Of a stretch of DNA of 53,362 bases, positions 1 through 53,362 are shown piece by piece. The translations under genes were made by a program, and so were the position numbers. The notes beneath the pieces were generated by a model, which searched no databases, had not been told where the DNA came from, and was given only the letters and a program-made list of their open reading frames with translations. The first letter of the stretch is position 1; every line of letters starts with the position of its first letter. Source of the stretch: Planctomycetia bacterium (GTDB taxonomy: Bacteria > Planctomycetota > Planctomycetia > Pirellulales > PNKZ01); assembly GCA_021413845.1 (NCBI GenBank), contig JAIOPP010000012.1, forward strand, positions 1 to 53,362. The letters are read 5' to 3'.

Positions 1-903
<903 letters not shown>

Positions 904-981
904 ATTCTTCTTTCGGAAACTTCTAGTGGAGTCTGATTCTTGCGGTGCGGAAACGAAATGGAGGAACGAGTACGTGCCCGA

Positions 982-1761
982 CTATTCCGCATCTTCTTTT
1001 TTCGACGGCGGCATCGCCGTCGTGTTTTGCGTCTTCTCGAGTTCGGCGAGCCATTGATCGTATTCGGCGCGCGACTCGATCTTGAGCCGCCCCTTCATCT
1101 TGTAGTGGCCCCAGCCGCAAAGCTCGGCGCACACCAAGTCGTATTCTCCGACCCGTGTGCCCGTGAACCAAACGGGAATCGTCGTGCCGGGCACCGCGTC
1201 TTGCTTGACGCGCAAGTGCGGTAGGAAGAAGTCGTGCAGCACGTCGGCGCTTTCGAGCTTCACCATCACCAACTCATCGACCGGCAAGTGCAGCTCGTTG
1301 ACGTGGTACAGGTCGTCGCGCGTGCCGATGATGCCGTCTTTGCCCGGGTAGCGGAGCCGCCACTCGAACTGCCGGCCGGTTACTTCGACCGTATACGGCA
1401 TGTTGGGCTTATTGAGCTTCACGGCGGCCCACGCGTTCATCTGATAAATCGCGATGAAGAGCAACGTGGCGGCGGGCAGGATCGTCCAGATGATTTCCAG
1501 ATTGTGGCTGCCGTGCGTGAACTTCACCGGCGAGGTGTTGGTCGCGCGATCGTAGCGCCAGAGAAACCAGAACAACAACACTTCGGTGACGAGGAACACG
1601 ACGCCCGTCAGGCCGAGAATGAAGTTGAATAAGTGATCGATCTGGTAACCGTGCGCGGAAACGTCGCGCGGCAGCCAGTAATTATTGAACGGTGCCCAAA
1701 CGAATAGGCCGATGCCGAAGATCGGGACCGTCAAAAACAGCAAACTCCAAAATTTACCCAC
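982..1761 (-). CDS. ctaC: Cytochrome c oxidase subunit II (CuA subunit)
   Basis: Electron-entry subunit of the oxidase, 259 residues with a GTG start. It has an N-terminal hydrophobic segment (about 5-25) and a second helix (about 45-70), then a periplasmic cupredoxin domain. The CuA site is complete: an upstream His in VLHDFFLP, then CAELCGWGHYKM, giving C-x3-C-x3-H-x2-M with the bridging Glu. The aromatic stretch QFEWRLRYPG before it is the usual electron-transfer region. There is no fused cytochrome c domain at the C-terminus, so the electron donor must be separate; the diheme lipoprotein encoded just upstream and the cupredoxins beyond it are candidates. The gene sits between the diheme cytochrome and subunit I on the same strand. 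Confidence 0.96.
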   Translation of the reverse strand: MGKFWSLLFLTVPIFGIGLFVWAPFNNYWLPRDVSAHGYQIDHLFNFILGLTGVVFLVTEVLLFWFLWRYDRATNTSPVKFTHGSHNLEIIWTILPAATLLFIAIYQMNAWAAVKLNKPNMPYTVEVTGRQFEWRLRYPGKDGIIGTRDDLYHVNELHLPVDELVMVKLESADVLHDFFLPHLRVKQDAVPGTTIPVWFTGTRVGEYDLVCAELCGWGHYKMKGRLKIESRAEYDQWLAELEKTQNTTAMPPSKKEDAE

Positions 1762-1842
1762 CGTCGTCCTCCGCGAACCGCGAGGTTCGCCGCTATCGCT
1801 CTGATTTAAATCGTTGTCTTGTGTGTGCGTCGTGTCGTGTCG

Positions 1843-3426
1843 CTATTCGCCGCCGGCCAGTTTCGCATTCCCGGCCGACGCGTTTGCCGTAGCCGGCGTC
1901 GGCGGAAGGTGCGAAGCGTGACCATGCCCGTCCGCTGCATGTGCCTTGTGTCCGTCGCTTCCGTGCGGCGGGTTGCCGTTTTCGTCGTAGAACGGCAACG
2001 TCAGCACGTAGTCGACGAGTTGCCAGATTTCTTGGTCGGTCAGTTTCGCAGGTTGCCCCGGCGACGGCGGACCGGCTCCCGGCATTTCCGTGCCGTTGAT
2101 TCCTACGAAGATGCGGCGATAGATGTCGAGCGGCGCACGGCCGAAGCGAATTCGATTGAGCCGCAAGTTGCGCGGGAACTGTTGCATCTCCGGCAAGAGC
2201 CAGCTGTTGCGAATGTTCGTCAGCGATTGCGCCTCGACCTTGTTTCCCTTGGCAAGCGCCGCCGCAATTTCCTCGCTCTTCAACTTGAACTTTTTGTCTT
2301 TGTTCCAGAAGTCGTAGAGAGGCTCCGATCGCTTTCGGCCGTCGCCGATGCCGGTCGTGCCGTGGCAGGTAAAGCATTGGCCTTTCTGGCCGGCGAACAG
2401 CGCTTCTCCCGCCTTCAGCCAAGCGTCTTGATCGGTGCCCGGCGTGTAGGCACCACCGGGAGCGACGATCTTCGTTTCCGCTTCCGCCCAGGTGTCGACG
2501 ACATCCTTCAGCGCGGTCTTCACGAGCACCGCGCGATTCGGCGGCAAGAGCTTCTCGTCGCCGAAGATCTTATCCTTCAAGGCTTGCTCCGCTTCGCCGC
2601 GGATCGAAAGGTATTTCACGTATTCGATCAGCGCGTCGATTTCGTCCGGCGCGAGCAACCGGAAGCTCGGCATCGCCGTATCGGGAATGCCGTCGACGAG
2701 AATACGGGTCAGGTCCGCGTGCGTCGGCTTGGCCGAGCGTTCCGTCGCTTTGAACTTAAAGATCCCTTGGCGGTAATCGCGCGGGTAGGGATTGAGGAAG
2801 AGCGCCGTCGGGCCGGCGCCGTCGCCGGTCGTGCCGTGGCAATGCACGCAGTGTTGACGGTAGAGCCCCTTCTGCAAGACCGAGTAAGACTCGATCTGCA
2901 TGTTCAAGTCTTCGAGCGATCCCTTGGCAGCTCCGACTTCCGCCTCGGCTTTAAGCTTCGCTTCGTCCGTTGCCGGAGCGGCCGCAAACTTCTTCGCAGC
3001 GGGCTCGAGCGTATCGGTGAGCTTCTTTTGCAGCTCCGTCCGATTCTTGACGAGTGCTTCGAGATCGGCCGCTTGGACGTCGGCTCGCAAGCCGCCGACC
3101 GGGCCCGACGCCAGCCGGATCTTCTTCAAGTTGAGTCCGCTCTCGCGAAACACGAACGGCCGATCGGGAGTGCCGAAAATCGCATCGAGCGCCGAGGCGA
3201 TGTAATCGCGTCCCGGAATCATCAACGTCTCTTTCCGCTTCTTCTGTTCTTCATCGTCGGTCGAGAGGACGATGAATTGATCGCGGTCGGAGTTTTGATT
3301 ATTGAGATGGAAGCTCGGCGAACTATTGCCGGGCTTCTCGCAGCCGACCAGCAACGACAACCCCAAGGCCGAGAAGCCGAGGCTGAGGCGAAGTAGGCAG
3401 GCACCGCTGAATGAAAAGTTACGCAT
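1843..3426 (-). CDS. Diheme cytochrome c lipoprotein
   Basis: Predicted membrane-anchored periplasmic electron carrier of 527 residues. A lipoprotein signal ends at LLVGC with the lipidated Cys at 29. Two cytochrome c domains follow: CVHCH at 193-197 with a likely axial Met in DTAMPSF (about 252), and CFTCH at 351-355 with a likely axial Met in GTEMPG (about 448). The stretch between about 120 and 180 is Ala/Lys/Glu-rich and probably helical. The C-terminus is His-rich (about 489-506). It lies directly upstream of oxidase subunit II, which has no cytochrome domain of its own, so I infer that it delivers electrons to CuA. The individual cytochrome family cannot be named from sequence alone. 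Confidence 0.9.
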   Translation of the reverse strand: MRNFSFSGACLLRLSLGFSALGLSLLVGCEKPGNSSPSFHLNNQNSDRDQFIVLSTDDEEQKKRKETLMIPGRDYIASALDAIFGTPDRPFVFRESGLNLKKIRLASGPVGGLRADVQAADLEALVKNRTELQKKLTDTLEPAAKKFAAAPATDEAKLKAEAEVGAAKGSLEDLNMQIESYSVLQKGLYRQHCVHCHGTTGDGAGPTALFLNPYPRDYRQGIFKFKATERSAKPTHADLTRILVDGIPDTAMPSFRLLAPDEIDALIEYVKYLSIRGEAEQALKDKIFGDEKLLPPNRAVLVKTALKDVVDTWAEAETKIVAPGGAYTPGTDQDAWLKAGEALFAGQKGQCFTCHGTTGIGDGRKRSEPLYDFWNKDKKFKLKSEEIAAALAKGNKVEAQSLTNIRNSWLLPEMQQFPRNLRLNRIRFGRAPLDIYRRIFVGINGTEMPGAGPPSPGQPAKLTDQEIWQLVDYVLTLPFYDENGNPPHGSDGHKAHAADGHGHASHLPPTPATANASAGNAKLAGGE

Positions 3427-3569
3427 TACGAATACCGTGTTATCAGGGGCAGTTGCGGTCGGAAACTCACCGTCGCAACACGCCGTTCGAACTCACCGCA
3501 AAACTTCCGACCAACGTCCGATCCATTATTTATTTGCCGAACATCTCGCACTGACGACCAATGCTGCGA

Positions 3570-4454
3570 TTACTGCAACGCCCCTTGCGGAACCTCGACG
3601 TCCATCGCCACCGTTTCGCCGTCTTTCGGGATCGTGACCTTGAATCGGCCCCGATTCGACCACTCGGGCTTGGCTTTCAAGCCGTTGCCGGTGGCCGTCC
3701 CCTTTTCATGCCACACTTGAAACTCAAGCTCGACGCCGGCCGGTAGCTTCTCGATCGCGAACGTGCCGTCTTTGCCGGTCACGGCGAAGTAGGGATCTGG
3801 CCGAACGACGTGATAGGCCTTCATCCAGGGATGAATGGCGCAGGATACCTCGTAAGGAGTCGTGAGCGGATTCTTAAAGCCGGCGTATTCATAGCGGCCG
3901 GTCTTGGCCGCGAGCAACACGTTGTACGAAGGATTGCCGCGACCCGGCGAGCCGTTTGAGTTGTGTCCCGTCGTGTCCGAGTTGAGGATCACGAACTTAT
4001 CTTTGATCGATGACGCGAAGACATGGTGAATGAACCGGCATTCCGTTTGATCGAAGACGGCTTCCTTCTGCGGAGCCGAATCGTAGTCGGGAGTAACGCG
4101 CGGCGCTTCAACCAAGAAGATCAAAACGTCGGCCAAACCTTTGGTTGCAGGGTCGACGCGAATCGATTCGTCTTTCACCTGAATTTTACACATCGGATCT
4201 TTTCCGCCCATGGCGATGTCAGCCATGTTTGGAGCCGCCGCTGCGAACTTAAACGAACCCTTGAGCGTTCCCCAGCCCGAGCCTCCTCCTCCGCCTGCCG
4301 CCGCCCCGCCGCCGGCCGCTTCGCTTTTGCGCATCAGCGCGACCGTCTCCAGGTTCGGCGACGGATCGCTGCTGGTGCTTTTATTGCAGCCGCCGCAGAA
4401 TACCGCGACGAGCCCGAGGGCTGCGAGAAGCGAAAGAGGTTGAGTCTTCTTCAT
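3570..4454 (-). CDS. Cupredoxin-like lipoprotein with carboxypeptidase-regulatory-like tail
   Basis: A 294-residue lipoprotein. I start it at the ATG at 4454 because the N-terminus MKKTQPLSLL leads straight into a lipobox, VFCGGC, with Cys23; the longer reading adds 64 residues of Arg/Ser-rich sequence with no signal. After a Gly/Ala-rich linker the domain contains HNSN and then CAIHPWM, a His...Cys-x2-His-x2-Met set that fits a type 1 copper site, although copper binding is inferred. A following part (VTGKDGTFAIEKLPAG) resembles carboxypeptidase-regulatory or Cna-B-like beta folds. It is a paralogue of the next upstream gene, and both sit inside the respiratory gene block. Probably a periplasmic electron carrier or a structural subunit. 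Confidence 0.85.
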   Translation of the reverse strand: MKKTQPLSLLAALGLVAVFCGGCNKSTSSDPSPNLETVALMRKSEAAGGGAAAGGGGGSGWGTLKGSFKFAAAAPNMADIAMGGKDPMCKIQVKDESIRVDPATKGLADVLIFLVEAPRVTPDYDSAPQKEAVFDQTECRFIHHVFASSIKDKFVILNSDTTGHNSNGSPGRGNPSYNVLLAAKTGRYEYAGFKNPLTTPYEVSCAIHPWMKAYHVVRPDPYFAVTGKDGTFAIEKLPAGVELEFQVWHEKGTATGNGLKAKPEWSNRGRFKVTIPKDGETVAMDVEVPQGALQ

Positions 4455-4548
4455 GATTCGGCGTCTGGATTCGCTGAGGGTTCGGAAACTGTGCGTTTGG
4501 CACGACGAGCTCGCGGCGGCGTTCGCCGAGAACCGATCGTGGTGAGTA

Positions 4549-5286
4549 TTACTTAAAAAGCTTCGGGTCGACCGAGATCTCGCCGAGGTCTTGATCGGCG
4601 CTGAGCGTGACGGTGAATCGCCCCTTCGCCCATTCAGGCTTGGCAACTAAGAAGCCGGCTCGTTCGTGCCAAACTTGGATCTCAAGCTCGGTGCCGGTCG
4701 GCAAGTCTTTCAGTGCGAAGCTGCCGTCGGCACCGCTCACGGCGACATACGGATTGTCGCGGACGATGACGAACGCCTTCATCCAAGGATGGATGCTGCA
4801 CGACAGTTCTTGCGGCAGAAGCTTCACGCCGGAAACCGGAATTTCTTGTTCGCTGTTGGGAGTCAGCAAAGGGTTGACCCCTGCAAAAGCGAAGTTGCTG
4901 TTATGGCTGACCGGGTCGGAGTTCTTGAAGACGAGCTTTTGCTTCCCGGACCAGAGCCCGACCATGTGAGGGTGAAACTGGCCCCCTTTGTTGTCGATCG
5001 CGACCGTCGGGGCGAGCGCTTTCTCGGCCGCGGGCGTGGCGGCGACATCGGCCGTGCGGACGTAGACGGCGATGTTCGCAATTCCCTTCGAGGTCGGATC
5101 GACGACGAGGTTTTGCAGCGTGAGCTTCTGGCCGGGGAAGTCGCTCTCGGCCTTGCCGTCGGTGATCGGAGTCGGAGCAGGCACATCGCCCGTCAGAACG
5201 AACTTCCCTTTCAGATCGGCGGCGTCGACCGAGGTCGCAGCGAAAGCGAACGAAGCGAGCAGGGCGAAACGGAGCGTGCGAAGCAT
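4549..5286 (-). CDS. Secreted cupredoxin-like protein, paralogue of the neighbouring lipoprotein
   Basis: 245-residue exported protein. The start at 5286 gives a clean signal peptide (MLRTLRFALLASFAFAATSVDA, cut near residue 22); the longer reading adds 70 unlikely residues. It shares with its downstream neighbour the HNSN motif, CSIHPWMKAF and the segment VSGADGSFALKDLPTG plus QVWHE. The His/Cys/His/Met spacing suggests a type 1 copper centre, but metal binding is not shown. The stretch 5287-5543 ahead of it, separating it from the giant cytochrome gene, shows no further gene. Similar 'plastocyanin/methylamine-utilisation-like' annotations are common for this fold. The role as an electron shuttle between the bc-type complex and the oxidase is inferred from gene order. 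Confidence 0.85.
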   Translation of the reverse strand: MLRTLRFALLASFAFAATSVDAADLKGKFVLTGDVPAPTPITDGKAESDFPGQKLTLQNLVVDPTSKGIANIAVYVRTADVAATPAAEKALAPTVAIDNKGGQFHPHMVGLWSGKQKLVFKNSDPVSHNSNFAFAGVNPLLTPNSEQEIPVSGVKLLPQELSCSIHPWMKAFVIVRDNPYVAVSGADGSFALKDLPTGTELEIQVWHERAGFLVAKPEWAKGRFTVTLSADQDLGEISVDPKLFK

Positions 5287-5543
5287 CGTGATTCTCCAAA
5301 CTTTCGACACGCCGGTCGTGGCGTTCGAATAGCGATTAACGGAAATGGACGGGCAATCCATGCCGAACGGTGTGGCGGAGCGAGGCGAGCCGCAACTACG
5401 AGCCACGGCCATGCAACGGCGTTCGTCGACAGCCGAGCGGCTGCAAGCGAAGTCGTCGGCGAGGCTGTGACGTTGATTGCGGAGTGAGCGATTCATCTTA
5501 AAACGGACCTGCGATTCATCGATCTTCGTAACGAAACGAAAAA

Positions 5544-8500
5544 CTACGGCTTCGGACTCGAACTTCCACCGGGAATGCCGGAGCTAGGCGGAGTGGGAGT
5601 CGAGGGAGTAGGTGTTGCTGGAGACGGTGTCGATGGGGTCGACGGCGTTGGAGCCGGCGACGAACCGGATGGTGTTCCCGGCGACGACGTTCCCGGGGAT
5701 GGTGTCGAACCAGTGCCCGGCGGCGTCGGAGTAGACGGTACCGGAGTCGATGGTTTCGACGGAGTCGGCGTCGGTGTCGTCGGCGTGCTTGGTGTCGACG
5801 GAGTTGGTGTCGTGCTCGGCGTAGCAGGCGTGGTCGACGGGCCGGTGCTCGGTGTCGTACCGGTCGGTGTAGCGCCGGTCGGTGTTGGTGTACCAGGAGT
5901 TGTTGCGGCACCTGGAGTCGTCGGGCTTCCCGGCGGCGGGGTCGAGGCTTTCACCATAGCCGCGACCGACGTCTTCTTCTTCATCACGTTATCGTAGTTG
6001 AGCAACAGATCGACGACGGCGTTGACCTGCTCTTCGCTCGTACCCTTATACAGGTGCTGAGCGACCGTCTGCCCATACGGGAAGTTCACCGGCATACCGG
6101 TGTACGGCAGGATGCGGCCCGGGTTGGCGATCCAATCGCGCAGGAATTCCGGACGGAGCCGGGCGTTGACCACGGCCAAGTTCGGCGCTTGAGCGGCCAG
6201 CGCACCGAGCGGCGCGAAGTCTCCCACGCGATGGCACTTGATGCAGAAACCCTGATCGGTAATCAATTTGAACGCGTCGTTCAAACGCTTGTCGTCGGCT
6301 GCGCCGGCCGTCGAAGCGTCGGTCGCTCCGCCGCCGTTGGCGCCTGAAACCGTCTTTTGGTATTCGGCATCTTTAGCGGCGACGTAATCGGTCCGGGTCC
6401 GCTCGTCGAACTCGTACGGGAACTCGACGTTGTCGAGAGCCGCGAAGTGGTTCACGATCGCTTCCGACTCGGCACTCGTCAGATGGAACTTCGGCATGCG
6501 CAGAATCGCCGATGGTCGGATCAGGTGCGGATCGAGGAGGAAGTCGTGCAACCAGCGAGGTTGTACCTTCTTCCCTTCGCCCATCAACGGCGGCGGCCCG
6601 AAGCCCCAGACGTCGGATGCTTTGACGTTCGGGTTCGCTTTCTTTTCCAGTGCCAGCGCGACCGGATGCAGATAGTTGGCGAAGATGCCGCCCCGTTGCG
6701 GGAGTCGCTTGTCGGCGCTAGGCGGATTCAGTTTCTCATCAATCGCGATATCGGTGCCGCCGGAGAGCCACGTCTGCCCGTCGACCAACGTCGGCGACCA
6801 GAGCTTGAAGTACATTGTCGGCTCTTCTTCGTCTTCCTTCGGTTGCGGCAAGCCTTGGATATGGGCATGGCCCAAGCCGCGACGATCGACTTCCTTCGAC
6901 TTGCGGATCTGATCCGGAGTGTAGTGCGGAATCAAGAACGGATATTCGGCCGCGAGCGGCGGAGCGGTGATCTTGCCCGGCTTATACTCGATCTCCCAAC
7001 GCTCTTGTTGCAGCGTATGGCAACCGGCGCAGTTGAACTTCTCCAGCACGCTTACCCCTTCGAGCACCGCTTGCTGCCGCGGGCTCGGACGGTAAACGTA
7101 TTTCGCCGGCGGCGGCTCGGCGACGAGCCCGAGCACGAACGTCATGATCGATTCGCGCTGCGCGTCGTCGAGGTTGAACTGCGGCATGCGCAGCCGATCG
7201 ATGTACGATTTGTTTTCGGTCTTCTTGTAGTCGTAGCTGCGCGGCTCGCGGAGCTTCTGCCAGATAAACCCTTCGCGCTGGTGATGGCCGAGGGCTTCCA
7301 TGTAGAAACCCTTGTCCAGGCGTTGCTCGGCGGTGAGCCCGTCTTTCGGCGGGCCGCTCGGCGCTGCGCCGTGGCCTCCATGACCGTGGCCGCCGTCTTT
7401 TTCGCTCAGATAAGCGAGGATCTGCTCGAAGGCCAGCTTCGATGGTTCTTTGCGACCCCAATCGGCGAGGCCCGTTCCGATCGACTTCGCATCTTCGAAG
7501 CCCGGGATGTCGTGACAGCCGGCGCAACCGAGCCGGCCGATCGACTTCTTACCGAGATAGTTCAGTTTCTTGTCGTTGCTCCAAGCTTCGCCGGCTTCGA
7601 CGATCAACAGGCGCTCGTCCCCCTTGATCTGCGACTTACGCTCGGCCGGGATGCCGGTTTTGAGATACGCTTCCGTGTCCGACTTTGTGAACGCGCCGCC
7701 CAAATAGAGGCGGAGCAAATCATCGATGTCCTTCTCTTTGCCGTTGAGCGAGGGAACGGCTTCCGGCTTCCACGGTGCCTTGTCCGACGGGCGGTTCTTA
7801 TCGGCGAGCAAGAACGCGGCGATATCGGCGGCCGGATCGGTCGTCGAAGTCGTCGGTGCGGCGGCCCCGGCAACGGTCGTACTGGTCGTGATCGGGTCGA
7901 GCAGCAAGTTCGGCATCACGGTGCGGGCATGGTACAGGTTCGGCTGCTTAAGCCACGAGTAGAGCCACTTCGCGCCGCGCTCGTCGGTGAGCTTCGCACC
8001 GATGCCGCTCAGGTCGGGACCTTGCGTCTGGTGGATGCCCGGGAATTCCGCATGGCTATGGCAAGCCAAGCAGCCGCGCGTTTGGAAAGTCTGCTTGCCG
8101 CGCTCGGCGCTGGCGGCTTCGATCGTCTTACCGTCGGCGGCGGTTTTCGGCGCGTCGACGTACTTGAACGGCTGGCTCTCGTCGAGCAGGTAGCGGCTCA
8201 CGGCCAACACTTCGATCGGCTCGAAGCGCTCGGCATCGACAAGGCCCGGGCTCTTCTCCATCACCGGATGTCCGGACTTATCCAGAACCGGTTCTCCCTT
8301 TTCATTCAGCTTCTCGACGTCGGTCAAGTGGCTATAGAGCCCGAAGAACTTCGGCATCTTCGTCGATGGCCGGAAGTTTCGCGGATCTTTGATCCAGCTG
8401 TTGAGGAAGGCGAGATCGTTTTTCGCGGCGACATACCGCAAGCTCGGCCCGACCTTCGGGTACTTGCCCGGCATTTCATCGTCGGCCCCGAGGATGCCCG

Positions 8501-10511
8501 CTACGGAATACGTTTCCGGGCCGAGCGTCGGCGGCGTCTTGCCGTCGGCCCCGCCTTTCGCATCGGCGACGATCAACTCGGCCAGCAGCTTGCGTTCCGA
8601 CGTCAGATCCGGATTCTGCATCACGCGGGTAGCCAGAGCCGCGATGCGACTCAAGCTGCCCGGTCCCGGCGCCACTTGTAGTTTCGGATCGGCCAACACT
8701 TGCGCGGCGGCTGCGAAGTAGTTCGGCTCGGCCCGTAGGTCCGGCCCGCGGCGCTTCTTCGGGCCGTCGTAGCCGTTGATTTCGTGGCAGCCGAAGCAGC
8801 CGACGTTTTCGATTGTCTCATAACCGGCAATGAGCTTCGGAGCCGGCGGCTGCGGGAACTTCTCGCTCGGCTTGAGCTCCGTCACGTCGTGATGGCACTT
8901 CAAACAGTTGGCTTCTTGAAACCGCGTCGGCAACATCGGGTAAATCCAGTGATGGTTGTTGAACCATCCCTGTTCACGTTGCCATTGGGCCGCTTGGTTC
9001 GGATCGTTCGGCGTGTGCGAGGCCCACTTGAAGGCGGTCGCATTCCCCTGCCCTTCGTGGCAGATCGAGCAACCGAAGTCGCCGATCTTGTGCGGGCTCA
9101 TCGAACCGACGAACAGATCCAACCGAGGATGGCTGGCATAAGGGTGCGGCAGCCCGCGCCGAATCGTCAGCTCCAGCGGCTTGCCCCATTCGGGAACCGA
9201 CTTCAAGAGATAGTTTTCAGCCATCTCTTGGTCGAGGATTTTCACCGTGCCGACTCTCGTAATAACGTCGCCACCCTTAAGCCCTGCTCGAATCGCAGCG
9301 CCGCCGGGAAACACCGCTTCGACGGTCACATCGTCGGCAGTGAGCAAACCGGCCGACGAGAGTTGCATGCCGTAAATGCTTTGCAACCGATCGTTGAGAG
9401 GCTTCGCATAGTCGGCGGAGTCTAAGCCTGCTTTCGGCGTTTCGAGCGCGACCTTCTCCTCATGTGCGGTTTCATATGCCGGGTCGACGGCCGAGCCCGG
9501 GGCCGTCTTCTCGATCCCTTGATGGCAGGTCACGCAGCGGTCGAAGCGGGCGACGTTGCGGAAGTTGTTGTTCCAGGTCAGATCCGGCAACCAAACTTGC
9601 GCCGGCTTCAACGGGCCGCCGAACGCATCGACGACCGGCATTTCCAAGAACGTTCGGCCGAGGTTCGGAGCCTTTTCTTTGATCGCGGTGTTCAAACGCT
9701 CGACGTCGCCGTTGTGCTTGTCGAGTTCCTTCTTCGCATCGACTTCCCGAGCCTTGAGCGCGGTAAGTTGGTTGAAGAGCGCGAGGCGGTGCGTCTTGTT
9801 CGCTTGATAGGTGGGAGTGAGTTTTTCTTCGACTCCCGTGCGGGCCGCGTCGACTTTCTTCTGAATCTTGTCCAGCTCTTCCGGCGATTTCCCTTCGTCG
9901 ACGCCGATCGCGAGCATGCTCATGTCGACGTCGAGATCTGCCTTCGTGAATTTCAACTGCCGTTGCGATTCGTTTTCGACGAAGCTCGCCTTGTCGATCA
10001 ACCGCTGCATCGAGGCGAGCAGCACGTTGCGTTTGTCGGCGACCTTCTCCATCGCGGCGCCGAGCTTCTCTTCGAAGGCCTTGCGATCGGCGGCCGTTTC
10101 CGGCGTCGGCTTAGGTGCGACGGCGATCGCCTTTGCTTCCTGTTCCGCTTCGAGCAGCTTCGCGTAGTCGGCTTCGATCGCGGCGGTGTCGTACTTGTTT
10201 TCGGGGCGCTTGTTCGCTTCGGCGAGGAAGGCGTCGATGTCCTTGCGCGACGGCACGGACGAGCGGGCGAGCGAGTACTCCGCTTCGAGGTCGACTTTCT
10301 TCTTCGTGTAGTCCGAGGTGAGTTGCTCTTTCGAGCGCCATTCGAGGAACTTCGTTTCGATGGCGCCAAACTGCTTTTGCAGTCCCTTGGCTTCGCGATT
10401 GTGGTCGGAGGCCAACATCCACACCGAGATCAGCAACATGGCCGCAGCCGAGATGCCGAAAACCACGTGGAGTGATTTGAGGTTACGCCAAGTTTGTTCT
10501 GTTGCCGGCAT
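5544..10511 (-). CDS. Giant octaheme cytochrome c with N-terminal membrane anchor, coiled coil and PDZ domain
   Basis: 1655 residues. One membrane segment (about 16-34) is followed by a charged, probably coiled-coil region (about 40-285). Eight CxxCH motifs start near 326, 481, 536, 572, 814, 996, 1161 and 1423. A PDZ-like domain (about 376-452, with FPGGAAIRAGLKGGDVI) lies between the first and second hemes. Several heme segments are followed by a 'KMP' or 'RMP' Met (for example 719, 1109, 1339) that could be axial ligands. The last 130 residues are Pro/Thr/Ser-rich low complexity. It follows the two cytochrome b genes in the same direction, where a bc1 complex would have cytochrome c1, so I infer that it is the c-type subunit of the quinol oxidoreductase. 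No single known family covers the whole chain. Confidence 0.93.
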   Translation of the reverse strand: MPATEQTWRNLKSLHVVFGISAAAMLLISVWMLASDHNREAKGLQKQFGAIETKFLEWRSKEQLTSDYTKKKVDLEAEYSLARSSVPSRKDIDAFLAEANKRPENKYDTAAIEADYAKLLEAEQEAKAIAVAPKPTPETAADRKAFEEKLGAAMEKVADKRNVLLASMQRLIDKASFVENESQRQLKFTKADLDVDMSMLAIGVDEGKSPEELDKIQKKVDAARTGVEEKLTPTYQANKTHRLALFNQLTALKAREVDAKKELDKHNGDVERLNTAIKEKAPNLGRTFLEMPVVDAFGGPLKPAQVWLPDLTWNNNFRNVARFDRCVTCHQGIEKTAPGSAVDPAYETAHEEKVALETPKAGLDSADYAKPLNDRLQSIYGMQLSSAGLLTADDVTVEAVFPGGAAIRAGLKGGDVITRVGTVKILDQEMAENYLLKSVPEWGKPLELTIRRGLPHPYASHPRLDLFVGSMSPHKIGDFGCSICHEGQGNATAFKWASHTPNDPNQAAQWQREQGWFNNHHWIYPMLPTRFQEANCLKCHHDVTELKPSEKFPQPPAPKLIAGYETIENVGCFGCHEINGYDGPKKRRGPDLRAEPNYFAAAAQVLADPKLQVAPGPGSLSRIAALATRVMQNPDLTSERKLLAELIVADAKGGADGKTPPTLGPETYSVAGILGADDEMPGKYPKVGPSLRYVAAKNDLAFLNSWIKDPRNFRPSTKMPKFFGLYSHLTDVEKLNEKGEPVLDKSGHPVMEKSPGLVDAERFEPIEVLAVSRYLLDESQPFKYVDAPKTAADGKTIEAASAERGKQTFQTRGCLACHSHAEFPGIHQTQGPDLSGIGAKLTDERGAKWLYSWLKQPNLYHARTVMPNLLLDPITTSTTVAGAAAPTTSTTDPAADIAAFLLADKNRPSDKAPWKPEAVPSLNGKEKDIDDLLRLYLGGAFTKSDTEAYLKTGIPAERKSQIKGDERLLIVEAGEAWSNDKKLNYLGKKSIGRLGCAGCHDIPGFEDAKSIGTGLADWGRKEPSKLAFEQILAYLSEKDGGHGHGGHGAAPSGPPKDGLTAEQRLDKGFYMEALGHHQREGFIWQKLREPRSYDYKKTENKSYIDRLRMPQFNLDDAQRESIMTFVLGLVAEPPPAKYVYRPSPRQQAVLEGVSVLEKFNCAGCHTLQQERWEIEYKPGKITAPPLAAEYPFLIPHYTPDQIRKSKEVDRRGLGHAHIQGLPQPKEDEEEPTMYFKLWSPTLVDGQTWLSGGTDIAIDEKLNPPSADKRLPQRGGIFANYLHPVALALEKKANPNVKASDVWGFGPPPLMGEGKKVQPRWLHDFLLDPHLIRPSAILRMPKFHLTSAESEAIVNHFAALDNVEFPYEFDERTRTDYVAAKDAEYQKTVSGANGGGATDASTAGAADDKRLNDAFKLITDQGFCIKCHRVGDFAPLGALAAQAPNLAVVNARLRPEFLRDWIANPGRILPYTGMPVNFPYGQTVAQHLYKGTSEEQVNAVVDLLLNYDNVMKKKTSVAAMVKASTPPPGSPTTPGAATTPGTPTPTGATPTGTTPSTGPSTTPATPSTTPTPSTPSTPTTPTPTPSKPSTPVPSTPTPPGTGSTPSPGTSSPGTPSGSSPAPTPSTPSTPSPATPTPSTPTPPSSGIPGGSSSPKP

Positions 10512-10610
10512 GCCAGGAGGCCTTCCAGGATCTGCGTTGCATCGAAATTCTTGTCAGTCGGTGCGGCTTCGTCGAGTCGCCCGAAAACGATCCGTCGTCT
10601 TAAAAGCGTC

Positions 10611-11957
10611 TTAAAAGTTCAGGAAGTATTCGGGAATGCTGATGATGTACTTCAAGTTCACGGTCCAGCGCAGCACCATCTTCAAAGGGAGCGAGGCCAT
10701 GAGCAGCAGCAGGTTCGCCATCAGCATGTATCGCACCAAGCCCATCTTCGCGTAGAAACTGCGGAACACGGTCACGGCCATGATCGGCGGCAGCAACAGC
10801 AAGTAGCCGAGCGTTAGGATGATGCCCGGGCTTTCGCGCCAGAGAATGTAGAGGATCTCGGTTCCGGCGCTACTGCCGGCCGGAGCCTTCGGCATTCCCC
10901 GTTCGAGCAAGCCGCCCCAGAAGTATTGCGAAAGGTCGACGTTGTTCTGTGCGAGTACTTTGTGCGCGTCCCAATACTCGAACGGTCCGAAGAAGTTCCA
11001 GTTGGGCCCGCGCAGAAACGTTCCCAAGATAATGAGCACGATCCACAACTCGAAGAAGCCGATCTGAAACACGATGTAGCTGAACTTGCGTTCTTCGATC
11101 GTGTAGTAGCCGTTGCCCCCCTTGTTGAAGTCGAGGAACGGAATCGCCATTAGCCCGAACACGACGATGCTCGGCAGCACCACGCCGGCGTACCACGGAT
11201 CGTAGTACACGAGCATTTCCTGCAAGCCGAGGAAGTACCAAGGGGCCTTCGACGGGTTCGGCGTCTTCACGCTGCTTGCCGGCTCTTCGAGCGGCGCGGG
11301 AAGCGCCAGCGCCCAGACGAGCATCAGCGCCGTCACCGCGACCATGCAGATCATTTCGGTGTAGACCAAGTCGGGCCACACGAGCACCTTCTCGTCGTCG
11401 ACCTTCTCCATCGGCGGCAAGCCTTGTCGCCGGCGATCGTCGTTGATGACGGCGCGATACGTGGCTACCCAGGTAAAGAACCCGAGCAAGAACACGAGGC
11501 CGACGATCGGCACGTTGTCCGGCTTGCCGACGATCTCGAAGAAGTTCGCATCGGTCACGGCGAGGCCCATGCCGAACATCGCAAGATTCAAAAGCACCCA
11601 GGCCACGGCCGGCTTCGTCCACCAGTTGCGGAACAGAAACAGAAACGCCATGCCGGCGAGCGAGCCGACGGTGAGCGTCACCGGGCCGGAAAGAGAGTTG
11701 ATCAGGTGCTTTACCGCTTCGGGAAGTTCCGGCGGGCTCCCCATCATCGCGATCGGAGCGAGAATCAAAAACCAAGCACCGAGCAGCATCCACAGCGCAA
11801 GGTTCGAGACCGTGAGGCCGCCGAGCTTAAACAGCGGACGGATGCCGCTGCGCCAAGCCATGAGTGCGGCGCTCCAATTCAGAATGCAAAGGATCAGGTA
11901 GTAAAAACCCAATCCCATCTGAATCCGAGAGAGAAAGACTTCGTGATTGCCGTGCAT
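10611..11957 (-). CDS. Cytochrome b subunit with C-terminal-domain (subunit IV-like) quinol site
   Basis: Polytopic membrane protein of 448 residues. The second half contains KAPWYFLGLQEMLVYYDPWYAGVVLP (about 237-262), matching the PEWY-type Qo-site region of the cytochrome b C-terminal domain, with Ala where Glu normally sits. It is followed by several more helices. The first 200 residues hold about five extra hydrophobic segments and no His pair spaced 13-15 apart, so this part is not a second heme-bearing cytochrome b N-domain; I do not recognise it. The gene is downstream of the b6-like gene and upstream of the octaheme cytochrome. Together these make the split cytochrome b of a Rieske/cytochrome b complex. 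Confidence 0.88.
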   Translation of the reverse strand: MHGNHEVFLSRIQMGLGFYYLILCILNWSAALMAWRSGIRPLFKLGGLTVSNLALWMLLGAWFLILAPIAMMGSPPELPEAVKHLINSLSGPVTLTVGSLAGMAFLFLFRNWWTKPAVAWVLLNLAMFGMGLAVTDANFFEIVGKPDNVPIVGLVFLLGFFTWVATYRAVINDDRRRQGLPPMEKVDDEKVLVWPDLVYTEMICMVAVTALMLVWALALPAPLEEPASSVKTPNPSKAPWYFLGLQEMLVYYDPWYAGVVLPSIVVFGLMAIPFLDFNKGGNGYYTIEERKFSYIVFQIGFFELWIVLIILGTFLRGPNWNFFGPFEYWDAHKVLAQNNVDLSQYFWGGLLERGMPKAPAGSSAGTEILYILWRESPGIILTLGYLLLLPPIMAVTVFRSFYAKMGLVRYMLMANLLLLMASLPLKMVLRWTVNLKYIISIPEYFLNF

Positions 11958-12055
11958 GGTTGTTCAATGAATTCGTATTCGGGATGACGACCGCCTCGTA
12001 CGGCCGCACATAACTCTTCGCTCTTCTCTGCCTCAAATCACTATCTCAAGCGGCT

Positions 12056-12829
12056 TTACAGCGGCCCACTGATACCGCCGTCTTTGCGAACTCGCCAGAA
12101 GTGGATCGCCAACAACAGCGAAGCCGCCAACGGAATCGCAACGCAATGCAACACGTAGAACCGGTTCAGCGTCTCTTCGCCGACGAAGCGGGCACCCAAA
12201 AGTGCGAACCGCGCGTCGGATGCGTTCGTAATCATGTCGAGACCGCCGACATGCAGAATTTGCTGGCCGGGACCTTCGTGGCCGAGGAACGGCGTAGCGC
12301 GAGCCATGTTCGATCCGACCGTGATAGCCCAGATCGCCAACTGATCCCACGGCAACAAATAGCCGGTGAAAGAGAGCAGGAGCGTCAGCAGTAGCAAGAT
12401 CACGCCGACGACCCAATTGAACTCCCGCGGAGGCTTATAGCTACCTGTGAGAAACACACGATACATGTGCAGCCAAGTCGTGATGACCATCGCGTGCGCA
12501 CCCCAGCGATGCAACTCGCGGAACACGCCGAGGCTTACGACGTCGCGCAGATCTTGGATGTCTTTGAAGGCCCACTCCAGCGTCGGCCGGTAGTAGAACA
12601 TCAAGAGCACGCCGGTCAGCGTCTCGATCAGGAAGAGGAAGAACGTCACCCCGCCCATACACCAGGTATAGCTGAGCGCGATCCCTTGCTTCTTCACCGA
12701 AACCGGATGGAGATGCAGGAAGAAGTTGGTGAGCATCACCACGATCCGATTGCGCCGATCCAGCGGCATCGGATGACGGAAGACGCTCTTCCAAACTTGC
12801 GAATTACGAATGTTCTCGCCGATGGACAT
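12056..12829 (-). CDS. Cytochrome b6-like subunit of a Rieske/cytochrome b complex
   Basis: 257 residues, about four transmembrane helices, the split cytochrome b form. The diheme ligands are present as H107/H121 (RELHRWGAH...LHMYR, 14 apart) and H228/H243 (15 apart), the spacing of cytochrome b6. The end, [10 protein letters not shown], is also b6-like. Cys57 in [10 protein letters not shown] aligns by motif with the b6 cysteine (YCLGGIT) that covalently holds heme ci, so a third heme is likely. It probably oxidises menaquinol or another quinol and passes electrons to the Rieske protein encoded immediately upstream. Spacing to the Rieske stop is 128 bp and to the next cytochrome b gene 98 bp. 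Confidence 0.94.
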
Positions 12830-12957
12830 GTGCGGTTCGATTCAAGTCGGGTCGGTGAAACGGAAATTCAAACAACGCGGAAATTCAAAGCTGAGCGGAC
12901 GGCGAACAAGCGGAGAGAGCGACGCCTCGGCGAATGCCGAGCGCCGCTGCTTCGCGC

Positions 12958-14079
12958 TTATCCCGTATAGAACGATTGCGGATCGACCCACTGTCCCATC
13001 TCTTCGAAGAACAGTTTGCTCTTGTCGACTTCGAGTTGGCCGTCGTCGGCGAGCGAGATCGCATAGCGTTCCAAAGGCCGCGGGGCCGGGCCTTCGAAAT
13101 TGATGCCGTCTTTGTAGAAGCCGCTACCGTGGCAGGGGCATTTGAATTTCTGTTCCGCTTCGAGCCAGTTCGGCGTGCAGCCGAGATGCGTACACACGGT
13201 CCGGATCGCGCAAATTTCCGGCTGGCCGTTGTATTCCGTGTTCACGATCCAAACGCCGAACTGCGCTTTGAACTTCTCTTCGACCTTGCCGAGCGCGAAA
13301 TCGCTTGGGAAGCCGACTTTGAATCGGCTAGGCGGCTCGGTAAGAATGTTGGGGAACATGAAGCGTGCGAGGCCCAACGTCCACAAGCCGCCGGCTGCGG
13401 CGAGGCACGTGTAGCCGAGCCCGAGCATCGAGCCGAACATCACGCTTAGGAACCCGCGGCGATCTTCGGCCGCGGCTCCCTTGGCACCGGCCTTGGCTGC
13501 GGGCTTCGGTTGCGCGAAGTCGGGCTTCACCGGCATCGTCGGCGCGATCTTGGCCGGCTTCTCGGGTGCGAGAACCGGGCTTTCCTTCGCGGCCGCTTCG
13601 GCTTTCGTCATCGGTCCCGGCTTCGCGCTTTTACGCGCGGCGGCCAAGATGCTCGACGTATCCTTCGGCCCAGCTGCGACGACTGCCCCGGGGGCTTCTT
13701 TCTTTTCGGCGGCCGGCTTCGGGGCCGGAGCTTGTTTCGCTTCCACGGGCTTCGGCGGAGCCTTGGGCGATTCCGCTGCGGCACCGCCGGCTTTCGCGGC
13801 GCCTTGAGCACGCGCCGCGGCGAGCATCTCGGCCACGCTCAGCTTGCCGCCGGCCGGCTTCGGAGCGGCGGGCTTGGGCGCCGGAGCGGCGGCAGGTGCT
13901 TCCGCGGGTGTCTCAGGTGCGGCCTGCGCTGCGGGACCTTGAGCGGCTGGTTCCGCCGCGGGCGCGGCGTCCGCCGGAGGATCGGCAGCGGGCCCTGCCG
14001 CAGCCGCCGCAGCGTCTGCTTTGTTTTTACGCGCTAGTGCCAGAATTTCCTGTACGGAAAGTTTCTTCTGCTCGGCCAT
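12958..14079 (-). CDS. Rieske [2Fe-2S] protein with long Ala/Pro-rich N-terminal extension
   Basis: Iron-sulfur subunit of the cytochrome bc/b6f-type complex. The cluster motifs CTHLGC (296-301) and CPCHGSGF (from 314) supply the two Cys and two His ligands. A Tat-like RRGFL (from 207) precedes one membrane helix (about 212-240), as expected for a Rieske anchor. The first 205 residues are a low-complexity Ala/Pro/Lys tail expected to stay in the cytoplasm. They contain three copies of a short motif: KLSVQEILALAR, KLSVAEMLAAAR and TSSILAAAR. Start taken as ATG 14079 (MAEQKK); an in-frame ATG at 14094 would add five residues. First gene of the respiratory block. Confidence 0.94.
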   Translation of the reverse strand: MAEQKKLSVQEILALARKNKADAAAAAAGPAADPPADAAPAAEPAAQGPAAQAAPETPAEAPAAAPAPKPAAPKPAGGKLSVAEMLAAARAQGAAKAGGAAAESPKAPPKPVEAKQAPAPKPAAEKKEAPGAVVAAGPKDTSSILAAARKSAKPGPMTKAEAAAKESPVLAPEKPAKIAPTMPVKPDFAQPKPAAKAGAKGAAAEDRRGFLSVMFGSMLGLGYTCLAAAGGLWTLGLARFMFPNILTEPPSRFKVGFPSDFALGKVEEKFKAQFGVWIVNTEYNGQPEICAIRTVCTHLGCTPNWLEAEQKFKCPCHGSGFYKDGINFEGPAPRPLERYAISLADDGQLEVDKSKLFFEEMGQWVDPQSFYTG

Positions 14080-14719
14080 GTCTTTTGTTTTCAACCCCGC
14101 GTTGTTCAGCCGTCGTCACGGCGAAATTCAACGACCCGTCGCACTGCAAAATCTCGGCGACCTACTCGATCGATGAGCGACTCACTTCTGCGACTCTCTC
14201 GGCCCGCCCGCAATCCCTGCACGGACTAACCGCTGCGATCGATCCCAACCCATCCAACCCTTCGACCCCCCAACCCCTCGACGGCATTGCCGATCGCTCC
14301 GGCGAGAGACCTCGCAGCGCGACCGGAAATCGCCGCAAAGCGTTTCCAAGACAGCGTTGCCGGCCTGCGGCAATCATCGTAAGTAGGGCAGTAAAGTGGG
14401 TGTTGTACCACAAGTCGGGAACTTTGACATAGCCGCGCTTGTGATTTATTTCACGATCCTGTGGAAATTGTTATTGTGCCCCTCCCGATTGTCAACCGCT
14501 ACCCAGCCTCGCCTCCCGCCCATCGAGGGGAGAAAAGCGAGAGAATCGGGTCGACGGAATTCTCGCCGCCGGCGAAGATCGTCCTTCATCGGCGAATTCT
14601 CCACGCGGCTGAACGCCGTTGTCGCACCTAACGAAATTTTTTCGCAGTTGTCGACGAGTTCTTACGAGACAGATATGTAAAGCGACGCCGGCGAATCGAA
14701 AAAGATCAGAGCCGACAAA
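14080..14719. other. 640 bp divergent intergenic region
   Basis: Lies between the Rieske gene (minus strand) and the D-glutamate cyclase-like gene (plus strand), so it must hold the promoters of both unless the respiratory block is read through from elsewhere. Several reading frames cross it, but none has recognisable protein features. Apart from the possible minus-strand promoter listed separately I see no RNA gene or repeat here. Confidence 0.6.
14468..14495 (-). promoter_or_regulatory. Possible promoter of the respiratory gene block
   Basis: On the minus strand a perfect TTGACA (14490-14495) is followed after 16 bp by TAACAA (14468-14473), a weak -10. It would give a leader of nearly 400 nt before the Rieske gene. 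Sequence match only; the poor -10 keeps confidence low. Confidence 0.3.
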
Positions 14720-15730
14720 ATGATGCGCGATGCAACGATCGATTGGCGACGGCTCGACGGACTCGTGCGACGCGACCCTTCCGCGCGCGGCCTCGCAGCC
14801 TATCGCGATGCGGAAGGCCGGCCGATTCCCAGCGATCTCGCAGCGGCCGCGCACGATCTGCAACACGCGACCAAGGTCTTGCTCGTCACCGGCTTCGGCA
14901 TTGCGACTTCCGCCGGCCTGCGCGCCGAGACCGATGGTCCGCCCGGCGCGGTTTTTCTCGCCAGCATGTTGCGCGCGTGCGCGATCGACGTCGACATCGC
15001 GACCGACGAACTCGGCGCGCCGCTCGTTCGTGCCGGTCTCCGCGCAGCCGATCTTGCCGACGTTGGGCTCATCGAAGTCTCGGCTTCTTTTTCGTACGAC
15101 GATTGCGACGGAATCTTGAGCGACGGCTATTCGCATCTCGTCGCGATCGAGCGCGTGGGCCCGAACCACACGCAAGAATCGATCGCACGGCAAGACGCTC
15201 GCGCAGCCGATGACTTCGAGCGACTTGTCGCTCCCGAAGATCGAGATACCTGCCGCAACATGCGCGGAGAATCGATCGACGATCGAACTCCGCCGCTGCA
15301 TTTGCTCTTCGAGCAAGAGACCGACGACGAAGATGATCCTTCGTCCGAAGTTTCGCGCCCCGTCACGATCGGCATCGCCGACGGCGGCAACGAGATCGGC
15401 TGCGGTCGCATCGCGTGGAGCACGCTGCGCAAGGCGGTCGCGCAAGGCCCCGCAGAACTGATCGCGTGTCGCATTGCCACCGATTATCTCATCATCGCGG
15501 GCATCAGCAATTGGGGCGCGTACGCCCTCGGTGCCGCGGTCGCAGTGCTTTGCGAGCGGCAAGCCGAGGTCCGCGATTGGTCGCGCGACCGCCAGCGCGC
15601 GATCCTCGTGGCGATGGTCGAGGAAGCCGGTGCCGTCGATGGGATGACGAAGCGCGCCGAACCGACCGTCGACGGCGTCGCACTCGCACCGTACCTCGAC
15701 ACGTTCGATAAGATTCGCTCGCTGTTTTAA
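14720..15730 (+). CDS. D-glutamate cyclase-like protein (DUF4392 family)
   Basis: 336 residues, cytoplasmic. The pattern GFGIATSAGLRAETDGPPGA near the N-terminus and IGIADGGNEIGCGRI plus SNWGAYALGAAV in the C-terminal half match the D-glutamate cyclase family, which converts D-glutamate to 5-oxo-D-proline in the mammalian mitochondrial member; activity here is by homology. The middle (about 175-215) is acidic and variable (EQETDDEDDPSS). Two adjacent ATG codons (14720, 14723) could both serve as start. It stands alone: the next gene is convergent and starts its 3' end 20 bp away. Confidence 0.82.
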   Translation: MMRDATIDWRRLDGLVRRDPSARGLAAYRDAEGRPIPSDLAAAAHDLQHATKVLLVTGFGIATSAGLRAETDGPPGAVFLASMLRACAIDVDIATDELGAPLVRAGLRAADLADVGLIEVSASFSYDDCDGILSDGYSHLVAIERVGPNHTQESIARQDARAADDFERLVAPEDRDTCRNMRGESIDDRTPPLHLLFEQETDDEDDPSSEVSRPVTIGIADGGNEIGCGRIAWSTLRKAVAQGPAELIACRIATDYLIIAGISNWGAYALGAAVAVLCERQAEVRDWSRDRQRAILVAMVEEAGAVDGMTKRAEPTVDGVALAPYLDTFDKIRSLF

Positions 15731-15750
15731 GCCAGAATAAACGCGGTTCG

Positions 15751-16956
15751 TCAACGCTCGAACGCGAACACCGCTTCGTCGTCGTTCGGTCGGCCGGTAA
15801 TGAGATCGGCGATGAGTTTCGCGGCGATCATGCTGAAAGTGATGCCGTTTCCGCCGTAGCCGAGCGCTGCGAAACTGTTCGGCCGTTGAGGAATTCGGCC
15901 GATGTAGGCGAGGCCGTCTTTCGTTTCGGCGAAAGTTCCGGCCCAAGTACAGGCCGCCTCGAAAGGGATCTTCGGGAACAGCTTCGCGAACCGCTTGTGC
16001 AAGCGTTCGGTCTTTCGCGCGATCCGTGTAGGGCTCACATGATCTTGGCTGAACGAGGTGTCTTCGCCGCCGATGACGATTCGGCCGTCGCTGGTTTGTC
16101 GCGCATAGAAGTAAGGGCGGGCCGTCTCCCACAAGAGCCAGCCGTCGGGCCAGCCGGGAAAGTTCGTCGCCGGCGCGCTTGCGGCGGCATAGGTCGAACG
16201 CAACCGGCCCGGCATCTTCGGCAGCGACTCGCCGACTTCGTAACCGGTCGCCCATACGATCTGTTTCGCCGAGATCGTCGCGCCATCGGTCGTGGCGACG
16301 ATTCCCGCCTCGCTTTCATCGAACGTCTCGACGTTCGTCTCGCCGAAGATGCGCATGCCGTGGCGCTCGGCTCCACGCAAGAGCGATTGCGTGAATCGAA
16401 AAGGATCGATTTGCGCATCGCCTTTTGAGTGCAGCGCAGCCGCGGCGGAGAGGGAAGTTTCGTCGGCAAGTTCTGCGCGGGAGAGTAGTCGCACATCGAA
16501 GCCGGCCTCTTGGCGGCAAGCGAACTCCCGCTTCAAGCGAGCCCGATGCCACCAAGAACTCGCGAAGTACAAGCTCTCGCGGCGTAGGAACTCCGAACGG
16601 TCGTCGAGTTCGTCGAGCAATGTTTCGATGTCGTCGATCGCCGTCAGCCCGCGTAGATAAGCATGTACGGCATGCTCGCGCCCGACGATGCCGATCAGAT
16701 CCGAAAGCGGCGTGTCGACTTCGTATTGCAACAGCCCGGTGCTGGCGAACGTACTGCCGACTCCCGGCGTGCGCCGATCGACGACGATCACATCGACTCC
16801 GCGCTTGGTCAACGTGTAACCAACCAGCGCCCCACTAATACCACCGCCGACCACGACGACTTCGCAATGAAGCTCGCCGTGCGCCGCAGCATATTCGCGC
16901 GGCTTCGCCCGCTCGTCGGTAACCGCCCAAACCGGTCGACCTGTATGAAGATTCAT
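15751..16956 (-). CDS. FAD-dependent oxidoreductase (DAO family)
   Basis: 401 residues. An N-terminal dinucleotide-binding fold, VVVVGGGISGALVG followed by the acidic strand end VIVVDRR, begins near residue 33. The C-terminal GYGGNGITFSM loop and the TGYE/WATGY segment are typical of the D-amino-acid oxidase superfamily (glycine oxidase, sarcosine oxidase and YurR-like members). No transmembrane segment or signal is seen. Substrate cannot be assigned. It converges on the D-glutamate cyclase-like gene with a 20 bp gap; both could act on amino acids, but that link is only a guess. The ATG at 16956 lies directly before the fold, which supports this start. Confidence 0.87.
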   Translation of the reverse strand: MNLHTGRPVWAVTDERAKPREYAAAHGELHCEVVVVGGGISGALVGYTLTKRGVDVIVVDRRTPGVGSTFASTGLLQYEVDTPLSDLIGIVGREHAVHAYLRGLTAIDDIETLLDELDDRSEFLRRESLYFASSWWHRARLKREFACRQEAGFDVRLLSRAELADETSLSAAAALHSKGDAQIDPFRFTQSLLRGAERHGMRIFGETNVETFDESEAGIVATTDGATISAKQIVWATGYEVGESLPKMPGRLRSTYAAASAPATNFPGWPDGWLLWETARPYFYARQTSDGRIVIGGEDTSFSQDHVSPTRIARKTERLHKRFAKLFPKIPFEAACTWAGTFAETKDGLAYIGRIPQRPNSFAALGYGGNGITFSMIAAKLIADLITGRPNDDEAVFAFER

Positions 16957-17094
16957 CGTGATGCCGTCTCGCCTGAGTCGCGGGCCTGTGGGCTAGCGCG
17001 CAAGCGGCTAAGCGACCGCGGCGCTGAAGTGCCCTATGATGAGCACTTACCGTGCCTGGCGAGATTCAAATCGTGGCGATTTAGCTCTGTCAAC

Positions 17095-17204
17095 GTAGCA
17101 GGCACGTTCCACGTGCCGTCCGCCGCTTGCATCGTTCGGCGATGGAGTCGTGCCGCGATGCCCGAAGTCTTCCGTGGTCACGGCACGTGGAACGTGCCTA
17201 CTAC
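17095..17204. repeat. Nested-palindrome element, copy 1
   Basis: A 110 bp element with terminal inverted repeats of about 25 bp: the left end starts GTAGCAGGCACG and the right end closes CGTGCCTACTAC, with one mismatch between arms. Each arm carries its own palindrome, GGCACGTTCCACGTGCC or its complement. The interior is shared with the copies at 34962, 37262 and 51197 (CGGCGATGG, CCGAAGTC, TCCGTGG). Confidence 0.9.
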
Positions 17205-17231
17205 TTTGTAGTAGACGTGCTCCAAAGGAAA

Positions 17232-17251
17232 CGGCCGGTTAACACCGGCCG
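17232..17251 (-). terminator. Hairpin downstream of the secreted coiled-coil protein gene
   Basis: CGGCCGGT pairs with ACCGGCCG across a 4-base loop. Read on the minus strand, the stem is followed by TTTCCTTT. It lies 33 bp after the stop of the gene at 17285-18028, so it is a likely intrinsic terminator with an imperfect T tract. Confidence 0.55.
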
Positions 17252-17284
17252 CTCGCCTCGGATATTCGTATGCGCCGTGGCCGA

Positions 17285-18028
17285 TTAGCCCGGCGGGGCG
17301 TTGGGGTTGAGGGTCGTCGAGGCTTGGCCGTCGTTGTCGAGGCCCGAGTAGCGCGACTCTTCGGCGATCGCTTCGATGAAGTGGCGGGCCGCGAAGAACT
17401 CGTTCGTCGGGTACTGCGCGATTAACGTGTCGAGGTAGTCGCGCATCGCGCCGGTGATCGGCGAGACGTTGTAGTACGACACGGCCCCGGGGTCTTTCAC
17501 GCGTTGCGTGAACAACGCTTGTAGTTTTTCGCGATACGATTTGAACTCATCGGCCAGCAGCAGCGGATTCCAATTGATCTCGCCGGTGACCGGATCGAGT
17601 TGCGAGATCGTCAGACGCGGGCGCTTCGGCGGCGGAACGTTCTTCGCCCAGATCTCCGACTCGCGCTGCTTTTTCTCGGCGGCTCGTTGCCGATTCAAGC
17701 GTTGCAACTCATCCTTCGCTTGCGCCGCCTTCACGCGATTGTCGAGCGCCATCGAGTAAGCTTGTTCGGATGCCTGCGCCGCTTGCGCCGTCATCACGTT
17801 ATATTCCCCTTGGGCGCGGACGAGGTTGCCCATGCCGGTCGCCATCGACCCATAAGCGGTTCCCCCGCCGTAACCGCCGCCGTAGTAACCGTTGTAGCCG
17901 CCGTAGCCGACCGGAGCGGTATAGCGAAACGGCGTATAGGGAGCATACTGTGCCGCGGCGCTGGAAAGGCCCAAGCAGCAAAGGGCGACCAAGAGCCAGG
18001 CCGCTTTGAGGGATGCCGTGGTAGGCAT
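17285..18028 (-). CDS. Secreted coiled-coil protein of unknown function
   Basis: 247 residues that I do not recognise beyond a planctomycete-like style. A signal peptide (about 1-26, ending SSAAA) is followed by a Gly/Tyr-rich stretch (GYGGYNGYYGGGYGGG, about 41-56). Next comes a charged region rich in Ala, Gln, Lys and Arg (about 70-135), probably a coiled coil. The C-terminal domain begins with LDPVTGEINWNPLLL. GGAG sits about 9 nt before the ATG at 18028. The gene diverges from the HEAT-repeat gene across 187 bp and is followed by a hairpin terminator. Probably periplasmic or envelope-associated. Confidence 0.8.
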   Translation of the reverse strand: MPTTASLKAAWLLVALCCLGLSSAAAQYAPYTPFRYTAPVGYGGYNGYYGGGYGGGTAYGSMATGMGNLVRAQGEYNVMTAQAAQASEQAYSMALDNRVKAAQAKDELQRLNRQRAAEKKQRESEIWAKNVPPPKRPRLTISQLDPVTGEINWNPLLLADEFKSYREKLQALFTQRVKDPGAVSYYNVSPITGAMRDYLDTLIAQYPTNEFFAARHFIEAIAEESRYSGLDNDGQASTTLNPNAPPG

Positions 18029-18215
18029 GATGGGAACTCCGGAGAATTTTTCAAAGGTGCTGATTTCGGCGCAACCGTAAGTTACGATAATGGCACGCGA
18101 GCGCGCAGGCTACAAGTCTTCGGAATCCCAAACCGGGCTGATTTCGTCGAGACCCCACGGTAGCCGTGCGACGCGTTATGCACCCGCAAAGAATTACATC
18201 CTGGAGTTTTCGGAC

Positions 18216-19802
18216 ATGCGCGGCACGTTCAGAATGGCGCTTTTCGCTTCCGTATTCGGTTTTGGAACGGGCTCGGCTTTCGCACAACCGCCGCTTCCTC
18301 CGGCCCCTCCTGTGCCGCCGCTCCCTTCCGCCGCAGCCGTGGCCGAGCAATTGAAGCTGCTTGCCGAAGCGACCGGCAAAGAGCGACTCGCGTTGATCGA
18401 CAAATGGGCCGATCAAGGTCCGGCCGCGGCGCTCGTCAGCGGTGCGCTCGCGAAGCTCTTGGCCGATTCCGATGAAGCGACCCGCATCCATGCCGCGAAG
18501 GCGCTCGGCGCAATCGGCCTGGGTGCCGCGCCGGTCGTCGAGGCGTTGACCGCTGCGATCGATCCGGCGAATCCGCGCGTGAGCGCGTATGTCATCTACG
18601 CTCTCGGCCGGATCGGCGAGAAGGCGCAAGCGGCGTTTCCGAAAATCGCCGAGCAGTTGACGAGCCCTGACCAGCAAGTGCGCCGCGAAGCGGTGAAGGC
18701 GATTCGCGGGATGAAGCTTCCGCTCGAGACCGCCGTGCCGGTGTTGGTGAACGTGTTGCAAACGGCGAAGTCGCCGGAAGTGGTGTTGCCTGCGTTGCAC
18801 GCGATGTCGGAAGTCGGCAAGCCGGGGGTGCCACGCTTGGTCGAGGCGATGCAAAAGCAACCGGCGGCGCGCTTCTGGGTCTGCCGTATTCTGGCCGAGA
18901 TCGGGCCCGACGCAGCCGAGGCCGTGCCTGCCGTGATCGAAGCGCTCGGCGATGAACGCGCCGATGTTCGTCAAGAAGCGGTGCTCTGCCTTGGGCACAT
19001 CGGGAAGCCCGCCGCTCCGGCTGCGAAGAAGATTCTCGCGTTGCTCTCCGATACCGACGCGGGCATTCGAGGCGCGGCGGTTTGGGCGTTGATGATGGTC
19101 GGTGCTCCGTCGGCGGAAGTGGTCGCCGGGGTGAAGCCGCTCCTTTCCGATTCGGATGAGATGGTCCGCTTGGTCTCCGCCTGGAGCATTGCCAAGCTGG
19201 AACCCGAAAACGCCGAGCAACGTCGGGCCTCGCTCGATCTTTTCATCGCTGCGTTGAAGCAAAAGAATCCTCGCTTGCGAGCCGCCGCGGCGCGGGCGAT
19301 CGTCGACTTGAAGGCCGGCGACCCTGCCGCACGAGAAGCGTTGATCGAAACGTTGGCGGATGGAGACGAAGCGGTGAGTGGGATCGTCAGCCATGCGCTG
19401 GTCGAAGCGGGCGAAGAAGGGGTGCCGTTGCTTGTGAAAGGTTTGGAACGACCGGAGATTCGCGGCTTCGCGGCGCAAACCCTCGGGCAAGTCGGCCCGA
19501 AGGCGAAGGCCGCCGTTGGTCCATTGACCGCGGCCTTGGCGGACGAGAACCCGCACGTTCGTGCGGCGATTTTGTTCGCGCTCGGGAACATTGCTCCCGA
19601 CGATGCCGACGTCGCCGAGCGGTTGATCGCGGCACTGAGCGACAAGAGTTCCGATATCCGCTTGGCCGCCGTCCACGCGTTGGCAAGGAACAAAGCCGCA
19701 GCGCCGATCGCAAAGCCGGTTTTGGAAAAACTGCTGACCGATCCGAACCCTGCGGTGAGTGCCGCGGCGCAGTTCGCGCTCGACGTCGGCAAGGCGAAGT
19801 AG
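18216..19802 (+). CDS. Exported HEAT-repeat protein
   Basis: 528 residues. I use the ATG at 18216 because GGAG lies 9 nt upstream and the N-terminus then reads as a signal peptide (MRGTFRMALFASVFGFGTGSAFA); a frame open upstream adds 42 unlikely residues. The mature part starts with a Pro-rich linker, then alternating helices with the recurring pattern 'A..ALG.IG..A...VP.L...L.D.....R..A', consistent with a dozen or more HEAT or PBS-lyase-type repeats along the whole length. Such solenoids are binding scaffolds; no catalytic motif is visible and the partner is unknown. A stretch of 255 bp with no obvious gene separates it from purD. Confidence 0.88.
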   Translation: MRGTFRMALFASVFGFGTGSAFAQPPLPPAPPVPPLPSAAAVAEQLKLLAEATGKERLALIDKWADQGPAAALVSGALAKLLADSDEATRIHAAKALGAIGLGAAPVVEALTAAIDPANPRVSAYVIYALGRIGEKAQAAFPKIAEQLTSPDQQVRREAVKAIRGMKLPLETAVPVLVNVLQTAKSPEVVLPALHAMSEVGKPGVPRLVEAMQKQPAARFWVCRILAEIGPDAAEAVPAVIEALGDERADVRQEAVLCLGHIGKPAAPAAKKILALLSDTDAGIRGAAVWALMMVGAPSAEVVAGVKPLLSDSDEMVRLVSAWSIAKLEPENAEQRRASLDLFIAALKQKNPRLRAAAARAIVDLKAGDPAAREALIETLADGDEAVSGIVSHALVEAGEEGVPLLVKGLERPEIRGFAAQTLGQVGPKAKAAVGPLTAALADENPHVRAAILFALGNIAPDDADVAERLIAALSDKSSDIRLAAVHALARNKAAAPIAKPVLEKLLTDPNPAVSAAAQFALDVGKAK

Positions 19803-20057
19803 GCTCTCTCGCGCGAGGCGAGAAATAAGTTGATCAGCCTAATTCGGTGCTGATATGAAGTGTTGGCGATACGTCTAGGCGAATTCGAGCACTGAAAAAA
19901 GCGAAACGGTAGTTTTTGCCTTAAGGCGATTCGGGAACCTCGCGCGCTCGAGGGGTGCCGCAAGCGCCGCGTCCTTGTGAGACGACAAGTGCCTCCCTAC
20001 AATTGCAAGGCTGTGTAAGATCGCATCCGTTGGCAATTCGGGCTGGGCTTGGTTTCT

Positions 20058-21335
20058 ATGAACGTGTTGATTATCGGTGCCGGCGGTCGCGAACATGCCT
20101 TGGCTTGGAAGATCGCGCAGAGTCCGCGAGCCGGCCGCGTGTTCTGCGCTCCCGGCAATACCGGAACGGCGCTCGTCGCTCAGAACGTGAATATCGCGGC
20201 GACCGACTTTCCGAAGTTGATCAAGTTCGCCAAGGACAACGATGTCGGACTCACGGTCGTCGGACCGGAGATACCGCTTGTGCTCGGCATCACCGATGCC
20301 TTTCTCAAAGCCGGATTGAAGGTTTTCGGCCCTTCGATGGCCGCGGCGGAGCTCGAAGGAAGCAAGGTCTTCTGCAAAGACTTGCTGCGCAACGCCGACG
20401 TTCCGACGGCCGACTACCGCGTGTTTCGCAGCGTCGATCGCGCAATCACCTTCTTGCGCGAACGGGAAGACGTGCCTGTCGTCGTGAAAGCCGATGGCCT
20501 GGCGGCCGGCAAAGGGGTCGTCGTTTGCTCGGGCCGGGCCGAGGCGTTGGACGCGGTCGAACGGATCGGCAAGAACATGGAGTTCGGCGACGCCGGAAAG
20601 CAGATCGTCATCGAAGAACGTCTGGATGGTCGCGAGGTGAGCGTGCTCGCGCTGACCGACGGACAGACGATCGTTACGCTGCCGCCGGCGCAAGATCATA
20701 AACGAGCTTACGACGGCGACACGGGCCCGAACACCGGCGGCATGGGGGCCTACTCCCCTGCCCCGATCGTCGACGATGCGATGATGCGCTGGATCGAAGC
20801 GCATGTGCTCGTCCCGACCGTGCATGCGATGAAGCGTGCGCGCAGGCCGTTTCGCGGAGTGCTCTACGCCGGGCTGATGATTACGAACCAAGGCCCGAAG
20901 GTCTTGGAGTACAACGTCCGCTTCGGCGATCCGGAATGTCAGCCGTTGATGCTGCGGCTGAAGAGCGATCTGTTGGAGTTGTTGCTGGCCGTGGCCGAAG
21001 GAAAGCTCGACGAAATCGAACCGCCCCAATGGGACGAACGGCCGGCCGTGTGCGTCGTGATGGCGGCGGAAGGTTATCCCGGAAATTATGCTAAGGGGAA
21101 GCCGATTCGCGGCCTCGAAGAAGCGGCGAAAGTTTCGGAGTGCCAAGTGTTCCACGCCGGAACGGCTGCCGGACCCGATGGGCAAGTCGTGACCGACGGC
21201 GGCCGCGTGCTCGGCGTTACCGCGCTGGGCAACTCGATCCAAACCGCGAAGCTGCAAGCCTACACGGCGGTGAAAGCGATTCGCTGGGACGGCGCTTGGT
21301 GCCGCAAAGACATCTCGGACAAGGCGATGGGCTAG
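20058..21335 (+). CDS. purD: Phosphoribosylamine--glycine ligase
   Basis: ATP-grasp enzyme of de novo purine synthesis that joins phosphoribosylamine and glycine to make GAR. 425 residues, the usual length. Visible family motifs in order: [11 protein letters not shown] at the N-terminus, [13 protein letters not shown] in the ATP-grasp domain, [24 protein letters not shown], and [12 protein letters not shown] near the metal/ATP site. I start at ATG 20058, where GAGGREHA falls at the expected distance; a TTG three codons upstream is an alternative. It stands alone, converging with the NYN-domain gene 72 bp downstream, where short direct repeats of AGAAGTAAGAA lie in the gap. Confidence 0.97.
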
Positions 21336-21407
21336 GAAAAGTTAGAAGTAAGAAGGCAGAAGTAAGAAGTCCGGCCTCCGCCGTTTTACGTTTTGCATTC
21401 TGACTTT

Positions 21408-22187
21408 TTACTTTTCTTCCTCGTCTTCCGCGTAGCCCGGCGGAAAGATGCTCCCCCATTTTTCTTCTTCGGCGATGTCATCGTCGTCGACGATTCGATG
21501 GAGCCAGAACTGAAGTTCGGCATCCTCGATCGGCAGGACGTCGCGCTCCGGTGTTTCGTCGGGTCGAATGCGATGCGCCGGCGGGTGCGCGACCGGCGGG
21601 AGCTTCGCCTTCGAAGGCGGATCGATCGCAGGCTTCTGCGGCGACGACTTCGCCCGCGAATCTTTTTTCGACGTACCTTTGTTAGATAGGCCTTGGTTTC
21701 GTTTTCGATCGGACAGGCTTAGTGGCTTTTCGGCTCCTTCGTACTTCGCCGAGTTCGTCTCTTCGTCGGTGTGCGACGTGCCGCGGCTTCGTTTCCGCAG
21801 CACCGATTCGTACCAGACGTCGCTGTCGACGGCCGTTGCGCGCCGCCGCCGCGCGGCTCGTTGAATTCGATGATCGCTCGAAACCACGGTTAGTCGTCGC
21901 GGCGTATGATCGGCGGCGATGAGTTCTTCCAGGAGTTCGTCGGCGTCGTTGTAGCCCTTGGCGAAACGCACCGCCACGCCGTGCATGAACATCGAACTCG
22001 GCAGGCCCGGCGGTGCTCCCGCTGCATCGAATACGACGATGGTCCGTCCGCGTTCCGCCGGGTCGAGCGTTTCGCCGACGAAGCGAATCAGCGCGGCCCG
22101 CGAACGCTCGAGCCCGCCCGCGCCGCGCCCCAAGCCGACGATGCCGGCGGCGTACATCAAGTTGTAGCCGTCGATGAGAAGCGGCAT
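21408..22187 (-). CDS. NYN-domain (YacP-like) predicted RNA-binding nuclease
   Basis: 259 residues from the ATG at 22187, chosen because LLIDGYNLMYAAG follows directly; the open frame upstream adds 36 residues of no recognisable character. The first 125 residues form a PIN-like NYN fold with acidic residues in LLIDGYN, VVFDAAG and NDADELLEELI and the typical VVSSDHRIQ strand. Bacterial YacP/Rae1 members of this family cut RNA on the ribosome; here the activity is by homology only. The remaining 130 residues are a charged, Lys/Ser/Arg-rich linker followed by an acidic end (FGFAEDEEEK-like), which is longer than usual. Confidence 0.83.
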   Translation of the reverse strand: MPLLIDGYNLMYAAGIVGLGRGAGGLERSRAALIRFVGETLDPAERGRTIVVFDAAGAPPGLPSSMFMHGVAVRFAKGYNDADELLEELIAADHTPRRLTVVSSDHRIQRAARRRRATAVDSDVWYESVLRKRSRGTSHTDEETNSAKYEGAEKPLSLSDRKRNQGLSNKGTSKKDSRAKSSPQKPAIDPPSKAKLPPVAHPPAHRIRPDETPERDVLPIEDAELQFWLHRIVDDDDIAEEEKWGSIFPPGYAEDEEEK

Positions 22188-22347
22188 GCGGTCGGCGTCC
22201 CGGCTCGATGTGGACAATCTGCAACAGTGGTTGTCGGAATGACTCATACTAGCGCAGGAAAGGCTTCTACGTCGCCCCCAACTTACGCTTTTCATGCAGC
22301 TTCGTGGGCGGCGATCGAGCGGGCCGAGCGTTCTTTGCGCTAGCTTG

Positions 22348-22375
22348 TTGAACTCGTGCTCGACTAAGATATAGT
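22348..22375 (+). promoter_or_regulatory. Predicted promoter of the YYAP repeat protein gene
   Basis: TTGAAC (22348-22353), a 16 bp spacer and TATAGT (22370-22375), a good sigma70-type match. It predicts a leader of about 36 nt. A GAGG Shine-Dalgarno-like site at 22405-22408 lies 9 nt before the ATG at 22418. Confidence 0.55.
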
Positions 22376-22417
22376 TGCACGAAGAGGGAATTCTCCGTTT
22401 TTCCGAGGTCGCTAGCT

Positions 22418-22987
22418 ATGAAGACTTTCATTATCACGCTCGGCGCAGCCATCGCCCTGGCGACGACCGTGAGCTTAGAAACCGTCGCGGCGTCCGACTT
22501 GGTGTTGTCGCCTTCGCCGTACGTGCAACAGCGAGCCGTTTACTACGCTCCGCCGGCAATCGTTCAGCCGACGACGTCGTATTACGCTCCGAGCACCTTC
22601 ACTCCGACCACGACCTACTACGCACCGCAAGCCACGACGAGCTACTACGCTCCTTCGGTCACGGCAACTCCCGTGACTTCGTACTATGCACCCGCTCCGA
22701 TCGCCGTGGCTCCGCAACCGACGACGACCTACTATGCTCCGTCTTATTATGCCCCGCGCCCGGTGACGACGTATTACGCACCGACCGCCGTCGCCGCGCC
22801 GGTCGCCGCATACTATGCACCGACGACCACGTACTACGCTCCGACCACGGCCTATTACGCTCCGACGGCCGTGATGGCTCCGGTCGCGGTTGCTCCCGTC
22901 GTTGTGGGGCAGCCGGCTATCGTGCGCACGAAAGTTTATTATCCCGGCGAGCCGGTGCGCAACTTCTTCCGAGCGATTACTCCGTAG
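22418..22987 (+). CDS. Secreted Tyr/Pro/Thr-rich YYAP repeat protein
   Basis: 189 residues. A signal peptide (about 1-25) leads into a low-complexity region with eleven YYAP tetrapeptides separated by Thr/Val/Pro/Ala-rich spacers of variable length (for example TTTYYAP, TTSYYAP). The protein ends in a distinct motif, KVYYPGEPVRNFFRAITP. This style is common in planctomycete envelope proteins, but no function is established that I know of; Tyr-rich repeats might support cross-linking or adhesion, which is speculation. It is a complete single-gene unit here: promoter at 22348, Shine-Dalgarno-like GAGG, and a strong terminator at 23022. Confidence 0.85.
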   Translation: MKTFIITLGAAIALATTVSLETVAASDLVLSPSPYVQQRAVYYAPPAIVQPTTSYYAPSTFTPTTTYYAPQATTSYYAPSVTATPVTSYYAPAPIAVAPQPTTTYYAPSYYAPRPVTTYYAPTAVAAPVAAYYAPTTTYYAPTTAYYAPTAVMAPVAVAPVVVGQPAIVRTKVYYPGEPVRNFFRAITP

Positions 22988-23021
22988 CGAGCTGCGAGTT
23001 TTCTCATTCGATGAACTAGCG

Positions 23022-23057
23022 ATGCCTCGGCGGTCTCCGGATCGCCGAGGCATTTTT
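23022..23057 (+). terminator. Intrinsic terminator after the YYAP gene
   Basis: A perfect 11 bp stem (ATGCCTCGGCG with CGCCGAGGCAT) around a 10-base loop, followed by TTTTT. It lies 35 bp after the stop codon and matches the textbook form. Confidence 0.88.
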
Positions 23058-23125
23058 GTTGCCTTGATTAAGAAGCGATCGTCGCGCGGTGAGGGACTTG
23101 CCGCGAGCCTGCGGCGACGAAGCTC

Positions 23126-23134
23126 TGGTATAAT
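23126..23134 (+). promoter_or_regulatory. Extended -10 promoter of the aldo/keto reductase gene
   Basis: TGGTATAAT is a full extended -10 element (TGn plus TATAAT). No convincing -35 sits at the normal distance. It is placed about 49 bp before the ATG at 23183 and downstream of the previous gene's terminator. Confidence 0.5.
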
Positions 23135-23182
23135 CTCGCTAGCTTGTTGCCTCTTCGTACGTCTCCAACCGTGAGTGTTTCG

Positions 23183-24136
23183 ATGTCGTCTCCTTTGCAT
23201 CCCGTCGCCATGCCGACGAACCCCATCGGTCCTAGCTCGCTGAGCTCGAGTCGACTTGCATACGGCTGTTGGCGGCTTGCCGAAACCGAGAGCCGGGCCG
23301 AAGAAGTCGGTCGTCCCGCGCTGATCGCGGCGGTCGAGGCAGGCTACACGTTGTTCGACCATGCCGATATCTATTGCGCGGGTCGTAGCGAATCGTTATT
23401 CGGGCGATTGCTTCGCGACATGCCGGGCCTGCGCGAGCGCATCACGATCGCGACGAAGTGCGGCATCCGTCCTGCCGGTATGCCGAATGCCGACGCTCCC
23501 TATCGCTACGACGCATCGGCCGAGCATATCGTGGGGTCGTGCGAAGGTTCGTTGCGGAGGCTCGGCATCGAGACGATCGACATCTATCAACTTCATCGGC
23601 CCGACTATCTGATGCATCCGGAAGAGGTCGCCGCGGCTTTCGATCGGCTACGCTCGGCTGGGAAGGTACGCGAGTTCGGCGTGAGCAATTTCCGGCCGTC
23701 GCAAGTCTCGGTGCTGAAGAAAGCGTTGCCGTTTCCGCTGATCGTGCAGCAGATCGAAATCAGCTTGGCCTGTCTCACGCCGCTCGAAGACGGAACGCTC
23801 GACCAATGTCTCGTCGAACGCCTGACGCCGCTCGCATGGAGCCCTCTCGGGGGAGGTTTGCTCGGCGGCGGATCGCATAAGTTGTTGCCTGCTCAAGAGG
23901 CCTACGAAGTCGAAGCGGTCAATATAGCGCTCGACGCAACCGCGCGCGAACTCGGTTGCTCGCGCGCCGTCGTCGCACTCGCGTGGCTGTTGAAGCATCC
24001 GGCCGGAATCGTGCCGATCGTCGGCAGTACGGATCCCGTCCGGATTCGTGAAGCGGCTTGGACGCCTAACGTCGAGCTCACGCGCGATCAATGGTATCGG
24101 CTGTTCGCGGCGGCTCGACCTTCGCGCTTGCCGTAA
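23183..24136 (+). CDS. Aldo/keto reductase
   Basis: NAD(P)H-dependent oxidoreductase of the AKR superfamily, 317 residues from ATG 23183 (another ATG at 23210 is possible). The expected catalytic tetrad can be placed: Asp and Tyr in LFDHADIY, Lys in IATKCGI and His in IYQLHRPDY. Later motifs are typical: GVSNFRPSQV, VQQIEISL, LAWSPLGGGLLGG and the C-terminal IVPIVGSTDPVRI that binds the cofactor. The sequence is closest in style to the YdhF-like subgroup. Substrate unknown. The stop at 24136 is 6 bp from the convergent stop of the next gene, with no room for a separate terminator. Confidence 0.93.
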   Translation: MSSPLHPVAMPTNPIGPSSLSSSRLAYGCWRLAETESRAEEVGRPALIAAVEAGYTLFDHADIYCAGRSESLFGRLLRDMPGLRERITIATKCGIRPAGMPNADAPYRYDASAEHIVGSCEGSLRRLGIETIDIYQLHRPDYLMHPEEVAAAFDRLRSAGKVREFGVSNFRPSQVSVLKKALPFPLIVQQIEISLACLTPLEDGTLDQCLVERLTPLAWSPLGGGLLGGGSHKLLPAQEAYEVEAVNIALDATARELGCSRAVVALAWLLKHPAGIVPIVGSTDPVRIREAAWTPNVELTRDQWYRLFAAARPSRLP

Positions 24137-24142
24137 AAACGC

Positions 24143-24985
24143 TTAGCGCCGCAACTGCGCAAGCTTATCGCTGAGAAACGAAAACGCTTGCGCGGCGGCG
24201 TTCGGGCCGTCGTGGCTATGTCGACTCAACTCGACATACACCCCGCCGGCGTACCCGATCCGCAGCAGCGCTTTCAGCACCGGGAAGAAGTCGATCTCCC
24301 CTTCGCCGAACATGAGATGTTCGTGAACATCGGCCCGCATGTCTTCGATGTGGATGTTGACGATCTGTGCGCCGCGCGATTCGATCTGCGCGGCGATCGG
24401 CGTTTCCCCCTGACAATGCAAGTGGCCGATGTCGAGCGTCAGTCGTAGTCGTGGGTGGTCGACGTTGCGCAATAGTTCGTCGTACCGCGCCAGCGTATCG
24501 ATGAACATGCCGGGTTCCGGCTCGAAGCCGATGGTTATTTGCTTCGCTTCGGCGTAGTCGAGTACTTCGCGGAGCCCGCCGGTTAAGCGCCGCATCGCCG
24601 TGGCATCGTCGACGCCGTCGCGCAGGATGCCCGACCAAAGCGAGACGCAATCGCTGCCGAGTTCCGCAGCCGCATCGATGCAATGTTTGTAGAATTCGAC
24701 CCGTTCGGCTCGCCCGTCCGGCTCGCTGGTCATCAACGTCGGTTCGTGCTTCTTACGTGCATCGAGCAAGTAGCGTGCCCCGGTTTCGACCACCGAGCGC
24801 ATGCCGAACTGCTCCAACGTGCGGCGCATTTGTTTGATGCGCGACTGCACATGTCCGCCGTAAGGGTTCAGCAGTCCATGATCGATGGTGAGCCCGACGC
24901 TCCGATAACCGAGTTCGGCGAGTAGCTCGACCGCCTGATACGGGTCGTGATGAGCAAGGCCGTTCGTGTTGTAGCCGAGGAGCAT
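24143..24985 (-). CDS. Sugar phosphate isomerase/epimerase-like TIM barrel (first of two)
   Basis: 280 residues of the xylose-isomerase-like TIM barrel superfamily. Metal-site style motifs are visible: the Glu in IGFEPEPGMF, the Asp/His in LTLDIGHLHC, HIEDMRADVHEHLMFGEGEIDF with a His/Glu set, and the final VYVELSRHSHD. Substrate cannot be set from sequence. It is the last gene of a tight minus-strand cassette: a second TIM barrel, then the UbiA prenyltransferase, then this gene, with gaps of 43 and 39 bp. Pairing with a UbiA enzyme suggests a shared pathway on a prenylated or sugar-like metabolite, reminiscent of part of the ebo cluster, but this is inference. Confidence 0.85.
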   Translation of the reverse strand: MLLGYNTNGLAHHDPYQAVELLAELGYRSVGLTIDHGLLNPYGGHVQSRIKQMRRTLEQFGMRSVVETGARYLLDARKKHEPTLMTSEPDGRAERVEFYKHCIDAAAELGSDCVSLWSGILRDGVDDATAMRRLTGGLREVLDYAEAKQITIGFEPEPGMFIDTLARYDELLRNVDHPRLRLTLDIGHLHCQGETPIAAQIESRGAQIVNIHIEDMRADVHEHLMFGEGEIDFFPVLKALLRIGYAGGVYVELSRHSHDGPNAAAQAFSFLSDKLAQLRR

Positions 24986-25024
24986 GGAGAAATTCGCAGA
25001 GCGCGAGGTTGTGCGACCGACGAA

Positions 25025-25969
25025 TCAGGTCGAATAAATGACTTGCCCGAGCAGATGCATCGGCAGCAAAAAGGCGACGATGACGATTGCGAACGGCACC
25101 GGATGATGGGTCGCAGTGATGATCGCCGCGTCGAAGATGACGATCGCGAAGATCGCCTGCTTGACCGCAAACTGCACCAGCAGCGGTGATGGATCAACGA
25201 TCGCCGGCACACAACGCCGCACCGTGAAGAAGCCGAAGAGGCCCCACATGATGGGCCAAAGCCAAGTCCCCAAGATTTGCGGCAACGGTTGTGCCGCTTC
25301 GGGCAAGTCGGCGGTCGCCCAACGCGGGAAGTAACCAAGCAAGCCGATGCCGCAAAGCATCAAGATCATGCCGCAAAGCAGCGCGAGGCGCCGGCTCGCA
25401 TGCTGCGCTTCGGTGCGAGCGAAGAGCGTCACGCCAACGATGTAGATGCCTACTCCGGCCGCGACGAGCCAGTGCATCGGGTGCCATTGAAACGGCCCGA
25501 TCGAGGCGAGACTCAGGCCGAGGAGAATGTTGAGGAAGCGGCAAAAGCCCATGCCGAGCGGCGCGAGCGGGGTGCGCTTGAGCGGGCCGTCGTACAGCAC
25601 GACCGCCGCGCCGAGCATCGTGGCGACGATGCCGGGAGTGAGCGTGTGGCGCAATACCGAGACGAGCCATCCGAGGGCGATGCCGCCGACGAGAAGCGTG
25701 GCGCCGATGCGCTTGGCGGCCGTCAGTGAGATACGACCGGAAGGGATCGGCCGTTGCGGGCGTTCGCTCGTGTCTTGCGCGACGTCGAAGACGTCGTTGA
25801 GCACCATGCCCGCGAGATACAGCAGCGACGACGAACCGACGAGCAGCGCAAACGCGGGCCAATCGCCGAGGTCTTGATGCGTGAGCAAGTAGGCCGCGAA
25901 GATATTCGAGACGGCCGTGAAGACGTTCGGAAATCGCGTGAGTTGCAGCAGCGTCTTCAGATCGGGCAT
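25025..25969 (-). CDS. UbiA-family prenyltransferase (EboC-like)
   Basis: 314-residue membrane protein with about eight or nine hydrophobic segments. The first Asp-rich motif of the UbiA superfamily is clear: NDVFDVAQDTSERPQRPIPSG (about 58-78), which binds the Mg-diphosphate of a prenyl donor. The second, usually DxxxD, is less clear, around VLYDGPLKRT. UbiA enzymes attach isoprenoid chains to aromatic or other acceptors within the membrane. It sits between two sugar isomerase-like genes on the same strand with short gaps. The arrangement and the NDVFD-type motif recall EboC of the ebo metabolite-export cluster; the rest of that cluster is not visible here. Confidence 0.88.
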   Translation of the reverse strand: MPDLKTLLQLTRFPNVFTAVSNIFAAYLLTHQDLGDWPAFALLVGSSSLLYLAGMVLNDVFDVAQDTSERPQRPIPSGRISLTAAKRIGATLLVGGIALGWLVSVLRHTLTPGIVATMLGAAVVLYDGPLKRTPLAPLGMGFCRFLNILLGLSLASIGPFQWHPMHWLVAAGVGIYIVGVTLFARTEAQHASRRLALLCGMILMLCGIGLLGYFPRWATADLPEAAQPLPQILGTWLWPIMWGLFGFFTVRRCVPAIVDPSPLLVQFAVKQAIFAIVIFDAAIITATHHPVPFAIVIVAFLLPMHLLGQVIYST

Positions 25970-26012
25970 TGGATTTCGGGCGCAGAAGAATAGTGGAGGC
26001 CGAGATTCACGC

Positions 26013-26885
26013 TTACTTCTCGAACACGATGCCGATCTTCTTCGCTAGGGTTTGCAGGAAGTCGTAGGCCTCGCGCGCCGCCGAGTCGGGGTCTTCGATA
26101 TAGGGATAGAGCTCGACCGTGATGTAGCCGTCGTAGCCGGTCGCTTGAATCGCGAGCAGAGTCGCTTCGAAGTCGATCGCACCGCGGCCGGGAACCAAGT
26201 GGGCATGGACGCGCGTCGGGGCGATGTCTTCGAAGTGGTAATGTTTGGTATGCGGCGCCATCCGCGCGACCCAGTCTTGTGGATCTTCGCCGACGCAGTA
26301 GGCGTGGCCGATATCGAAGTTCAGCCCGACGAACGGCGATTGAATCTTTTCCATGAACTTCAAATACTGGTCGAACTTTTCGATGAGCAGGCCCGGCTCC
26401 GGTTCGATCAACAGGCCGACTTGATACTTCTCCGCCACTTCGACGCAAGGCATGAACTCGTCGTAGAAGATCTTCGCGGCGTCTTCCCACGATTGACCGA
26501 CTTCGAGCGGGCCACCCGGCTCGGTCTGCAAGTTCTTCGCGCCGATCTCGGCCGCGAGTTGCAACGCGCGCTTGGTGTGTTCGCGACGAATCGCTCGGTA
26601 GTTCGGATCGGGCTCGATCCACGACGGATGCCAATACGGCTGCCGCGGGTCGTTCACGGCGTTCATCATGAAGCCGTTGACGTTCGAGACGCGCAGCCCA
26701 TGCTTCGCGAGGGAATCGGTAATCGATTTCCGTCGCTCCGGCAGTAGGTTCACCGGCCAAGCATGGGGAACATCGGCGAGAACTTCGAGGCCGGCATAGC
26801 CGATGCGGGCGATCCGATCGATCGTTTCTTCGATCGAGAACTTCATGTAGGCGTTGGAACTAAAGGCGAGTTTCATCGGCGGCAT
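26013..26885 (-). CDS. Sugar phosphate isomerase/epimerase-like TIM barrel (second of two)
   Basis: 290 residues, xylose-isomerase-like TIM barrel. Metal-site candidates are the Glu in LLIEPEPGLL, the Asp/His pair in LNFDIGHAYC, the His/Glu in KHYHFEDIAPTRVHAHLVPGRGAIDF and the final YITVELYPY. Only limited similarity to the other TIM barrel in this cassette is apparent outside these motifs, so they are probably distinct enzymes rather than a recent duplication. It is the first gene of the three-gene cassette. The start could also be the ATG three codons in (MKLAFSS). Substrate unknown. Confidence 0.88.
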   Translation of the reverse strand: MPPMKLAFSSNAYMKFSIEETIDRIARIGYAGLEVLADVPHAWPVNLLPERRKSITDSLAKHGLRVSNVNGFMMNAVNDPRQPYWHPSWIEPDPNYRAIRREHTKRALQLAAEIGAKNLQTEPGGPLEVGQSWEDAAKIFYDEFMPCVEVAEKYQVGLLIEPEPGLLIEKFDQYLKFMEKIQSPFVGLNFDIGHAYCVGEDPQDWVARMAPHTKHYHFEDIAPTRVHAHLVPGRGAIDFEATLLAIQATGYDGYITVELYPYIEDPDSAAREAYDFLQTLAKKIGIVFEK

Positions 26886-26898
26886 CTAGGCGAGGTGT

Positions 26899-26929
26899 TT
26901 GCGAGTGGAGGCAAGTCGCTTAGTATAAT
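26899..26929 (+). promoter_or_regulatory. Possible promoter of the small membrane protein gene
   Basis: A perfect TATAAT (26924-26929) with a weak TTGCGA 19 bp upstream. It points to the gene at 26989, about 60 bp away, in the 103 bp divergent gap with the isomerase cassette. Confidence 0.45.
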
Positions 26930-26988
26930 CCAGCTTCCGCCGAGACGAAACCACGCGCGCATACCGCTTTTGGGTCGAGGACCGCCGC

Positions 26989-27639
26989 TTGCTTAAGAAC
27001 GAACGACGGATTCCGCCGTGGGTGAAGATCGTGTATTCGTCGTTCGTCGCGCTCTTGGTGCCGATCTATTGGATCGACTACGGCCCGACCAATTTCTTGT
27101 ACTTTTGCGACGTCGCACTCTTGCTGACCGTGCATGCGCTGTGGGCCGAGAGCCGGCCGACGGCATCGATTGCGCTGGTCGGGATCTTGGTGCCGCAGAC
27201 GGTCTGGATCGTCGACTTCCTCGCCCATTGCTTCGGGCTCACGTTAGTCGGCGCGACGGAATATATGTTCGATCGCGGCATTCCGCTCTTCACGCGGTTT
27301 CTATCGTTCTTCCACTTCTGGCTACCGCTGTTCTTGCTCTACGTCGTCGGGCGATTGGGCTACGATCGGCGAGCGCTCCGGTGGTGTACGCTCGGCGGCT
27401 GGCTGATCTTGCTGGTCAGCTACTTTCTTTTGCCGGCCCCTCCGGCACCAGTCGACAATCCGAACTTGCCGGTGAACGTCAACTATGTCTATGGGATGAG
27501 CGACAAGGCTTCGCAAACGGCGATGGCTCCGTCGGCGTACTTAGCACTGTTGATGTGTCTGCTGCCGATCGTCGCGTATGTGCCGGCGCATTTGATCTTG
27601 AAGCGATGGTTTGAAAAGCACACCGCTCCGATGGCTTGA
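26989..27639 (+). CDS. Polytopic membrane protein of unknown function
   Basis: 216 residues, rich in hydrophobic segments (about six: near 12-30, 35-50, 55-80, 100-122, 130-150 and 188-208). The start is TTG with GAGG about 10 nt upstream; no ATG lies nearby in frame. Motifs include DYGPTNFLYFCDVALLL and the loop NPNLPVNVNYVYGMSD, which I have not tied to a known enzyme family. It is transcribed away from the isomerase/UbiA cassette and converges on the scramblase-like gene, with a long hairpin between their stops. Probable inner-membrane protein; no function is offered. Confidence 0.8.
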   Translation: MLKNERRIPPWVKIVYSSFVALLVPIYWIDYGPTNFLYFCDVALLLTVHALWAESRPTASIALVGILVPQTVWIVDFLAHCFGLTLVGATEYMFDRGIPLFTRFLSFFHFWLPLFLLYVVGRLGYDRRALRWCTLGGWLILLVSYFLLPAPPAPVDNPNLPVNVNYVYGMSDKASQTAMAPSAYLALLMCLLPIVAYVPAHLILKRWFEKHTAPMA

Positions 27640-27641
27640 GA

Positions 27642-27673
27642 CCGCGAAATCGCAAGCGCTTGCGGTTTCGCGG
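27642..27673. terminator. Long hairpin between convergent genes
   Basis: Two 16-base arms (CCGCGAAATCGCAAGC and GCTTGCGGTTTCGCGG) pair with one wobble position and almost no loop. It starts just after the stop at 27639 and before the convergent stop at 27715. There is no strong T tract on either side, so its role as a bidirectional terminator is inferred. Confidence 0.6.
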
Positions 27674-27714
27674 AAGATTCATTCCGACGTTTTGCGCAAT
27701 GACGCGAAAGCTTC

Positions 27715-28302
27715 CTACTCTTTGAATACGACGTCGATCGCGATGCCGGCCGCGAGCAAGAGGGCAGCCATCGCCGGATTCGTGCCGAGATCCTCGGCGA
27801 TCTTGATGTGATAGGTGTCGGCCGAGGTGAACATTTCCTTCATCAGCCCTCCCCACTGTTTATCGACCGTGCCGAGTTCGCGACCCTCCGGCGTGAGGAA
27901 CTTGAAGTTGAAGCCTTTCCAATTCCCCTTCACTTCGGAGATGAGATTGTCGCTCGCATCGTAAACGAAGAAGCCGCCGTTGAACGAAAACAGCTTGCCT
28001 CGGAAGTAGCCGATGTTGCGCCCGTCGGCATCGATGACCGATACTTTCGGGCGCAGGAACGAAAAGCCTCGCTTCAACGTGAGCAACACCGGCAAGTCGT
28101 CTTGCTCGCGGAACTCTACCGTAGTCGGCAAAAATCGCTTCTGCTTGTTCAGTAGAAATCGGAATGCGCGTGCGAGCCCACCGATGTTCTCCGTCGCCAC
28201 GCCGACTTGTCGGCCGGTGTCGGCGTCGAAGATGTCGAAGTGATCGGTCAGCTTGAAAACGCCGACGTGTTCTTTCACGGCGTAAGAGCGGCAGTGGAAC
28301 AT
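27715..28302 (-). CDS. Phospholipid scramblase-related / LURP-one-like protein
   Basis: 195 residues of beta-rich sequence typical of the tubby-like scramblase/LOR fold: repeated short strands such as FKLTDHFDIFDADTGRQVG, VSVIDADGRNIGYFRGKL, FFVYDASDNLISEVKGNWKGFNF and FLTPEGRELGTVDKQWGG. The closing hydrophobic segment (AMAALLLAAGIAIDVVF) corresponds to the central helix of the fold. Bacterial members are of unknown function; lipid scrambling is not established for them. It has no signal peptide and is followed by the convergent gene and hairpin. A patch of GGTCAG-like sequence lies in front of it (about 28311-28340). Confidence 0.85.
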   Translation of the reverse strand: MFHCRSYAVKEHVGVFKLTDHFDIFDADTGRQVGVATENIGGLARAFRFLLNKQKRFLPTTVEFREQDDLPVLLTLKRGFSFLRPKVSVIDADGRNIGYFRGKLFSFNGGFFVYDASDNLISEVKGNWKGFNFKFLTPEGRELGTVDKQWGGLMKEMFTSADTYHIKIAEDLGTNPAMAALLLAAGIAIDVVFKE

Positions 28303-28411
28303 GGGAGGAAGGAGTCGGGGGTCAGAGGGCGGGGATCAGTTAAGAGGCGTCGTTTAGATTAACACATCTCGATAGCCGCTGGTGAATACCTGCGGCCGTT
28401 TCGCTTTGCGT

Positions 28412-29221
28412 TCAGCTACTCGCACTACGATAGCTTGCAAGCGCCTTATAAAACAGCTTGCGCGATCCCCAAAGGCTCACCGCCGTCGCTAAGACGGCGA
28501 ACGCCGCAAGTCGCCAATCTTGCTCGGCAAACGGCCGTGCCAGCAGCCGAGCCGGGACGTTCACGACCAGCAGAATCGGCACGGCGAACGTGAAGACTTG
28601 CCGGAGCGGAGTGCCGACCGGGCCGTTGTAGATCTCCATCGGGTAGCGCGAGAAGTTGGTGATGTAAAACCAAAAGTCGTACAAACTCTCGTTCCGCCCG
28701 AGCCACACGCTGATCGATCCGAGCGCGATCATGAGACTGTAAAACAACGCAGCGCCGCAGCCGATGAAGAGGACGTACAGTGCGAATTGCGCGACGTTCG
28801 GCCGGAAGTCGAGCTTCGCCAAGGCAACTCCCAGCAGAGCGAACGCGAACACGAAGTTCGCCAGCGACGACCATTCGATCTTGCGGAGCGAAATCAAAAA
28901 CTGCGTGTCGATCGGTTTCAAAAGCGCGAAGTCGAGGTTGCCGGTGCGGATCAGCTCGCTGAACTCACTCATGTTCGGCATGAAGAATGCTTGCACTAAG
29001 CTATTGATGAACAGCGTCGTCGCGAGGAAGACGAAGAACGGCCACTTCGTCCAACCGGTTTGATCGCCGATCTGGCCGTTGTCGCCGACCTGATAAAAGA
29101 TCAGCAGATAGAAGCCGAGTTGCATGAAGACCCAAGAGAGGGACGAAATGCAATCGATGATGAAGTTCCAGCGAAACGTCATATCGCGCACAAGGCTATT
29201 ACGCGCAAACTCAAGCAACAC
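28412..29221 (-). CDS. ABC-2 family transporter permease (exporter subunit 2)
   Basis: About 269 residues with six hydrophobic segments, resembling the ABC-2 permeases that come as pairs with an ATPase. I start at GTG 29221 (VLLEFARNSLVRDM), which matches the N-terminal layout of the partner permease. The open frame reaches 29320, but its first 33 codons translate the oligomeric GGTCAGTGG repeat (SVVSGQ), so they are unlikely to be protein. Helices lie roughly at 25-50, 65-85, 115-140, 145-165, 200-220 and 235-255. With the genes at 29310 and 30172 it makes a three-component exporter; the substrate is unknown. Confidence 0.85.
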   Translation of the reverse strand: MLLEFARNSLVRDMTFRWNFIIDCISSLSWVFMQLGFYLLIFYQVGDNGQIGDQTGWTKWPFFVFLATTLFINSLVQAFFMPNMSEFSELIRTGNLDFALLKPIDTQFLISLRKIEWSSLANFVFAFALLGVALAKLDFRPNVAQFALYVLFIGCGAALFYSLMIALGSISVWLGRNESLYDFWFYITNFSRYPMEIYNGPVGTPLRQVFTFAVPILLVVNVPARLLARPFAEQDWRLAAFAVLATAVSLWGSRKLFYKALASYRSASS

Positions 29222-29268
29222 GGCCCCATACCGCGGCCGTTCGGCCTTCGGCTGTCTCCCTTCTCCCC

Positions 29269-29301
29269 TCTGACCACTGACCACTGACCACCGACCACTG
29301 T
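29269..29301. repeat. Oligomeric TGACCACTGACCA repeat
   Basis: Four near-exact tandem units of the type TGACCACTGACCAC in the gap between the two permease genes. Related patches occur at 28311-28340, 31968-31983, 33703-33733, 34881-34908 and 46105-46137, always between genes. Extent is set by eye. Confidence 0.75.
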
Positions 29302-29309
29302 CTTCCATC

Positions 29310-30179
29310 TTACCCTCCATATCCGCTATAGCGCCGCAAGCCGAGCTTGTAGCCGACGCGCGAGGTCGTGATGAAAAACAGAATCCAAAGCGCTTCGATG
29401 ACGAGCCCGTACGCGAGCGCGGCTCCTTGCACCTTGCCGAGAAACACGGCCGCCGGGAAGTACGCCAAGTATTGCAACGGTTGCGCCGTCATGATCTGCC
29501 CCCAAATGCCGGGCATGATCGTCAGCGGAAACATATGACCGGAGAAGAAGAAGTTGAAGAGCATGTAGACGAACAGGATCGAGCTGACTTCGAGAAACCA
29601 AAAGCCGATCATGCCGAGCGTGGCTTCCAGGAAGAAGCCGAGCACGAACGCCATCAAGAGCGAAAGCGCGAACGCCGCTAAAGTCAAAGGATCGGGCCAG
29701 CCGGTGAAATAGCCGCGAAACACATAGAACATCAACGCAAACGGACCGGTTGCGACGGCGTAATAAACGAGCTTGTGCGCAATGCGCGAAAGCAAGAGAA
29801 ATGTCAGCAAGTCGATCGGTTGGATCAGATACTTCTTGATCTCGCCGGTGCGGACTTGCGTGGCGATGTACGACGCCAGGCCCGGCATGCTGGAGAACGC
29901 GCGAGCGACGTACGTGAGCAAGTAGTACGCGATGAAGTCGTTGCGAGTGTAGTCGCCGATGCGCATCGGGTTGCCCGCCCCGGCGAAAACGGCGGTCCAA
30001 AGAAACGTCTGCGTGACGATCGGCAAGAAGCGCATGAGGGTGCCGAGCGCGAAGTCGCCCCGATAGACGAGCCGCTCTTCGATGCAGATGCGGAGGATCG
30101 TCCAGTAGGTGCCGAGCGCGTGCGGCAGCAATCCGCGCGTGCGGCCGGCATGTGGTAACGTCGAAGCTTCGTTAGCCAT
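29310..30179 (-). CDS. ABC-2 family transporter permease (exporter subunit 1)
   Basis: 289 residues from the ATG at 30179 ([12 protein letters not shown]), which overlaps the end of the ATPase gene by 8 bp, a common sign of translational coupling; the longer frame begins inside that gene. Six hydrophobic segments are visible, from [22 protein letters not shown] to [13 protein letters not shown]. The pattern fits the paired permeases encoded next to NatA/DrrA-like ATPases. The N-terminal [23 protein letters not shown] parallels LLEFARNSLVRDMTFRWNF of the second permease, so the pair looks homologous. Exported substrate unknown. Confidence 0.87.
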
Positions 30180-31218
30180 CTTCGCGCCCCGCATCTCCAC
30201 CTTGGGCAGCCGCGGCGGCACGCACTTCCGGAGGCAGTTGCTCGGTGACTTGCGTAAACATCTCGGCGATCACTTCTTCCAGCGGCGGATCTTCGACCGA
30301 AACGTCGGTCACGACATGGTCGTTCAGCACTTCGGCCAGCATAGCGGCGACCCCCGGCCGATCGACTCGAATCTTCACCTTCGGCGCTTGCGCTTCGACG
30401 AGCGTGCCGAATCGCTCGAGCTGTGCGGGCACGATGTCGTCGGCGAAGGCGAGCGTCACCATCTTATGGCCGCTGAACTTGTCGACGATGCCGGCCAGCG
30501 AGCCGTCGTACATGATCGTGCCTTGCGCGATGACGACGACGCGCCGGCATAGCGCCGCGACGTCTTTCATGTAGTGGCTCGTCAGCAAGATCGTGATCTT
30601 GCGCACCTCTTGATAGTGTCGTAAGAACGCTTGAATGTTGTGCTGCGCAACGACATCGAGGCCGATCGTCGGTTCGTCGAGAAAGAGGACCTCGGGCGAA
30701 TGCAACAGCGCCGCGATGAGCTCCATCTTCATTCGTTCGCCGAGCGAAAGTTCGCGCACGGGCCGGCCGAGCAGTTGCCGCACCGTGAGCAACTCGGTGA
30801 GCTCGTCGCGGCTCCGGTCGAACTCCGTCGGATCGATGCGGTAGATCTGCTGATGGAGCCGAAAAGATTCTTGCGCCGGCAGATCCCACCAGAGTTGATT
30901 CTTCTGGCCCATCACGAGCGCGAACCGCCGACGGTACGCATTCTCGCGCTTCCAGGGGACGTATCCCATCACGCGCGCCGTACCGGACGAAGGATGGATG
31001 ACGCCGGAAAGGAGCTTGAGGGTCGTGGTCTTGCCGGCACCGTTGGGGCCGAGAAAAGCGACGAACTCACCGTGGTCGACCTTCAGGTCGATGCCGCGCA
31101 CCGCTTCGACATTACGATACGTCCGGTTAAACAAACCTCGGATCGAAGCTCCGAGCCCTTCTTTCTTTTGGTAAACACGGTACGACTTCGTCAGACCTTC
31201 GATTTCGATGACGGACAT
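30172..31218 (-). CDS. ABC transporter ATP-binding protein
   Basis: 348 residues, cytoplasmic ATPase of the ABC exporter. The Walker A is GPNGAGKT (57-64), the signature reads [11 protein letters not shown] where LSGGQ is usual, the Walker B is [13 protein letters not shown] and the H-loop is LLTSHYMKD. The part after about residue 245 is a C-terminal regulatory extension ending in a low-complexity Ala/Gly tail. The LSLGER signature is a known form in the ABC subfamily found with two ABC-2 permeases. First gene of the operon, with the permease start overlapping its end. Its own start at 31218 begins directly with the nucleotide-binding domain ([13 protein letters not shown]). Confidence 0.94.
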
Positions 31219-31337
31219 CGGCCCCCCGCGGCGCGGCAGGAAAGAAACGAACGCGCGAACCCGACGTCCGCGAACCTGAAAGCGACCGGCCGGCGTCGTT
31301 ATATCACAGCACCGGCCGCGCGGCCTATGCCCCGGCG

Positions 31338-31952
31338 ATGGACGTGCCGGCGTTGTGGGATTCGGCAGGTTCCGTTAAAATTTCGCCGCCGGCAGTAGAA
31401 GTCGACGTCGCCACGGAGGAGTCGTCGAAGGCCGCCAGTCGATCGCGCACACGGAGGACTCGTACCACGCTCGCCGTCAGAATCGGGATCGGACACGATA
31501 CCCATCGCCTAGCACCGGGTCTGCCGCTGAAGATCGGCGGCATCGAGATCCCGTTCGAGCTTGGATTGGTCGGACATAGCGACGCCGATGTGTTGCTGCA
31601 TGCCGTCACCGATGCGTTGCTCGGCGCGGCTTCGCTCGGCGATATCGGCGAGATGTTCTCCGATCGGGCACCCGAGAACCGTGGGCGCGACTCGGGCGAG
31701 ATGCTTCGCTTGGCCGTTGAGCGGGTCACCGCAGCCGGCTACCAAGTGGTCAACGTCGATTGCATCGTGTTTGCGCAGTTGCCGAAGTTGTCGCCATATA
31801 AAGATGCGATCCGGCGACGGATCGGCGAACTGATCGGAGTCGGGCCGGAGTGCGTCGGCGTGAAAGCGAAGACGGGCGAGCATGTCGGTCCGGTCGGTCG
31901 GCAAGAAGCGATCGTGGCCGAGTGCGTGGCGCTGATTGAAAAAACAAATTAG
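31338..31952 (+). CDS. ispF: 2-C-methyl-D-erythritol 2,4-cyclodiphosphate synthase
   Basis: MEP-pathway enzyme for isoprenoid precursors. The zinc-site Asp and His are in [10 protein letters not shown], and the core motif [26 protein letters not shown] is complete. The C-terminal [16 protein letters not shown] is also standard. The catalytic fold starts at about residue 48, so the ATG at 31338 gives an extra N-terminal tail of 46 mostly polar, Ser/Arg-rich residues. No ATG, GTG or TTG lies in frame close to the fold (the codon there is GTC), and only GTG and TTG within the first six codons are alternatives, so the extension appears real. It precedes cysS by 34 bp on the same strand. Confidence 0.94.
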
Positions 31953-31986
31953 AAACTAGAAACCAGAACTCTGACCCCTGACCAAT

Positions 31987-33642
31987 ATGGCAACAACTTC
32001 GGCCGCGAAACCGTCGACTTCGTCTCCTGCCGCTCAATTTCCGATGCGCGTTTACAACACGTTGTCGAAGGTGAAAGAGCCGTTCGAGACGCTTGTGCCC
32101 GGCAAGGTGGGCATTTATCTCTGCGGGCCGACGGTTTATAAGCCGAGTCATATCGGCCACATGGTCGGGCCGATCATCTTCGACGCCATCAAACGCTACC
32201 TCACCTACGTCGGCTACGACGTCACCTGGGTCGTCAACATCACCGACGTCGATGACAAGCTCATCGTCGAGGCGGGGAAGCGGGGCCTGACGATGGCCGC
32301 GGTCGCCGAAGAGATGACGGCCGACTACAACCGCAACCTCGCCGCGATGGGGATCGACACGATCAATCATTTCCCCAAAGCGACGGCGCACATGAACGAG
32401 ATCATCGACTTCACGAAGAAGTTGATCGAGCGCGGCTTCGCTTATGCTTCGGATGGCGATGTGTTTTTCGACGTCGGCAAGGATCGGGAATACGGCAAGC
32501 TCAGCGGCCGCTCGGTCGAAGCGATGCAAGGCGAAGGAGGAGGCGCGGCGGATCGAAAGAAGTCGAGCGCCGATTTTGCCTTATGGAAAGGTGCGAAGCC
32601 GGGCGAACCTTCGTGGGACAGTCCTTGGGGCAAAGGCCGGCCGGGCTGGCACATCGAGTGCTCGGCGATGGCCGGCAAGATCCTCGGGGAATCGTTCGAC
32701 ATCCACGGCGGCGGGCTCGACCTCGTGTTTCCGCATCACGAAAACGAAGTCGCACAGAGCGAATGCTGCCATGGCAAGCCGCTCGCGAAATACTGGCTTC
32801 ACAACGGCCTGATGCAAGCCTCGGGCGAGGCGGATAAAGTCGGCGGCGGCGGACGCGATCGACTTACCGCGCCGACCGCGCAAGCCACGAGCGCGCCGGG
32901 CTCCGGAGTTCCGCTGACGGCCGAACAGGCCCAGCAAGAAGCCGGGAAGATCGGCAAGAGCAAGGGTGCGCAAGCCTTCTCCGAACTGCTTAAGAAATTC
33001 GCCGGCGAAACGATTCGGTTCTTCATCTTGTCGACCCACTATCGCCGACCGATCGAGTTCGGCGACGAGCGGATTCAAGAAGTCGAAAAGGGATTGGAGA
33101 CGTTCTATCGGTTCTTCGATCGATATCAACGCATCACCGGCGACGACTTCTACACGCTCGCCGCACCGGCGAAGCGCACCGACGGCGAGTTTACGCCCGG
33201 CGTCGACGAGACGGAGAAAGCGATCCATGAGCATCGCCGCAAGTTCCTCGAATCGATGGACGACGACTTCAACACCGGCGGCGCGATCGGCGATTTGTAC
33301 GAACTCGTGCGGCTGTTGAATCGCTACAGCGACGTCGAGAAGTTGGAGTCGACGGGCAAGACCGACGCCGCGAAGGTCGCCGTCTTGAAGCGCGGAGCCA
33401 CGGTGATGCGCGAACTGGCGAACACCGTCGGTCTATTCCGCGAGAAGGTCGTGAAGCCGGGGAGCGAAGGGGCCAACGACGAACTCGTCGGCAAGCTCAT
33501 GGCGCTCTTTATCGAAGTGCGCGCCGACGCGCGGAAGAACAAGAACTTCGCCACCGCAGACGGCATTCGCAAAGGCCTCACCGCGATCGGCGTCGTACTC
33601 GAAGATCGACCGGACGGAACCCTTTGGACGCTGCAGAAGTAA
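31987..33642 (+). CDS. cysS: Cysteinyl-tRNA synthetase with insertion before a KIGKS motif
   Basis: Class I aminoacyl-tRNA synthetase charging tRNA-Cys, 551 residues (typical members are about 460). The HIGH motif is intact ([10 protein letters not shown]) and the zinc ligands are visible: Cys in YLCGPTVY, Cys in WHIECSAM, and His/Glu in [13 protein letters not shown]. Between [14 protein letters not shown] and the KMSKS-equivalent there is an Ala/Gly/Thr/Gln-rich insertion of about 35-40 residues, and the signature itself is KIGKS (about 321-325) instead of KMSKS. The N-terminus has a 19-residue Ser/Ala-rich lead before MRVYNTLS, so the ATG at 32044 is an alternative start. I take the enzyme as functional since the rest is canonical. 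Confidence 0.95.
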
Positions 33643-33660
33643 ACGCGATGTTATCGTGTT

Positions 33661-33692
33661 GCCCCGGGGTATGCACCCCGGGCTATTGAACG
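33661..33692. repeat. Short CAATAGCCC palindromic repeat, copy 1 (reverse)
   Basis: CCCGGGGT and ACCCCGGG pair around an ATGC loop, followed by GGGCTATTGAACGG. In reverse orientation it matches the element at 34922 (CGTTCAATAGCCC...ATACGCGGGG). It lies 18 bp after the cysS stop and could also act as a hairpin at its 3' end. Confidence 0.7.
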
Positions 33693-33702
33693 GACTCTGA
33701 AA

Positions 33703-33733
33703 CTGACCACCGACCACTGACTACCGACCACTG
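33703..33733. repeat. Oligomeric CTGACCACCGACCA repeat
   Basis: Degenerate tandem copies of TGACCACCGACCACTGACTACCGACCACTG directly before the ruvC start codon, of the same type as the patch at 29269. Confidence 0.7.
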
Positions 33734-33736
33734 CTC

Positions 33737-34261
33737 ATGCCTTCCGTGCTCGGTATCGATCCTGGTTTGAACATTACCGGTTATGCCGTGCTGGAAGCGG
33801 CGGCGGGTGGGCCGATCGTGCGGGAGGCCGGCGTCGTGCGCGGTAAGACGAAGGATTCGCTCACGGCTCGGCTGCATGAAATTCATACCGGCGTGGCCGA
33901 GGTCATCGAGGCGTTCAAGCCGTCGGTCGTCGCGATCGAGCAGTTGTACTCGCACTACGAACGGCCGCGCACCGCGATTTTGATGGGACACGCGCGAGGC
34001 GTGATTTGCCTTGCCGCGACGATGGTCGGAATTCCCGTCGTCCACTACAGCGCCACGCAAGTGAAGAAGTTGCTCACCGGCAATGGGCACGCATCGAAGG
34101 TGCAAGTGCAGCATGCCGTGAAGTTCGAACTCAAGCTCGCGACGCTGCCCGAGCCTTCGGACGTAAGCGATGCGCTGGCGATCGCCCTATGTCATTATTA
34201 TTTGAACCGTGAATGGGCCGCCTTGGCCCGGCATGCTCCGCAAGTACGAAAGACTTCATGA
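33737..34261 (+). CDS. ruvC: Crossover junction endodeoxyribonuclease RuvC
   Basis: Holliday-junction resolvase, 174 residues, the normal length. The four acidic catalytic residues can be placed: D8 in LGIDPG, E68 in AIEQLY, and D142 with D145 in PSDVSDALAIALCHYY. The junction-binding Tyr/His-rich loop QLYSHYERPRT replaces the more usual QVFMAKN type but is in the expected position. Works with RuvA and RuvB on branched DNA. The stop overlaps the ruvA start (ATGA), so the two are probably translated together. The start at 33737 is only 3 bp after an oligomeric repeat patch, so its ribosome-binding site would lie in that repeat. Confidence 0.96.
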   Translation: MPSVLGIDPGLNITGYAVLEAAAGGPIVREAGVVRGKTKDSLTARLHEIHTGVAEVIEAFKPSVVAIEQLYSHYERPRTAILMGHARGVICLAATMVGIPVVHYSATQVKKLLTGNGHASKVQVQHAVKFELKLATLPEPSDVSDALAIALCHYYLNREWAALARHAPQVRKTS

Positions 34262-34878
34262 TCACGAAGATTACCGGCAAGATCGTCGCGTTGGCGCAAG
34301 ATGAGCTGACCCTCGCCGTCGACTCGTATGAGCGTGAGATTCTCGTCTCCGAGTTCACGCGCCGCTCGTTGCAAAGTCGCCTCGGCGAGACGATCAGCCT
34401 GCATACGATCGAGTATCTCGACGGCAATCCGATGCAAGGCCGGCTCACGCCTCGCATGATTGGGTTTATCAACGTCGTCGAGCGCGAGTTCTTCGATCTG
34501 TTTTGCTCGGTCGACGGGGTCGGCGTGAAGAAGGCGCTCCGAGCGATGATCCGCCCGGTCAGCGAAGTCGCCGCGGCGATCGAAGATCAAGATGCGAAAG
34601 TCTTGTCGTCGCTGCCGGGCGTCGGGCCTGCGCTCGCCGAGCGCATCATTGCGAAACTCCGCCGCAAGGTTCCGAAGTTCGCGCTGCTCGTCGCGCGCGA
34701 TGTGCCCGGCGAAATCGAAGGGAAGCGCGACGTCATCAGCGAGACGTTCGAAGTCCTCTGCGGCCTCGGACACTCCGAGAGCGAAGCCCGGCGCTTGGTC
34801 GACGGCGTCATCGGCACCAAAAAGAAGTTCACCGACGTGCAGGAACTGCTGCAGATTATTTACGACAAAAGCAAGTAA
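34258..34878 (+). CDS. ruvA: Holliday junction branch migration protein RuvA
   Basis: 206 residues that bind Holliday junctions and load the RuvB motor. It starts at the ATG overlapping the ruvC stop. The N-terminal OB fold (MITKITGKIVALAQDELTL) is followed by helix-hairpin-helix pairs: FCSVDGVGVKKALRAM and LSSLPGVGPALAERIIAKLRRKVPKF. The C-terminal RuvB-binding domain (about 150-200, VLCGLGHSESEARRLVDGV) is present. The region from about 40 to 75 is divergent, typical of planctomycete members. Downstream, two repeat elements separate it from ruvB, so the ruv genes are not a simple operon. Confidence 0.93.
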   Translation: MITKITGKIVALAQDELTLAVDSYEREILVSEFTRRSLQSRLGETISLHTIEYLDGNPMQGRLTPRMIGFINVVEREFFDLFCSVDGVGVKKALRAMIRPVSEVAAAIEDQDAKVLSSLPGVGPALAERIIAKLRRKVPKFALLVARDVPGEIEGKRDVISETFEVLCGLGHSESEARRLVDGVIGTKKKFTDVQELLQIIYDKSK

Positions 34879-34921
34879 GAGGTCAGGGGTCGGAGGTCAG
34901 GGATCAGAGCAAACATTGCCT

Positions 34922-34952
34922 CCGTTCAATAGCCCCGCGTGGATACGCGGGG
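34922..34952. repeat. Short CAATAGCCC palindromic repeat, copy 2
   Basis: CGTTCAATAGCCCCGCG...ATACGCGGGG forms a hairpin with CCCCGCG (34933-34939) pairing CGCGGGG (34946-34952). Same family as 33661 but opposite orientation, and directly before the nested-palindrome element that starts at 34962. Confidence 0.7.
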
Positions 34953-34961
34953 ACCCTCAAC

Positions 34962-35088
34962 GTAGCAGGCACGTTCCACGTGCCGTCCGCCACCTGCGTC
35001 GTTCTGCTAATTGCACAGTTCGGCGATGGAGTCGTGCCGCGATGCCCGAAGTCTTCCGTGGTTACGGCACGTGGAACGTGCCTACTAC
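34962..35088. repeat. Nested-palindrome element, copy 2
   Basis: A 127 bp element with the same ends as at 17095 (GTAGCAGGCACG ... CGTGCCTACTAC) and internal palindromes GGCACGTTCCACGTGCC. It sits between ruvA and ruvB, so any termination by its hairpins would separate them. The interior differs from copy 1 by an insertion of about 17 bp. Confidence 0.9.
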
Positions 35089-35171
35089 TTTGATGATCCT
35101 CGCTGGACGTTTGTGCACGTTCCGCGTAAAACTTACTTCGTTGTTTCATCACTCGTTCAGTCGTTTTCGCT

Positions 35172-36194
35172 ATGGTTCGTGAACCGATCGTCAGTACGCC
35201 GTCGGAATTGCCCGAAGACGAAGATCGCGCGCTTCGACCGCAGCGGATTCGCGATATGGTCGGGCAAGGCGAAGTGACGGCTCGACTCGATATCGCTCTG
35301 GATGCCGCGCGGAAGCGCGAAGAGACGCTCGGCCACATGCTCTTCGACGGCCCTCCCGGCCTCGGCAAGACGACCCTCGCGATGGCGATTCCTCGCGAGA
35401 TGGGGGTCAGCGTGCAGATCGCGAGCGGCGCGGCCTTGCAAGCGCCGAAGGATCTCATTCCCTATCTGACGAATGCCGAGGCGAATTCCGTGATCTTCAT
35501 CGATGAGATTCATCGGCTGCCGAAGATCGTCGAGGAGTTTCTGTATCCGGCGATGGAAGACTTTCGGATCGATATCACGCTCGGCGACGGCGTGAATGCC
35601 CGCACGTTGAACATGCAACTGAAGCCGTTCACGTTGATCGGTGCCACGACCCGCGCCGGCATGATCTCGGCTCCGCTGCGCGACCGGTTCGTGATGCGCG
35701 AGCATCTGGAGTTTTACACGGTCGACGAACTCGCCGAGATCGTCCGCCGCAATGCCCGGAAGCTCGGCACCGAGATCGCCGATGAAGCGTGCCGCGAGAT
35801 TGCGACCCGCAGCCGGAGCACTCCCCGGCTGGCGAACAATCGCCTCCGTTGGGTGCGCGACTATGCGACGAGCAAGTCCGACGGTCGCGTGACGTTGCCG
35901 CTGGCCGACGCTGCGCTGAAGATGCAAGGAATCGATGTACTTGGTCTCGATGGTCAAGATCGCAAATACTTAGAGACGATCATTCGCACCTTCAACGGCG
36001 GGCCGGTCGGCGTCGAGGCCGTAGCCCATACGATGAATCTGCCCCCGGATACGCTCGTCGACGAGGTCGAGCCGTTTCTATTACGGGCGGGCTTGGTAAT
36101 CCGCACTCCGCGCGGCCGGCGCGTCACTTCGGCCTGTTACGACCATCTCGGCCTCGCGATGCCCGAGGATTTCGGGCAATCGCAGCTATTTTAA
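35172..36194 (+). CDS. ruvB: Holliday junction branch migration ATPase RuvB
   Basis: AAA+ motor of branch migration, 340 residues. The Walker A is GPPGLGKT (about 60-67), the Walker B is FIDEIHRL (111-114 DEIH), sensor 1 lies in TLIGATTRAGM and the arginine-finger region in APLRDRF. The C-terminal winged helix is seen from about 265 (GGPVGVEAVAHTMNLPPDTLVDEVEPFLLRAGLV). It lies 293 bp after ruvA, with two repeats in between, so it probably has its own promoter or is regulated through them. No strong Shine-Dalgarno site is visible before the ATG. Confidence 0.96.
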   Translation: MVREPIVSTPSELPEDEDRALRPQRIRDMVGQGEVTARLDIALDAARKREETLGHMLFDGPPGLGKTTLAMAIPREMGVSVQIASGAALQAPKDLIPYLTNAEANSVIFIDEIHRLPKIVEEFLYPAMEDFRIDITLGDGVNARTLNMQLKPFTLIGATTRAGMISAPLRDRFVMREHLEFYTVDELAEIVRRNARKLGTEIADEACREIATRSRSTPRLANNRLRWVRDYATSKSDGRVTLPLADAALKMQGIDVLGLDGQDRKYLETIIRTFNGGPVGVEAVAHTMNLPPDTLVDEVEPFLLRAGLVIRTPRGRRVTSACYDHLGLAMPEDFGQSQLF

Positions 36195-36294
36195 GCTGCG
36201 AATCGGCCGTGGATACGTTGTCGATAGGATTGTGAGCGTTCGCTACGGACTTGGTCAATTTTCGCTCATCATTGCCGGCATTCCTCGCAGTTTG

Positions 36295-36325
36295 TTGCCA
36301 ACTTTGCCTGCGAGCGTATGATAAT
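36295..36325 (+). promoter_or_regulatory. Possible promoter of the STAS-domain gene
   Basis: TTGCCA (36295-36300), a 19 bp spacer and GATAAT (36320-36325). The spacing is long and the match moderate. It would start about 50 nt upstream of the ATG at 36384. Confidence 0.3.
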
Positions 36326-36383
36326 CGGCTGGCGAATCGGAGCACGCTGCTAGGCGGCGCGGGGCTTAACCGTGGAGGCGGAT

Positions 36384-36764
36384 ATGGTCGTTATGTCGGC
36401 AGGATGGGTTCTCGATGTCGAACGTGGGCCCGATTGGCTCATCGTCACGCTGCATTGCGACCACGACAACGAATGGGATTGTCCCCCGCTCGCGGAAACG
36501 ATCTGGAGTTTGCTCCAGCAGCACTTCACCTATCGGGCCGTGCTCGATCTAAGCCAGATCCCGTTGTTGCATTCGGCGATCGTCGGGCAACTCGTCTATC
36601 TCCAGAAGCGCGTTTGCACGCATGACGGCGTACTGCGCATCTGCGGACTCAGCGAACGCAATCACGATGTACTCCGCAGTTGCCGCCTCGACGGCTTCTT
36701 GCCGCATTATCTAGATCGCAGCGATGCCGTGACGGGAAGTGCCGCACCGTCGAAGCCGCGGTAG
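36384..36764 (+). CDS. STAS-domain protein (anti-sigma factor antagonist-like)
   Basis: 126 residues. I choose ATG 36384 because a full GGAGG (36374-36378) lies 5 nt upstream; a GTG four codons earlier would overlap this site. The sequence VLDLSQIPLLHSAIVGQLVYLQ in the middle matches the strand-helix around the phosphorylatable Ser of SpoIIAA-like STAS domains (usually DLS...DSSG). The Asp is His here, but the Ser is kept. C-terminal LRICGLSERNHDVLRSCRL is also typical. Such proteins relieve sigma-factor inhibition or act in stressosome-like switches; no anti-sigma gene is in this window. It is followed by a bidirectional hairpin. Confidence 0.82.
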   Translation: MVVMSAGWVLDVERGPDWLIVTLHCDHDNEWDCPPLAETIWSLLQQHFTYRAVLDLSQIPLLHSAIVGQLVYLQKRVCTHDGVLRICGLSERNHDVLRSCRLDGFLPHYLDRSDAVTGSAAPSKPR

Positions 36765-36774
36765 GCGCAACAAA

Positions 36775-36798
36775 AACGGGGACATCACTGTCCCCGTT
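36775..36798. terminator. Bidirectional terminator hairpin between the STAS and BON genes
   Basis: AACGGGGACA pairs with TGTCCCCGTT around a TCAC loop. Read on the minus strand it is followed by TTTTTG, a good terminator for the BON gene; on the plus strand the T tract is short, but it may also end the STAS gene. Confidence 0.75.
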
Positions 36799-36833
36799 CA
36801 TCTTCGGAAAATTCGTTTACGCGCGATCGAACT

Positions 36834-37049
36834 CTACTTCCAATGAACTTGGAGATGGTTCTCGATCGTCTCTACGCCGTCGACTTTGCGCAAGGCTTCC
36901 TGCGCCATTTGCTTTTGATAGTACGAGTCGACCGTGCCGCGCACGATCAGTTTGCCGGCTCGGGCTTCGAGCTTGAAATGGCGACGGCTTAGGTGAGGGC
37001 TCGTGGCGAGTGCCGACTGTGCGCGATCGACCAATTGGGAATCGACCAT
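36834..37049 (-). CDS. BON-domain protein
   Basis: A small protein with one BON fold: FKLEARAGKLIVRGTVDSYYQKQMAQEALRKVDGVETIENHLQV. BON domains are thought to bind lipid or membrane surfaces and occur in osmotic-shock proteins; the role here is unknown. I start at the ATG at 37049, which has GGAAGG about 10 nt upstream and gives 71 residues. ATG 37136 or TTG 37160 are possible, but the added sequence (Pro/Gly/Leu-rich) does not look like a signal. It ends at the hairpin shared with the convergent STAS gene. Confidence 0.75.
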   Translation of the reverse strand: MVDSQLVDRAQSALATSPHLSRRHFKLEARAGKLIVRGTVDSYYQKQMAQEALRKVDGVETIENHLQVHWK

Positions 37050-37261
37050 AGTGTCGAGACCTTCCGCAGAAAGGGGCGGGCCCGGGAGGTGCGACGCGGG
37101 GCGGCCGGGGACGGCGCCGAGGAGCGCGTCGCGCATCGGCCATAGGTATCTACACCACAATTACGCGCGCAGTCGACATTCTGTGGAACTACCCGTGAAC
37201 GGCGCGGATGCGCCGGCGGAGCGAAGCGATCGTAGCGAATTTGCCGAATGCGCGCTCCGTC

Positions 37262-37410
37262 AAAGTAGCAGGCACGTTCCACGTGCCGTCCGCCACTTGG
37301 GCCGTTCGGCCGCATGCAAAGTTCGCCACTTGAATCGCTCGGCGATGGGCTCAGGCCGCGATGCCCGAAGTCTTCCGTGGTTACGGCACGTGGAACGTGC
37401 CTACTACTTT
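37262..37410. repeat. Nested-palindrome element, copy 3
   Basis: The longest copy, 149 bp, with terminal inverted repeats extending to AAAGTAGCAGGCACG and CGTGCCTACTACTTT. The interior has an extra duplicated CGCCACTTG tract. Its right end stops one base before the serA stop codon, so it forms the immediate 3' end of serA. Confidence 0.92.
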
Positions 37411-37411
37411 A

Positions 37412-39061
37412 TTAGCCTGCGCTCGTTCCTTGCAGCCAGCTCGGCAGATGTCCGGCGGGAGGAAGTTGGATTACTCGGACGCTCGTAATGGCCGGCAGCG
37501 CGGCGACTTCCTTCAGCGCCGCTTCGTTCGGCGGGCTGTCGAGGTTGAGGATGCCGACCGCTTCCCCGCCCGGCGTTTCGCGACCGACCGTCATCTGGCC
37601 GATGTTCACGCCGTGGCGCCCGAACACCATGCCGACGGAGCCGATGATGCCCGGCAGATCTTTATGCTTGAAGATGAATAGCACGCCGTCGAGGTACGAC
37701 TCGAGCCGGAAGTCGCCGAGTTGGACGAGTCGGGCCATTCCCTGGCCGAACACGGTGGCGGCGACTTTGGAAGTGCCGTCTTCGGTCGTCAGTTCCGCGA
37801 TGATCACGGAGCTGAACGCTCCCATGTCGGTGCGGGTTTGTTCGAGGAGTTCGATGCCGCGCTCTTTGAGTAGCACGTCGGCATTGACGATGTTGGCTTG
37901 GTTGTCCATCGCATGCTCGAGCAAGCCGGCAGCGAAGGCCGACGTGATGAGCTTCGTTTCCTTCGCGGCGACGTCGCCCCGATAGGTGAGCTTGCAGGCT
38001 TTGGCCGGTTTATCGACCATTTGCGCGAGCAAGATGCCGAGCCGATAGCCGAGGTTCAGGTAATCGCGCACCGCGTCGAGCTTCGCCGGATCGATCGTCG
38101 ACATATTCACCGCGCAGCGGATTGCGCCGGTCGTGAGATAGTCGATCAGCAAATGACAGCCTTCGACGGCAACTTGCGTTTGCGCCTCTTCGGTGCTTGC
38201 GCCGAGATGCGGCGTGCAGAGAACGCCCGGCATGCCGAACAGCGGATGTTGCTTGCACGGCTCGGTAACGAAGACGTCGAGCGCGACGCCGGCGATCTGC
38301 CCGCTCTTGAGCCCTTCGACGAGCGCATCTTCTTCATAGATGCCGCCGCGGGCACCATTAATAAGCCGCACCCCTTTCTTAAGCAGCGGAAGTTCCTTCT
38401 TGCCGATGATCCCCTTGGTTTCATTGCCGCCGGGGGTATGCACCGTGATGTAATCGCAATGGGGGAGCATGTCGGGGACGTTCGTATAGAGCTCGACGCC
38501 GAGCTCGGTGGCGCGCTCTTTCGTCATAAACGGATCGTAGCCGAGAATGCGCATCTCAAGGGCGCGGGCCCGCGCGGCGACCGTCAGCCCGATCCGCCCG
38601 AGGCCGATGATGCCGATCGTCTTGCCGGCGAGTTGCGTACCCATGTACTTGTTGCGGTCCCAGCGTCCTTCGATCAGGCTTTGGTAGGCGGGAGCGATGT
38701 TGCGCGAGAGGGCCAGCATCAGTGCGATCGCGTGCTCGGCCGTGCTGATCGTGTTGCCGGCCGGCGTGTTCATCACGACGATGCCGAGACGTTTCGCGGC
38801 GACGCTGTCGATGTTGTCCGTGCCGACTCCCGCTCGGACGATCGCTTTGAGCCGCGTATTGCCGGCGAGCGCTTCCGCTGTGATCTTCACGCCGCTCCGG
38901 ATGATCGCGCCGTCGAACTCGTTGAGCGCTTTGCGGAGTTCCTCTCCCTTGAGCCCAGTGCCGTCGGCGGCGAAGCGAACTTCATATTCGATGCCGGGTG
39001 CGTTCTTGAGGATCTCAAGGCCTTCGTCGGCCAACTTGTCGAGGACGATAATGCGCGGCAT
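37412..39061 (-). CDS. serA: D-3-phosphoglycerate dehydrogenase
   Basis: First enzyme of serine synthesis, 549 residues. NAD-binding motif GIIGLGRIG (about 150-158), catalytic Arg in RLINGARGGIYEEDAL, Glu in VFVTEP and His in PHLGAS. The long C-terminal part contains the ASB region (GVNIGQM precedes it) and an ACT domain (LPGIIGSVGMVFGRHGVNIGQMTVGRE), as in type I enzymes of about 530 residues. The C-terminus has a 10-15 residue tail (AGHLPSWLQGTSAG) beyond the ACT domain. The stop codon lies one base from a nested-palindrome element. A plausible promoter lies about 105 bp upstream. Serine may feed the glycine cleavage system encoded at 43-47 kb. Confidence 0.96.
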   Translation of the reverse strand: MPRIIVLDKLADEGLEILKNAPGIEYEVRFAADGTGLKGEELRKALNEFDGAIIRSGVKITAEALAGNTRLKAIVRAGVGTDNIDSVAAKRLGIVVMNTPAGNTISTAEHAIALMLALSRNIAPAYQSLIEGRWDRNKYMGTQLAGKTIGIIGLGRIGLTVAARARALEMRILGYDPFMTKERATELGVELYTNVPDMLPHCDYITVHTPGGNETKGIIGKKELPLLKKGVRLINGARGGIYEEDALVEGLKSGQIAGVALDVFVTEPCKQHPLFGMPGVLCTPHLGASTEEAQTQVAVEGCHLLIDYLTTGAIRCAVNMSTIDPAKLDAVRDYLNLGYRLGILLAQMVDKPAKACKLTYRGDVAAKETKLITSAFAAGLLEHAMDNQANIVNADVLLKERGIELLEQTRTDMGAFSSVIIAELTTEDGTSKVAATVFGQGMARLVQLGDFRLESYLDGVLFIFKHKDLPGIIGSVGMVFGRHGVNIGQMTVGRETPGGEAVGILNLDSPPNEAALKEVAALPAITSVRVIQLPPAGHLPSWLQGTSAG

Positions 39062-39166
39062 AGCGTTTACGATTTTAGGAGTTAAAGGAAGACGCGACGA
39101 ATGCCGGAAAGCGTTCGCAAGCGTGCGACCGACGAAGGGCTGTCGGCCATGTTAGGCGAAACCCGA

Positions 39167-39195
39167 AGGATAGAGACCCACCGGAAAAGGGTCAA
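39167..39195 (-). promoter_or_regulatory. Predicted serA promoter
   Basis: On the minus strand TTGACC (39190-39195), a 17 bp spacer and TATCCT (39167-39172). It would give a leader of about 100 nt before the serA ATG at 39061, within the 223 bp gap that holds no other recognisable gene. Confidence 0.4.
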
Positions 39196-39284
39196 GGACG
39201 GTGCGACTCGCCGGGCGGAAATAGGCCGTGATTTCGGTCTTTCCGTGGCGATGCGGCCTCGCCGTTCGCAGGGGACAATCGCTA

Positions 39285-40076
39285 CTAACGGACCGGATTG
39301 ACCGGAGTCGTTACCGTGCGAGTGCCGTCGGGCGTGAAGGTTTGCATGCTCGCGTTGACGCTCGTGCGGAGCGAAGCGACTCGGGCCGCGACCTCGGGCT
39401 GCGATGCATTACGGAACAACGAACGTTGATAGTTCGCCAGGGCTTGCGTCATGTTCCCTTCCGACTCTTGCAACCGGCCGAGCGCGGCCAGCGCACGTGG
39501 ATCGTAGGCGTCGATCGCGAGCGCCTGCTGCAAGTAGTCTTTCGCCCCTTGCTTATCGCCGAATTCTTCGCGGAGGCGAGCTAGCTCTACCTTAGCGCCT
39601 GCGTTCGTCGGATTCTGCGCATACCAACCTTCGAGCAGCTTCTGCGCTTTATCAGGCTGATTTTTGTCGACGAGCAATACGGCCAGCGCGCGGTAAGCAT
39701 CTTGGTTGTTCGGATCGTAGTCGAGCGCTTTATTGTAAAGCGCTTCGGCCTGATTGAATTCGGTAGGGCTACGATTGACTTTGCCGACCTGATGGTACGC
39801 CGCCGCGAGATTGTAATACGCGTCGGAGTTCGTCGGGCTCTGTTGAATCGCCTGCTGAAACATAACGGCCGATTGTTGATACTGGCCGTTCTGAAAGAGT
39901 TGCACACCCTTAGCGTTCTTCCCTTGCGCCGTGTACTGGCAGCCGCTCAGGGCGCCTGCGCAAAGCAATGCCCAGCAAAGGCCCGAAAGAGGATGTGCTG
40001 CGCCTTTCGACGCAACCGCGCGTGGCGGCCTTGCGCATGTGCGGCAAGCGGCGGATGGTGTGCCCGGGCGAGTCAT
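39285..40076 (-). CDS. TPR-repeat lipoprotein
   Basis: 263 residues from ATG 40076. A basic N-terminal stretch is followed by a hydrophobic core and lipobox GALSGC (Cys about 46), an unusually long n-region, so a later internal start is possible. The body is a set of about five tetratricopeptide units, with patterns such as AKGVQLFQNGQYQQSAVMFQQAI, DAYYNLAAAYHQVGK, YNKALDYDPNNQDAYRAL and YLQQALAIDAYDPRALAALGRLQE, which is a protein-binding solenoid. The C-terminus (QTFTPDGTRTVTTPVNPVR) is Thr/Pro-rich. Outer-membrane lipoprotein scaffold, partner unknown. The original upstream frame begins at 40229. Confidence 0.85.
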   Translation of the reverse strand: MTRPGTPSAACRTCARPPRAVASKGAAHPLSGLCWALLCAGALSGCQYTAQGKNAKGVQLFQNGQYQQSAVMFQQAIQQSPTNSDAYYNLAAAYHQVGKVNRSPTEFNQAEALYNKALDYDPNNQDAYRALAVLLVDKNQPDKAQKLLEGWYAQNPTNAGAKVELARLREEFGDKQGAKDYLQQALAIDAYDPRALAALGRLQESEGNMTQALANYQRSLFRNASQPEVAARVASLRTSVNASMQTFTPDGTRTVTTPVNPVR

Positions 40077-40266
40077 GGCAAGCCGGCCTTGGAAGAAGAA
40101 AGGCGATATGAAATGAGAGAATGCGGTTTGGGGCGGGAGATTAGCGAGAACTCCCGACGCCGACAAGAGCATTCCGACTGCCGGCAGAGCGTGCGTCGGC
40201 CGATCGAAAAGAGGGGCGCGCATCAGCACGGTACGGCATGATGCGAGCGGGGCTTTCTGCGCAAAA

Positions 40267-40306
40267 AACCGAGCGGCGTCGGAAGAAAATCCGTCGCCGC
40301 TCGGTT
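40267..40306 (-). terminator. Intrinsic terminator after the 126-residue hypothetical gene
   Basis: AACCGAGCGGCG pairs with CGCCGCTCGGTT around a 16-base loop. On the minus strand the stem is followed by TTTTTT. It lies 44 bp after the stop at 40351 and is a strong match. Confidence 0.85.
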
Positions 40307-40350
40307 CGTATTGTCGTTTGGATATCGATCGCCGGAAAGCTTCGGCGCGA

Positions 40351-40731
40351 TTATTCGGCGTCGTCGTCGCTCGGGATGCCGGCGACGTCGGGAGCGGCTT
40401 CCGGATTCAAAACCGGCAGCGCCGAGAGAGGCTTCACGTAGCCGAGGCCGCGAATCACTTCCAAGATTTCGCTGCAGGTCGGGAACATCCGGCCGTTCTT
40501 CCGTTTGTATTGGTCAAGGGCGTTCATGAACGCCACTTCGTCGTCGGAGTAATCTCGTTCGCAGGTGGTCGGGTCGATCTGACGGCGGCGGCTCACTTTT
40601 TCGCGGCGCTCGCCGGTGCGGCGCTCTACGGCGACCGGAGCAGATTGCTTACGGCGGTCGGCGCTCTTGCGGCGGCCGTCTTCTTGGTGCTGGTCAAGTA
40701 GGGCAATCGATTCGACGTTTTTCTTAGCCAC
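40351..40731 (-). CDS. Hypothetical protein, charged, single-gene unit
   Basis: 126 residues, not recognised. A GTG start with AAAGGG a few bases upstream. The first half is strongly charged (Arg/Lys/Glu: [15 protein letters not shown]...[15 protein letters not shown]), resembling a PilZ-linker-like 'RRxxxRR' region. The second half ([38 protein letters not shown]) is helical and could be a small DNA- or protein-binding fold; CxxILxVIRxLGYxK recalls a short conserved planctomycete domain, but I cannot name it. No membrane segment. Ends in a clear intrinsic terminator. Confidence 0.75.
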
Positions 40732-41009
40732 GGTTTTTTACCCTTTTGCGATGAATCTTTGGGGAGAAAGATCCGGTTGCGAGTGCCACCTAATGGAGAA
40801 GTAGGGGGCTGTGGTAAAATATACACGCCAGTTAAGAGTTGGCGGTCCGAGCGCGAATTATCCCTAGATAAACTTTGCGGGCAACGGATCGTGCAGGTCG
40901 TAACGCTTACGCAGGTAATTCCGTTTCCACAGCGCAACCAGCCGCGCAACTCGCTTGCGGTTTCGCCGACGCAGGAATCAAAAAGAAGTCGACGTCCGGC
41001 AACGAACGC

Positions 41010-41264
41010 TCACTCCTGAGCTTCATGCACGATATCGGCGACCTCGCGCGGCGAACAATCTTCGAGCCGCTTGCCGCGGCGCGTGAGTTCTTCATTGATC
41101 TTCACGGCCGTCTCTTGCATGCGACCGTGCGTTTCTTCCGAGCCGCCGTAAAGCGTGAAGTTGTCGCCACGGGTCAACCGGGTATGACCATCTTCGTTGT
41201 CGAGCCCGACGCCGAGAATTTTCGCCTTAGCAGCGGCGGCGTCTTTCTTTGCTTTCGGTTTCAA
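41010..41264 (-). CDS. Small hypothetical protein
   Basis: 84 residues with a TTG start and GAGGT about 7 nt upstream. A Lys/Ala-rich N-terminus (MKPKAKKDAAAAKAK) is followed by a compact part: ILGVGLDNEDGHTRLTRGDNFTLYGGSEETHGRMQETAVKINEELTRRGKRLEDCSPREVADIVHEAQE. I do not recognise a family, but the composition and start site support a real gene. It is preceded by 167 bp without a clear gene and lies 278 bp upstream of the next minus-strand gene, where I see no repeats. Confidence 0.7.
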   Translation of the reverse strand: MKPKAKKDAAAAKAKILGVGLDNEDGHTRLTRGDNFTLYGGSEETHGRMQETAVKINEELTRRGKRLEDCSPREVADIVHEAQE

Positions 41265-41431
41265 AAGAGACCTCGAAATCGTGACGGGCTACCGCGCTGA
41301 ATCCTCGGCGGTCGATGAACCTTCCCTGATGAATTATTTCGGCAGCGAACGAACGGTCAACATGGGCAAAACTGCGAAAATTCGGACGCAGTCGTTCCCC
41401 GTCCCACAATACTTTGAGTCTGAGGCGAAGT

Positions 41432-41644
41432 CTAAGCGTTCGCGGCTTTCAATACGTCGCGGGCCGTTTGCCGGGCAATTTTAAAGGCCGACGTCAGAAT
41501 CTGGGCTCGGGCCTCCATTTGATCGGTCGAAAAGCTCCGGGCAGCCGTGTTTTCCGACAAACCGGCGATCGCGATCGTCAGCGGCATGAGATCCAAAAAC
41601 TCCTTATAGCGACGCTTCAAAGCGTCTTCTTCGGGGGAAGACAT
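41432..41644 (-). CDS. Small hypothetical helical protein
   Basis: 70 residues from ATG 41644 (MSSPEEDALKRRYKEFLDLMPLT). The sequence is amphipathic and helical throughout (TIAIAGLSENTAARSFSTDQMEARAQILTSAFKIARQTARDVLKAANA). No signal peptide or membrane segment. Function unknown. It belongs to the short run of minus-strand genes between the TPR lipoprotein and the glycine cleavage operon. A frame extension of five codons upstream (to 41659) is possible but does not start with an ATG context as good. Confidence 0.65.
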   Translation of the reverse strand: MSSPEEDALKRRYKEFLDLMPLTIAIAGLSENTAARSFSTDQMEARAQILTSAFKIARQTARDVLKAANA

Positions 41645-41742
41645 GAGATAGCTCCACAACCCCGGGCAGCGACAGCCGGCGGGGCGGCGTTAGAAGTGAA
41701 CGGAACGGCTGGAAATCGACCACCGTCTATTAGGCGCAGAGT

Positions 41743-42360
41743 TTATCCGCGACGCAAGTGCCGTTTGAGGGCTTCGGTCGCCGCCGTGCGCGGATCGATC
41801 CTGCCTGGGCTGTCAGCTGCCTGTTCTTCCGTCTTGCCCGTCGTCGTAGTGTCGCCGAGCGACATGAAATCAGCCGCCGAGACGATCGTTCGTGCGCCCG
41901 GGGATTCTTCCTGAGTGTCGCCGAGCGAGAGGTCGACATCATCCGGGAGGAGCCACTGCGAGACATCGTCGTGATGAACGTCGGTCCTGGTCGCTTGGGC
42001 CGTGCGCGAGGCCGCCTCTTCTATGCTATCGACTTTCGGTTTTTTCTTCCCCCCTAAGCTATGCGTAAGCTGCACCTCGAATTCCAAAGGCCCGATCTTC
42101 AATCGATCGCCGGTCTGCAATTCGACGGCACGATCGGTGGGAATGCGAATGCCGTTGACCCAGGTGCCGGTCCGGCTATTGAGATCGCGAACCGTCGCTC
42201 GGGAATCGGCTTGGGAAATTTCACAATGCCTGCGACTGATGTGCGCGCTCTTCGGCCGCAAGTTGCATTCATCGGCGCGGCCGATAAGAAAAAGCGGCGC
42301 GGCAACCGAAAGCTTTTGGCCGGCGCTGCCGCCGACTAAGATTTGTAGTTTGACATCCAT
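41743..42360 (-). CDS. FHA-domain protein
   Basis: 205 residues. An N-terminal forkhead-associated domain (about 1-100) carries the expected phosphothreonine-binding positions: GR in LIGRADEC, the SRRH loop in AHISRRHCEIS, and the ND/NG-type turn in TGTWVNGIRI. The rest is polar and acidic with Ser/Thr/Asp and no second domain; it ends in TEALKRHLRRG. Such proteins are adaptors in Ser/Thr kinase signalling; no kinase is in this window. The start is ATG 42360. The gene overlaps nothing and lies 99 bp from the LipM-like gene. Confidence 0.88.
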   Translation of the reverse strand: MDVKLQILVGGSAGQKLSVAAPLFLIGRADECNLRPKSAHISRRHCEISQADSRATVRDLNSRTGTWVNGIRIPTDRAVELQTGDRLKIGPLEFEVQLTHSLGGKKKPKVDSIEEAASRTAQATRTDVHHDDVSQWLLPDDVDLSLGDTQEESPGARTIVSAADFMSLGDTTTTGKTEEQAADSPGRIDPRTAATEALKRHLRRG

Positions 42361-42459
42361 AGTTCAAGCCGCATGAAGGGAGCCGAACGATCAAGTTCAT
42401 CGTAGTCGGCGATCGGGTATGGGTCAAAATACCATAATTCGATGAGGCTCCCATGAGCA

Positions 42460-43233
42460 TCACCTTCGTTTTGTCCAAGCATCGGAGCCGTATTTGTCGG
42501 CGGTATGCCGCTCGACGGCCGTAAGCTGCTCGGGCGAATAAGGATCGCAAGCACGCAACGGATAGAGAGTTCGGTTCCAAACGTCGATCCATGCCTCACG
42601 CAGCGCAGCACTTGAAAGGGGGGCGTGCGCCAGCTCTGCAATGCCGGGGAGTTCCGGCGCGGCCGATGATCGAGCAAGCAGAATGCTGCCATGCTGCAGC
42701 ACCGCCCCGCGCCGTCGACGCTGCGCGCTACCGCAGATCTTGGACCCCTCGAGCAGCACGTCTCCCACGGCGCGGCGCTCGAAACAGAGAAACGGCTCCC
42801 CGCCGAGTTGCACAAGTGCCTGTTTGTTCAAGACGGCGGAGATTCCGAACCCGGCGAGCGTCGTCAGCAGCGAGCCATGGATCCGGCGATAAAGCGTCTC
42901 GGCGTCGGCAGCCAACGGGTGCTTCGTCGGCAGGCTGATCGAGTAAGTGAGCTCCCGATCATGCAAGATCGCCCCGCCGCCGCTCGAGCGCCGCACCAAT
43001 TGCGTATCCCGACTCGCGACGTGCCCCGTTCGGTCGGCGGCGTTTTGAAAGTAGCCGAGCGAGAGCGTAGCGGGGGACCATTCGTAGAAGCGAAGCGTCG
43101 CGATGTCTTGCTCCGCCGCGCGCTCCATAAGCATCTCGTCGATGCCCATGTTCCATGCCCCGGCGGCCGGCGGATCGACGATCAGCTCCAGCGGGTTTAA
43201 CGTCGGATCGCGGGTCGTAGTCACAGCGGCCAA
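42460..43233 (-). CDS. LipM-like octanoyltransferase / lipoate-protein ligase family protein
   Basis: 257 residues of the LplA/LipB/LipM family (biotin/lipoate transferase fold). RRSSGGGAILHDRELTYS forms the substrate loop, and Lys165 in EGSKICGSAQ matches the conserved binding lysine. Cys150 in PFLCFERRA falls at the position of the LipM catalytic cysteine (Cys150 in B. subtilis), which favours LipM-type octanoyltransfer to a lipoyl-carrier protein over lipoate ligation. It overlaps the end of gcvPB by 13 bp, so it is part of the glycine cleavage operon; a natural target is the GcvH lipoyl Lys encoded two genes upstream. Activity by homology. Confidence 0.85.
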   Translation of the reverse strand: MAAVTTTRDPTLNPLELIVDPPAAGAWNMGIDEMLMERAAEQDIATLRFYEWSPATLSLGYFQNAADRTGHVASRDTQLVRRSSGGGAILHDRELTYSISLPTKHPLAADAETLYRRIHGSLLTTLAGFGISAVLNKQALVQLGGEPFLCFERRAVGDVLLEGSKICGSAQRRRRGAVLQHGSILLARSSAAPELPGIAELAHAPLSSAALREAWIDVWNRTLYPLRACDPYSPEQLTAVERHTADKYGSDAWTKRR

Positions 43234-44687
43234 GAAGTGGTCGGTTGTCGAGCGGCTTTCACTTCATCCGGCCGGCTGATCGGGGTCGTGTGCGGAGCGG
43301 AGTGCAGAAGTTCGGCCGGCTCTTCCGTGATGCGCCGCAGCGCATCGGCGAAAGCGTCGAGCGTTTCCTTGCTTTCGGTTTCCGTCGGCTCGATCATCAT
43401 CGATTCCTTCACCGTGATCGGGAAGTACACCGTCGGTGCGTGGAAACCGTAGTCGAGCAGACGCTTGGCGATATCCATTGCCGACACCCCCTTCTCTGCC
43501 TTCATCTTCGCCGCCGTGGCGACGAACTCGTGCATGCAACGATCTCCCTGCCCGACCGGAAAGAGATCCTTAACGCGACTCAACAAGTAGTTCGCATTGA
43601 GCACGGCGTTCTCGCTCACTTCGCGCAACCCCTTCGGTCCGTACGAGCGGATGTAGCAATACGCTCGGACGAGTACGCCCGTGTTCCCGAAGAAGCTTCG
43701 GACGCGGCCGATCGATTTCGGCCGATCGTAGTCGAGCCGATAGCGCACGCCGTCGAACGCGACGATCGGTGCGGGAAGGAACGGCGCGAGCATCGCCCGA
43801 ACCGCGATTGGTCCGGCCCCCGGCCCGCCGCCGCCGTGCGGCCCGCTGAAAGTCTTGTGCGGATTGTAGTGCATCATGTCGGCGCCGAAGTCGCCGGGGC
43901 GCGCGATCCCGAGAATCGCGTTCATGTTCGCGCCGTCGAGATAGAGCAGCCCGCCGACGGCATGCACCATGTCGGCGATCCGCCGAATGTTCTTCTCGAA
44001 CATCCCGAGCGTGTTCGGGTTCGTAATCATAAACACGGCCGTTTCGTCGTCGAGCTTCGCGCGCAAGTCTTCGAGGTCGACATAGCCGTCGGACGTGCTT
44101 TTCACCGTGACGGCATCGAAGCCCGCGACCGCGGCGCTGGCGGGGTTGGTACCGTGTGCGCTATCGGGCGCGAGCACCTTGCGACGCGGGCGACTCCCTT
44201 CACGAGCACTCTGCTCGCGGAAGTAGGCCGCGGCACACATCAGCGCCGTGAGTTCACCATGCGCTCCGGCCGCCGGCTGTAACGAGACGGCGTCGAGGCC
44301 TGCGATCTCGGCGAGCATGTGCTGCAACTCGAAGAGCAACTGCAACATCCCTTGCAACGACGATTCCGATTGATACGGATGCAGTTCGAGCATGCCCGGC
44401 AACGACGCTAGTCGCTCGTTGCGTTTCGGGTTGTACTTCATCGTACAACTGCCGAGCGGATAGAAGTGCGTGTCGACCGACATATTCAATTGCGAAAGGC
44501 AAGTGAAATGACGCACGACATCCGGCTCGGCGACTTCCGGCAATGCCGGAGAGGATGTCGCACGCGCCGGACCAGGCAAGATCTCGTCGAGCGAAACGTA
44601 AGGAACGTCGCTCGGCGGCAGCAACGCTCCGCGACGTCCCGGCTGCGAGAGTTCGAACAACGGCATTACGGCGCGGGCATTACGCAT
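43221..44687 (-). CDS. gcvPB: Glycine dehydrogenase (decarboxylating) subunit 2
   Basis: PLP-binding half of the P-protein of the glycine cleavage system, 488 residues, typical for the split form. The PLP lysine is in MHYNPHKTFSGPHGGGGPG. The other family segments are in place: the early LGSCTMKYNPKRNE, the LQPAAGAHGELTALM and PDSAHGTNPASAA. It decarboxylates glycine and passes the aminomethyl group to GcvH. The start overlaps the end of gcvPA by 8 bp, and it precedes the LipM-like gene by a 13 bp overlap. An alternative start is MPLFELSQ at about 44666. Confidence 0.96.
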   Translation of the reverse strand: MRNARAVMPLFELSQPGRRGALLPPSDVPYVSLDEILPGPARATSSPALPEVAEPDVVRHFTCLSQLNMSVDTHFYPLGSCTMKYNPKRNERLASLPGMLELHPYQSESSLQGMLQLLFELQHMLAEIAGLDAVSLQPAAGAHGELTALMCAAAYFREQSAREGSRPRRKVLAPDSAHGTNPASAAVAGFDAVTVKSTSDGYVDLEDLRAKLDDETAVFMITNPNTLGMFEKNIRRIADMVHAVGGLLYLDGANMNAILGIARPGDFGADMMHYNPHKTFSGPHGGGGPGAGPIAVRAMLAPFLPAPIVAFDGVRYRLDYDRPKSIGRVRSFFGNTGVLVRAYCYIRSYGPKGLREVSENAVLNANYLLSRVKDLFPVGQGDRCMHEFVATAAKMKAEKGVSAMDIAKRLLDYGFHAPTVYFPITVKESMMIEPTETESKETLDAFADALRRITEEPAELLHSAPHTTPISRPDEVKAARQPTTSWPL

Positions 44688-46086
44688 GGTCGGCAGTCGT
44701 CCCGATCGGAGCGGAGGAACGGTTTACGTCGGTCTTCGACGGGAGGGAGTTGAGCAAGGCGACAAGCCCGTCGATCTCTTCCTTCGTCCGTTTCTCGGTG
44801 ACGCAAACCAAAAAGCAATCGGCAAGTTCCGGATACCAACGACCGAGCGCGATCCCCGCGAAATAACCTCGCGCTTCGGCCTGAGCTAAGAGAGCTTCGA
44901 CGTCGTCGGCGACATCGCGGACGACGAACTCCTTGAACGTCGGCGAAGCGAACGGAACGGAGAACCGCGAACCGACGCCGAACGCGCTGCGTGCGTAATG
45001 CGCTTTCCGCGCGCAAAGCTCGGCCGTTTCATGCAGCCCTTGCGGACCGAGCAGAGCGAGATAGATCGTCGCACGGAGCGCGAAGAGCCCTTGGTTGGTG
45101 CAGATGTTGCTCGTCGCTTTCTCGCGGCGAATGTGTTGCTCGCGCGTTTGCAACGTAAGCACCCAGCAGCGTTTCCCATGGCGATCGACGGTTTGCCCCG
45201 CGATTCGGCCCGGCATTCGACGAACGAATTCGTTCTTACAAGCGATGATGCCGAGATAGGGGCCGCCGTAATGGAGCGGATTTCCGAGCGATTGTCCTTC
45301 GGCCGTGACGATGTCGGCACCGTAGTCGCCCGGCCGCTTCAACATGCCGAGGCTGATCGGATCGACCGAGACGGCGAACATCGCGCCGGCCGCATGCGCT
45401 ACGCGTCCGATCGCTTCGACATCTTCCAGGCAGCCGAAGAAGTTCGGCTGCTGCACGAACACGCAGGCGGTCTCGTCGTTGCATGCCGCGGCGACTTCGT
45501 CCGCCGATACCGTTCCGCCGGCGGCTCCGACGGTGACGAGTTGTACGTTGAGGCATGCCAAGTACGTTTGCAATGTTTGACGATATTCCGGATGCACGCT
45601 TCCGGCGATGACGACGCGCCCTCGCCGGCCGGTCGCTTCGAGGCACATGAGCGCCGCTTCCGTCGCGGCGGTGCCGCCGTCGTAGAGGCTCGCGTTGGCG
45701 ACATCCATGCCCGTGAGCCGTGTGACGAACGATTGATACTCGAAGGTGACGGTCAGATTTCCCTGGCTCACCTCGGGCTGGTACGGCGTATACGAAGTGA
45801 AGAATTCACCGCGTCCGGCGATCGCATCGACCGCGGCCGGGATGAAGTGGTCGTAGCTGCCGCCGCCGAGAAAACAGGGCTTCGCCGAACAAGGAGTGTT
45901 CAGCGCCGCGAGCTTCGAGATGTGGGCCGTCAACTCGATCTCGCTCAAGGCCGGCGGAATATCGAGCTCGCGCCCGAGTTGCAGTTCGCGCGGCACCAGT
46001 TGATCGAAGAGTTCTTCGAGCGACCCGGCGCCGATCGCAGCCAGCATCGCTCGCCGGTCTTCATCAGTATTGAACAAATAACTCAT
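44680..46086 (-). CDS. gcvPA: Glycine dehydrogenase (decarboxylating) subunit 1
   Basis: Other half of the split P-protein, 468 residues from ATG 46086 (MSYLFNTDEDRRAMLAAIG), the usual N-terminus; the longer open frame adds 50 unlikely residues that overlap the GC-rich spacer. Family markers: AKPCFLGGGSYDHFIPAAVDAI, TPYQPEVSQGNLTVTFEYQS, NASLYDGGTAATEAALMC, SVHPEYRQT and NPLHYGGPYLG. Subunit 1 lacks the PLP-lysine motif, which is in GcvPB. Overlaps the gcvPB start by 8 bp; 53 bp from gcvH, where a CCCGACCCCCGAC oligomeric patch (46105-46137) fills most of the gap. Confidence 0.96.
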   Translation of the reverse strand: MSYLFNTDEDRRAMLAAIGAGSLEELFDQLVPRELQLGRELDIPPALSEIELTAHISKLAALNTPCSAKPCFLGGGSYDHFIPAAVDAIAGRGEFFTSYTPYQPEVSQGNLTVTFEYQSFVTRLTGMDVANASLYDGGTAATEAALMCLEATGRRGRVVIAGSVHPEYRQTLQTYLACLNVQLVTVGAAGGTVSADEVAAACNDETACVFVQQPNFFGCLEDVEAIGRVAHAAGAMFAVSVDPISLGMLKRPGDYGADIVTAEGQSLGNPLHYGGPYLGIIACKNEFVRRMPGRIAGQTVDRHGKRCWVLTLQTREQHIRREKATSNICTNQGLFALRATIYLALLGPQGLHETAELCARKAHYARSAFGVGSRFSVPFASPTFKEFVVRDVADDVEALLAQAEARGYFAGIALGRWYPELADCFLVCVTEKRTKEEIDGLVALLNSLPSKTDVNRSSAPIGTTADHA

Positions 46087-46139
46087 GCAAGCTCGCTCGA
46101 ATTTCCCGACCCCCGACGCCCGACCCCCGCCCCCTTCTT

Positions 46140-46532
46140 CTAGTGCCCTTCTTCGGCACATTGCTTCCGGTACTCGTCGTAACTCATCAAGCCGGCGAAG
46201 TGCTGCGACTCGACGTAGGTGATCTTCAACAGCCATCCTTCGCCGTACGGATCGCTCTTTAGCAAGTCGAGATGATCGGAGAGTTCCGCATGCACGGCGG
46301 TCACCTCGCCGTCGACAGGGCTATAGAGATCGCTCACCGCTTTGACGGATTCGATCTCGCCGAACGGGCTGCCGAGCTTCAGCTTCGTTCCCACTTTCGG
46401 CAACTCGACGTAAACCAAATCGGTGAGGGCTTCGAGCGCGAACGCCGAGATTCCCACGGTCGCCGTTTGCGTCGTGCCGTCGAGATGGACCCACTCGTGA
46501 GTCTTGCTGAATTTGAGATCTTCGGGTCGCAT
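46140..46532 (-). CDS. gcvH: Glycine cleavage system H protein
   Basis: Lipoyl-carrier protein, 130 residues from ATG 46532 (MRPEDLKFSKTHEWV), matching the typical N-terminus; the longer frame adds 39 unlikely residues. The lipoyl lysine is K64 in GEIESVKAVSDLYSPVDGEV. The C-terminal LSDHLDLLKSDPYGEGWLLKI is standard. It shuttles the aminomethyl group from P- to T-protein, then to L-protein (dihydrolipoyl dehydrogenase, not in this window). The operon also encodes a LipM-like enzyme that may supply the octanoyl group to this lysine. The gap to gcvT is 74 bp. Confidence 0.96.
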   Translation of the reverse strand: MRPEDLKFSKTHEWVHLDGTTQTATVGISAFALEALTDLVYVELPKVGTKLKLGSPFGEIESVKAVSDLYSPVDGEVTAVHAELSDHLDLLKSDPYGEGWLLKITYVESQHFAGLMSYDEYRKQCAEEGH

Positions 46533-46606
46533 AAAGGTCCGTCGTGTTTGCGAGAGGAGATGGAAGAGTTCACATCGAAACGTGCAAGAGATTAACGCAT
46601 AGAAGA

Positions 46607-47590
46607 TTATTGTCCGCGCCGATAAAACGGCAGCGGCACGACGCGGCAAGGCTCTCCTTTGCCCCGAATGTCGACGGTGAGTTCCGTGCCGATATGCGCC
46701 TGTTCGTGTGCGATGTAAGCCATCGCGATCGGCTGATTGAACGTCGGCGAGAAAGTGCCGCTCGTCACTCGGCCGACGACATCCGCACCGCTGAGCACAT
46801 GGAACCCTTCGCGCGGCACTCGCTTTCCATCGAATGAGAGCCCGACGCGCCGCGGCAGCGACGTATCGCCGGCGAGAGGCAGCAGGGCTTTATGTCCGGG
46901 AAAGTCGCGATGTTGCGCTTCGACGATCAACTCCCAGCCGTCTTCGCCGGTGTAGCCCGTGCGGCTGACGATCGCCGCCGCTCCAGGTCCGTCGTTGCCG
47001 CTCCGAATGCGCGCCTCGACGCATTGATAGTAGCGCATCATTTCCAGCGGAGTCGCCATCCGATGCAGCGTGATCAGCGGTTGCACCAGCTTTAAGGCAC
47101 GCGGACCTTGCACGGCGATCATCGCCCACTCGTGGGTCGCATCCGTCATCCGAATGCGGTCGTTGCCGTGCAGGCGGGGCTCGATCCAGTCGACGATCTT
47201 CCGCCGATTGCTCGCATTGACGACGAGCAAGTGATAGGTCCTGCCGCTTTCGTTTTGCAAGCGATAGACAAGTATGTCGTCGAGAATGCCGCCGGAGTCG
47301 TTCGTGACGAGCGAGTAGCGAACTTGGCCCGTCTTCATATCGCCGACGCGGCGCGTGAGCAACGAATCGAGAAACTCCGTGGTGTCGGTTCCGTCGTCGG
47401 CCGCACCCTCGAAGCGGAGTCGGCCCATGTGCGAGACGTCGAACAGGCCGGCGGCTTGACGAACGGCCGTATGCTCGGCGGCGATCGAGGCGTATTGCAC
47501 CGGCATCGACCAACCGGCGAAGTCGACCATCCGGCCGCCATGCGCGGCATGCCAAGCGTGAAGCGGCGTCCCTGCTAACGATTCGGTCAT
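46607..47590 (-). CDS. gcvT: Glycine cleavage system T protein, lacking a central segment
   Basis: Aminomethyltransferase that passes the one-carbon unit to tetrahydrofolate, 327 residues (usual 360-370). The N-terminal domain is normal: TPLHAWHAAHGGRMVDFAGW, FDVSHMGR and the catalytic-type Asp pair in GGILDDILVYR. After RTGYTGEDGWELIVEA the sequence jumps directly to a DFPGHKALL segment, so the stretch that normally holds the GLGARDTLRLEAG and LYGHEL motifs, about 55-60 residues, is missing. The C-terminal domain resumes normally (VTSGTFSPTFNQPIAMAYI). The reading frame stays open. Either a true deletion that could harm folate binding, or an assembly collapse. Confidence 0.88.
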   Translation of the reverse strand: MTESLAGTPLHAWHAAHGGRMVDFAGWSMPVQYASIAAEHTAVRQAAGLFDVSHMGRLRFEGAADDGTDTTEFLDSLLTRRVGDMKTGQVRYSLVTNDSGGILDDILVYRLQNESGRTYHLLVVNASNRRKIVDWIEPRLHGNDRIRMTDATHEWAMIAVQGPRALKLVQPLITLHRMATPLEMMRYYQCVEARIRSGNDGPGAAAIVSRTGYTGEDGWELIVEAQHRDFPGHKALLPLAGDTSLPRRVGLSFDGKRVPREGFHVLSGADVVGRVTSGTFSPTFNQPIAMAYIAHEQAHIGTELTVDIRGKGEPCRVVPLPFYRRGQ

Positions 47591-47744
47591 CGAAGCCTTC
47601 CGTATGCGACAGTCGGCGGCAAAGTGCTATGGGGGCGTGCCGCCTGCCGGCCGTGTGGCTATTCTATCGCTCGTCGTCCAGGATTCCAGTCGTTCCCCGA
47701 TTGCGTGGAATAGGCGCACTCGAATCTCGCAATTTTCCGATCGA

Positions 47745-50348
47745 CTACCGCTTGCGACGTTTGCTTTCCTTGCTTGCGGGGCGAATCGAGTTCTTTCGCT
47801 CGGCTCCCTTCTCGAAGCGGTTTTTTTCCAGTCCGTGTTTGCCGACGACCCCTTCGCCGTGCTTCGCGACTTTCGCGCGCCCGAGTCGATCGACGATGCG
47901 AAAATCGAGTTCGCGGCGATCGACGTCGATATGCGCGATCGTCACGCGGATGCGATCGCCGAGCCGAAACGCGTTGCCCGCGCGCCGGCCGGTGAGGCTG
48001 TGCGTCGGACGATCGTAATGATAGATGTCGTCGGCGAGCGTGCTCGCATGGATCATCCCCTCGGCCGGAATCTCACGACCTTGCGCGAAGAGCCCGAATT
48101 CTTCGACGCCGGTCACGACCGCTTCCATCTCTTCGCCGATCTTGTCGCTCAGGTAAGTGAGCAGTTTCACTTTCGTCAGCTCGCGCTCGGCCGACTCTGC
48201 GCGTCGTTCGCGGTCGCTGCAATGTTCGCCGAGCGAAGCGAGTTCGTCGAAGTCGTTGCGCGGTTTATGGCCGTTGACGAGGCAATCGAACAAGCGGTGA
48301 ATCGTCAGGTCGGGATACCGGCGGATCGGCGACGTAAAGTGGCAGTAGCAATCGCTTGCAAGCGCGTAGTGTCCTTCTTCGTTCGGTGCGTAGACGGCCC
48401 GTTGCAAGCTGCGGAGCAAGGCGTAATTGACCGCTTGTTCCGTCGGTTGACCGTGGGCGTCGGCCAGGAGTTGTTGCAGCGCGAAGCGACTTTCGAGCCC
48501 TTCGGCGGTCAGGCCTAGCGAGTTGACGAAACCTTCGAGTAGCTTGAGCTTGCGAGGATCCGGGGCTTCATGGATGCGACGCAGGAAGTGCCAGCCGGCC
48601 TCTTCGATCGTTTCGGCCACGGCCATGTTGGCGGCGAGCATAAACTCTTCGATGAGCTGATGGCTCTCGGTGTTGACCACGCGATGCGCACCCACGACCT
48701 TGCCGTTTTTATCGAGATCGATCTTCACTTCCGACATCGAAAGCTCGAGCGCCCCCTTCGCCATCCGGCGCTGACGCAACAACATGCCGAGCTCATGCAT
48801 CCGCGCGAGAAGTTCATGCACTTCGGGCGTCAGCTTGCTGTTCCAGGCCGTGCGGTCGGCCAAATAGTCGTCGACCTCTTCGTAGCTGAAGCGGCGACAA
48901 CTCTTGATCGCGGCGTTGCGAAGCTCGACGTTGCAACGAATACCCTCCGGCGTGATCTCCATAAAGGCCGTCTTCACGTACCGTACCCGATCGGGCTGCA
49001 AACTGGCGAGGCCGTTCGAGATGACTTCGGGGATCATCGGAATCACGCGGTCGGGCAGGTAGACGCTCGTGCCGCGCTCGCGCGCTTCACGATCGAGCGG
49101 CGACTTCGGCCGCACGAAGTGCGCGACATCGGCAATATGGACTCCGAGCAGCCAGTGGCCGTTTTCCAGTTTTTCGAGCGAGATCGCGTCGTCGAAGTCG
49201 CGAGCATCGACCGGATCGATCGTAATGACGGTCTTCCCGGTAAGATCCATTCGGTCGCCGAGATTCGTTTCGTCGAACGCATCGGCTTGTCGACGCGCGT
49301 CTTCGACGACATCGTCGGGAAACGCTTCGGGCAGGTCGAATTCACGAATGACCGAGAGCGTGTCGATGCCGGGCTCGCCACGCGCGCCGAGCACTTCGAC
49401 GATCACCCCGTCGCCCGACTGCCAGTAGGTCGGAACGCGGACCATCTCGAACACGACCTTGTCATCGGGCCGAGCGTTCTTCGCGCCGGGATCGCCGACC
49501 GAGATCGGTTGCTTGAAGATCGTGCCGTCGACTTGCACGAACGCCCCGCCGCCGGTCTCCAGGTAGGTGCCGACGAACTGATGCGTCTTCCGCTCCATGA
49601 TCTCGATGATCCGCCCCTGGGCGTTTCGATTGCGATGCTTCTCGCTCGAGACTTTGACGCGCACGGTGTCGCCGGTCGCGGCGTCGCTCGCATCGTCGGC
49701 GAGGACGAAAATGTCGCCGGCGCGATCGTTGCCTTGCGTATTCAAAGGGCGGACGAAACCGAAGCCGGCTTGATGGCGACGAAACGTGCCGACGAGTCCG
49801 GATTTCGATTTACCGGGGAGCTTCGTCCGATGGAGCGGGCGCTCTCGCGATTGCACCTCTTCGGTAGCCTCGTCGCTTTCGACTTCGGGCGTCATGTCGA
49901 GCTCGTCGTCGATGTCGTCCGCGAGTAGCTCGTCATCCCCGCTAGCCGCAACGGGTTTCGCTTGCGGTTTCGCGAAAGGAGCATTAGCCGTATTGTCGCC
50001 GACGGTTTTCGCTGCGATTTCCGCACTTAATTTGTTTTGCTTTTTCGTCGTCTTCAGCGGCGGAGCATGGATCGGGCCGACGAGATGCTGCGCCCCGAAG
50101 ACGGCTAGCCCTCGTTTGACGAGCTTCTTGATCACGCGACGGACTTCGTGCCGCTCGTCTTCGGAGACCTTGAGTTGCTTGGCGATGACGCGCGGCTTGA
50201 CGGGCCGATAGTTCGGCGCATTCAAATGCGCCAACACACGCTCCGACAAGGTGAGCGTTTCCGTCGGCGGTTTCGCCGTCGTATCCGGAGCACCTGCGCT
50301 CACGGCATCTTCACGGCCTTCCGTTTCATTCATTTCTGATTCAGACAT
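47745..50348 (-). CDS. rnr: Ribonuclease R
   Basis: 3'-5' exoribonuclease of the RNase II family, 867 residues. An N-terminal winged-helix region (about 32-95: LSERVLAHLNAPNYRPVKPRVIAKQLKVSEDERHEVRRVIKKLVKRGL) is followed by an acidic linker and cold-shock domains. The RNB catalytic core carries the Asp cluster in TIDPVDARDFDDAIS (near residue 380). The S1 domain is near the C-terminus (EEMEAVVTGVEEFGLFAQGREIPAEGMIHAS). The C-terminal tail is Lys/Arg-rich (HGLEKNRFEKGAERKNSIRPASKESKRRKR), as usual for RNase R. The start is ATG 50348; ATG 50333 is possible. No overlap with gcvT, which is 154 bp away. Confidence 0.95.
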   Translation of the reverse strand: MSESEMNETEGREDAVSAGAPDTTAKPPTETLTLSERVLAHLNAPNYRPVKPRVIAKQLKVSEDERHEVRRVIKKLVKRGLAVFGAQHLVGPIHAPPLKTTKKQNKLSAEIAAKTVGDNTANAPFAKPQAKPVAASGDDELLADDIDDELDMTPEVESDEATEEVQSRERPLHRTKLPGKSKSGLVGTFRRHQAGFGFVRPLNTQGNDRAGDIFVLADDASDAATGDTVRVKVSSEKHRNRNAQGRIIEIMERKTHQFVGTYLETGGGAFVQVDGTIFKQPISVGDPGAKNARPDDKVVFEMVRVPTYWQSGDGVIVEVLGARGEPGIDTLSVIREFDLPEAFPDDVVEDARRQADAFDETNLGDRMDLTGKTVITIDPVDARDFDDAISLEKLENGHWLLGVHIADVAHFVRPKSPLDREARERGTSVYLPDRVIPMIPEVISNGLASLQPDRVRYVKTAFMEITPEGIRCNVELRNAAIKSCRRFSYEEVDDYLADRTAWNSKLTPEVHELLARMHELGMLLRQRRMAKGALELSMSEVKIDLDKNGKVVGAHRVVNTESHQLIEEFMLAANMAVAETIEEAGWHFLRRIHEAPDPRKLKLLEGFVNSLGLTAEGLESRFALQQLLADAHGQPTEQAVNYALLRSLQRAVYAPNEEGHYALASDCYCHFTSPIRRYPDLTIHRLFDCLVNGHKPRNDFDELASLGEHCSDRERRAESAERELTKVKLLTYLSDKIGEEMEAVVTGVEEFGLFAQGREIPAEGMIHASTLADDIYHYDRPTHSLTGRRAGNAFRLGDRIRVTIAHIDVDRRELDFRIVDRLGRAKVAKHGEGVVGKHGLEKNRFEKGAERKNSIRPASKESKRRKR

Positions 50349-50476
50349 TCGAACTGTATTCCTAACGATATTTCTTGCGGAGCTGAGTTTAGTGCAGCGG
50401 CAACATGCCGCGCGAAGCTTCGCTGAATTCTTTGTTTTCTAAGGTTTGTATATTGCGAGTTGTTTTTCGTCGCACG

Positions 50477-50911
50477 TTATGGCGAGCGGAAATCGAACAC
50501 GGTGGGGTCGACCTCGAAGTAGGCTGCGAGTTTGCCGATCTGGCCCCGATTCAAGCGGCGTTTGCCGTGCAGCACGTTGGACAGTACGGAACTGGGAATC
50601 CCGGTCTCGCGGGCAACGACGCTTTGAGTGACTTTCTTAAGTCGCAGCAGAAACGTAATCATCTCGCCGTCGGAAACCGGCTCGACCGTGACCTCGCGAT
50701 CTTCGTATTTCTCGATGATGTCGCCGAGGACCTCGAGATAGTCGCGCTCGTCACGCGACAGTTTCTCTTTCGCTTCGAGCGACTCGGCCACCTGATGAGC
50801 GCGACGGAGTTGCGCGTCGCCGGTCAGCGGTCGTAGCGGAAAGGTGCCGACGAGCTCCAGGTAGCGATCTCCGTTCGCATTCTTCTTCGCAGATTTGATC
50901 ATCACCGGCAT
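50477..50911 (-). CDS. HigA-like helix-turn-helix regulator (antitoxin family, no toxin seen)
   Basis: 144 residues. The C-terminal part is a Cro/CI-type HTH (TQSVVARETGIPSSVLSNVLHGKRRLNRGQIGKLAAYFEV, about 96-136), and the preceding LSRDERDYLEVLGDIIEKYEDREV is the helical region found in HigA-type antitoxins and related XRE regulators. A HigB toxin would normally lie next to it, but no such gene is evident; the leader upstream holds only unconvincing frames. A good sigma70 promoter with a 17 bp palindrome in its spacer is located 240 bp upstream and is probably an autoregulatory operator. Start ATG 50911, alternative ATG 50902. Confidence 0.82.
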   Translation of the reverse strand: MPVMIKSAKKNANGDRYLELVGTFPLRPLTGDAQLRRAHQVAESLEAKEKLSRDERDYLEVLGDIIEKYEDREVTVEPVSDGEMITFLLRLKKVTQSVVARETGIPSSVLSNVLHGKRRLNRGQIGKLAAYFEVDPTVFDFRSP

Positions 50912-51147
50912 GATTTCAGGCCTGTTGCGCTATGGTTCATGAATAGTTTCGGGAGGCAAACACGAATGAGCATGGCTCTCGGTGGAAGGGGCGGCACTGC
51001 CGACGAATGAGGGGCCGCGAGGCATAGCTGAGCCCTGCGGAACTTCCCAACAGAAGCGAGGCACTCCTGAATAAGAGCTTGAGCCTCGAAGCGTTCGCGG
51101 GCCGCAATGCGTGCAGGCCCAGCCAATAAATCGGTTTCACTACAAGT
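50912..51147 (-). other. Long leader or gene-free stretch of the HigA-like gene
   Basis: 236 bp between the predicted promoter and the coding start. Two overlapping frames of 67-74 codons run through it, but neither looks like a toxin nor has a clear ribosome-binding site. It may be an untranslated leader, or the remains of a lost toxin gene. Confidence 0.4.
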
Positions 51148-51175
51148 ATCTTAGCAGAATGCTAAGGATTGTCAA
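51148..51175 (-). promoter_or_regulatory. Promoter of the HigA-like gene
   Basis: On the minus strand TTGACA (51170-51175), 16 bp, TAAGAT (51148-51153). The -35 is perfect. The spacer and -10 are overlapped by the palindrome at 51150-51166. Confidence 0.65.
51150..51166. promoter_or_regulatory. Palindromic operator candidate CTTAGCATTCTGCTAAG
   Basis: Two perfect 7 bp arms around a 3 bp centre, covering the spacer and the -10 of the promoter. HTH antitoxins of this family bind such palindromes, so autorepression is the simple reading. Not tested. Confidence 0.6.
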
Positions 51176-51196
51176 AAGGGGGCGGAAATCGCCCTT

Positions 51197-51326
51197 AAGT
51201 AGCAGGCACGTTCCACGTGCCGTTCGCCACATGCGTCGTTCCCAATCGTGTCGTTCGGCGATGGTGGCGTGTCGGAATGTCCGAAGTCGTCCGTGGCTAC
51301 GGCACGTAGAACGTGCCTGCTACTTT
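51197..51326. repeat. Nested-palindrome element, copy 4 (partly degenerate)
   Basis: 130 bp, ends AAGTAGCAGGCACG and CGTGCCTGCTACTTT. One internal palindrome has mutated to GGCACGTAGAACGTGCC. It touches the stop codon of the YhaM-like gene at 51327, as copy 3 does with serA. Confidence 0.9.
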
Positions 51327-52301
51327 CTACTCCCCCGGTCCGGCTCCCTTAAAGAACTTCCGTCCGAGGTTCGCGTGGTACGTCGTCCACGAGCTATCCA
51401 CGTTCGGGTCGTCGCGGATCAACAAATTGAAGCTGTGCATCTTCGCATCGAGATTGTCGAGCAAGTGCAGCGCCACGGCTTCGAGGGTCATCGGAAGTTT
51501 CGGGCTGCCGTATTCGTATTCGCCGTGATGGCTGACGATCATGTGCTTCAATCGCAGGATGAGCTCCACCGGGAACGGTTCGCCCGAAAGTTTCTCCGCT
51601 TCACGGGCTTTGTAATCCAGCGCGGCGACGGCCATGACCAAGTGCCCGATGAGTTGCCCTTCGTCGGTGTAGGCGAAGCCACGGTCGTAACTCAGTTCGT
51701 CGATCTTTCCCATGTCGTGTACGAATGCGCCCATCAAGAGAAGGTCGCCGTCGACTTGCGGATAGAGCGGGCGCACGGCCGAGACGAGATCCATCATCTG
51801 CACGACATGGTGCAGTAAGCCGCCGACGTAGGCATGATGGTTCTTCACGCCGGCCGGAGCGCGTGAGAACTTCTTCATGAACGCGGTGTCGAGCAGGAAG
51901 CAATCGGCGAGGTTGCGCAGGTGCGGATTCTTCATGCCGCGTAGGTGGGCGGACAAACGGCCGGCGAGCTTGTCGATATCGGCCGGCGTGAGGGGCATGA
52001 AGTCCCCTTCGTCGATCTCTTCCGGTCGGGCTCGATGGATGCTGGAAATAATGAGCTGCATCGCGCCTTGAAAGAGTTGCGTCGAGCCTTCGATGCGGAC
52101 GAAATCGCCGTCTTCGAAGCCGCGGTATTCGACATCGCTCGCGTTCCACATGCGGCCGGAGATCGTGCCGCTGCGGTCGGAAAGCTCGACCTGGAGGTAG
52201 AGGTTGCCGTTGCGATTGGCCCGAAGTTGCTTCATGGAAGCCAAGAAGACTTGGCTGATGTGATCTTGCTGACCGAACTGATTGATGAACTTGCGAGCCA
52301 T
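51327..52301 (-). CDS. YhaM-like HD-domain 3'-5' exoribonuclease
   Basis: 324 residues. An N-terminal OB fold (about 10-95, QVELSDRSGTISGRMWN) binds nucleic acid, followed by an HD phosphohydrolase domain with the metal pattern visible in KNHHAYVGGLLHHVVQM, FVHDMGKIDEL and MIVSHHGEYEYGS. This combination is typical of YhaM/CBF1 exoribonucleases of RNA decay; assignment to exact substrates is not possible. It is transcribed in the same direction as RNase R, but is separated from it by the HigA-like gene. The stop is immediately followed by the palindromic element. Confidence 0.9.
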   Translation of the reverse strand: MARKFINQFGQQDHISQVFLASMKQLRANRNGNLYLQVELSDRSGTISGRMWNASDVEYRGFEDGDFVRIEGSTQLFQGAMQLIISSIHRARPEEIDEGDFMPLTPADIDKLAGRLSAHLRGMKNPHLRNLADCFLLDTAFMKKFSRAPAGVKNHHAYVGGLLHHVVQMMDLVSAVRPLYPQVDGDLLLMGAFVHDMGKIDELSYDRGFAYTDEGQLIGHLVMAVAALDYKAREAEKLSGEPFPVELILRLKHMIVSHHGEYEYGSPKLPMTLEAVALHLLDNLDAKMHSFNLLIRDDPNVDSSWTTYHANLGRKFFKGAGPGE

Positions 52302-52439
52302 CCGACACGACTTTCCGAAGCGAAGCGAGCCGCTCTATGGAGAGCGCTCGGGAACGGGACAAACCGTGATTCTAGAAACGGACGTCCGGAGCGACAAGGA
52401 GCGGAACGGGTTGCGCGAGAGCGACCCGCGAAGTTCTCA

Positions 52440-53219
52440 TTACGAAAGCCTGCGGAATCGGGCCGGGGGCCAAAAGATCCACTGAGCAACACCAAGAATG
52501 TCGTCGCGAAGAATCGGCCCGAGTGAAGCCGAATCGACCGCAGCCCTCGCATCGTCCGCTAGTACGCAGTATTCATTTTCGAGAAGCGATTCGTTGAAAC
52601 CTCCAGGCAGCGACGCACGTTCTTCGTCGGCGTCGAAGGAGGCGTCCGTCTGCTTCTTCTTGCGATAAGTGGAGGCGATCGCGGTGGGCACGGCGATTGG
52701 TTTTCGATCGACTAATAGATTTTCTTCATCGAACTCGATCTTCTCTCCGGGTAATCCGACGACGCGCCCAGCAAAGGTCTCTTCGGGAAACTGAGGAGAT
52801 CGAAATGCGACGATGTCCCATCGAGCGATTCGCTGTCTAGGAGCAACGAGTAGACGGTCACCCAATCGCTCTAGGCGACCTTGTCGGCTTTGCTCGACGA
52901 AGTTATCGCACGTCAAACAACGCCCCATCGCAGGTGGGAGTGTTTCCCCCGACTTTGCTGGACGCTCCTTGATGTCCATTTCGGAAAGCACCAGCCCGAG
53001 GCAGGTGGGGCAACGGCTTTCGCGTCTGTTGCTGCGGATCAGCGGCGCCATACCGTTGTTCGCGATTCCATTCGTTGTGTCGACGACCAATTTGAATAGG
53101 AATCGTATGCCATCCATGAGCTTCTCAAACACCAGAGTGCTTACGAACATGATCGCTGTTTGGGCAGGCGTTCCATGGAAGCCTTTGTGGAGAATCAGAA
53201 ACATCAAAGCGAGGGACAC
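52440..53219 (-). CDS. S26-family signal peptidase homologue without catalytic Ser and Lys, with zinc ribbon
   Basis: 259 residues, GTG start at 53219 (ATG 53204 possible); a stop codon five codons upstream closes the frame. It keeps the S26 scaffold: WDIVAFRSP, RVVGLPGEKIEF (about 152-163), and the C-terminal ENEYCVLADDARAAVDSASLGPILRDDILG. But the SxMxPT nucleophile region reads NNGMAPLI (Gly at 56), and the catalytic Lys position, before RVVGLPG, is also Gly (151). A zinc ribbon (CPTC at 70-73, CLTC at 101-104) is inserted, as in other planctomycete S26 proteins. One membrane segment is likely near the N-terminus. I infer an inactive paralogue with a binding or structural role. Confidence 0.83.
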   Translation of the reverse strand: MSLALMFLILHKGFHGTPAQTAIMFVSTLVFEKLMDGIRFLFKLVVDTTNGIANNGMAPLIRSNRRESRCPTCLGLVLSEMDIKERPAKSGETLPPAMGRCLTCDNFVEQSRQGRLERLGDRLLVAPRQRIARWDIVAFRSPQFPEETFAGRVVGLPGEKIEFDEENLLVDRKPIAVPTAIASTYRKKKQTDASFDADEERASLPGGFNESLLENEYCVLADDARAAVDSASLGPILRDDILGVAQWIFWPPARFRRLS

Positions 53220-53302
53220 GACTAGAAGCAGTTACAAAACTTCGTGTTGCTAGCTAAACGCTCTTCGATCGGGCTTCGTATCAGTGGAAAAGGAGTCCGC
53301 TG

Positions 53303-53362
53303 ATGCCGAATCGATCCCGCTGTGATGCGGGGTCCAGGATGGAACCCGAGAGTTGTCCGACG
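53303..53362 (+). CDS. Possible start of a gene that runs off the right edge
   Basis: An ATG at 53303 lies 7 nt after a good AAGGAG Shine-Dalgarno site and opens a frame to the edge (20 codons, MPNRSRCDAGSRMEPESCPT). The peptide resembles nothing I know, so this is only a hint. Confidence 0.2.
   Translation, partial: MPNRSRCDAGSRMEPESCPT

Follow-up and report, generated by a model that had tools for sequence, protein, structure and literature searches.

PDZ domains in the octaheme cytochrome of a planctomycete Rieske/cytochrome b gene cluster and its relatives

What is a PDZ domain doing within the heme chain of a respiratory cytochrome? To our knowledge, no PDZ domain is known in an energy-converting Rieske/cytochrome b complex, and our search of the open-access literature found no report of one in such a complex or in a multiheme cytochrome. 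The window, meaning the whole stretch of 53,362 nucleotides analyzed here, encodes a protein (P0001) for which this combination had been proposed. PDZ domains could show how the quinol-oxidizing respiratory chain of planctomycetes holds together.

The gene for P0001 lies in a cluster with the order Rieske, cytochrome b6, subunit IV and octaheme cytochrome, followed by cupredoxin-like, diheme cytochrome c and oxidase genes:

12958-14094, minus strand: Rieske 2Fe-2S protein with a long Ala/Pro/Lys-rich N-terminus (Pfam E 2.4e-8; sequence)
12056-12829, minus strand: cytochrome b6-like subunit (Pfam, NCBIfam, sequence)
10611-11957, minus strand: subunit IV-like cytochrome b C-terminal protein (Pfam, NCBIfam)
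5544-10511, minus strand: octaheme PDZ cytochrome P0001 (open reading frame, 1655 aa; relatives at 65 loci)
4549-5496, minus strand: cupredoxin-like protein 1 (Pfam Cupredoxin_1 E 0.0019, under cut-off; sequence)
3570-4646, minus strand: putative cupredoxin-like protein 2, lipoprotein-like (CxxHxxM motif read from the sequence)
1843-3426, minus strand: diheme cytochrome c, lipoprotein-like (Pfam; two CxxCH)
982-1761, minus strand: cytochrome c oxidase subunit II with a CuA-type CxxxCxxxH motif (Pfam; sequence)

The Rieske protein carries the CTHLGC...CPCHG ligands, and cytochrome b is split into the b6-like and subunit IV-like proteins. A Cys of the b6-like subunit lies where heme c_n would be expected to attach, in a motif also seen in relatives. 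For cupredoxin-like protein 1, a signal peptide puts the likely start near 5286; protein 2, which matched no Pfam family, would likely start near 4454. At a locus of the same genus (L132), the gene for oxidase subunit I comes next after that for subunit II. PADLOC gave no match. Among NCBIfam models, ExtP (262.7 bits, cut-off 290) and ExtQ (62 bits, cut-off 150) give the window's cytochrome b proteins their best scores, both short of the curated cut-offs; the Ext selenite/tellurite operon presumably differs from the oxidase-bearing cluster described here.

The anammox Rieske/cytochrome b complexes Kustd1480-1485 and Kuste4569-4574 contain hexa- or octaheme cytochromes (PMC12954380). As described in that paper, they resemble the window in having a b6-like cytochrome b, a subunit IV-like protein, a Rieske protein and a membrane-anchored multiheme cytochrome c that replaces cytochrome f. 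The same layout occurs in an anammox-like cluster among our loci (L167), whose 956-aa octaheme protein matches P0001 by BLASTP at E 3e-51; it is this protein, and not Kustd1485, that serves as the comparison sequence for the homology of P0001 to the anammox type. Where that paper places an NAD(P) oxidoreductase in the anammox clusters, the window has cupredoxin-like proteins, a diheme cytochrome c and an oxidase subunit instead. The L167 cluster likewise encodes an NAD(P) oxidoreductase-type protein, whereas the window's scanned cluster does not; no Pyr_redox or Fer4 match was found in its eight proteins, 982 to 14094.

With Rieske, cytochrome b6 and subunit IV genes adjoining P0001, the bc-type cluster of the original prediction is borne out. 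Its comparison of P0001 with cytochrome c1-type subunits needs refinement, as no cytochrome c1/f family is found among 11 Pfam families (E up to 0.1) or 10 NCBIfam families (E up to 0.01). P0001 is not a cytochrome c1 but would occupy the cytochrome f/c1 place in a b6f-like Rieske/cytochrome b complex. We read it as the large octaheme cytochrome c, anchored in the membrane, of a quinol-oxidizing complex of the Rieske/cytochrome b6 type; the cluster order, the eight hemes, conservation throughout the family and the PDZ domain are what the sequences show directly. It is exceedingly improbable that it is a neighboring stand-alone cytochrome outside this complex: the order Rieske-b6-subunit IV-octaheme is held in 31 of 40 loci, from the window's order through other classes, and PMC12954380 treats the anammox relatives as a single complex. 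Within such a complex, the Rieske protein would hand electrons from quinol to the octaheme chain, and the cupredoxin-like and diheme carriers would take them on to the CuA center of the co-encoded oxidase.

P0001 is encoded on the minus strand, the plus-strand reading of 5544-10511 being interrupted by in-frame stops, and has a mass of ~180 kDa without heme. All of its features lie on the minus strand, the heme sites being assigned by their CxxCH motif:

10410-10478, minus strand: N-terminal transmembrane helix, residues 12-34 (hydropathy peak at residue 16; model helix 5-36)
9672-10394, minus strand: long helical coil, residues 40-280 (AF2 helices, pLDDT mostly 85-98)
9522-9536, minus strand: heme 1, residue 326
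9147-9473, minus strand: PDZ domain between hemes 1 and 2, residues 347-455 (Pfam, AF2, Foldseek, VIA-align; DegP-like by profile)
9360-9377, minus strand: predicted carboxylate-binding loop and start of beta2, residues 379-384, IYGMQL (conservation, 64 rows)
9201-9230, minus strand: predicted PDZ alpha-B helix, residues 428-437 (model helix; L435 in 62/63 rows)
9057-9071, minus strand: heme 2, residue 481
8712-9146, minus strand: conserved heme 2-4 core, residues 456-600 (alignment A4; occurs phylum-wide)
8892-8906, minus strand: heme 3, residue 536
8784-8798, minus strand: heme 4, residue 572
8058-8072, minus strand: heme 5, residue 814 (also Pfam Cytochrom_C)
7512-7526, minus strand: heme 6, residue 996
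7017-7031, minus strand: heme 7, residue 1161
6231-6245, minus strand: heme 8, residue 1423, in a SoxX-like cytochrome domain (also NCBIfam, Foldseek SoxX)
5547-5951, minus strand: Pro/Thr/Ser/Gly tail, residues 1521-1655 (135 aa, varies among relatives)

The 1655-residue frame, the membrane anchor and the coil are thus as foreseen, and so are the eight CxxCH sites, which hold all 16 cysteines of the protein. The expected tail of 130 Pro/Thr/Ser residues is present, with these residues making up 81% of it, but it spans 135 residues and differs in length among relatives (45 other rows have 14 to 84 aa past a fixed point, P0001 has 135). The coil is also present in relatives that have no PDZ domain between hemes 1 and 2. 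The heme-bearing parts of the AF2 model are of low confidence because AF2 has no heme. No solved chain matched the heme 2-4 core at E 0.01, and Foldseek with the C-terminal half gave weak E-values for its cytochrome matches (SoxX and a few others) and also returned unrelated chains.

In the whole-protein Pfam scan of P0001, PDZ_2 matches at E 1.3e-4 and all PDZ models remain under their cut-offs. The excised segment clears them (PDZ_2, 28.2 versus 27 bits; PDZ, 23.4 versus 23.2), and PDZ_6 and PDZ_2 match every one of the 28 members scanned (27 relatives plus the window). The AF2 model has a pLDDT of 87-95 across residues 351-450, and its residues 347-454 align to Scribble PDZ1 (6ms1) with Z 9.7 and an rmsd of 2.0 Å over 87 residues. 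By profile search, the nearest solved PDZ sequences are those of DegP/DegQ (6jjk, E 2.6e-12). Since fold, profile and the 28 members are concordant, we rejected a chance match. A PDZ domain had been predicted at residues 376-452; structure prediction does give the fold there, and the limits are corrected to about 347-455. Like PDZ1 of DegP/DegQ (HtrA), the domain is periplasmic, whereas P0001 has no protease domain among its Pfam matches.

We assigned the predicted carboxylate-binding loop to residues 379-384, following the usual PDZ topology. In the window, residues 380-382 read Y-G-M and fit the hydrophobic-G-hydrophobic pattern of this loop. Across the window's group, G381 is kept in 64/64 rows, Y/F380 in 63/64, a hydrophobic residue at 382 in 64/64 and L/F384 in 64/64; the rows for loop and alpha-B helix include a few copies of one genome and leave out L114, where the pattern failed. 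Position 432 in alpha-B, expected to line the ligand pocket, has a hydrophobic residue in just 66% of rows, and the window has Glu there. The insertions, the PDZ fold in the window and its intact loop are computational observations. Going beyond these, we infer with a slight lean in its favor that the PDZ domain is a docking module for the C-terminus of a partner. It would hold the partner's tail beside the heme wire; besides the Rieske protein, candidate partners would be a carrier or some other protein of the periplasm. Alternatively, though this is unlikely, the domain is purely structural, binding no peptide and filling space or bracing neighboring heme modules at insertion-tolerant loops. 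The variability of position 432 favors such a role, whereas the conserved loop glycine and its flanking hydrophobic residues speak against it, even if folding alone may explain their conservation.

In search of a ligand, we compared the C-termini of the operon proteins across loci, taking those with and without a PDZ domain between hemes 1 and 2; the latter set includes L141, which has a PDZ domain after heme 5, and L002, L016 and L062 are omitted as copies. The Rieske tail is of the hydrophobic-x-hydrophobic type in 56/58 loci with the domain versus 14/27 without, which favors docking. The window's own Rieske protein ends ...SFYTG, with a last residue that is not hydrophobic, and families f87 and f88, both without a clear PDZ domain, share this type of tail. 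The subunit IV tail fits in 66/67 loci with and 29/29 without the domain. Given f87 and f88 for the first and the fit on both sides for the second, neither tail tracks the PDZ domain. The diheme cytochrome c has a bulky hydrophobic last residue in 33/49 loci with versus 0/5 without, a set of five loci that is too small, and ends …AGGE in the window, with no bulky hydrophobic residue. The octaheme protein itself ends in ALN in 14/56, that is, in part of the loci only. No tail tracking the PDZ domain emerged among these operon C-termini, a result that also favors an insert without a peptide ligand over the docking module.

The octaheme protein is common to Planctomycetota, the anammox-like cluster included. 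We searched the phylum for the combination of PDZ domain and multiheme cytochrome, using heme spacing and HMMs on genomes having the heme 2-4 core. A PDZ domain between hemes 1 and 2 occurs in 22 of the 23 genomes of the same order that have the cytochrome, L137 being the lone exception. It is found in none of 70 genomes examined from other orders of the class (70 of 73; G242, G284 and G288 left out) and in none of 31 examined, of 55, from other classes. Among the 65 named loci, L055 and L062 do not span hemes 1-2 in the frame taken. The segment is thus far from lacking in all homologues, and the survey rules it out as a family-wide trait. Judged from the sequences surveyed, the heme 1-2 PDZ domain is specific to one order, best read as Pirellulales. 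Homologues in other classes presumably work without it; the L167 octaheme protein, unlike P0001, has no PDZ match, and PDZ domains are not mentioned in the main text of PMC12954380. Searching 59 genomes with the PDZ alignment alone retrieved PDZ domains in general only.

Elsewhere, long inserts between hemes 1 and 2 have no PDZ match (157 residues in L146, 247 in L160 and 159 in L168), and none was found with Pfam PDZ models up to E 1 in L145, L146, L154, L160, L166 and L168. Such unrelated loops, together with those between hemes 6 and 7 described below, are what a purely structural insert would lead one to expect.

A tree of 41 rows built without the insert gives two changes of PDZ label. 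It lacks ten sequences that failed the heme-2 pattern (both rows of the sister family f2 among them), six very divergent sequences, L132 and L150, and took 7 of 20 sequences from one set and 12 of 47 rows from an earlier alignment. A repeat with 30 chosen rows, f2 included, likewise gives two changes. The stem of the window's order would be where the loop joining hemes 1 and 2 gained its PDZ domain.

PDZ domains are also present at other sites. In f2, PDZ_2 matches the heme 5-7 stretch in 19 of 31 proteins; 11 of them carry the domain after heme 5 and the other 8 after heme 6. Of the 31, 10 lack any insert at hemes 5-7. In L212 and L215, the insert between hemes 6 and 7 matches no PDZ model. 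The f2 proteins with a PDZ domain after heme 6 form one clade (100/100) in a tree that includes five heme 1-2 rows and three outgroup rows and leaves out L208, which is partial. These domains, found by Pfam and a second profile, led us to reject the idea that relatives outside the order have no PDZ domain at all; restriction to one order holds for the heme 1-2 insert, and the sister family has PDZ domains at other sites. The A3 profile, built on the window's group, misses them. PDZ models at E 0.001 found none in 30 whole proteins of set A5, L148 and L141 included. As the L141 genome yields a PDZ domain once the stretch is excised (L075), whole-protein scans under-report. In set A6, PDZ_2 matches 7 of 44 members, and an f2-type profile finds PDZ domains solely in f2 rows.

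By these matches, PDZ domains occupy three sites of the octaheme cytochrome, with a minimum of two separate uptakes and probably three or more. That one fold was taken up repeatedly suggests a benefit from the PDZ domain itself, which argues against a mere structural role. With the f2 domains found, we judged docking likelier, and likewise the broader reading that DegP-type PDZ domains were gained independently at three sites, each capturing a partner's C-terminus and so building a quinol-to-oxygen supercomplex. This supercomplex is possible, though we would not expect it; as captured partners, the Rieske protein and a carrier serving the co-encoded oxidase could, just as tentatively, be considered. 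The sites differ, and hence their surroundings, so that one shared partner is not obvious. The f2 proteins with no insert at hemes 5-7, L137 and the homologues from other classes likewise count against docking.

A role in assembly or quality control, such as binding heme-insertion factors or unfolded tails, appears highly improbable. The DegP/DegQ likeness and a weak PPIC-type isomerase match in the L212 insert (19.2 bits, cut-off 27) point towards it; pointing away from it, none of the cluster proteins scanned with Pfam was recognized as a protease or an assembly factor.

The one other case of PDZ domains with c-type hemes found in our literature search is MamP/MamE, where, as in P0001, they are fused to c-type heme domains (PMC3971196). 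As described there, these are small magnetochrome domains beside the PDZ domain, apparently with no Rieske/cytochrome b complex or eight-heme chain, and the PDZ domain does not seem to interrupt a longer heme wire, unlike that of P0001. No magnetochrome family is among the Pfam families listed for P0001. The MamP dimer is held mainly by PDZ contacts (PMC3971196). By analogy, PDZ-PDZ or PDZ-coil contacts could lock a dimer of the complex. In PMC12954380, Rieske/cytochrome b complexes are modeled as dimers and the long helices of Kustd1485, which resemble the coil of P0001, wrap its complex. PDZ sites that vary by lineage make one common dimer contact less likely, and we consider this lock improbable.

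Across these related lineages, a PDZ domain between hemes 1 and 2, 5 and 6, 6 and 7 or nowhere amounts to a natural experiment, and comparing them could teach how bacterial respiratory complexes recruit partners.

Some profile matches fall elsewhere in the sequences. L188-L191 match the last 20 positions of the A3 model only, outside the PDZ domain. Among the weak leads, L148 has a PDZ-like stretch within the coil before heme 1 (PDZ_6, E 0.038; A3 profile, i-E 0.001), and a similar stretch is seen in the pre-heme 1 coil of L231 (A3, i-E 0.012).

P0001, the octaheme cytochrome of the window, lies on the minus strand, which the original prediction had left unstated, and the 1655-residue reading frame proposed there is borne out. 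The membrane anchor, coil and long tail are likewise present, and the eight CxxCH sites take up all 16 cysteines of the protein. The genome contains one full-length octaheme gene and three partial matches.

Features of P0001 and its gene cluster
10511 to 5544, minus strand: P0001, octaheme PDZ cytochrome, 1655 residues
Residues 12–34 of P0001: hydrophobic N-terminal helix
Residues about 40–280 of P0001: helical coil
Tail of P0001: 135 residues, 81% Pro/Thr/Ser
12958–14094, same strand as P0001: Rieske protein
12056–12829, same strand: cytochrome b6
10611–11957, same strand: subunit IV
After P0001, same strand: two cupredoxin-like proteins, then a diheme lipoprotein-like cytochrome c
982–1761, same strand: oxidase subunit II

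The Rieske, cytochrome b6 and subunit IV genes, on the strand of P0001, agree with the bc-type cluster first proposed. The window starts where the contig starts; at L132, a locus of the same genus, oxidase subunit I comes next after the cluster. The order Rieske, b6, subunit IV and octaheme protein is kept in 31 of 40 loci sampled across the phylum, often accompanied by cupredoxin-like and oxidase genes, and in the remaining nine the order differs or some genes escaped detection, partly at contig ends. In such complexes, the c hemes are fed by quinol oxidation at the b/Rieske site. From the octaheme wire, electrons would then reach CuA by way of the cupredoxin-like and diheme carriers. The quinol-site motif of subunit IV, usually PEWY, reads KAPWY in the window and in all 12 relatives checked. 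The Rieske protein carries an Ala-, Pro- and Lys-rich N-terminal extension of some 200 residues.

The PDZ domain between hemes 1 and 2 is genuine. Its borders differ from the residues 376–452 originally proposed and lie at about 347–455. PDZ_2 matches the whole of P0001 with an E-value of 1.3e-4, below the curated Pfam cut-off, and the excised segment clears the cut-offs for both PDZ_2 and PDZ. Furthermore, each of the 28 sequences scanned, from the window and from 27 relatives, matches PDZ_6 and PDZ_2 (best E 2.7e-12). AlphaFold2, given an alignment of 47 sequences, modelled residues 351–450 with a pLDDT of 87–95. With the entire 870-residue model as query, all 50 Foldseek matches listed are PDZ domains (best E 4.7e-3), and VIA-align superposes 87 residues on Scribble PDZ1 (6ms1) with a Z-score of 9.7 and an rmsd of 2.0. 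By profile, the closest solved chains are DegP and DegQ (E 2.6e-12).

A scan of genome contigs yielded 65 relative loci, all titled Planctomycetota or planctomycete except L054 (“bacterium” alone). Hemes 1 and 2 are covered in 63 of these, and their separation is 151–182 residues in every case. L016, L020, L027, L028, L042, L045, L050 and L065 are titled “Candidatus Kuenenia stuttgartiensis” and have the heme 1–2 spacing of the PDZ-bearing group; L065 falls in the PDZ-bearing clade of a 41-sequence tree, and these titles look mislabelled.

The conserved heme 2–4 core is present in 60 of 149 genomes sampled phylum-wide and in 96 of 198 sampled class-wide. Homologues lacking the PDZ segment everywhere, an outcome that the original prediction had set against its proposal, are not what we observe: within the window's order, best read as Pirellulales, which NCBI assigns to Planctomycetia, 22 of the 23 core-bearing genomes carry the domain (all examined, the window's genome included), the sole exception being G184 (locus L137), with a heme 1–2 spacing of 51. 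The heme 1–2 PDZ is found in none of the 70 genomes examined in other orders of the class (73 bear the core), where the spacing is mostly 45–77 and family f88 has longer, non-PDZ inserts of about 97–172. Nor is it found in the 31 examined in other classes (55 bear the core), where the spacing is mostly 39–100 and two loci, L160 and L168, have longer non-PDZ inserts. The coil recurs in the other-order relatives inspected, and the octaheme frame holds eight CxxCH motifs in 38 of 40 loci. These data confirm the heme 1–2 PDZ as specific to one order, inserted into an octaheme respiratory cytochrome that spans the phylum. The protein is thus ancient in the phylum and the domain a later insertion. 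The core is patchy within the order, at least 20 genomes giving no match (the 20 listed all belong to families f50 or f80), so the complex must be replaceable.

The 41-sequence tree, built with the insert cut out before aligning and with family f2 absent, unites L137 with all 18 PDZ proteins in a clade (100/99); the PDZ label costs two changes, where shuffled labels average about 13.6. A second, midpoint-rooted tree of 30 rows, which includes f2, makes this family sister to the order's clade (95/95), again with two changes. The simplest reading would be one gain on the order's stem and one loss; two gains are a possible alternative. L137 has a long branch. The sister position of f2 is not certain, because a third tree (39 rows, shorter pieces) groups it with three outgroup rows across a branch (99/92) from the order.

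The finding extends beyond this order: PDZ domains occur at two further sites in octaheme proteins of f2, a family of another order in the same class, as a recheck of weak matches revealed. Each of six excised f2 stretches matches PDZ models, and four clear the PDZ_2 cut-off of 27 bits with scores of 35.5 to 44.9. The sample comprises every f2 genome in which the class-wide scan detected the core, 32 in total, of which 31 cover hemes 5–7. Among these 31, a profile locates the PDZ downstream of heme 5 in 11 proteins and downstream of heme 6 in another 8; 10 have no insert in this region, and L212 and L215 have a heme 6–7 insert without a PDZ profile match. Pfam concurs, PDZ_2 matching 19 of the 31 at E 0.01. 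The L212 insert weakly matches a PPIC isomerase.

In the 39-row tree, the proteins with the PDZ at heme 6 form a single clade (100/100), as do, separately, those with it at heme 1 (99/92); the heme-5 group costs four changes, two of them forced by well-supported branches. Domains of the two f2 sites score a median of 78 against each other and 37.5 and 39 against those of the window's site, so the window's PDZ probably stems from a separate capture. Both f2 sites may derive from one source, or one may be a relocation of the other. Over the three sites, the sequences imply at least two events, and probably three or more. At sequence level, several loops of the cytochrome tolerate insertions. Long inserts lie between hemes 4 and 5 in L197, L199 and L218, and L146 has one, without a PDZ match, between hemes 1 and 2. 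Weak PDZ-like stretches occur in the coil before heme 1 in L148 and L231 (both family f87), a possible fourth site.

Our open-access literature searches on PDZ with multiheme, Rieske or Planctomycetes found no published case of a PDZ in a Rieske/b complex; MamP and MamE, which combine PDZ and c-type heme, are a precedent for that pairing in P0001. A hexa- or octaheme c replaces cytochrome f in anammox Rieske/cytochrome b complexes, and Kustd1485 is large, with long helices wrapping halfway round the complex (PMC12954380). We infer that L167 is an anammox cluster: it comprises Rieske, b6, a flavin/4Fe-4S NAD(P) oxidoreductase, subunit IV and an octaheme protein of 956 aa. Over the stretch that spans hemes 2 to 8, this protein aligns piecewise to P0001 (best E 3e-51); it has no PDZ match. 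In contrast, the window's cluster lacks the NAD(P) oxidoreductase and has oxidase genes instead.

The PDZ is likely a docking module. The predicted loop for the ligand carboxylate is intact, with Tyr or Phe at residue 380 in 63 of 64 rows, Gly381 in 64 of 64 and a hydrophobic residue 382 in 64 of 64; Leu435 is kept in 62 of 63. This loop and the recurrence of the fold at three sites favor peptide docking. Position 432, which presumably lines the ligand pocket, counts against it, being variable among rows and Glu in the window, and a purely structural role is possible. Locking of a dimer of the complex is also possible by analogy with MamP, whose PDZ contacts are reported to lock the dimer (PMC3971196).

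For docking, we compared C-termini as raw counts, uncorrected for kinship, between loci with and without the heme 1–2 PDZ, and no Rieske, subunit IV or diheme c tail cleanly follows its presence. In these uncorrected counts, Rieske tails are hydrophobic-x-hydrophobic in 56/58 loci with the domain and 14/27 without (the window's own is not), subunit IV tails fit in 66/67 and 29/29, and diheme c tails have a bulky hydrophobic end in 33/49 and 0/5. The window's diheme c lacks the conserved tail (...DRF or similar) that ends this protein in many heme 1–2 PDZ loci, for example L008, L014 and L024.
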